Shown in pieces: positions 1 to 64,000 of a stretch of DNA of 64,000 nucleotides. The notes under the pieces are model-generated. The model saw nothing but the letters and a program-made list of their open reading frames with translations. It was not told the origin of the DNA and made no database searches. The first letter of the stretch is position 1; every line of letters starts with the position of its first letter. Both the position numbers and the translations under genes were made by a program. The stretch spans positions 38,974,801 through 39,038,800 of the forward strand of contig OX359247.1 in NCBI GenBank assembly GCA_947179485.1. The letters run 5' to 3'. This DNA comes from Allacma fusca (Eukaryota > Arthropoda > Collembola > Symphypleona > Sminthuridae).

Positions 1-3000
1 ATTGTGGCAAATCATTAAATGAAATTGGATCGGTGCTTCTTTCACGTAAATGCAGATTCCATTTGGCGAGGAGGGAGTTCCGTTCTGATAACATTTGCTC
101 GTTTATATGTCCCTCCTTAACCGATTTGTCTTCGGTAGTATTATCCGAGTCATTCACAACATGCTCATATCGATTAACCATTCCCATTGTCATATTTAGT
201 TCCTTCTGACTAATTCTGTGAAATACGTGAAAAGATTTTAAAGTTTAAAATGCAAGATAAATTAATTAACCTACGCAACTATTTAAGGCAATGTGAATTA
301 CTTACTCCTCGTTATGCATTCTAATGAAGTGAACGAATTCAGCATCGACAGTAGAAAATATTTCCACAGAATGTAAATCATCGAACCCGAATATGCTATT
401 AATGCACAGATCAGATTGCTCCCAATTTTGTTCAATCCTAAAAAGGTTACATTCATCGAAAAAAGCCTGAATTTTTTTCAGATGCTCATCCTTCAACTTC
501 CAAAAACATACGAGGAACTTCTCCCCTGGTAGGGCACTTTCAGGTTTTTCAATGGTGATTTTCGAAAAGCAGTGGCCCAAGTAAAACACCAAACCAACGA
601 AGAAGTCTGAGGTTGTATTATTGATTTTAAGAATAAATATTCCGCCCTCACGGACAAGTTTTAGGGCTAGCAGTGTTTGCACTAATGCAAGATCTTCTGA
701 TCGATTTTTCATTCCAGGGAAACCAATCTAAATGCATTTAACATAACATTTTGAGCAATAAACAACTGAAAATGAAACCAAAAGGAATATATAACTCGAC
801 TCACTCCATTAGCAATGAAGACATCCATTTTATCCGGAAAAGCAGCCTCCACGTGGTTCTCAATATCTCTGGTCGTCACAGGATCAAAAATATCTACCAA
901 ATCGTCTGGAAATACACAGAAGTTCACTTTGGTTACAAAACCTTTTCCTTATAATTATATGACTCCAAATCTTTAATAATTGTATTCTTTACCACGAAAG
1001 TTGTTGAATTTGTCATACGAAATTCCGGAAGAGTAACGCAGCTTCGCCATTCCTTTACCATTGTCGGGCATTATACCAAGACATCTTGATTTTGGACCTC
1101 TTTTCCATAAGAAGTAACTAATTTTGAGCACATTAAATAAATTATTTGACTACGACATTACAGATTCCTGCGAAATTGAACATATGTAAATGTACATATT
1201 ACATATATGTACGCAAAAACAGATAAACACAAACACAACTCACTCAGCATAATTTCCGTAAGAGCTAACAACATTGAGCTGGCTACTATAATTTCCATGC
1301 TGAGAAATCTCGGAACCAAAAGCATGATCCAATTCTGCAATTTGGTAAGATTCCAAATTCATGAGTGGAAAAACTAAATGATCGTCAACATGAATTTCCC
1401 AACCATCTCTAGGAAGGTTTTCAGGCATCAGACTCCAGAAAAGGTGATATCTTAAATAATCTGCAGTCTGAGTTAGATACAAGGAATCAAAGAATTAGTT
1501 TATATTTCTAAATACTACAACTGAACTGTGCAGTATTTGTATTAAATCACAATGTCAAACAACATTAAAAATAAAGAACGGCTTACTTTTCCCAATTCCA
1601 GATGTAATGTTAACTCGTCCATATTGATTTTACAATCGGAAGGGAAATATGGACCACATGGAAAGTTTTCGTCTCCACCTTCCACGTCAAGCTGGTAATT
1701 CTGTATGGGAAGTGCCGAATATTTCATGAAATTTTCGTATTCCTGCTCTACCACCTGATCACTTTCATTCCTTGATCTATACCACCTAGGAAACGGTACG
1801 TCTCGCACAGGATCTATTTCATCACCGTCATTCTCCACAGGCAACCTACGACCCTTGCCTTTGGCTGGTGTCTTCTTTGGCCCAAGTTTTGAAGGAGAAG
1901 GTGTCTTCTTGACAGGAGTAGTAGTATTAGCCTTTTCTTGCAATCGTGGTGAACATCTTTTGTTATCCCTTACGGATGAATTACTAGAAGTTGCTGAGCA
2001 ACCAGAATGTTTTCGTCTTCTTAAAGGCGATTTATCTTCAGGTGACGGAGGAGGCGTATCTGTTCTTAACTTCAAGCGAGTTAATTTGACCTCACATTTG
2101 GGAAGTGACGCTACTAATTTTTTGGTTGATTCGGAAAGACAATTTGATGAGTTTTCACAAGAATTCGCCGCAGGGCTGCTGGCTACAGAAGACGCTTGTA
2201 CTGGAGTTTTGGCTACTGGGATTGCAGAATTACTTGATGAAGTGGATGGGATTGGGTCTGATTTTTCATTTAATGCAGCTCCTTCGTTGAAATGAGTTAT
2301 TAATGGTTCTCCAGGAATAATTACTGGAGTCACTGAATTGTTTTCAACACTTGATTGCTGTTCAAGAACCGAGTGCTGCGGTGGTTCTTCTCGTTGTTTG
2401 GAAATTTCTGGAATAGTAACTAGAGAAGCCTGATCTGCTGGGAGAGAAGTTGAACTGGCTCTAGGAACTGATACGCTGTTTGAGGAATTTACGCCATTGA
2501 CTATGGCACTAGAAATAGTAGAACTGGTCAAAGGAACTACGGAAGCCGCGCTGGACACCAAAGGACAAACAGTAAAAATCCGAGGGTTACTAGGGGAAAC
2601 AATTTGGATGCGTAAATTTTTGCTTAAAGCAGATATATCCAACCGACTTCGCTTTGCCTTAGATTTTGGAATAACTTCAATAATTTGTACATCCTGTTCT
2701 TCGTCAAGTTTATCCGTACTAGTTGAATTTCGCTTGCGGTTTGATCCTGGTTTCTCTTCTAGGGTCCTGGATTCATTCTTGCTTTCAACCTTCATTGAAT
2801 TAGCTGCACCATCAGTAGGAGCAGAAACTCCAGCGGGGCCACGTTTAATAACTGGAGCTGGTACGCGATCGTTTTTGCTAATCTCGCTTACACTTGTATC
2901 ACTTGACTCATTTATGTTATTACCCGTATCCTTTTCACTTTTGGGGGTGCTGCCAAGATGATTACGAACATTACGCAGAGTGAAAGAAGCACTTGCGGAT

Positions 3001-3860
3001 TCTGGGTTAGCTGCAATATTGCTGCTACTCTGAAGTGTCTCAGATAAGTCTTGTGGTTCAGCTTCAGAAACAATGGCAAGATCTACCAACCTAGAATCAG
3101 TAATGCTAGACAAGCCATTGACACCAACATTTGTAACGCTCGAAGAATGATCTTCACTACTGGCTCTCCGGCTCGTGTTCTCGATATTATCACTGGGAAC
3201 ATTAAATCCGAGTAATTCATCAAGAAAAGGATCACTCAATTTATCCCCACTTGTGCCATTCTGGAGAGGCTCCACAGCTTGAAGATTCGATACTTGATGG
3301 TCATCGAGACCCTCATCACTGATGTCAGTCGGAGTTGCAAATATTTTATTTAAATAGCTGATTGCCAAATTCTGTCCCAAAGCAAGGCCATTCACTATCT
3401 TACAACCCCGCGACACTCCTACCTGGACATGCTCCGGCATGGATTTCAACATCTCAATCCAATTCTTGTAACCAAACATCTGGGGGAAAATATCCTCCCG
3501 GTAGTACACCTTGTATTCATCTTGAACCATTCGAATGTCGCAACCCAACTATTTCGATAAAAACAGATTATCACGTTTACTCCAGGACCATACGTCAACT
3601 TCATCACTGCCAACCCTCAGTATTCCCGTCTTCAGTATAAGCACAAGTAACAAACTACAAAATAATTTACAAAATCCACTCACGGTATTATGCCTTAATA
3701 GCAGCATCAATTGAATTTTCCTCCGCACATCTACTGGCACCCAGCTGCCTAAACTACTCATCGAGGTATTCGGGATGACCGGGGGAACTGAGATTCTACC
3801 ATTAGGAATTCCCATGCTTCCATTCATTTTTCCTGGTACATTAGCATCAGGTCGAACCAT
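1..3860 (-). CDS. LOTUS-domain / degenerate CMTR1-like methyltransferase fusion, copy A (3' end beyond window)
   Basis: Exons read on the minus strand: 3860-3684, 3548-1587, 1467-1244, 1117-993, 947-805, 727-306 and 209 to beyond base 1, with end phases 0,0,2,1,0,2; about 1,087 codons are visible. The N-terminus, split by the first intron, aligns end to end with LOTUS/OST-HTH domains of the TDRD5/TDRD7 type: a V-R-R-K-I-Q helix, an E/D-Y-K segment, a F-x-x-W-x-E-x-L-K-S-x-P turn. A ~550-residue Ser/Pro-rich linker follows. Exons 3-6 encode a CMTR1-type FtsJ fold, recognised by Y-F-L-W-K, R-E-G-G-I-F-I-L-K, F-x-V-G-L-V and P-G-E-K-F. The SAM loop reads V-S-S-Y-G-N-Y instead of a D-x-x-x-x-P-G-G motif, and the tetrad Asp position is Asn (F-I-A-N-G). 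The start at 3860 is the first Met; a later Met at M-S-S-L-G-S-W matches the paralogue's start better. The domain family is well supported; a dead enzyme is inference. Confidence 0.85.
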
Positions 3861-6800
3861 CCTCGAGTAAGTCTTTACTCCTTTCCTTTCCCAGCCTCAG
3901 CTCCAGCTCACACTCTACAAACAATAATCCACAACAACATTAATATCCCTTCCCAATCAAATTACCTCACCCACCTCCCAATCTATCCGGAAGTCAATAT
4001 TTACACCAGCACATTAACTCCTTCAAATACAAACCTCACACTTCATACCAACTAATTCCACACTTTCTCCAGCTGGCAATATCATCACCTTCACCAGTTT
4101 CCCCCAATCTCCCCGCAATCCATCTCACCCACACAAATCCAAATCCCCCCAAAAAATTTACTAAACCAAAAGTTACAACTACTACTAATCCCTAGTTATC
4201 CCTAAAAAAAAATACGTAAGTATACCAAGTTACCATGGTCGGGTCCAGATTAATCAAACATACACGACAGCCACGTTCCTCTAATTTAGCAGTTCCAACT
4301 CCAGCAGCCCTCTACACAGAACGGCTTTCATATAAATGTAAAAAACTGACAGTTTACTCCGAGTTCATCAAAATCATTAATGATATTTAACAATCACTCA
4401 CACTAAATCTCACTCATAGCAAATACATACGTAGCACTCCAACCAAGGAAACTATTTATACATTTCCATACACACAGACACAATTTATTTATAAGTATAT
4501 GTAATAAATTGAGTCTAAAAAATCGGATCTAGTCCATCTCTCCTTCCTTCCTGGCTCTGGTTGTGCGGATCAGATGAGGAACTTTAAAAAATGGATCGCT
4601 CAAGCGTTACAAGAATTCCATTTCTTGTCTTATCTTTAACAGATCAACTTCGACAGTCTGACGAAGTGGGACCCTTGTAACAGGCCAGGCTATGGAGTCC
4701 AAGACAGATGTCTGACTTGTGTCCTTCCACTTCGGAGAGGACTTGAAATCCAGCAATAAACAATACACTCGTTAAAAGGACCTTTGGCTCTTTTTATTGC
4801 ATCTTCTTTTTATTTCTTTATCCAAGCATTTCTCCACACAATGGACTTTCGTGAGGCTGTATAGTATAGTGTGTATGCTTATGTATGTAATGCTAGGTCT
4901 TCTGAGTCTATGTATATATAGTAATATCTGTAAAAACACTATATTATGCGTAACATTTTTTTATATAAGTATACCTTGAGTGGAGTACGGAGGAGTAGCA
5001 GTAGTGGCTGAGGAAGGAGAGGGAGAGAGCACTGCACTGAAATGAAAGCAGTGGCACACTAACTAAGCACACAGGGAACAATCTCCATTGAGGCCCACAC
5101 AGGTACATACATACATTGAAACCCGTCTCTTTCCCTTGAAACTGCCGCTCTGTCAAGAGCTTCTAGCTTCAATGGTCCATTTACTCTTTGAAGCGTGTAA
5201 TTACAAATCCTCGGGAGTACCCCTTGACTTGTTCCTCTTCTCGATAATGTACTATTTATTTAGTGTATTTTTTTATTTTTTTTATTTGTTTTTATACAGT
5301 GCTCTCTGATGATAAGAACATCCCTAAGAGTAGCACAAATTGCATAGGAAGCAAAGCAGTACTGGGAGAGATTTAAATTAATTAATGGATGGGCTCCAAT
5401 GATTTAATGCCTTTGTAAGGGGACAGAGGAAAGAAACAAAATGCCTTTTGGGAGGGAAATTGATAGAAAGAAAAATCATTGTGCTATGTAGGGGGATGTG
5501 TCTAAATATATATTTAATAGGCATTTTGTATGTTCTAGTATTTTAAAGAGAGTGAGCTATTGGGTGACTAACCAGGGGTGTTGTTAATGTTTTTGCGCTA
5601 AGGAAGCTTCGGATATTAGGAGGGACTCCGTCATGGGGAGAGTGGACGGTAGGGTTTAATAAATGTGAATGATAGTAAATCCCTGTGTGTTGGTACATGA
5701 CTACAATGTTCAAAGTGGTCATAGGGAACGGGATCTTAACGGATTGCTGTGAACACTTGTGGGCTGTTATGTTCACAACAGGTAGTAAAAACTGGGTTGG
5801 GCGAGAGAGCTGAGAGTTATTATGTAAAAGTCTGGACTGGGGGGGGGGAGAGAAAATGTCATAATTGCAGATATGGTTGAGCACAATATGCTATTGGATG
5901 ACCTTGCTTGCGGTTAAAGAGTATGCCTATACGTTAGAAGTTAAATTATTTGTTTGGATATGAATTTTTAACTCTTTGAAATGTGGATGTTGACTTTCTT
6001 CAATAGTACTTAGGAATATGTTGGTATTGTGAGCTGGGATGGGGATTATTAGTTGTTATATATCTCATCATGGGTATGTAATCTGTAAATAAAAAAAAAA
6101 CAGTTTATGTAATTAATTATAGATATAATTACACATAATGATACTAGCCACTTTAGTGCTCAGGCCAACACTGCATACAAAAGTGTATACATGGGGCACT
6201 GAGAGATTGTCCTTGGATTAGGGAGGTAATAACTGTATTATTGTGGTACTGTTCTTCCTATGGGACTATAAGCTAACATTTAACGAATGGCTTATACTTA
6301 TCAGAACGAGAACGGTACAGAATGTACAAAAGGAACGGTATATGGAGATTGACGTGCGGGGTAAACAAAATAAATGAGGTTCAAAAGTACGTTCCAATTA
6401 AGGTGTGATTAGTTTGATGATAAATTATGTGTAAACATATTTGTACTTATATTTGTTCTAATTTTACACCATATTTATTCATGTTTAGTCTATTTAGAGT
6501 GTGAGAGGTGGGAAATAGTCTACTGCAGTGAGGAAATAATATTTTTATTGTCATTTTCTGTAGATACTTGCAATTAATGCTTGTATATACTTGATAATGT
6601 GATAGGGGAGAATGTTTGCAACAGGCTGATTGTGAGATCCACTTTTTCTGTTCTCTTGTTTGGCTGCACATTTGTTGGAATATGATTTATGGTGCATAAG
6701 GCTAGACAAAATGTTAACAACGTAGACTACTGAGACAAAATCAAGCGATAGGGTTCCAGGTGTTAATACTTATTCGATAACAAAATCACAAGATATTGCA

Positions 6801-8465
6801 CACGTAATTAGATGGAGGAAGATAACTGCCATAGTAGTGTTATCAGAATAATTGATAATGACTCCATTATTAAATATATTAGAAAATTTTATTCGTTGTC
6901 AATTAATACTGTAACATATGTATGTTGCTAACATATGATACTGGAATCTAACACAAAATGTGGATTACTGCTAAAGACCAATTTTTGTAGTGAAAGTATT
7001 TGGTTGTACTTTTTGTAACTGCGTGTGTATAAATATGCTTTACATTTGAAGGGTCTTCAGGGATGCCGGGGAACATCTTGGTTGCCCTTTTAACAGCAAA
7101 CTGTAAATGTTCAGGGACACTTTCAGTCCGTTGGGTTACACCAGGGCAGAAGAATAACCCACGGTTAATTGCTTCGGCTTCGTGAGAAATGTTTTTGTTT
7201 TATCCATTACTTAAATTTTATCCAATACAATAAAAAAGTGTCCATAAATCCATAAAGTTGAATGCGTGTTCCTTCCCTTCAGTCTATCCGGGCGGCAGCC
7301 ATTAGCAAAGGCATCAGGGGAACCCAGTCCAATAGCGAACGTGTACGGTAGACAAGAACGTTGTAAGGTTTAGTTTCCACAAATATAACGTTAATTATTT
7401 AGCTTTGTAAATTACTGGTTTTAGGGATTCAAAGTGTAAAGTGAGCTTCATTGTGTTTGGACGGATACTGATACAGTAGCTATGGTGCAGCTCACATTAC
7501 ATAAAAATTATTAACAACCATAAGAAGCAATCAGGCATATTATACGTAGTCAAAATAATGTCACTACGTTCACAACCAATTACTGTACTTGTTTTATAGT
7601 AAAAATAACAAAACGGGTCGTTTTAAACGACCCTATAAAGGATTACGCGAGTATTTGCTCGAAACTTGCACAGTTTCTAACAATAATAAAGCCATAGATG
7701 TTTACCAGGGGGGTATATAGACAATATGGAGCTTATTATGAGTACGATTTAGCTTATATCGTGTACATTTATGGGCCGCATTTACGTGTAATGTGAGTCT
7801 GTACGTGAGTATATGCACTTAAGTGCTGTACATGACATATGTACACATTGTAATCTTGATTTGTTGAGAAAGCATGTGACGACCGGTGCAAGCATAATTA
7901 CAGTAATATAGTGTTGCATGTGTCTGTGTCTGTATGATTCCAGAAGAATTTCAATATTATAGCCATATATACAAAGGTAGTTAGATAAGAACAATCCCAG
8001 CATTCCCAGCCTTAAAATGCAGAATCGACTTGCAGGTTAAAATGATTAAGTGACAAAATCGTTACTGCCAGTTCAGTAATAATTATGTTCGTCTTGCAAC
8101 TTTTTCTCTCATGGGCAGGTCCATATGCACTTCTTAATTACGTATTCCAGCTACCCCTCTAGATTGGGACTCCAAAAGAATTTGATTGACTCGCAATGTC
8201 ACAGTCAGTATCAGACATCCGTCAGTCTGGATATAATAATTAAATTTTTCACCAAATTGCAAGTAATGCACTCCGTAGCTATGACATAACAATTGTCAAA
8301 TCTTTACCTCTTGCTTGTTTATTTCGAACGAATTAAAACAGCAAGCGTTAAGCTTCACCCAGCAGTTATAAGAGGGCTTTGAGTTCCACAGTCTCTCAAT
8401 AGGATATTCAGTGTCTGACTACGGCCACAGTTGGCAAAAATAACCGACTACCCCAAGAGTATAAG
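3861..8465. other. intergenic stretch without recognised gene
   Basis: It contains only short AT-rich open frames without family motifs or consistent splice partners. The first few hundred bases should hold the promoter and 5' UTR of the leftward LOTUS/CMTR1-like gene. A 19-bp near-perfect hairpin (gggtcgttt/aaacgaccc) lies near 7616-7634. Confidence 0.5.
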
Positions 8466-9534
8466 TCAGGGGTGGATTAATAAAATAATTTTTACCTTGG
8501 CCGTAAGCCACAATGTAGAGGTGGGATTCGGGCTTGACTTCAGGCCCGAACCGGGAAGAAACCCGAAAAAGGCTCTATTATGTATAGCCCGACCCGGCCC
8601 GCCAATGCGCTAAATACTTGATATTCAACCCGGCCCCGTTTTATGCTCCTTAAATTTTACGAAGCCCAAACCCGTTAAAAACCCGGTATCCAAATTTGTT
8701 ACGACCCGAACCCGCGAAAAACCCCATCTTTAAATTGGTTTAATACCCGAACTCGATGAAACCCCGGATTTTTATTAACAATCGAATCTGCTGTGAAACC
8801 TTTGTTCACATATTTAAACCCTTCTAGTAAGTACTCCCTGAATCCAAACCACTGTTAATTCTACAAGGTGTTATTTATAGGTCTTTATAATACGTTTTGC
8901 AGAAAGCAAGCTTTCACGTTTTATTAGCAAAAACTAAGCGAATTATGTAGCAATATATGCTTAACTGGATAACTGGATACGACAAAGTGTATTACATCGA
9001 AGATATAACAAGTTTAACGCGGACTTCCTAAATAAGTGTTTCTATGAATGAATACCTGCATAGCCAATGTTCCACCGGGTAGATCTGTCCTTCGATAAAT
9101 TAAAGCTAATCCTGTGCAGAAGTAAATTTTCGAGCATAAACTATCAAGCGGAAGGGATCGTTTCAAAATTGTTAAGCATGTGTACATATTAAATATAATG
9201 AACGTTTGTTTTAGCATGAATACGCGTGAAATAAATGCGTGAACTCTGCGCAATGTCAAATATTCATGCCGTTTGTCTGTCCTAAATTCTGTTCTAGCAG
9301 GATTGTCCGGTCATTTGTAATTTCTGGCCCGCGCGAAACCCGAACTGAAAAATAAATGCCCGATCTTAACCCGGTTTTCATTGTTTTAGCGCAGCCCGAA
9401 CCCGATAGCAGCCCGACGTATGTAAGTTTGTATTTACAGACCTTACCCGGCCGGGTTGGGTTCGGGCACTGGCCCTAAATTTATTACTCTGGTCATTTAT
9501 TACCACGGTGGGCCACCCCGTAAATCCACCCCTG
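8466..9534. mobile_element. non-autonomous hAT-type DNA transposon with 8-bp target duplication
   Basis: The ends are imperfect terminal inverted repeats: TCAGGGGTGGATTA on the left and, reversed, CAGGGGTGGATTTA on the right; CAGGGGTGG-type ends are typical of hAT elements. The 8-bp sequence agtataag lies directly outside both ends (8458-8465 and 9535-9542), the target-duplication length of hAT insertions. The interior shows no transposase motif. Next to both ends it carries clustered cccgaaccc/gggttcggg-type motifs in both orientations (roughly 8525-8760 and 9325-9475), with an AT-rich core. A deletion derivative or MITE mobilised in trans is the best reading. Confidence 0.85.
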
Positions 9535-9542
9535 AGTATAAG

Positions 9543-12045
9543 GTATAACTGTTTTATTTTAAATATTGTCACTCCAACGATCATGCTCCAAACGTCAAAA
9601 CTCCAAATAACAAGCGACAATTATTGTAATAAATGAACAATACGAATTGTCTAAAGTAGAGCCTGGAACAGGCGAATCCAACCCAAGTTGATCCTAAAGG
9701 AGATCCTCTAGCCATTTATCTTATTTCCCCGTCTGCTATTCATTTTGCGCATGAGTTCTGTGTTTGTAAATGAGTTATTTTATTATTGTATTAAAGAGTT
9801 TATTTTAAGCCTTAGAATAGCACTGGACTACTGGAATGAATAATTTTTTAAGCACATTGAACAAAAACTTTTTACGTCCTGGAGATCCATCCTTTGATTT
9901 TAAGGCTCACGGCCAAGGTAGAAACATCTTTATGACAATTTCCAAAAAAAACCTCTCGAACCTTTAACAACCTGCTTGCAAAATTTAGGGTTTTTCGAGC
10001 CCACGATATAATCCCACTGAAAGATGATCCTTCATGTGTTTGCGGATTTAAATGTAATTGCCAAATATGTGCACATTTGCATTTACATACTCTGTCTTCA
10101 CGCCCTACGCGCACTCATGCAGTTTATAATCATTATTTACATCCAGTTCGACCCCATTACTTTATTTTGTCCGGAGTTCAAATACAATAATACCGTATGA
10201 TTGGTAGGTTGGTTCTAAATTTCCTTGGTGAAGATTGATATCTACCATGAGACTATCATGCATGTATTTACTATACTGTACTCTCCAATATAGCTTTTGA
10301 CTCAAAACCTTTACCCTGTTTCATGTTGTTATGTTTTTACAAAATAGCATGGTTCAAATAGTTTAGTAGAACTTTAGAACAGCTTCTAGAAGACCTGCAG
10401 AGTCATTCAGTGCATTAAAGTAAGGAAAGGAAAATAATTCGAAAAGAAGTGACATGAGCTCTCCGCTGAAGATAAAACTGGGAGAAAAAAAGGGAACTCT
10501 TAAAATAGTAGCATTGGTTTATTTAAAGACAACAAAATAGCTTTCGAGAACATCCTTCTTATGAAGTAAGTGGATATATTTACATACACTCAAGCACTCA
10601 ATACTCATCATGAGGAACTGAGGAGATGTGTAAAAGTTACATACATATGGCACATATTCGTGAATTAGATGTCGGAGTTTTTGCCCAACTGCATTCCTTG
10701 CATGTGGCTTATTTTTCCCGATGTATGACTCCGGAGGAACTACTACCCCTGTACAGATATCAGCGTTGGGCTGTTTCTCATGTGCATATCCCATTGAGCT
10801 GTTTCTTAAATTTGTATACACAATACGTATGTTTTTTTTTACTTCATAAGATTATATTATCTATACACTTTATTACAGAGATGTTGCCCACGACACCAAC
10901 CATGGAATTATTCCTCCACGCAGGTCTCCCAGGAAAATGTGCTTCACACGACCAGGTCAGAATATTTACACCGGGTCTTGTTCGTGGTTCGGATTTCCCC
11001 ATCTGTGAATTTACTTTCTTCCGCTTTTTACGAGATTTTTCCTCCCAAACTCAATATACAGCCAATACATTGCGAAAACATTGATTGCTTTTGGCAGCAA
11101 TAACAGGGCGTGAGTTAGAAATTTTATAGTCGCTATTTGAACAAAATTTTAAAATATACACAGCTCATCCTAATTTGATGTCTTGTATTTTGCATACTCA
11201 ACCTACTACATAGCCCAAGATCCAAGCTACAACTGTATCTGTCACTTTTTCAAGCTAAGGCGAAACAGCTGGAGGAGACAGAAAGAAGTTATTCTTCTGG
11301 AAGAAAAAGAAAGGTACTATATTATCATGCAATACAAATATAAATATATACACGTGCATGAGTATGTATGTACGTGAGAAGACCTACATTGAGGACTGCC
11401 TAATAAAAGATTGCTTCTTCAAAGGATCACACGACATCAATCACCTGAGAAGACTCATTTGCACTTGACATTTGAGTCACTCTCTCTGCGTATGACATTC
11501 CTTGACAAAGCTAACATTTGATTTTGATACACAAGTTTCGCATGGTTCATTTATCAAAGAAAGCAAATAAATAAGAATATGTAGATACCTATAAGTGAGT
11601 ATTTCTGTGCATCCGGAACAGGTGAAGGAGATTTGTCACTTCTTCCTCAGAGTTTTTCCTGAAAATATCTAATGGGTCGGAAAAGAAATCACCAGAAAAA
11701 GGTTCTTGCAGTTTATAAATAAAATCTTATCAATTTAACCTTCCCCTTTTACTTCTTCCCAGATTTTTTATTAGTCCAAATCTTTAAGGTACAAGTCGGA
11801 CTTTAGGGAGCTCACGGGCAGAACATTAACCAAACTTTAGTTGCTAAACTCGACATGATTATTCAACTGCGAAAATAATTAGTCGTTTCCAACATCCCAA
11901 CACTTTCACATATTCGTACCTTGTTCATCATTTGGTGTCCAATTCCCCCTTTCCAGCTCACTGATATTCTTCACTGATAAGAATCATTTTGCTTTTATAT
12001 ACTTGTGATATATACATATTTCCTGTCTTTTTCTTTTTCGGGGTA
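9543..12045. other. intergenic stretch, no confident gene
   Basis: I see no recognisable protein family here. Short open frames at 10626-11084 (+) and 10519-10821 (-) overlap each other and match nothing known to me. A few exon-like pieces (around 10880-10960 and 11213-11521, the latter followed by AATAAA at 11566-11571) could belong to a small gene, but reading phases across the apparent splice sites do not agree. The last part should hold the promoter of the SET/MYND gene. Confidence 0.4.
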
Positions 12046-14783
12046 ATGTCCATGAAGTCACCGGCTGTGGACGCTACTGATTCTCCTTTACTTAGTTGTC
12101 AAGTTTCACCCGTCTATGGAAGGTTCGGAAGACTTTTGTTGTTTTTTTAAACCCGATTCCTTCATAGAACATTATATGTAGAAGTCGTAGGACATACGTA
12201 AAGAATGGGTATCGTGAGACCTTGGAGGAGAAAGCTGTGCACCTGTTCCATTTCTGACAATGTGTGGATAGGACTAAATAGAGGATTCTTGTGACTGAAT
12301 TTTTCAGATACCTGTGTACCAAAGTTGACGTTCAGAAGGGAGATTTATTAATCAAGGAAAAATATTTGGTTGCTGGACCGTTAAGTCTTTCTGGGGTGGT
12401 TTGCATTGGTTGTCATTCTGACTTGAGCAAGAAGTTTTTCAGGTAATTACAATATGTATATGATTATTTGATCATTATGTGACTGTAGAAGCTTTGTTTT
12501 GTAATATTATGAGATTTTGTAAATGAGAAGTGACTTGTTATAGAATATGTTCTTGAGAAATGTTTATCCTTTAACTTGAGATTCAAATGTACAAAATGCT
12601 CCTGGCCGCTGTGTGCGAACAAGTGCCAGAAGTCTCCATTCCATGCGATAGAATGTCAGTTTTTGTTAGAGCATAAAATTTTGGTAAGTCAGACTCTGAG
12701 ATTTGTTGTGGAATCCGAATTAGAATTCATAGGAAACTTGATGGTTTGCGATATACTAATCATTTCTTGCACAGCCACCTGAGGAACCCGACTCAGTCTC
12801 ATATGGGGCCATCACAGTCCTTCGAGCATGTTTGCTTAAGAAAACGAAACCTCGGGAATATAGCAAATTGATGGGTTTGGAAGCCCATAATGATATTCGC
12901 AAAGGCTTGCCACTATGGGATGCGAATGAGGAGCATGTGGTCAAAGTTATTCGTGACGAGTGGAAACTTGGCCAAGATTTCACGGCAGATGAAATTCACA
13001 CGGTGAGATAAATCTTTCATTCGTAGGTAGTATAATTATCAGTATGCATATTTCACGAGAGCTTAAATAAACTTGACGTGTATTTACTTCCATAATACTG
13101 TATAGTTACTGATTGCAAATTAACTCGAGGGTAATTCCTCGCGTCAACTACAATTACCCCAATAATATTTATGCGTCACAGATTTGTGGAATTCTTGAAG
13201 TCAACGGATTTGAAATCGGTGATGTTTATAGTTTTTTGGGACTCTTCGCTGTTACTTCCATGCTTGCTCATGACTGCGTGCCTAATGCCACCCATTTCGA
13301 GAACATTGATGAGGGTGTGATGGAGGTGAGAGCCGTGGTGGACATACCGAAAGGGACTCCTGTCACTATTTGTTACGACTGCTCTCTCAAGGTCCACTTT
13401 TTTTCACCCCATTGTTTAAAAAAAATATTTCCAAAATTTTTACATAGCTCACAGTATGTACTGTCACAATTAAATATTCACAACTTTTTAAAAAGTTTGT
13501 AGAAATATATTCTTGCCTTTGAAAACGTTTTCGGAGGCAAAGGCGTTAAATCTCCCCTATTTATTTTTATTTACTTATTTTATATATTACTGTATTATTT
13601 AAATTATATACAATTATTATAATATTATAGTCAACCTCCATCCGGAAAAAGACTCTAAGTAAGTCCAAGTACTTCGAATGTTCATGTAATCGCTGCAAGG
13701 ATCCAACGGAGCTAGGAACACATTTAAGCTCATTAATGTGTCAAAAATGTAAGAAGGGTGCGGTAAGTCAGATCGCAGAATGGGTTAATCCACCAACCTA
13801 CAAATGGGGATGCGATCGCTGTGTTTTCAAGTAATTAATGAAAACTTTCTTTTGTCAAAAACAAACTATCCTTGCCACCTCTAACCAAGCCTTGTGTACC
13901 TATAAAAATTACAGAATGGAAAACAGGGACGTGGAAATTCTCGTGAATAAATACTCCAGTAAAGCCACCAATCTGAAAGGAATTGAAACTCAAGAGAATT
14001 TTCTTACCGAATGTAAAAGTATCTTCCACACGAATCATTATATAGTTCTTGGCGTAAAATTTGCTTTGTGCCAGGTATAGAACAATAATACTCTTTTATT
14101 TAAATTAGCATCCTTTGATTCTAACTAATTGAATATCTAAATTTAGGCTTATGGAAGGGAGGAAGGTTACACCCTCACGGAACTCACGACTGAAAGCATC
14201 CACCGTAAACTCCAGTTGTGTCAAGGTCTAACTTAGTTCTTAGTTTTAACATTTACTTGAATTGATGACACCAAATAGCTATTTCGTACATGTTTATTTC
14301 AGAGGTACTTAAAGTACTGGATGTCCTTACGCCTGGTTACTGCATTACGCGAGGTTCGAGAAATATTATTCAAGTTAGCTCTTTAGTTCATTATTGAGTA
14401 TCAATAGGTGCAGGACGATAATTTGGAAATCATTTGAAAGAATAAGGGAATATTTGTGAACTGAATTTCTAGATTTAGAAACCTAAGAACAAATTAATTA
14501 ATGTAGGAATTAGAAAACTGATTACAATTCGAATGCTATTATAGGTCATGTTCTGTACGAGCTTCAAGCTGCAGAAGTCCTGATAGCGAGACAAATGGTA
14601 GAGTCAGGAAAGGCGTCCCGCTTACTCATTCGCAAGCGTTTAGCTGGAACTGTGGAGACACTCAAAGAGGCCATTACTATATTCGAGTTGAGCTATCCAA
14701 CTAGGATGCTTGCTGAGTCTGCAAAAACACAAACTTTAACCGAATTAGAAAACTGGATTGTTTCGCTGAAGCCAAAATTCTAA
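12046..14783 (+). CDS. SET and MYND domain protein, arthropod SmydA type (SmydA-8/msta-like)
   Basis: Ten exons join without a frame break into 493 residues: 12046-12122, 12308-12442, 12581-12683, 12775-13002, 13182-13391, 13631-13830, 13915-14074, 14147-14225, 14303-14353, 14545-14783. The SET domain begins at G-R-Y-L and is interrupted, as usual in SMYD proteins, by a MYND zinc finger (residues ~57-95; C-I-G-C, C-T-K-C, C-A-N-K-C, H-A-I-E-C). The SET core follows (~182-251) with S-M-L-A-H-D-C-V-P-N at the usual N-H-S-C-x-P-N site, then a post-SET cysteine cluster C-S-C-N-R-C (~267-273) and a helical C-terminus ending in an E-L-E-N-W-I pattern. SMYD proteins methylate lysines on histones or other proteins; the altered N-H-S-C motif is common in arthropod SmydA members, whose activity is poorly defined. 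The first donor (AG|GTTCGG) is weak, but phase and the G-R|Y-L join fit. Confidence 0.88.
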
Positions 14784-14967
14784 GGTGTATGCGAGCGTGA
14801 AGCGAAAATTATGTCAATTTTACTTACCAACCTTGTATCATTTATGCGGGATACTTTGCTAAACCAAATACATGAAATTTATTAATGCCGAAGTGACAAG
14901 TGTAATAATGAGATAAACAAACAATTAGAAGAAAAATCATTGTTTATTTATGTTGATTTTTTGTTCC

Positions 14968-14973
14968 AATAAA
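14968..14973 (+). promoter_or_regulatory. candidate polyadenylation signal of the SET/MYND gene
   Basis: AATAAA lies about 185 bases after the stop codon on the coding strand. Confidence 0.55.
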
Positions 14974-16990
14974 AATAAAATTCAATCTAGCTTTTCCGAA
15001 TGCTCCCAATTTTGAATCTAAATGTACCTTCAAACACTTTCTGGTCCAAGTAAGTAATAATTAAATTTGAGTGATCAACATAGATTACGTACCAATTTGG
15101 TTTCTTTTTTGTATAAATCATTGCAAACTAAATACTTAATACTATTGCTTGTCTTCGACAAAATCTCAATTTTCTTGGATGTCATTTATACCAAAAATTA
15201 ACCTTGTAATTTTATTATTAATCCTAACTATTAATTCTATAAATTTGCATTTCTGTATGAAGGAAAAAATTCATTAATAATTGATTTGAGTAACTACGTA
15301 CGTATGGATAACATTTATGATATTTCAGGCCAGCAGGCACTCTCTGTAATAACAGTTGTGTCAACTCAAAAGCATTTTACCAATTTTCAGCTGATTATCA
15401 TAATAATTTATATTACAATTTCATTACAAACTCTGCACAGTACCATTGGCATGTTCAAAACAATGCGATTAAAAGCTCTTCCATTAAAGTTATTTGTATC
15501 ACTGAAACTTTAACTTTCCTTGCCCAACAAGCATACCATAATAATTATTAATAGTGTTGTCGAAGACATGATCGCCGGAGTATAGGTTAAAAATACAAAA
15601 ATGAATATTTTGCGGTGCTACTGCTTTAAACGACGATATACTGCACAGTATTACATCACAAGCGTTAATTCCTACTAAACAATACGCTCGTTCTACACAG
15701 ACTAAAATTCTCGGAAATATGTTGTACTGGAAGTTACAGGTTAAAAATCGAAGCGATACTAAAAACAGCGGAAGAGCGGAACAAACGAAACGAGGTTAAA
15801 TTGTACGCCTTCAAATGATGTCAATAAACCATGTGTAATTACTCAAGTTGTGAGTAATTATTTAACTAAATCTTCTACGAACATACTAAAAATCGGTAAT
15901 AAATTAAGGCAAACGTATCCTTGCGGTATTGAACGAAGTTTCATATAAAATAGTTACGTACTAATTACGAATTTTATCAAATCTAAAATTCCAATAACAA
16001 TTTCCTTTTTTCATTCCAATCTTCATTTTAAAATACAAAGATTATTCCATTTTTGGAGGCCTTTAACATCATCACAGTATTGGCTTTTTACAGCTTTTTT
16101 GAGCAAAACTCAAGTCAGTTGAGCAGTGGTCTGCATTATATCCCTCGTTTATACTCTTGTATATTGATAAATTAACCATTAATCAGATTCATACAGCAGA
16201 AGTAAACGAGACACACGAGCAGATGAGGCATTCCTATACATATAGGTGCTACAATATTGTTAAAGTGTGGTAACTAAAGTTACAGAAACTACTACACAGT
16301 ACTGACACTGAGTTTTGACTCTGGGAATTGTATCCATGCGATTTACAACCAGGCTGGAAAAATTCTTAACGATTTTTAATTGTTCGACAAGCAATGCTGT
16401 GTACACTGCTATAAAGTCGGCTCAATAGTCAACTCTACACTCCATACATACAATGATGTCATTCAACGGTTAACAACGCTTTAATCTTTCTGAACTAGTA
16501 ATAATACAATTAACACAGTTAACTCACTTCATACAACACGAACACACAGTACCAACTAGAACTACGACCGAAATAATTTTTTTAAAACAGACATTCAATT
16601 GCGAGAAGTTGCTTATGGAAAACAAGTGATGACAAGCGCTAAGATATTATTCTAGAGAACTATTTTACATTTAGGTATCTAGAAAAGTACAACCGAAGGT
16701 TGACATGATACATGATTTAACAGTATTTCTGTAATTCAAATGCGCAGAAAATTTGAATTCGAAGAGAATTTGAGCCAAATGTGTTTTGAAAATATATACA
16801 GCATGCAAGCACACGTACATATTGAATGTATCTCGAGCCTATCTCACTACTGCGTAATATAGACAGATACATACGTCAGCAACTTTAATAATTTTTTATA
16901 ATAGTTATAATTCATTTTCATTCATTAGAAATACAAGTGATTGTTATTACTTCAAAGGTAAAATTTACAAATTATATATTAACTACTGTA

Positions 16991-16996
16991 TTTATT
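16991..16996 (-). promoter_or_regulatory. candidate polyadenylation signal of ATG13
   Basis: The complement reads AATAAA on the minus strand, about 180 bases beyond the ATG13 stop. Other AT-rich candidates exist nearby. Confidence 0.35.
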
Positions 16997-17175
16997 AAAT
17001 TATAGATGCATTTATAAAAAATCGCGCTAATTTTTTTGCCACAAATCAGTCCATGTCAAGGAAGCCTTACTGAGTTTTGCAGACAGCAACTCAGAAGAAA
17101 ACTATCAGAAAACAGCTTAACATATATTAGGTAGTGGTAGTTATGGTAGCTCTTCAGCATTGCTAGAAATAAGCT

Positions 17176-19569
17176 CTAGGGAAATCTCGGACCCCCACTC
17201 ATACTACCACTGCTACTGCTTCCTTCGTAATCTCCGGTTCCGCCACATAATTTTCGAACGAAGTCGTCATACTCACCCAACGAGGCTTCGAAGGTGTTTA
17301 ATTCCGTGTCAATATCAGCACTTGATCCTGGAAGGTTGGATTCCAGTGAAGTGAGATCTAATGGAGCTTCTTTTACTTGCTGGAAAAACGCTATAGGGTC
17401 AGACTCAGTGCCGGAGGAACTATTATTACCAACTTGCCCACTGCCTGCTGAAGGAGCTGGACTAGGAGCGAAGGGTGTTTTCTGGCAAAAAATTAGAAGA
17501 CGCCATTACATCACGTGTAACTCAATGATTCTCTTATAAGGTTAAATGCAATTATGATGGTGTCGGATCTGATAAGAATTGTATAAATGAATTTACCAAG
17601 TCAACCATTATGAAGTCGGCAGGGGGATTCCTGTCCCCACCGCCAGAAGAGCTTGATTCACTTGTGCCAGAGTCTGCTGGAACGTCCTGCTGCTCATAAA
17701 TAACCTCAGCCTTTTCTTTCTCATGGTTTCCTTTATTATGGTTCTGAAGCTTTTTAAATTTGATGGATTGCTTCAACAGTCCCGAAAACGGTATAGAGGT
17801 ATCTTCATCATCAGGAAGAACAGGAGTTATATGGTTAGGTTCAAAAGCAGCCACTGCATTTGTAGGATTTGTTTTTACTTGCGTCATCGGTGAGTCAGCT
17901 TTATCCAAGTTGAGCACTTCTTGACGCGGGAATGCTGGAGAACTGAATAAAATAAAATAGACACATTTAGTAACACTATTACTAAAACCAATCAACTAGT
18001 TTTCACCAATAATGGTTTTTCCCCTCTATGTTTATATTTTCCACTTGCTCCGGTTGAGTTTGAATCTCCTTCGCTCCCGTGTTTCCATAGTGATCACTCT
18101 TGATCATCAGCTTATTATTGACAGGCACAATTATCTCTAGTCTTGTCCGGTAACTCAATTCAAAGACCAGTCCTCCAAAGGGAGTGCCGACAGTGCCTAA
18201 TTCTACACGCTTGAACTCCTGTCCGAGTACATCTGCATAATCACATTGCTGGTCTGCTGTATAAATGTTATAGCACATGATGTAATCAGAGGTCTTCATG
18301 CGGCTCAGCTTGTACGCAGGGATGACCCTGGTTACAGAAATGACACTCCTGAGTAACAGTGCCATCCGATTGTAAACCGTGTTCAAAATACGGATGTTGG
18401 GCTCCTGTAATTCCTGCTTGAACGTGAGCGACCATAATTCTAAAATTAATGTAGACTCTGGAGTTTTCAGACTTATTTCCACAAACAAGGGAGGCTGACC
18501 AGGGATAGAAGTAGTCGAAATGGCACGCTTTGTCTCCTGTAGAATCTCAGGGTTATCATCAATGGTCAGATTGAACTACAAAAACAACACATCAAATTAT
18601 TGTCATTCAGAAATAAACACTAACACAATTAGCGATAAGTCTAACATCATTATCCACCGCCAATTTGTCCTTCACTTCTGTCAAAGTTACTCTTATCAAC
18701 TACATTGCTATGTCAAGGTGCTCCTTACACTGCCCAACCAGTCATATCTTCCATAAATCCCATTTCCCTCTGCTATACCACATCACACAAATCCCAGCAT
18801 ACACATCCCACGCTCATACCATCTCTGAACCGTGCTGACATTTCCCCGTATTAGGCCATCAACCAAACACAAACATAATAACAGACGAGCTCAAAAGAAG
18901 GAGTAACCGATTTACACCAAATGCATACGTGACAGACTCTGATATTAAATCAAGCATCCAATTCGCATTCAAATCTAAAAGGAAAAAATAAACGTCAAAA
19001 AGTCCAAACTCAAATCACACGTTCAATAGATAGGGTCGACTATTGACTAATAAGAAGACACATGTCAGAACCTGTCAGTATTTGAGAAATTTAAAAAAAT
19101 CCGAAACACTCTGAAGGTCTAAAAGTATTCATTTACAAAATCGCTTTTATCAATGACACAAATTCTCGCTTTCACCACCAAATATCTCTTCACAAATGAA
19201 CACATTTAATTTTAGCTTCCAGTTTAACCTCGCATATGTTCATTTCTGTCTCTCCGCCGACGATCCAATTCTCAAATATTCTATAGAAACACACTTAAAC
19301 ATAACCATCCATTCAAAGAATATCAAATATATAATCAACTATATTATTACCCAATCCGCTCCCGTCGACATAGGCTTCGATGCACACTTAATCCTCTCCC
19401 CCAACCTAGATTGAACTATAACTTGGACACATTTGAGAGTAAAAAATTTTGCGAATCTCTCCAAATCCTTACGGTCCTGCTGAACGTCCTTCTTATTATT
19501 CCCACCACCCGGGCCTGGTCCTGAGAGCTCGGTCGACGGACCGGCCACAGTCAGCGTTGGTGGGGTCAT
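17176..19569 (-). CDS. ATG13: autophagy-related protein 13
   Basis: Four minus-strand exons (19569-19351, 18575-18007, 17942-17597, 17481-17176) join in frame to 479 residues, close to the size of animal ATG13. Residues ~35-250 carry the HORMA-domain signature: [44 protein letters not shown] and V-G-T-V-G-T-P. The C-terminal half is disordered and Ser/Gly-rich. A likely LC3-interacting motif, A-D-F-I-M-V-D-L, occurs at the end of exon 3 (residues ~371-378), where vertebrate ATG13 has D-D-F-V-M-I-D-F. Near the C-terminus E-Y-D-D-F-V-R-K-L matches the conserved F-D-A-F-V-type tail. ATG13 bridges ULK1/ATG1, FIP200 and ATG101 at autophagosome initiation. The start is the only Met upstream of the HORMA domain in the first exon. 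Confidence 0.95.
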
Positions 19570-22500
19570 GTTGCTTAAATTCCGAATTTTAACGCCTTCC
19601 CTTTCCCTTGTATTTCCAAAAATAATAAATTCCCCTCACGGATCTTATAGTACAGTCCCACAAATAACTCCAGTCACTGTCAATTAATTCACTGGAAACA
19701 TCAGAAGACACATTAGAATCCCGACAGAAGCACACATGAAGTTTGGACAATTCCCAAAAATGACTGTAAACAAATTGGAATCCCACGGCTTCTCCTTCTC
19801 TCGTGAAAGTCTACAAGAATCCATTTAATTTTTTTTTATGGTTAGCTGGAAATGCAATCGGAATTTCCTACTCAACTTCCAACCTGTGTATATCCTATAA
19901 CGTAGATTTTAACCTTCTAGAAGTAACAACAAGAATGAGTTATACGAAGAGAGTGTAGTGTAACCTTCTTGTTTTGTTGTCATTGATGGAACAATTTGCA
20001 ATCCGACCTTGCACGTATCGCTTTTCAGTTAATACAACCTTTTTTTACTTGACATATTGACTCACTATTCACACACACTCACACTCACTAGTCACTTGAG
20101 TGGATATACCAAGTCAAATTATCAAAGGGGAGAGAATAAATTCACAGCATATTGTAATAGTGGAGTAAAAGTTTTTTTTTAAATTCGTTGGAACTTCGTA
20201 TGTCTTCATAGGGGATTTATATGTTTAGATTACGAAACTATATACGTTGCATTAAATAAATTCACTTTACTTTAATATGGCAAACATCTCACTCTCAGTA
20301 TTCCCAGTCAGTCAAGTCCCGTCAGATCAACTCTCACACTCTCCCAACCTGCTCTCTTACCCAATAACTCTTACACAAATCCCCACATGGCGCTCTCAAC
20401 GTGCTCAAGCGGTGATTTCAAATAGATAACTACGTCTTGGGATTGGATTGGCGGAGGGAACGCTCCCGACCAACCAATCACATTCTAGAAAGGGCTGGCC
20501 CTCAGTTCATATTTTGAATTTGACGGGTCGAAACCAGTGCTCAGTAGCACTTCAGTGTTCGGACCCGAATCACCTCCAAGGCTTCGCATTTAAAATACTA
20601 GATTTTAACGTCGGTGTTTTAACACAGATTAAAATAAACTTCAGCTTTGAAACAGTTAACATGGTATATTATAAGTAGAGAATTTATATATACTATGTTA
20701 AATTTTTAAAAATTATAAAAAGCATAACAATGGTTAGGTAGAGATGGGATGCGGAAAGGTCCAACCATTTACTTATTTTGAGGTTTAAGGTCACGATAAA
20801 ATGCATTTCATTATTTCGTAGGACTGTAAACACTTGAGTGGTTTTGTATTTATTTATTTACTGAGGTCATTTAGGTTATGCGAAAGTGACATTGTAATTT
20901 AATAGTATTGCAAGTTAGTGTGCATGCTGTTAATAAATTATCACATTTTCCCACAATAGTTCCAAGCATTAGTTTGAATTGAACATTGTAAAAACGTTAG
21001 CAGGAGATTCCTATAATTATAATCACAGGAGGAATTTTGCATGTATATGGTCACTGTACAGTGTACAGAGGAGCCCCAGCGAACGGAAGATTTTAGTCCC
21101 TGTGAATTTGAAACCGTGACCATGAAACCGCAAAATGGAATACCGCTAAATGAACAACTTGATTTTTATGAAATTTAATCGCAATAAGCAAATCCCCTCA
21201 AAAATACTCAAAGCGTACTGAAAAGACAGATCATTAACTTGAGTCATCGAACCCTCCACAAGAGACGACAATAATGATTCTTTCATCCCCATACATAATT
21301 AATACTGACCAGAAAACTACCTGGTATTCATCACTAATGTTGTTGGAAGTTGGTGCTGTTCATAGAAATGCGCCCCACAAATTTGGAAAGCTATCATTCA
21401 AAAAATCATTGCCTAAACGTCTACGAGTAGGATCAGGGTTATTGTTAAGGAAGTTGTCTTTAGTTTTCTACGTATTATATTCGAGATAAAATGAATAGAT
21501 CAGCCCGTGATTAAACACCCCTGCTTTTCATTTTCACATGAATTAACATTAATTCTATAAAATAATTTCTTTCCCTCGGGCATTGACAATCGTCAAGATG
21601 TAACTTTTCTAGTTCTCAAAGCTAACAAGTGTTTGAAACCAGAGAGTTTCTAGCCAAATACAAATATGCTTTCCTTGAATGAGCCATAATTATATACAAC
21701 CTGCACAGAGTCAAAAGAGGAAGTTTCGAATATTTTTAGAACCAGGTCGGAAATGTACTCCGTACCCGTACTCAAGATTTAATATTAAATTAAACACTTT
21801 GCGATAATGCACGGAAGGTGCGGGCGCCACCTGATAATAATCCTGAATAAATTAAAATGGAGAATGAAATTTACTCTTAAACTTTGGATTGCACAATTTT
21901 TTGGTTCAAGTTTTGGTTCAAGCAGATAACTTGAGAGCATAAGCTTCCATTTTAGGAAGCCTTTCTAAAATATTCGAAGCCAATTTCCTTCGTACAATGT
22001 GCGTACAATGGTACAATGCCGGTTACATCCAAAAGTTATCCACTGGTTACCACTGCTCAAAATCTTCATCTCCCCCCAAAAACAATCAAAACAAAGCTTA
22101 TAAGTCAATAACATAGAGTCATAGAGTTACAGTGAGATTCCTTCGAATCAGCCGTGTTATTAGTGTTTAGTGTCAGTAGAGTCTTTACTACATCAAATAA
22201 GTAAGTAGAGCCTTTGGTCTACTACTGGAACCAACAATAAATTGGAATCAGTAAAATAATAATTATTCCATGAACATTATGCAATAATAAAAATTATACT
22301 TTATGTATTAAACTTGTCCGTGGAAAGCAATTTAAATTAAGGTCTTAATCACAGGAATTATGGAATAACCAGCCACGGTAATCAAGTCCTACACTCCACA
22401 ACTCCAAAACAGTAGACATAAATTATGGGTGGAAGACATTAAAGGGAAGCTTGACGACGTTTGACAGACGTAGTTTAATACTGCTTCATAGCAGGTAATG

Positions 22501-22995
22501 AATTATTTATAATACTAATTATATGAATAAATATACTTACTTATATTTACGTAATTATCTAATTGTAAGAACTAGCAGTATTATTATTGTTTTGACGGTT
22601 TCAAGTAGCTTCTGATGACAACTAGACGAATTTAATGGTTCATTGAATGTGATATGATACTATTAGTTGTTATTGATGTGCAGCAAGTGGAACAATAATT
22701 TAAAGTGAATTAATAGAACATTACGTCGGTTTCGTAAGTCTTATTGTTATTGTTTGCCTATATTGAATGATCTCTCTTGCTGTCTGGCTACGAAGAGAGT
22801 GTACTCATTTTAAACTAAAAGCAGATTATACAAAAATATTATTATTAATGAAATAATTGAGGGAGTTGTCAAAAGTGTATGTATACAAGGTTTACGACCA
22901 TGAATTGGACTCACAATCAGCAGGGATAGGTTTTTCATAAGATAATAAAAAAAGCAATTGATTCTTGCGGATGAGTGTAATATAAATTAGGTGGG
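19570..22995. other. intergenic region, no recognised gene
   Basis: It lies between the divergent ATG13 and second LOTUS/CMTR1-like genes and should contain the ATG13 promoter at its left end. Only short, motif-free open frames are present. Confidence 0.5.
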
Positions 22996-23389
22996 CAGGA
23001 ATAAAATGCGGGAAGCGGGTTGGCGGGACAAGGGAAGAAATAAAATTCCGGATCTGATATATCTGATGGATGGATATACTGCGAGAGTGAGAGAGAGAGT
23101 AGATGACAAATGAGAGCATAAAATGCGGGGTCTGCAGGATGAGACGATAAAATTTGGGATGGAAGACAGTATACACTCGTGAGGTGGTCACTCCGAGTTT
23201 TTAACAAAAAGCATCCACAATTATTATTCTTTTGTAAATATACTGTCCTGTATTTTAGCTTCTCATCCCACGGATCTCGCATTTTATCCGCACATCAAGC
23301 GTCCTGCGGAACCCAAATTTTATACTTACAGATTGTCCCGCAAATGCCATATTGTATGCCCCCATCCCGCGTCTCGCATGTTATTCCTG
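22996..23389. mobile_element. foldback / MITE-like element with 28-bp terminal inverted repeats
   Basis: The first 28 bases (22996-23023, beginning CAGGAATAAAATGCGGG) and the reverse complement of the last 28 (23362-23389, CAGGAATAACATGCGAG) differ at only four positions. Inside, ataaaatgcg-type motifs recur in both orientations (near 22999, 23117 and, reversed, 23277-23288), giving the subterminal iteration seen in small DNA transposons. I could not find a clear target-site duplication, so the superfamily is open. The right end stops 105 bases before the start codon of the second LOTUS/CMTR1-like gene. Confidence 0.6.
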
Positions 23390-23494
23390 TACCAATCAGG
23401 TTAATTCTGCTTTATTAACTTATTTAATACCAGCTCATGATTTACTAAAATTCGGATGACCATTTGATGAAGTTTGTGTAGTGACTGGGCAAGG

Positions 23495-26400
23495 ATGAGT
23501 GCCTCAGGGTTTGTCCCTTTGGATGTTCGTAGGAAGCTGCAGGTTCTTCTGCTGATTCGTCACGGAAGTGTAAGTTTTATTGATTGATTTAATCCTGGTG
23601 TAATTCTGTTTATTTTAATAGAAATAAAGTTAAGTTAAAAAATATTTTGATTGAAGAGTTCATTAGGTGTTTTTATATTGTAGACAGCAATCGCTTATTC
23701 GTATGTGTTTCTGTACTGTCCTGTTAATTGTCACTGACTGTCTTTGCAGCTCGGGCGGGATGTATCTTGCGTCCATGATGACTACAAAGTGTATTACAAG
23801 GAGTTCATTGAACCTGGCATGTACAATTTTAGGGACTGGGAAACGCTTCTGAAGTCTATTCCAGAAGTGGAAGTGAAAAGATCTAAGAGATGTAAAATAG
23901 TTTCTGCAAAACTTGTTACACATGAATTTGCACTGGAATTGTTGTCCCGACTGTTCCCTTCGGAGGATCCCTCTGATGGAGTTACCGATCAAGTCATGGG
24001 TATATCCCCCGAACCAGATTTTTCCGTAGATTCGTTCGTCGATAACTTGCTGGCTGATAATGCTACTGCTGTTGATGGAGGTCAGAGTGCGGATAGAAAT
24101 TTTCAAGCAGGAGAAAATCGTCAGGAAAATGTAACGTCATCTTGCCCAGATTTTCCTGTAACTTTCGAGAGGATTTCGAAGGTAGAAGTCAGTTCGCTGG
24201 TTTCCCCATTTCTTCCGGGACAATCGGTTGTTGCGGCGGCAGATTCTGGTAGTCCGTCATCTCATGAGGGTGAAGATGATCATGATGAGGAAATAATTCC
24301 TTCGACCTTAGATGTCAGTAGTGAGTTATTAAATGGCGGTAATACAGAGGGAACCAGCGGCGAAGAAAGTCTACGTGGGAAAGTGATGTCAGTAGTAAAT
24401 TCCGACAGTCAGGCATATGGGGAAAGGGACGAAATCGAAACTATTGCGGATTCAGTTAAGGAGGATACGCCCGCAGCGTTTGTTCAGGAAGAATGTGACG
24501 ATGACATCCAAGTGGTGTACGAAGCTATTACTACATTACCTACCTCTCAGTCGACTCCCACCGTCCCTGTTATGAAGCGTAGCCCATTTGATGTTATTCC
24601 TCGTAAATGTACATTTCGACCGCATAGGAAGGGATCTTCTAGAATTAGTGCTGGAAACAACAATGGAGTTACCCTCGAGCGTTTGAACTTTAAAGCCGAT
24701 GTTATGTGTAATAAAAATCTTGTGAACGTGAATAATCACACCGCCACGGCTCAGCTTCAAGCCCAACCTTGTGAGCGTACAAATGAAGAAGAAATGGTAA
24801 AGGTGGAGGTCAAAGAAGAAATAATAAAGGTGAAAGTCAAAGAGGAAATAATAAAGGTGAAAGTCAAAGAAGAAATAATAAAGGTGGAGGTCAAAAAAGA
24901 AATAGTTAACGTAGAAGTTAAGACTGAATGTTCTAACGACGAACAGTCTGTTAGAGCCACTGTTAGTCAACCAAAAAAGTCGGAGTCGGAAGAATTAAAA
25001 GTTCAGTCAATAAAAGCTGATCAGTTATACACTCCCGCTGTTAACGGTGCGCATTATCAAAGTCATTCTAGCCCTACCGGAATAAACGATGATAATCAAA
25101 ACACCGTAGGTGCTGGTGAACCTCCAGCTCTAGATTCTTTCTGCAGAACACGTACTTCCGTATGTGAAGTTCAAGATCCCGTCGAAATTGAAGGATGTTA
25201 CCCTAAATATATAAATGTAACCCCAGCTACAGTTCCTGACGAATTGCCAGAGATTAATTCTGTGATCATCGATGTTGCTTCACTTGGAGATTCTGTTGAA
25301 GCGCCAAAGAATATTACCATATTTCCCGAAGACACGCCACCTCCGTTGGATGTGCCTGAGAAAAATTCCAAAGTAATAAATAAAACCCCAGATCCTGACG
25401 AAATATCGGAAACGGCGAAAATCCCCGGAATAACTGCAGAAGCGCTAGATCTTGTGGTGGCACCTGTTGATGTTCCGATGGGTGCATCTGTAAGTACATG
25501 TTGTCCTTCAGATATTCCAGAAAAGAATGGCGGTCGCAGTTCCTCGTCAGACTGTACGAGCGACACTACTTCTCATTTGAGTGATTCCAGCAGCAACTCA
25601 TCGTTCTCGGATTATGACTTTTGGGGACCTTCGAATTCTAATATTGCAAGACTGTCAAAGAGAAAAAACGGCCGAAATGACCACTTCATGGAAGAATCTG
25701 TCCAAAAGAAGACTGAAGGCAATAGTGACGAACTTGGTATCGACAACTCGTCCAAGCATATAAATAATACCATAATCAGAACGCAACTTCCCAAGAGCAA
25801 CCTCCCTCTCAAACGTCCGGTGGAAACTCCACCCGCAGCATCTTCGGTGGGACGGAAAAGGCAGAAAAGAGTCACTCCCGGAGCAAGTACTTTAAAGGGG
25901 ACATGTAGAAGCACAGTTGCTAATAATTCCTTAACTGAGATGGCATGGTTTAAACGAGATACAACGAAATCGGTACACGCAAGGTTTGTTGATTATTTTG
26001 CCATTATTGAGCATAATCGTGTCTCCGCGGAACCTTACCTAGATCGGGAAGCATCAAATGAATTCGTTGAGGTGGAAGGTTATGGTTATAACGTACATGC
26101 CAAGCAAATTAGTGAGATGCGGAATAACAAGGTGAATGCCGTAATAATTTTGTATTAACAAAGAACTTGAAAAGTAACAAAATATGTGTTGATATTTGAT
26201 TGAAAAGAATTGCAGTTTAAATATTTTGTACTTTTTATAGAATCCAAATATATTGTGCTTCCATCCGTTCTGGAGCCTTACTCCTCAGTGCAAGAAAACT
26301 TCATTTGCTAATTTGTGGAAAAGTGATGAAATTCCAAAGCTTAGTTACGATGCAATACAACTTCTAAATGTAGATGCAGACACTAACTATTCGCTCTCAT

Positions 26401-29400
26401 CTCAAGAGACAAATTTTCAGCTGAACTTTGTCAGCTCATATGGCAAGTTTGAAGAGTAAGTTCACTTTAGAATTGTGATGGATGTGCCGGTATTTTAAAT
26501 TATATTTTGTACAGTTGTTTTATGACTGGTAATATTATTTTTTACATTTACTTATAGATACTTCATTTGGAGGAATGGAAGCAAATACAAAGGCTTCGGG
26601 TTAATGCCAACGGGATCAAGCACGGACGAAACAACCAGATCGCCTGACCTCTATTACAATAATTTCTTACCGTTTGCAGGTATATTAAATACAACATATA
26701 ACTGGCAGCAACATGCAATGATTGCTAGTTCTGTAGGTCAAATCAATTGCTTCATTATGCCTATTTCTTGTTGGCAGGGACTTGCCAAGTAAATATTATG
26801 GAACCAAGCACCAGGATTGAATTTACAGAATTTGTGCAATCTAACTTACCGTCTTGCTGTTCCGGTCTTGACATATTCGTGGCTAATGGAGTAAGCGACA
26901 TTCGATTATTGAAATTTTAGTTTCGAATTCACTGTTTACAATTTTATTGATTAGATATTGTTATCGGATTAAATTATGGTATGTTTATAGCGCAATATGC
27001 ATATAGTTATTGTATGTTTGTTTCATTTTCCGATGGATTTAGATAGGTGATCCTTCAGTTAAGCACCGCCCCCAAGACATCTGCTTAACTCAGTTTCTAT
27101 TAGCGTTAACACTGCTCCGCGAAGGAGGGAATTTTATTCTAAAAGTAGAAGACACTTTGACTTGCTTTGGAGTGAATTTACTCTTCCTTATGTCTCGGTG
27201 CTTTGTGGAAATAGCTATTCATAAACCTTTGAGTGCTTTCCCTGGGGAGCGGTTTATCATCTGCAAAAGTAGACTACATGCTGGGGAAGTTGAAACCGTG
27301 CGGAAGTTCTTGGAGCGCTGTTATAATCGCGTTGTTGAGGTTCGCTGGTCCAATGGAATAGGAGAAATCACCAGACTTTTTGCGCTTAATGCCAAAGACT
27401 TTTTCGAATGTCATGATTCAGATTTTTTGGATTATGTCAAAATGAGGAACAATACGTGAGTATAAATATCTTTTTTATGTAGCCACATTAACTGAAATGA
27501 TGTCTTTGCAACTTATTGTTAATACAGACTAAACCAGTAAGATTTGACTTGTTTGTATGCATAATCTGTGTATATGAGTCTAATATGCTGGGACTTTTCG
27601 GAGTTTAATTTTCTGATGAAAGTTTCACCGTACGGAACAGACTGGTAGAACTAAATATTTTGGTTAGCTTCAATTATCGCTCATTTATTCCTTAACACGC
27701 CATTAGACTTGGTATTTAGGTGCTTTAAAGCACTATTGTATGTACAGTGTTTTCGTCCACATCTAGGAAGTTAAAAAATCCTATTTTGACTGTTCCACAG
27801 TATCACAGTATCACAGCATCAATTGTCCTTTGGAATTCCAAGCTACGATAGAGGGCAGAACTGTCCTCGTGGCAATGGAGTGTGCAAACAAGCATTCTCG
27901 TATTATTGCCACTGTCTTTCGCTTGTAAATCGGGAATCTATAATTCCGTTATATACAATTTAATTCTAATACTAAACATAATTTTCAGTGTTGCAACTAC
28001 AGAATGGGACGAATGGGATCGTTTCAAGACAAAGGCAAAATTAGTAACATCTAAAACGCATAAGGAATCATTGTTGTTGGATTTAGCTGCAGAGAGAAAT
28101 CAGATTTGGAAGATTTGGAGTTCTAATTCCAAACCGGAGATTTACTGGAAATCCGTATTTGGAAATAGTGATGCCGGTAAAGTTGGTTGTAGCGACTTGA
28201 ATATTTTCGAAGTTTGTCTATTTTTTAAATGGTTTGTTAAAAATGTATTTCATATTTAATTTTTCAGGAATAATTCTAGATAGATCAGAAAAGAGTGTCA
28301 TGACAGCCGTGAAGCGCTTTAATTCACCACTGGGACATATGAATCAGTGGAAATTCGTTCCATCTAGTGGATCCAATAATCGTTTTATAATTTCGGGTAG
28401 GTTTTATTAAATACAGAATACAGAGCTAACTTACATAATTAATTCAATTACAAATTACAACTACTCTGTTTGATATTGTAGCATGTGAAGATGTGGTATA
28501 CAAATACCAGGACAAATCTTGGAAGATAATTCCACATCTCCAACTCACCAAGGGAACCGTATTATATGGTGAATTAATTCAGAGTGCTTCTACATCCCGT
28601 GTTCTCAATATAATTGATGCTGCTATGATAGGGCTTGAAGATATTCGGCATTTGAGCTTTAGTGAACGGTGACTTATATTTAATATTTTTACTATTTTTA
28701 CTATATAATTAATTGCACTCTGTGGTTTTAGCCGTTTGAAATCTACATGTTTCATATTGGGATTTAAGTTTTGGTTGGTGAAATATTTTTAGCCGTATAT
28801 TTCTGTTGAACGTGTGTTTTTGACTTGTACATTACAGAAGAGATTACTGTGTGAGTTTCGCGAATGATATGGATACCCCTGTGAATTTGGAGTACCGTGT
28901 AATTTGCGCTGATTTGATCAACTTAAGAGAGCTTAATTCCTTTCTAGCTGAGTAAGGCCTAATATTTTATGTTTAACACTATTACAAGTTGAAGCGACAG
29001 CGTTTATAAGTACTCGTTATTTCTTGTTTATTTTTTGCGTTTTCATTCAACCTTGGATTGTCTTCAGAGTTGCAGATGCAAAAGAAAAGGGAAAATTTAT
29101 TTTCCGGAATTCCGGTAACCAACTGATGGATTCTGTAACCAATAAAAATACACTTGTGGAGTTTAGGGCTGTTGAAGTGTTGCTTTTGAAAACTAGAAGA
29201 GCTCCGGTGGAGGAATATGCAGACGATGCTGGGAGTAGTAATGTTGGAACCGGCGACTTCGGGTAAGGTTTAACCATAAACTTTATATGGTTACAGGTTA
29301 CTGCATTTTAAAACAGTAATTGATTATGTGTTGGTTCAAAAGAATGTATAGAATTCTTTATTTGTGAATAATATTTTAGTTTAGTATAAGCTTTAAGTGA

Positions 29401-29590
29401 TGTTCCTAAATGAATTGAAGAATTTAAAAATTTTATCTTTGTACATAGATTTCTGATGCGAAATCGCTTGTTCTGGGAATGGAACCCTAGGTCGGACCTT
29501 AACGTGATGGCTACGGATATGTGTAGTGAATTTGCTGAAGATTTTGCAACCGCTCTTGTTGAATATTTAGCCGAACACGCTAAGAATTAA
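23495..29590 (+). CDS. LOTUS-domain / degenerate CMTR1-like methyltransferase fusion, copy B (complete)
   Basis: Twelve exons join in frame to 1,424 residues: 23495-23569, 23750-26131, 26241-26455, 26558-26679, 26778-26890, 27043-27455, 27989-28176, 28268-28396, 28482-28668, 28838-28951, 29068-29262, 29449-29590. Residues ~9-85 resemble a LOTUS/OST-HTH domain (D-V-R-R-K-L-Q, D-D-Y-K-V-Y-Y, F-R-D-W-E-T-L-L-K-S-I-P-E-V). A ~700-residue acidic, Ser-rich linker follows, holding a 27-bp tandem repeat. Residues ~820-1110 form a CMTR1-type FtsJ fold (E-Y-F-I-W-R, K-G-F-G-L-M, E-G-G-N-F-I-L-K, F-G-V-N-L-L, P-G-E-R-F-I-I-C-K). The rest matches the CMTR1 guanylyltransferase-like domain, with a C-terminal R-L-F-W-E-W. 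The G-patch and WW domains of vertebrate CMTR1 are not seen. The SAM motif reads V-S-S-Y-G-K-F and the tetrad Asp is Asn (F-V-A-N-G), while the second Lys and the Glu remain. RNA binding without methyl transfer is inferred. Confidence 0.88.
24800..24928 (+). repeat. 27-bp in-frame tandem repeat coding K-V-x-V-K-E-E-I-I units
   Basis: Four full 27-bp units (24800-24826, 24827-24853, 24854-24880, 24881-24907) and a partial fifth (to 24928) lie in the linker of copy B. Each unit codes nine residues of the form K-V-(E/K)-V-K-(E/K)-E-I-(I/V). With the base before the first unit, the stretch holds seven psi-K-x-E sites (V-K-V-E, three V-K-E-E, I-K-V-E, V-K-K-E, V-K-T-E), the consensus for SUMO attachment. 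Copy A has no such array. Confidence 0.85.
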
Positions 29591-29649
29591 GTACACTGGA
29601 GGACAAAAGGAGCTGTTCTCAGATGCGTACATAGCATCGTTATTATTTT

Positions 29650-29655
29650 AATAAA
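29650..29655 (+). promoter_or_regulatory. candidate polyadenylation signal of LOTUS/CMTR1-like copy B
   Basis: AATAAA lies 60 bases after the stop codon, on the coding strand. Confidence 0.65.
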
Positions 29656-31387
29656 TTTATAACTTCATAAATTTTGTACTAAATACCCAGTATGACGTCG
29701 AGCTACTTCTTTAAAGATCGTCTACTTAACGTCAGTTAGTTTTAAATCAACGTTATTACCACAGTTTTCAGAGCATTGTTTAATTTTGAATCGGTCTCGT
29801 CCGAACGTTGTTGCATGTAGTTAGATGGCATATAGCCTTATTGCTGAAAGTTTCATGACATCCGTTGATCTGAGTTGTCATGCAAAGCTCACGCTGTTTT
29901 GTTAAAAATTTTGAAAGGATAGAAGTCGCTAAGTCATTTACTGTCTAATTTTTATATTGCGTCCGTTTATGTATTTTTAAAAGTTCTTAGTGCGTCTTTC
30001 TTTTAACATGTTAATTTAAAAATGATCGTAGTTGCTTGAACTTGGAATGTGTATGTATTTTTTTCCAGTTTGTCAATAATATTATTATTTCTCATTTTTG
30101 AAAACTTTGCTATTATAAATTTTTGTATGGAGATGTGCAACAAGACAAGTAATGAAAGTTGATGATACTCAGCGCAGTAATTGAAAGTATGTATGCTCCT
30201 ATATTTTTTCTAAGTCTCAAGATAATTATACTTGTGTGATGCTCATTATGCAATAATAAATCAAAATAATTATTTTTGGTAGTCTTATTGTAACATTATT
30301 ATTGTAAGCGCTGAAGTAGAATACTGGTGGAAGTACCTATGTTTAATGTTGTCGGTCCTCTCTTATTTACTTTTTTCTCGTAATTATGCAAAAGCTGGAA
30401 TGCTAGTATTAGTGATAGTGATTGGCTGCCGGTAGCGCTGGGTTGTCGTTGTCGGTGATATGAAATCAATCATAATCGCCAGGTCTCAAGTTTGTACTGC
30501 ATTGAATGCCATATATCTGTATGTATTTGCCATGAAACTATACAGGTGACGAGGTGAATTCTTAAAATACTCGTTGGACTTCAACCATTAGCTGTCGCGA
30601 ACGTCTGGCGGAAATTAATATGACGGTATCGCATCGGCACTGTGCAGCGGTCCTTATTTTTAAGAACTTCCAGTCGAGGAAACCTTCTTCCGTAGACTTT
30701 CATTCAGCAACACCTGCTTACATTTGCCATTGAAGTAAATGTTACTGCAGGAAAGGCATTTAGAAGGTCTTTTTATAATTGAACTTAGCTGTCTCCTTTG
30801 CATTGCCTTAAAAATATTTGTTTTTGAACATTTTGGAGCATCTGTAATGGCATTTCTTTGACCGGAAATTGTGAAAAAATCAATTGATTGTACTTGTGTA
30901 TTTCATATTAAATTTTGAGGCTTGTATACTTTTACAGGATACCCGATTTTTAAAAAAATGGGTACATGAATCCTATTTAAGTTCAGTTTTTTTAAGTCCC
31001 AGGGTCATTTGTAAGTTGATTTTATATCATTCATCCCTAATTCATTCTGCAGTATCCTTAGCAAAAGGGCCGAGGGAAATTAATCTGTTGAAGTTGCCCA
31101 ACATACACACGTACTGGTTTCGAAGTCAGGCAAGTCCATTTATGTAATACCATGTACATAATAAAATACACATGCATTTACATGCTATAAGGAACTTGTT
31201 TTGGACCTGAAATTTCTCAGTATAGTACCTCATTAAATTCATGAATTTAGTTGGAGAGTGCCTAACAAAATTTATAGATTTAGATTATTGAGGTGACAGT
31301 TTGTGCTCGCAGAAGCAAAATGACAGTGAATATTTTGCGATTAAAATTACAGTTCCCTTTTTACAGATTTGAAGTCCATCATTCAGA
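29656..31387. other. intergenic stretch, no recognised gene
   Basis: AT-rich sequence between two co-directional genes. It should hold the promoter and any non-coding first exon of the small zinc-finger gene; a tttttacag acceptor-like site lies about 20 bases before that gene's start codon. Confidence 0.45.
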
Positions 31388-32459
31388 ATGGCTTCAGAAA
31401 TTCCCTCATCAACATTCCAACGGAGCGAGGAAGAGAGTCGTTGGTCTGGGACTTCCGTACCAACTCCAGGAAGGTCTCAACAAGACCATCCCGATTTCTC
31501 AAATACAAACAATTTCGGAACTATAAAGCTATTCTTGGTAAAAAATTTCCAGCAAATGACCAAGAATTTCGAACAAATGAAATCCATTCACCAGGAAACC
31601 AATCGAGTGCTGAGTGCCCATTATGAGCAGCTCCTAGAGGTTCGAAAATACGTGGACGAGGTCGGCCAGGCCAACTGGAATGAGATCAATGGACTGAAGC
31701 AAACAGTCAACCATTTCCGTGAGCAGTGTAACATTCGATTAGAAAATTTGGAAACGCGAACAAATACTCCTCCAACTGATGCCCTTGGGCATAGAAAGTA
31801 AGTACCCATCAATATATACGAATATTGTTGAAATTATTAACACACTCTAAATAGCCTGTTGATAAATAAATGAACTTGAAATTGTACTACAGCGGAGATG
31901 TCCATGAGATATTTAGCTTTGAAGTAATAATTATCAATATTATGTACGGTTAAACCATTTATTTTGTTTTTTTTTGTACAGAACGACAATGAAACCGACA
32001 GACATTCATTTGTATTCTCACGTTGCCCCATCTATAGACGGTCCATTTCAATCTCAAGCAAGTACTCCTCAAGCAACTGGCCCTTCAGTTTTAAGAACCA
32101 TTCCAAAAAAAGGTTACAGACTGATAAAAAGATAAAATATTTTAAAATCTTGACTCACTTCCCCACTCCTTTTAATACCCTTTCAATTTTTACTACCCTC
32201 ATTGTCTTAAAACTTACTCGCCTTAAAATTTAACCCCTTCCCAGCAGTGTGATGAGACAATTCTTAATGAAAGGAATTCCAAATTCTTCCCTAACAATAA
32301 CTCTATATATTATAATTTTTAGGACAAGGACCGGAGAAGACTCCCAGTCAGCGGAAACAGTGCCCTTGTTGCGGGAAATCCCTCAAGAAGTCTTATCTCT
32401 GGAAGCACAAAAAATATCATTGCAGTGCCGCCAGGGAATACAGTGAGCTCCCAATCTGA
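31388..32459 (+). CDS. small coiled-coil protein with C-terminal C2H2-like zinc finger, function unknown
   Basis: Three exons (31388-31797, 31982-32112, 32323-32459) join in frame to 225 residues. I do not recognise the family. The first exon has a Ser/Glu-rich start, then a helical, heptad-like segment (residues ~45-125, rich in Q, E, K, L) likely to form a coiled coil. The middle exon is Pro/Ser/Thr-rich. The last exon carries C-P-C-C-G-K-S followed eleven residues later by H-K-K-Y-H-C, a single C2H2-like finger with extra cysteines, 12 residues from the end. A nuclear or DNA/RNA-binding role is possible but not shown. An earlier exon joined at the tttttacag before the ATG cannot be excluded. 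Confidence 0.65.
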
Positions 32460-32507
32460 ACACTGTATAGAGGCCATAGTGCCCTATACTCTAGACCATT
32501 AAATTAA

Positions 32508-32513
32508 AATAAA
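32508..32513 (+). promoter_or_regulatory. candidate polyadenylation signal of the small zinc-finger gene
   Basis: AATAAA lies about 49 bases after the stop codon. Confidence 0.55.
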
Positions 32514-33148
32514 TTATAAAAAAATGTATTTCCTTGAGTTCATTTTTGATCATGGGGTATTCTGCAGCTGCAACGCTGCAAGTAAGTATTTAGCTCTAAC
32601 TACACTCTCACCCCTCCCCCATCCCTAACTTCCATTATTACTCAATTCAGTCCCACCAATTATTATTCCTGTCAACGGCACAAGAATAATAATAATTCCT
32701 GATGTAATCAAGCAATAATAAAGGCTACTCGCGAAAAACATTAATTAATTAATGTGAATATACACTGCGTGTTCATTTATTCGCTCAAACTCTTTATTCA
32801 TGCCGCTTAAATTCTTCAACGACGAGTACTTACTGTATACAATCATGTAGGAAAAAATTAATTAAGTATATGGCATTGCATAAGTGCAAGTTTCCTTTTA
32901 ATTTAAGTATTATTACTTCCAACCTTCCAACAGTACTTAATTATATAGACGAAGGGACAAAATGAACACAGGCATTTTTGATTAGTAGTTCTTATGTAAA
33001 GGATCTTGGGGATGTGTAAAAATCATATTTATTTTTTAATAATAAAATTATTGCAGTTAAAGACATTTCCTGGACTCCCTTACAATACAATCAATGCAAT
33101 GCTCTCGCTCCATTTCAGAAATAGCCACGGCACATAATGCATATAATA
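32514..33148. other. intergenic stretch, nothing recognised
   Basis: AT-rich sequence with no coding potential, between the zinc-finger gene and a hAT-type element. Confidence 0.5.
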
Positions 33149-33156
33149 GTAAGCAG

Positions 33157-33623
33157 TAGGGATGCCAATGGTCTGGTCCGGACCATTAATAATGGTCCGT
33201 TATTGGTCTGGTCCGGTCTGGTCCTAGACTTGTATGGTCTGGTCCGGTCTGGTCTAACACTTGGACCAGACCAGATACAATTGGTCCAGCTTCAGGACCA
33301 GACCAGACCAGACCACAGGACCATGGTCCCAAAAGTACGCAAAATAAAAATTTATGAGCTAACGAAATCCTGTGGAACAAATTAAAAATGTCATTTCTGA
33401 GGATAAAAAAAAATTTGACTGGATAAAATGTGATTATTCAATTGCTCTGAATGGTTTTCTGGACCATGGTCCGGACCATGGTCTTTGGTCTGGTCTGGTC
33501 CGAATGACTGGATCAGACCACTGGTCTGGTCCGAAAAACTGGACCAGACCAATGGTCTGGTCTGCGCTTTGGACCAGACCAGTTTCATAAAATCTGGATC
33601 AGACCAGACCATTGGCATCACTA
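33157..33623. mobile_element. non-autonomous hAT-type element made of GGTCTGGTC iterations, 8-bp target duplication
   Basis: The ends are terminal inverted repeats TAGGGATGCCAATGGTCTGG and, reversed, TAGTGATGCCAATGGTCTGG, one mismatch in the first 20. TAGGGATG-type ends are known from hAT elements. The 8-bp sequence gtaagcag flanks both ends (33149-33156 and 33624-33631). Inside, each arm is largely ggtctggtc/gaccagacc and ggtccggacc units in both orientations, around an AT-rich centre (33335-33450). No transposase is encoded. It lies 367 bases upstream of the CNOT11 start codon. Confidence 0.88.
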
Positions 33624-33631
33624 GTAAGCAG

Positions 33632-33989
33632 GAAAATGCATAGAGTACTGTAAAGCAAGTGTTTGTATGTATAGTGTGGGCTTAAGGCTGAGGGGTATGG
33701 TATGATGGAGCATGGAGCAAAAGCAGCTGGCGCTGAGGAACACTTGTCTGGCGTGAAATACAAAAGTCGGGATTATTTCATGGGCTTATGCATTTTTTAA
33801 ATGTCCATAATTTTGTGTACTCAATTAACCAGTGAATTAAGCTACTTACAATAATTAAAAGATGCCAGTCTACTATTGGGATATTAATTACAAGCTATAA
33901 TTATTTTTATTTATAGTGTATTTTGTTATTTATCAAAAGTTAATGTTACCAATAATTATTGAGTTACAAGAATCCTTCTGAAAAAAAAA
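33632..33989. other. CNOT11: CNOT11 upstream region
   Basis: Non-coding AT-rich sequence directly before the CNOT11 start; it should hold the promoter and 5' UTR. An A-rich run abuts the ATG. Confidence 0.5.
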
Positions 33990-36900
33990 ATGGACAACGG
34001 AAACTCCTCAACACATGCATTCTATAGCATGGGAAAAAGTGTTCTCCGGTGAGTGTCGTACTTTTTATGATTTATTATCGGATTACAAAAATTTATATTT
34101 TAAGTCTGACATAGGATTATTATTTATTTTGTGGAAATAATGTTTGGGGAGGAATCTGATTTCCTTCCAATAATGGAGAGGAATTAATTGATTAACGTGG
34201 GCTCTTCTTTTGAGAACTTGCTTTGTATTGCGACTATTGAGAATTATTTGGGTTAGATTGTATTTGATATGTGTTGTTATAAAGGACTAATATGATTTTG
34301 TTTGAAATAGGTTGCTGAAAGATAAAAACTTGGAGGCTGAGCCGGTGGAGACACTTCTTCAGAAATTCGTGTCGGAGTTTCCAGATGAGGCTTCACTTTT
34401 TCAAGGTAATTACGTAATTGGGTGAGAACATACAGCAAAACTGGGCCTGGTCACTGGAGGAGTGTCAAACCGAGGGGGGGGGGTCTCGATGTAATAGTAA
34501 AAAAGGCCTGTTGGGAGAGTTTCGGAAAGGGTATTATTCCAGAAACAAGCTTTATACGAAGTTGATTGATTCAGTATGAGTCTGAAAGTTTATGTTTTAA
34601 GGATCTGTGTTCATAATTTTGTAGTGACATTTTAGACAGCTCTCTTGTAAAATAATCGCTCCAAACCCCCATGATGTGCTCTCTTCCCATCCGTTTCCTG
34701 CAAAATTGTCGCCTCGATTCTCCGCCATTCAGAGTCCTTATGGCACAGTTCTCTCAAATTTTTTATCTCATAGAATGCGCTTCAATTTAGCGTCTGTAGT
34801 ATTGTTTTTAAAAGTTTACTTTGGAAAGAACAAATCCGAATGAAGGTTTCCTCAGAAAATAACTTTTACGTATTCGGCCACTGCGAGAGTGGGCCGAATA
34901 TATTTTTCCCTAGAATGGATGGTGGTGTGGTAATTAGTAGTCAAGTTCCATTGATTACATTCATCAAGATTGTATTCAAAATAATTTGAAAAGTTTAAGT
35001 TTGAAGTTGTTTTGCCGCGTATTTTCTATCGTATTTTTTATCTATATTTCTTCCGTATTTAATATATCTGAAGTCTCAATCTCCGACCTCTCGAAGGAAT
35101 ATCGGGGTGTCAGTAAGATTAAAATATTAGTCGGTCCACTGTCACTGACCGCATGGACTTCGGATTAAAATTCGTGCTGAAAGTGGACTCAGCAGGAGGG
35201 AGTGCAATTTCTGTATACTCATGCTCCAACACTTATAAAATATTTATGCAACCCCGACAATGCAAGCCAAAATCATTAATTCTTTTTAATTCTCAAAAGG
35301 GGTCCGAGATTTACATCCTTGAAGAGAGCATTGAAACCACGGACCACTGTGCTCTCTTCAAGTGTCTACAGCAATTATATACTAGTTATCATCCCGACAC
35401 TACTTAAGGGTCTCCTAAGCGATTGAGACCTGTGCTGACAGCTCGTCCTGAGCTCATTACCACCACTTCGGTCTCACCGACACAGCTCTGATTTTATTCG
35501 TTGCTCCGCAGACCGGCTTGGGTCTCAATCGCTCCAACGGAGAGCTTAACCAAAGTTCGGGCAATAATTTATCTAAATAACGGCTTTTAAGCCACAATCA
35601 TTATTTGAGACCACGGATCTGCAAAGGGAAATATGAACGTACAGCCAAAATTGACTCTCCAATTGTTTCCCGTAGGTCCTCTGAGGTCCCCCGTTGACAC
35701 GCTGGTGTCTCCCAGGATATCGATTCATAGTTAGTTATGGAATAGGGGTCTCGAATTGTTATGGCTTACCAGTATTTCGCTGTATGGTTGTGAACCTTAT
35801 TAGTACAGAATAGTTATACAAGTATGTATAAAGAAATGTGAAAGTGTGGTATTAAAAATGGTTTGAATTATTCTGAAGGGATATTAATGAGTGGGATGGT
35901 TAGTGTGTTTGATACCGAGTGTTGTTGTTTAGTTGGGAATATTATCGTGGTGTTCCTTCAAAACCCTGAGATATTCACCCTCAGCTGTGAAAAAGTAGCT
36001 GCTGCCAGTGTACTCTTGGGACTTTTCCGTGCTGACAAAGATAATGTGGATATCGAAAATAATCCGTTTCTTATATTTTTCTCGCAGTTGTTGGTAAAAT
36101 AGCTAACCTTTTGGAATATATTTTTATATGTTGTACTTCTAGGGATAAATGTTTTAGTTGTATTACGGGAATCGGGAGTGTGCTATTGATGTTAAAATAA
36201 TGTGGTGGGATATTTAGATGTCTGTGGAAGGCCAAGTACCTGTCTCTGGTCTAAAGAGTTTCAGTGATCAAGAAAAAGTGGCTGTTTCACAGTTTTTGGA
36301 CAAGGCCCATCCTATTGCTAAGGTAAACATTGATGAAATACACAGTATTTCACTGATGATACTCTTTCGGGATTGAAGAGACAAAATCATGTAGATTCTG
36401 ATTAGAATCACAATTGCTATTAATAAAAATACATTTAGATTTATTTGATTTTAATCGAAAATGTATCTCGATCATTTTGCCTCTTTCGCAAAGATTCTAG
36501 TGTTTTTTGAAGTTGAGAGGCTGGGTTTGTAAAGGTTTATTTATTTTAGCTATGGGAAATGACACCAGATGAGTTGCTAAAAGTGCCGAACTTAATGGAC
36601 AAGGCTAACATTATGTACCTTAGAGAAATCGAGAATGAACAGCTCAGGGCTTTGCCTTCAATCACTAGAGCATCTGTACCAGCATATTTAAGTGAGACCA
36701 AACGCCGAAAAGAGTCCAGGTAATAAAATTGTCCAGGATAGACACCACTACCAATTAGTTTAATATGGTAACATGCGCCTTCGAGTTGTTTTCATGTACT
36801 GCTTTTCGTTTTTCGATACAGATCTCCCTCCCAAAAAGCTCAGAATTTGGAAGAAGTTATTAAAAGTTTGCTAGATTGTGACATTAATGAAATTCCCGCA

Positions 36901-37968
36901 GCCCTCAAAAGTTATCGTCCACAATTGAATGTGCTTTCACCTCCGCTTCATTATGCTGAAGATGAGGTACTTGCTTACTTGTAAATACAGGTTAATTAGC
37001 TCTATGCGTAGGTATTACTTGATGGTGTACTTTTTCACAGCTGGCGTGGATGTCAGACACAGACCCCTCGTTTCATAAGTTTTTGCTGATGGAACCAGCG
37101 TCATCGTTTGATCTGGAGGACTCCGAGTCAGAATCAGAAGCGCAAAGGTTAATGACTCAAGCTTTCAAGGATGCTCTGACAATAAACCAGAGAGAGTCCT
37201 TAGTTGGGACCATACAGAAGAACCCTAAAGTGATTTATCAGCTTGGACTAAGCCCGGAACGATTCCCCGACTTGGTGGAAAATAATCCATTTGTTGCCAT
37301 CGAAGTCTTACTAAGACTGATTGATACCCCTGAAATAACTGAATATTTTTCGGTGCTTGTTAACATGGTAATGTCCGTTCATTCCATGGAAGTTGTCAAT
37401 AGGTGAGGTTCGGAGATGTTTTAAGTAATTATTGTGTTGGTAATTTTATTTTAAATGAATAATTTATAAAAAGACCATTTCTTCTAATTAAGATTGGCAA
37501 CCTCTGTAGAGGTTCCGCAAGAATTTCTTCACCTGTATATTTCAAATTGCATATCTACGTGTGAGGGTATTCAGGATAAGTATGTACAAAATCGCCTTAT
37601 ACGTTTGGTCTGTGTTTTTCTTCAATCCCTCATAAGAAATCGTATCATCAATGTTCAGGTAAGATATGAGCCTTGTATTTTTTGTGCGTGTAAACTTCAT
37701 ACTTTTACTACTTTTTACTTTGTTTCCGTAGGATTTGTACATCGAAATAATGACGTTCTGCTTGGAGTTCAGTCGCATTCGAGAAGCCTCTGCTTTGTAC
37801 CGCCTCATGAAGCAGCTGGAATTAGAAGACACGAATTTGCAGCAAGTCCTTGTTAAAAAGTTAGAGAATCATCCGAATCAGCAGCAGTTATCAGAAGCTG
37901 CTTTTGCTAAAAGTTTAATTGGACAAAGCTCGCCGTCACCATCCGGTGCGAAGGAACCCAAGAGTTAA
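33990..37968 (+). CDS. CNOT11: CCR4-NOT transcription complex subunit 11
   Basis: Nine exons join in frame to 499 residues: 33990-34048, 34311-34405, 35933-36093, 36218-36322, 36550-36719, 36822-36966, 37041-37402, 37493-37658, 37732-37968. The C-terminal domain (residues ~246-445) is nearly diagnostic: [74 protein letters not shown]. The N-terminal part ([17 protein letters not shown]) fits the helical region that binds CNOT10 and CNOT1. The protein belongs to the cytoplasmic deadenylase complex, outside its catalytic subunits. A ~47-residue tail after the conserved domain is Gln/Ser-rich. The start is the first Met, preceding the conserved N-terminal helices. Confidence 0.95.
34406..35932 (+). 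other. CNOT11: long second intron of CNOT11 with inverted repeats
   Basis: At 1.5 kb it is far longer than the other CNOT11 introns (about 75-265 bp). It holds a perfect 13-bp inverted repeat, agcgattgagacc (35418-35430 and 35521-35533), several more ggtctc/gagacc motifs, and a hairpin around 34869-34900 (tattcggcc...ggccgaata). A decayed insertion is likely but no ends or target duplication were found. Confidence 0.55.
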
Positions 37969-38064
37969 TGTTTTTTTTATTGTAATCGAAAGTGCATTAT
38001 TTGTAGTGTGTACAATATACTTTTAAATATTTCAGATTCAAATATATTATAGATATAACCATTT

Positions 38065-38070
38065 AATAAA
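38065..38070 (+). promoter_or_regulatory. CNOT11: candidate polyadenylation signal of CNOT11
   Basis: AATAAA lies 97 bases after the stop codon on the coding strand. Confidence 0.6.
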
Positions 38071-41000
38071 GATAGCATGTTTTTTATGAACTGCTTTGAA
38101 GGTGATTATTGCAGAACTCATGATCATAACGACTGTATCAATTAGCAATAATGTTAACGACTATGTATATCTTCAACAAAAAATATGCGAAAATAATTTG
38201 TAAAATTATCCGCCAAAAAATGATGGCGGATTTCAATATGCTTCAACTCGTGGGTTTTATTCAGAAAAATGACAAAGAGGAGACAGTTGTACTGTTCACA
38301 AAAAAGCAATGAACAACAAATGGATGGCAGGTTTCATAATATTCATTCGTAATAATGGTATGTATTACAACAAGACATGTCAATATCGTAAGAACCTACC
38401 ACCAAAAGGGGTAGAGTAGACAGTAGTTCCGACGAAGCGTTCTGTGTATACAGCCTACCCATTAATAATTTATACTAGGAGTTGATCATTAGAAATCCGT
38501 AAAAAGTACACATACCCCCAAATATCTAAATAAGAATAGATGCATACGTCAAAAACTTGTAAAACATTCAACAGCAATAACTAATTATCGTTACTTATAA
38601 AGTTAGTTCTCCGCTAATAAAAATGGCAATATTTCCGAGTTATTACCATTACACTCCAACCTGGCTTTCGAAACTAAAATATAACACTTCATATTTTTTT
38701 TCGCTTTCAAAGTATCAATAAAATAGTTGCCGATTGCGGTCCAAATATTTCCTGTGATTCCATACAAGTAACGACGAATGTGTACAAAATGTATAAAGCG
38801 TCTCTCGTCTCCACCTACTTTATATACATGCGACACAATTTTTTCCCAATTTATAAAACTCATAAAATTTCATACTCAATCCTCGCATCTGTTTCATTTT
38901 ACAAAATTTAATTTATAAGCCCCTAAGAAATTATAGACATTTTTAGGATTATGAAGTAGTAGTACATTACAGCAATTACAATAGTATCCCAAAAAAAGTG
39001 AATACTTGTTTTTAATAAATATCAATAATATTTTTTAAATTGTAGCTCCCACAGATTACTCAGTTTAAAAAACAATTACTCGGATGATCCAGTTTTGAAT
39101 GCTACAATAACTATAACTGTGTTATTATATTTTAATTATATATGGAAAGCTTAACCTTTACTTTTGTACTCACAAGCAACACCAATAACTACTACTACAT
39201 TTTAGTTATTTCTGCTTGTGGTTTAAACCTACACATATATAAAGAATTAGCCTTTAAGTATACATAGGAGTACACTATAGGTATAATGAATTATAGGTCA
39301 GATATAGGCGCAAGATTGACATACATGTAGTTCATGAGTGGACAACACTCATTAATTATTAACATTCGAATAGTTAACAAAAGTAAAGAGTTTATGGAAA
39401 TACTAAAAAATCCTGTTAATTAGTATTATTAATACTCACAGTCCTATACTTGTACACCTGAAAAAAAACTAGATGCGACTACAGTTTTTAATTCAAATGT
39501 GAAATAACAAAACGAATGAAAACCACAGTAGTTATATTTTTCCGAAACATAAAATCATAACTCAACATTTCCTAAAAAACAATGTATACTTAAAATAACT
39601 AATTACTTAAAACCCTCGACGTATAATGAGAATCCTTTTTAACACTGTTATTCCAAAGGTTGACGCACCTGTACATACTTATGCATAAATAATTAATTGT
39701 AATTATATTACAAAATGGTCACACTCTCAACTCTGCATCTGAAATTACACTATACTGCATCTCCATGCATGATGTGGGCTTGAATTCAATGTAGGAAATG
39801 GAAATTTCCCAATTATATATAGATATACAACAGCTACATATATCCTAGTGTAATAAGTATAGTCGGAAATTCCACGGCACCAAAAACAATCTATTACTAT
39901 ATTTATGTAAAATCCTACGTTGATTTTCAAAACCGCTTAAATACTTAAATATGTCTAGAGCTTCATTTTGCTGTCATATTTTTATATAACATGTGTACAC
40001 ATTAATTATAATTTATCAATATGGTTTTATTTCTTAATATTATATTCCAAATCCTAATGTAATACCAATAATAATTCTTAAAAGAATGACGAGTTTTTAT
40101 TTTTATACAGATAAGCCATAATTCACAATTTCGGTCCATTCCCAAATGCTACATTATCAACAACTCCACATAAAATCATCCCGTAGTTTCTTAACACTAG
40201 CTAGTCAGTTATGAACAATACTTACTATATGTACAAAAAATGTACATGTGTGAATTGAACATTTTCACATCTGAACTTACATCTAGTTGAGATAAATCGG
40301 GAACTGTGACGACAAATTCTCTTACACATTTTCTCACTAGAATAAAAATCTACCCTAGTTATCTCACTATGTTTTAGGTATGTTTACTTATACCATACTA
40401 TGAACCGCGAGTAGCAGAATGCTCCCAAAACAACACTTATTTACCTTTAAGTATTAAAGTCAATTTAACTTTTTAGTAAATTTTTATTCTCCTACACTAT
40501 TTAGGTATCTAGCGATTACAATATCAGTTAACAACAAAAAATCCCTGGACATGGCAGTGTCATTGAAATTTGCGTCTTATTGAAAATAATGGCGATTTAT
40601 TTAAACAGGCTGAATGAACATTGTATGTCAATTGACACGAGGAAAACATAATATGTATACACTTATACAAACGGTGACGAATGTTGAAATACAGTCTATA
40701 GATCTGCATTTGCCACCAGATGCACACACATATATATATTCAAGGAGAAATTAAAATCACCATTATTTTTTTTTATCATTTAGTCCCTATTAGTTAAAAC
40801 ACTACAGTGTGAGAGAAATACTTGTTTGTATATATTTGTAAAATTTATTTTATTACTAAACGTTATTATTACTTTACTTAATAAAAATTTTTCAATACAG
40901 TTTATTCCGTGTGTACCATAACCATGTAGCAACAACAACATCAACAATAATAATAATAATGGTAGTAAGTAATGAGTCATTACTAATGACCACCACAAAC

Positions 41001-42020
41001 AGGGACAATGACTGTCAATCAGTTGGCCACTGAAAATGGAAAACGTAACCTAAAATCTGGGTTATGAACATGATTGTTGCCTGTACAAAACTCAAATAAT
41101 GAAATCATGACAACATAAATTAGTTGGGTTCCTTATTCCCTACCAGTTACATATGATCAGTGTTGACTGTTTGTACAAATTCACAGGTGAGGAGATAATA
41201 ATTAATAATAATAGTAAATACTCCAACCTAATGATCCTTCATACTATTCCTATAGCCATTACAATTCACAACACAATTCTAGGTCAGAGGTCAGTGTATG
41301 AGGAACACCCGGTCTATCTGCTTCAATAATAAAAGCGTTACCTTTCTACACCTTCATTTGTCTCTCTTCTCATTTCCATAAAAAAAGCTTGCTATACGAT
41401 GAGCATATCTATTGTTTTCGTGTATACCTACTTGTTCGCATTTCAATGCTTATTTCAAGTACAGTACCCACCTTACCAAAGATAAGATTTATTACGAGAT
41501 TGCACGAGCTACACACCGCCGTTATATACATACTAGTTTACACGTCCGTGCGCCGTACGAAAAGCACAGCCAATACATACTACATATTATAATACCACAT
41601 GTTTAACCTCCAATAAATCCTTTCAAGTATGCACTCTCCTTGTATACAAGATATTCACTTCACTTTGTATAATTTCATAAGTTTCACCACTTCCTAGATA
41701 TTTATACCGCACAAGATATTTACACTTTTTACATACTTACACGACATGACCCTTCGGGTTACGACGAAATTTGAAAGAAACAAAATATTAAATCCCCAAA
41801 CCTGAAGACAGTTAAGTAGCGTTGACATAAGGTTAAACAAGCTGTTCACATGGACTGTTTATAAACACCAGTTATTTGATAGGTATACTAAATTGGAACA
41901 TATAGTACATATAATATGCATGTTCTAAAAGGGCTTGTAGTTTCCATGCTTCAGAGCCAGACTCAGAACCGGGTCATTGAAACTTCCGGCTGAGAAACTA
42001 TCAACAGGTTTGGACAATGC
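38071..42020. other. non-coding stretch between convergent CNOT11 and DOT1L; probable DOT1L 3' UTR at its right
   Basis: Very AT-rich with no coding family. DOT1L ends at 42021 on the minus strand, so its 3' UTR occupies at least the right part; the complement of AATAAA at 41488-41493 and others further left are candidate cleavage signals. The true 3' end cannot be chosen by eye. Confidence 0.45.
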
Positions 42021-56119
<14,099 letters not shown>

Positions 56120-58038
56120 TCAATCAATTTTATTGATCATCAACAAACGACGCGGAAAACAACTATCACATAACTTGTCATTACTGGCAGGACATCAGAG
56201 CACAAATATAATACCACAACGAGCCGGCTCCTCTGTCTTAAACCACAACCATGCATTATTTTGCCACATGAAATCTTTACATAATTAGGTACTAACCTAT
56301 TTTCATTATATATGTACATACACACACCGTCGCACATGTACTAGTACTTACTACTTACCTCTCACTCACGTCCACTGATACCTTACTTAAGTATTTCCGA
56401 ACCAAAATCCCTATGTAGGCACAGGCACGTATTTTTCCGTACATATAGTATGTGCATGCTTGCATACATACAGATACTTCTGTAAGTATATTTACACACA
56501 CACACGACAGGATCAATTCATCTTAAATTATTTTCAGCATGACTAAGTTCAAGTTGACACTACATCTTGTCATTTCGGACAGATGCATCGAATTTACCTC
56601 CCCCAACCAAAAAAAAACCTTTCCACAAATTAAATTTTTTTGCTACGTATACATATAATTATATATATACTACATACAGTAGAACTCTGGGTACGGCAAT
56701 GCCTATAAACCCTGAATTTACAAAAGACTGTAAATTCCTTTAGAATTCCCATTGTCATCCACCACATCTCCACTCTCAGCCATATCTTCAGAAGCATAGT
56801 GCTAATTCTCTGTCAAATGTGAATGGGCTATTTGTCCCGAGGCATTTCTAATAATAATACACTACTTGCACTCATGTATGTAGATGCCTAAATACACTTG
56901 TACTTACACATTGACATTACACACTCGACTGCGTTACAATACAGTAATAAGTATCACAGTCCCTCGCAATCTTCCTCTCCTCTTGCATAATAATCTTCCT
57001 ACATACATATGTATGCAAGTATCTAGGAATATGTAAGGGCGTGCTACGTACACAAAATCAACTTCACCGAATCTATTTTTAGTAGATATTTCAATTGTGA
57101 ATGACGAGACTGTGAGATTGAGATGAGTAGTGCAAACTATGACGTATTTTTTTTCTGAATTGTAAATCTCTTCAAGAAGCCATACATTCCTCTCACGTTT
57201 CAATTTCTTATTATTCCAATTCTTAAGATCCCTTTGAAGAGATTTTCCAAGAATTTAACGTGTGCATGTAGTTTTTCATTTAACACGTCTAACTAAGCAT
57301 TGCAAACATCCAGAGATGCACACCTCAACACATTTCTTTCCCAAAGAGATGAGTCATTTGAGTGTCATGTGTATGTAGTCATTGTTCCCATAGACTCATA
57401 CAAATGTACTTACGTGTAATAATGAAAGAAAAACTGCATTTACATAGCTATTGGTCATTTATATTAAAACACTCCGCTTTCTAATATTTATTACCATGCA
57501 ATACAATAACTATGGGAAAGTATTTCAAAATCTGTTTCTTGTTCACAATGCATCCCAAAAGAAACCTACAAAATCTGGGTTTAAAGTGCTTCCATGACTA
57601 AGGTCAAGGTTACTACTATGTGCCTATACTTACTTTCTGGAAAATGCAATCCTCTACCACACATCTTACCCCTATTTCCACAATGTATTTATAAAATGTC
57701 CGTTCTGCCAAGGCGCAGCAAGCATTTAAATTTCTAACAACTGCAATAATTCTGCACATTTTTAAAAGTAAATAGAGCAACCCCTCCTCATACGCACAAC
57801 ACTTTGGAATATCTGCCTATATGCAGTTTCCGTTTGTCGTTGCACTTTTCAAATGGGAAAAAATAAAATAATTAGGATGTGTTTTATGAGACACAAAAGC
57901 TTCCTGGAAATAGCCCTCCCCCATCATATGTATTAAAAGTGAGTGCACAAATATGAAAAGTACAACCAAGTAAATAACCTCAGTAAAGGCAGCAGCGCAA
58001 AAAAAAAATCCCCATGTCAAGGAAGAATGCATTTCACT

Positions 58039-58042
<4 letters not shown>

Positions 58043-58077
<35 letters not shown>
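58043..58077. repeat. (TG)n microsatellite
   Basis: An uninterrupted run of about 17 TG units. Confidence 0.95.
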
Positions 58078-58081
<4 letters not shown>

Positions 58082-58881
58082 GGAGTCATAAACGTGTCAT
58101 TTGCATCTAAGCCGAGCGTACTGTAATTGGCTAAGTATTTGTTCCCCTTCCCATTCAAGAAAAATTGCAATTACCACAGAACAAGGAGGAGGCTCGTCAT
58201 AAAATATTTTTATAGCGCAAGCATTTCCGTTCGTCCCTAAAATCAACGACCCCAAAATGGAGAATCGAAAACCTAGCCCAATAAGTTATTGCCCACATAT
58301 ACCTAACCTACAAACATGTACAAGTGAAACGTTCCGATCCAAGTAAAAATAAGTAAGTATATATCTCTCTAATATATTCTACAATCCAAGGGAAATAAGA
58401 ATCTCTAATCCACATGAAAGACGAGAACTTTTCGAAAAAATAAACATTTATCCGTCTCACTTGCAAAAACTTCCAAGAAACTCCCAAGAAAGCAATGAAA
58501 TTCGGCAAAGAAAAAAAATTTATGATGTTTCCCATCAAATCAATCATTCACCGTTAGCACTCAGCTTTTTTAAACTCATCCCTCAACCAACTTCTATTCA
58601 AATATCCTCATGTCCTCATACATGCATGAGAGTGGAACATTGCCATTATTATGTACATTGCGAAGGGGCAAGGAAAGGAAAGGAAAGGAAGTACAGAATA
58701 CTTCTCCACACTACTATTACATCTCTTTATCAATCCTACCTACACGCACATATTGACTTTCCTATGCATGCGTTCTCAATGAGCCACGCAATTCCAGCCC
58801 TCATGTACTTATGTACGTACGTACATGCAAATACATAAATAATTAAAACAAACATGCACAAGAGTGAGAAGATAAATGACT

Positions 58882-58920
58882 ACACACACAGGCACACACA
58901 CACACACACACACAAACACA
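58882..58920. repeat. (CA)n microsatellite, interrupted
   Basis: CA units interrupted by one GG and by an AA near the right end. Confidence 0.9.
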
Positions 58921-59193
58921 AGTTCTCATATGTATCATCATGCATCAGCAGAAATTCCACTTGAAATCTAATAGTACTACATTATAGAGGGCACACATTG
59001 CGAGGGAAGGAAACACACCTGTAAAATAATCAAATGCACCACACACCATAAAAAGAACTAAATAAATACATAAACATAGCTAAAAAAGGATAACATGAAA
59101 AATATCCCAGTCCCATTCCCCATTGCCATTTAAGGGACTCTCTTTCCTACATTCTTCATATAGGCAGATCAATTATGTATGTATCCACAAGAG

Positions 59194-59219
59194 CATACAT
59201 ACATACATACATACATACA
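59194..59219. repeat. (CATA)n microsatellite
   Basis: Six and a half catacata-type tetranucleotide units in a row; shorter tracts of the same unit recur through the 59-63 kb region. Confidence 0.9.
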
Positions 59220-62200
59220 CTGTATGTAAATAAAGGCGAAACAGCTATCCTTTACAATATTTGATTACATATTTACTGCTGACAAGCAAAAGTAATTACT
59301 ACATTCATTCCATAGATTATTGAACGTATACCGGTCTCATATACATTCATGCATAATATAAATAATTATATTTATGTATATAATAAATGCAAGCAAAAAA
59401 AGGATCCTCTCCAAAATAATATTCAAGTATTCACTATAACTACACATCGAAATGTCCAATTATTCACATGTATGTATGTTCGTAAGGTCCGTGTGTGTGT
59501 AGTGTAGCCAAATCAGTACAAATAATTACACCTTGCCCAACACACATACATACATACATAAATACAAACGCACATGCATACTCTGTAACTATAGAGGCCT
59601 GCGTGCACACAACAGGGAAAGGGAAGGGAAGTAGAAAGAGAGGGAGGGGGATAGACTCCATGTTTTGCGATTTACAGGTCTTTCACCTCATTCAATATGT
59701 TTTTACACCTTTGTAGCTATAAGTATATAAGTATATGTTAACTTAAAACTTATAGGCTACAAGTGAAGCAAGTAGTAAGTTTGTATTCTAACAGAGCTTG
59801 GTCTCTCATTCTATATACTCCCAAAGAGATCGCTGAACCATTTACTGTCTACTTTTTGACTGTAAAAATAAAAAGTAAACGCACTTGGCCATGCAATCAA
59901 AGGGTAATCCTGTCGTGTATCTCCACTCACACAATTATTACTTACTTCACTTCCCTTGGATTCCATGTGCATTTTTGACAACATTCGGCGGAATGACATT
60001 ACCCCCATGTTCAACACAGTATCTACAGACATGCATGCATCCCCCATACCTCATATAATTACATACATAGATATATGTGTACGTGTTAAAATGTGACCAA
60101 AATATTTTTTGGTGCCGTTCCAATTTCCAAAGCTGCAGAGAATAATAACAGATTTCAAATGCAGTTTTTATATCCCTTCAGAAGAGGATATATGTATATG
60201 TAATTACTTCTCTCCAGTCATGTTCCACATTCATGTAAAAATATAAAAATATCCTACCAACCAAAACAAGTAATTTTCCAAAACTTGCAATATATCTTTT
60301 CTTGGAGAACCTTCAACTTAACCCAAACCAAGGTGTGCCGCGGGTAATATGGTCGCTCAATTTATGTAGATATATACCCGAGCGAGATATTTACTTCAAA
60401 ACTTGAAGCAAAGTGTATAGTATTCGTATAGTATAGTACATAATAAAATAATAGAATCCAATAATAATACATAATACTACAACACTCATTCCCGTCCCTT
60501 TTTACTCAAGGAAGGAAAACCAACAAAGGAAAGTGCGTAACTCACAGAAAGGAAAACTAAGGACAAATGGAACATCTGTTCCCGTTCTGTATTACACAAT
60601 AGAAAATCCCAAATAGTCTACTACCCATCCCCATCCTCCTTTTGAAGGTAACACTACTTGTAAAAAAACTAGTATGTACATACGTTAGCTCAAGACGAAG
60701 AAAAAAAACCACTTATATATGGAATAGTCGTAAGTAAGCAAAATCTTTCCCACACAAGTAATAGTCATAATAAGGAAGGTCAATACAAAACTTGCTTCAG
60801 TTTATCCACCTACCATCTCCGTCCCCAGTTTTCCTCAAACAAGTAAACTGACCATCATTGTGTGTGTAGTGTGTGGATTGTTGATATACATATGTGAAAT
60901 GAGGAGGACTCAAGTTATAACTACAAGTCCGTAACATATAACGACACACTACAGATACATACAGTACAGGCCAACAACTTTCAAATCAATTCCTCTGTTG
61001 AATTTTTCAAAGTCATTTCTCTCAACTACGCACTTTATACATCTACACATCGGCATGATAATGGAAGTATTAAAAAAAAAAGTAAATGTCGACACACTAC
61101 TAACACTACCCCTGGTGTAAAATAGGATCCCCCGACCTGCGACAATCTATTTTCTCTTGAGGTCAACCCTAGTGCACGGAACTATTGTAAAATGTAGAGA
61201 GAATAAAATGGCAACTCCAAACTCGATATATTCCCAGCTTCCGGCAAAAGAGTAACATGATGGAATTTCTCGAACAAATAATACTAATTCAATACGTATA
61301 CCATTACCTATATAATCCGCTCCAGTCAGTGCAAACAATCTCCCTCTGTCTAGAATGTAGTATCAATGAAAAAACAAAGGGCGAGAAACGAGAGGCATAA
61401 GTCCCATAATAAATCCAAACTATATACATTTGTACTACAGTACAATAAAATATTGTCCTTCTAGTAACGGGACTCACAATCAGTCCCTACATACATATAT
61501 GTACACCTATATACATACATATGTAGTAGTTACATATTATACAACTACCATAACAACAATCCATATGAATTACTTATATTTATGAGGATTTAGGTAAACG
61601 GGAGTCAGAATAAGTAAAATCCTCAACTTTCCCGTCCTTTCCTTTCCTTCCCTTCCCTACCCTCCCATCTCATCTCATCTCCATCCCCATAATTATAATT
61701 ATTTTTATTATTCCTACTACAACTGCCACCACTGCCACTATTTACAAGTCGCTGGTATTACACTGCCCTCATCATCATCATTACGTCCCACGTCTAACTC
61801 ACACACACACTCACTCTCACTCACTCACAATCAGTCACTCTGCCTCTGTGTATAAGTAAGTATCTATGTCAGGCAGTCCATACTACTAAAAGGAGAAAAT
61901 GGGCCTTCCAAGAAATGCATTTTATCTCAAGGCTGCTTAACTGCCCTTAAGAAAGCGTTACACTTCAACTTACACATTTATTTCGGCAATAATATTTCCC
62001 TTCCCGTCTTTCTGACTTTAACGACCCTCCAAATGCACACGTCGGAGTAGTAGAGACATATATATATATAAGCATATATAAGTATAAGTACATCTATATA
62101 TAAACAAAACATTGCAAGTCAATTGAATTTTACGAGCTTATAAATGTATTTATATTATATGAGAGGCAAGAGAGGCTCAACTCTATAAGTAACTATATAG

Positions 62201-64000
62201 ACATGTACTCCAGTTATATTCTGTAATACTAAAAAAAACATACTTATACATATGCATATATGTATATTATACATACATATAGAAGCACCTTCAACAGTTT
62301 TCGCCGTTGCAGCATATCATATTTGTACACTGACTAATAGCATACATAAATATCTATACCTATAGATAAAATGTATTGTGTGTGTACTTAACGGAAAAGC
62401 TGTGCTGAAAAGTTTCAAGCAGACAGGAGACAACTCTTATTTCATTTGAAGACATTTCAACAAGTTTCCCTATAACTATACTTATAATTCTTATATGCTT
62501 AAATTATGTACGTATGTTTATGCAGACATCCCTCTCGGCATTACAAGAAGCCTCGAGGAAAATCCAAAAATAGTGTATACATACATACACATGGCAGAGA
62601 TACTAATTCACTCAAAAATTCAAGGAACTAGTATAAATTCAAGGACTTTTCTCATACATATATATATAAGTATATATATATTCATAAAGTTGCGTTCCAC
62701 ATGCATATCTATAAATAAGTCCACATATAACACACTCATCATGTAATGGATCTATACAGTGATGTCTGAAATGAAGCCTGAACAGTTTCACCTTCAAAAG
62801 ACGATACTGTAGGACCTTACACATACACATACACATATGTATGTAATAAATTTACTTCTTTTCAACGACAAATCCCTACTTACTTGATACGCACACGCAT
62901 ATCTTTACTTCACCACATTGGTTTTCATTCTGTGAGAAAATTTTTAATCTTTCCCAACTTATCTCTCCATAAGGTAAATATAATATTGAAAAGTAAGTTT
63001 AAGTGAATGTATACTTAAACACATAAGAATTATGTAGGTATAGATCTATAATGTGTAAGCACAAGTGAAATAAGTATACGTTGACACCCGGAACCGAAAC
63101 GAGAAAACGAGCAATGCACAGACTTATTATCAAGTAGTATGTATGTACTTAACATATGTGTGTCTAATAATTGTAAAATTTTTTAGGGTGCAATGCAAGT
63201 TTAAGCAAGCAAGGCTGCTTCTCGTGTACGTGCTTTGCCTCACGGCATGGCTTCCCCATCCCAGCAACTCGTCTCCATCTCTTCACCATTATTATCCCCT
63301 ACCTACACACATACACACTTACTAGTTTTGCCTGTAAGTAAACGAAAGCCCAAAACGACCGAGTCAGAAGTAATTTAATATATCTTAGATAACAATACTA
63401 TATTTACAGTAACAGTATCAACCATCTTTTAAAATATTATTTATAGGGCATTATCCAGAGCAAGAGCAAGAGCAGGAAGGCAGGAATGCAGACGCTGTGC
63501 AAGTCCTTACATATAAATAATTACACATCTACTATATGTACATATTACACATACTTGGAACAATATTATTTGAAGATTTAGAATCAGCTTATAATTATAG
63601 TAGGAAGAGGATCTTCAATTTTCTTTCCACATAGAAAGAACCTCATTCCAAATTTTTCTACATGTGAATGCATCTATGTATATGTACGTATGAATGCATG
63701 TCTTCGTCTACACATATGACCTTACTATTAAAATTTCATAAAAGGCAATCATTTAAAAAGCAGCTCTTGAGAGCATCAGATACCTTTTTTAGAACCCTAT
63801 ATATAAGCCTCACCATAAGTAAGTAAGTAGTCAATTATATTCATTTAAAATGTAGTCGATCATTCACCAGTCTCCCTCCTTCAACTACTCAATTTTTTAA
63901 AATATAAATATAAGGACAACACAGAAACTTTCCAAAATCCCCTATCGTCAAATTATCCTTATATCAGGAATCGTGGAAATCACGAAATAATCTATACAAA

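Follow-up and report, generated by a model that had tools for sequence, protein, structure and literature searches.

LOTUS and CMTR1-like modules are joined in two sister genes of the springtail Allacma fusca

The window analyzed here is a 64-kb stretch of the Allacma fusca genome (C10:38974801-39038800), most likely part of chromosome 3; all genome searches described below were run against the A. fusca assembly (392.7 Mb, 91 contigs). On its plus strand, gene A occupies positions 23495..29590 and consists of 12 exons (23495-23569, 23750-26131, 26241-26455, 26558-26679, 26778-26890, 27043-27455, 27989-28176, 28268-28396, 28482-28668, 28838-28951, 29068-29262, and 29449-29590) that encode 1424 aa in a frame open throughout, from an ATG at 23495 to a stop codon at 29588-29590. 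All of the introns (11/11) are GT-AG, and their phases are consistent; the start, the stop, and the introns are the same as those proposed in the initial annotation, which had also given 12 exons and 1424 aa. The neighboring genes were identified by Pfam matches to a SET domain (13113-13499, plus strand), ATG13 (18006-18575, minus strand), CNOT11 (37023-37403, plus strand), and DOT1 (53126-53701, minus strand). Neither a tRNA scan nor an Rfam search at gathering thresholds returned anything in the 64-kb window. If C10 is chromosome 3, the window lies inside a heterozygous inversion of about 5-45 Mb that is described in the available part of PMC10427803.

From the N to the C terminus, gene A encodes a LOTUS domain, a long hydrophilic linker, and a CMTR1-like module from which key catalytic residues are gone. 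Exon 1 (23495..23569) encodes the first LOTUS helix (residues 1-25), ending at an intron whose position and phase are as in gene B (see below), and the first part of exon 2 (23750..23959) encodes the remaining LOTUS (residues 26-95), as located by Pfam, profile, and HMM comparisons. The middle of exon 2 (23972..25969, about residues 100-765) is a linker rich in S, V, E, and D that contains the basic run RKRQKR. Within this linker, a VK-E repeat (KVEVKEEIIKVK..., 24797..24928) carries seven [VIL]KxE motifs against 0.76 expected, a count reached by none of 5000 shuffles; these motifs are, we assume, possible SUMO sites, and the gene B linker has none of them. The FtsJ/CMTR1-like part extends from the end of exon 2 to exon 6 (25970..27455), as defined by Pfam, PDB profile searches, and a MAFFT alignment. 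Exons 8-9 (28268..28668) encode a guanylyltransferase-like domain, which in PDB and paralogue profiles matches the CMTR1 region that follows the methyltransferase, and exon 12 (29449..29590) encodes an R-L-F-W-E-W end that is common to a third gene, gene C.

Gene B lies on the minus strand at the start of the window (1-3860) and begins about 20 kb from gene A. Within the window (1..3860) are its first six exons and most of the seventh, and the remainder lies past the window start (L004, 4667 to 6000); when completed from the genome, gene B has 12 exons and encodes 1342 aa. Its exon 1 (3684..3860) includes the first LOTUS helix, and exon 2 (1587..3548) covers the remaining LOTUS and the linker and extends to the upstream edge of the CMTR1-like module. 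Exons 3-6 together with most of exon 7 (1..1467) encode this module within the window, with Q in place of K, N in place of D, and a replaced SAM loop. Genes A and B have a common exon structure, with the same intron positions and phases, and contain the same two modules, joined by linkers of about 520-670 residues. The frames are open across 12 exons in both genes, and we therefore rejected the possibility that they are decayed pseudogenes. The initial annotation described a single fusion gene; gene A is such a gene, but the genome also contains the sister fusion gene B and gene C, whose module is changed in the same way and in which LOTUS was not found.

The joining of exons was read from genomic sequence alone, which leaves room for the reading that gene A is a false union of two genes, one for LOTUS and one CMTR1-like. 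Against this, a single open exon of 2382 nt (residues 26-819) begins inside the LOTUS domain and reaches the upstream edge of the CMTR1-like module, so that the fusion in gene A is independent of uncertain splicing. Exon 2 of gene B, of 1962 nt, likewise runs from inside the LOTUS domain to the CMTR1-like edge. Given a shared exon in both copies, we rejected the two-gene reading, which appears very unlikely, to the point that we would hardly credit it. The proposal that LOTUS-like and CMTR1-derived modules occur in one protein is borne out, as both modules were matched and are bridged by one open exon.

The LOTUS domain was identified by several comparisons of differing strength. In Pfam, OST-HTH matched both N termini, at 18.9 bits (E = 0.0014) for residues 1-102 of gene A and at 20.3 bits (E = 0.0005) for the 106 equivalent residues of gene B; both scores are under the cut-off of 23.8 bits, and no other Pfam domain was found there at E up to 1. 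With exon 2 alone, the OST-HTH match weakened to E = 0.032 (gene A, where it is the sole Pfam match) and 0.019 (gene B), and among the three matches listed in an exon-wise genome search with PF12872 there was neither gene A nor gene B. A two-row profile of A and B was then compared with six LOTUS domains, four from the PDB and two from the A. fusca genome. It scored 37.3, against 22.3 for the best of 1000 column shuffles and 12.9 for the reversed profile; with the four PDB domains alone, it scored 30.8, against 20.9 for the best shuffle. For each of the two LOTUS sets, the score was thus reached by 0 of 1000 shuffles. A six-sequence LOTUS HMM built without A and B ranked gene B first of 20,002 sequences (21.8 bits; best shuffle, 10.6) and the gene A LOTUS 12th of 20,002 (7.0 bits), so gene B bears much of the proof for the LOTUS domain of gene A. 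When the LOTUS-alignment profile was searched against the PDB, the only LOTUS chain came last of eight (E = 1.5). The LOTUS exon of gene B had four matches in the genome, namely itself, gene A (E = 3.6e-12), and two that are non-significant (E = 0.84 and 7.2).

In view of the shuffles and of the first rank of gene B, a chance match was rejected. Another winged helix that merely resembles LOTUS would be in keeping with scores that all fall under the curated cut-offs and with the weakness of gene A taken alone, but OST-HTH is the sole Pfam match in both genes, no shuffle reached the profile score for either LOTUS set, and both A and B retain the D/E-Y tyrosine and the L-x-S-x-P block; we consider this reading improbable. 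The initial annotation had pointed to the same motif residues, correctly, and to a gap-free alignment over about 65 residues. When A and B are aligned with the four PDB domains, the alignment is 59 columns long and has one template gap. After the last LOTUS strand, where eLOTUS domains, the Vasa-binding subclass, have a C-terminal helix behind the wing, the sequences HEFALELLSRLF (gene A) and QNLAISYLNKIF (gene B) could form a helix. According to the available part of PMC5458760, the eLOTUS domains of Oskar, TDRD5, and TDRD7 have A or S at the position of Oskar A162. In A and B, this position holds V, L, or M, depending on the register of an alignment read by eye, a finding that, as far as sequence can tell, counts against an Oskar-like mode of Vasa binding.

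The C-terminal 659 aa of gene A matched human CMTR1 with E = 7.4e-17 over query residues 119-531, a match that extends past the FtsJ-like domain; an A/B profile gave 1.9e-17, and gene B has an FtsJ match in Pfam (6e-06) above the Pfam cut-off. For the domain after the methyltransferase, A, B, and C compared with human CMTR1 and three genomic copies scored 75.7, against 19.9 for the best of 500 shuffles, and residues 594-676 of human CMTR1 were found by one of those three copies at 1.6e-05. PDB searches with the C-terminal 256 aa of gene A alone, with the C-terminal piece of gene B, and with an A+B two-row C-terminal profile did not return CMTR1; for the C-terminal third of A and B, the link to CMTR1 runs through the paralogues in the genome itself. 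With these matches, the CMTR1-like half described in the initial annotation, from the FtsJ fold to R-L-F-W-E-W, is upheld. A and B are like CMTR1 in having an FtsJ-like domain followed by a guanylyltransferase-like domain and an RLFWEW end, which we take to be the end of human CMTR1 as well. CMTR1 carries G-patch and WW domains, in whose place gene A was said to have a LOTUS domain; in agreement, neither G-patch nor WW was matched by Pfam at E up to 1 in the scanned pieces of A and B. The 21 G-patch matches in the genome all lie outside the window, and also away from C10:47.57 Mb, the site of the presumably intact CMTR1. A pattern scan of viral contigs with the CMTR1-like alignment, a weak test in that the patterns came from a poorly conserved stretch, gave 133 matches and no relative by tblastn.

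To describe the catalytic residues, we counted positions along the human CMTR1 chain 8p4e_O. D364, K404, and E441 are regarded here, by their presumed roles, as functional positions of CMTR1. In A, B, and C (3/3), K239 is changed to Q and D364 to N, while K404 and E441 are kept. The CMTR1 SAM loop, CAGPGGFSEY, is replaced by VSSYGKFEEY in A, VSSYGNYADY in B, and VSSFGNFGEY in C. The significant PDB alignment of gene A begins at residue 884, so the K239 column comes from the MAFFT alignment only. In human CMTR1, the K239A mutation abolished activity, as stated in the available part of PMC13129544. With these replacements, the CMTR1 part does not resemble a working cap methyltransferase, and the module of A and B looks catalytically dead. 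The cap methyltransferase fold assigned to gene A at the outset can thus be retained as a fold by sequence, but not as that of a working enzyme. A working 2'-O cap methyltransferase to which LOTUS was added as a targeting domain would account for the kept K404 and E441 equivalents and for the CMTR1 fold match (E = 7e-17). It is nevertheless countered by A and B both having Q for K239, N for D364, and a different SAM loop, and by a separate copy elsewhere that keeps all three; we rejected the active enzyme reading, and such an activity would greatly surprise us.

We searched the genome with exon 6 of gene A, which gave nine matches. Besides A, B, and C, these comprise four other CMTR1-like copies (one with a stop codon) and two weak matches. 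The copy at C10:47.567 Mb (L037) retains K239, D364, and the SAM loop residues, including ADG, and is the likely working CMTR1. In the two copies at C10:49.143 and C10:61.519 Mb, the catalytic residues are partly changed: one (L036) has N for D and R for K404, the other (L035) has R for K239, Q for D, and D for E441. The copy at C14:57 kb has a stop codon inside the match. The C10:49.143, C10:61.519, and C14:57 kb copies represent a local expansion of the CMTR1-like family. Gene C is located at C5:3.955 Mb on the minus strand of X1 (L034, C5:3950801-3960800) and, like gene A, has the changed module and the RLFWEW end. LOTUS was found at gene C neither in 20 kb, using the HMM on open frames, nor by the genome-wide search with the LOTUS exon of gene B. 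Upstream lies a C2H2 zinc-finger ORF, which may or may not belong to gene C, with a PF00096 match under the cut-off (E = 0.00019). One copy of X1 is eliminated in males, according to the available part of PMC10427803. In a separate observation, PF02353 (cyclopropane fatty acid synthetase) had 23 matches in the genome, 17 of them at E<1e-75, at C1:27.48-27.54 Mb, at C8:58.18-58.26 Mb, and at single sites, several of the matches being in tandem clusters; in an animal genome, these look like expanded genes of putative bacterial origin.

A seven-row tree of CMTR1-like sequences, which leaves out L038 and L039, separated A, B, and C from the rest with 100/100 support and left the three as an unordered group. 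By parsimony, the loss of catalytic residues would predate the gene from which A, B, and C all descend, and the LOTUS fusion would predate the A/B duplication. Between A and B, identity over aligned residues is 46% in LOTUS, 35% in the FtsJ-like part, 26% in the C-terminal part, and 25% in the linker, so that LOTUS is the best-kept part. The dN values range from 0.56 to 1.07, and NG86 returned dS = -1, for which reason no dN/dS ratio can be given; the missing dS value fits an old pair, as A and B appear to be.

These data bear on the possibility that A and B are pseudoenzyme regulators, whose dead module acts on the working CMTR1 or on the RNA substrates of that enzyme, by competition or by binding, for example in cap-0/cap-1 sensing, antiviral defense, or quality control, with LOTUS adding RNA affinity only and with no germ-granule role. 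Such a function would agree with the graded series of CMTR1-like copies (one intact, two partly changed, three changed, namely A, B, and C, and one with a stop) and with gene C, which has the changed module and in which LOTUS was not found in 20 kb or genome-wide. It is at odds with LOTUS being the best-conserved part between A and B, which argues that LOTUS is hardly accessory, and we regard a purely regulatory function as possible, though rather unlikely.

The reading toward which we lean, with some reserve, is that A and B are LOTUS-pseudoCMTR1 proteins that act as a non-catalytic RNP scaffold. It is built on the modules, the open frames, the residue loss, and the order of conservation, as found in the genes themselves; from these, binding to RNA or a helicase, granules, and the germline would be predictions. 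In such a scaffold, RNA 5' ends or a CMTR1 partner would be held by the dead CMTR1 module and structured RNA or a DEAD-box helicase by the LOTUS domain, while the linker would allow molecules to come together. The overall plan would be that of Oskar, the organizer of germ plasm in insects and a textbook case of a new germline gene, in which LOTUS is combined with an enzyme fold that lost catalysis and turned RNA binder, and this resemblance is why a non-catalytic scaffold is favored. The linker is shorter in Oskar than in A and B. Oskar joins its N-terminal LOTUS to a hydrolase fold that lacks catalytic residues and binds RNA, as described in the available parts of PMC13389597 and PMC2848206, and A and B share the arrangement of an N-terminal LOTUS joined to an enzyme fold with lost catalytic residues. 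The two differ in that the enzyme part of Oskar is a GDSL/SGNH (bacterial-type) hydrolase, the OSK domain, whereas that of A and B is CMTR1-like, and in that the A/S position at the Vasa interface is not kept in A and B. This lack of the small residue counts against Oskar-type Vasa binding and against a germ-granule version of the scaffold. The germ-granule or small-RNA role that had been proposed for gene A is one that we can only infer.

Other known proteins share one module with A and B. CMTR1 differs from them in that A and B have K239, D364, and the SAM loop replaced, an N-terminal LOTUS, and no G-patch or WW match. TDRD5/Tejas and TDRD7/Tapas also have a LOTUS domain; no Tudor domain was found in the scanned pieces of A and B (for gene B, pieces from residue 33 onward), and a separate LOTUS gene at C12:38.34 Mb has a weak Tudor match under the cut-off (E = 0.0077). 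MARF1/Limkain b1 likewise contains LOTUS in a multi-domain RNA protein, but unlike A and B it has several minimal LOTUS domains. A separate gene at C10:54.22 Mb, with at least two LOTUS exons, looks like a candidate MARF1. In the full-text literature, most subscription journals being beyond reach, we found no protein combining LOTUS with CMTR1 or FtsJ, and none linking a cap methyltransferase to a germ granule, in accord with the initial view that a LOTUS + CMTR1-type protein had not been described. For LOTUS and Collembola, the same literature gave PMC13389597 only, the LOTUS passages of which, in the part available, concern oskar. In the available text of the LOTUS-fusion survey PMC2848206, the words methylase, methyltransferase, and FtsJ occur 0 times; in that of PMC8662646, methyltransferase appears solely in a reference; and in that of PMC7250577, on the origin of oskar, springtails are not mentioned. 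The architecture may be present unnoticed in other springtail annotations.

A more specific version would make LOTUS-pseudoCMTR1 an independent springtail counterpart of Oskar, that is, an organizer of germ plasm or nuage in which a dead cap methyltransferase holds RNA, possibly tied to the germline chromosome elimination that occurs in globular springtails; we consider this version doubtful, and offer it as a speculation. As at least two old copies show, catalytic residues can be lost from the CMTR1 fold while its reading frame stays open. If the scaffold reading is true, A and B would represent a second, unrelated protein of LOTUS and a dead enzyme in another branch of arthropods, which would mean that this route to building an RNP organizer is repeatable, and they would provide a concrete germline candidate for springtails with paternal genome elimination.
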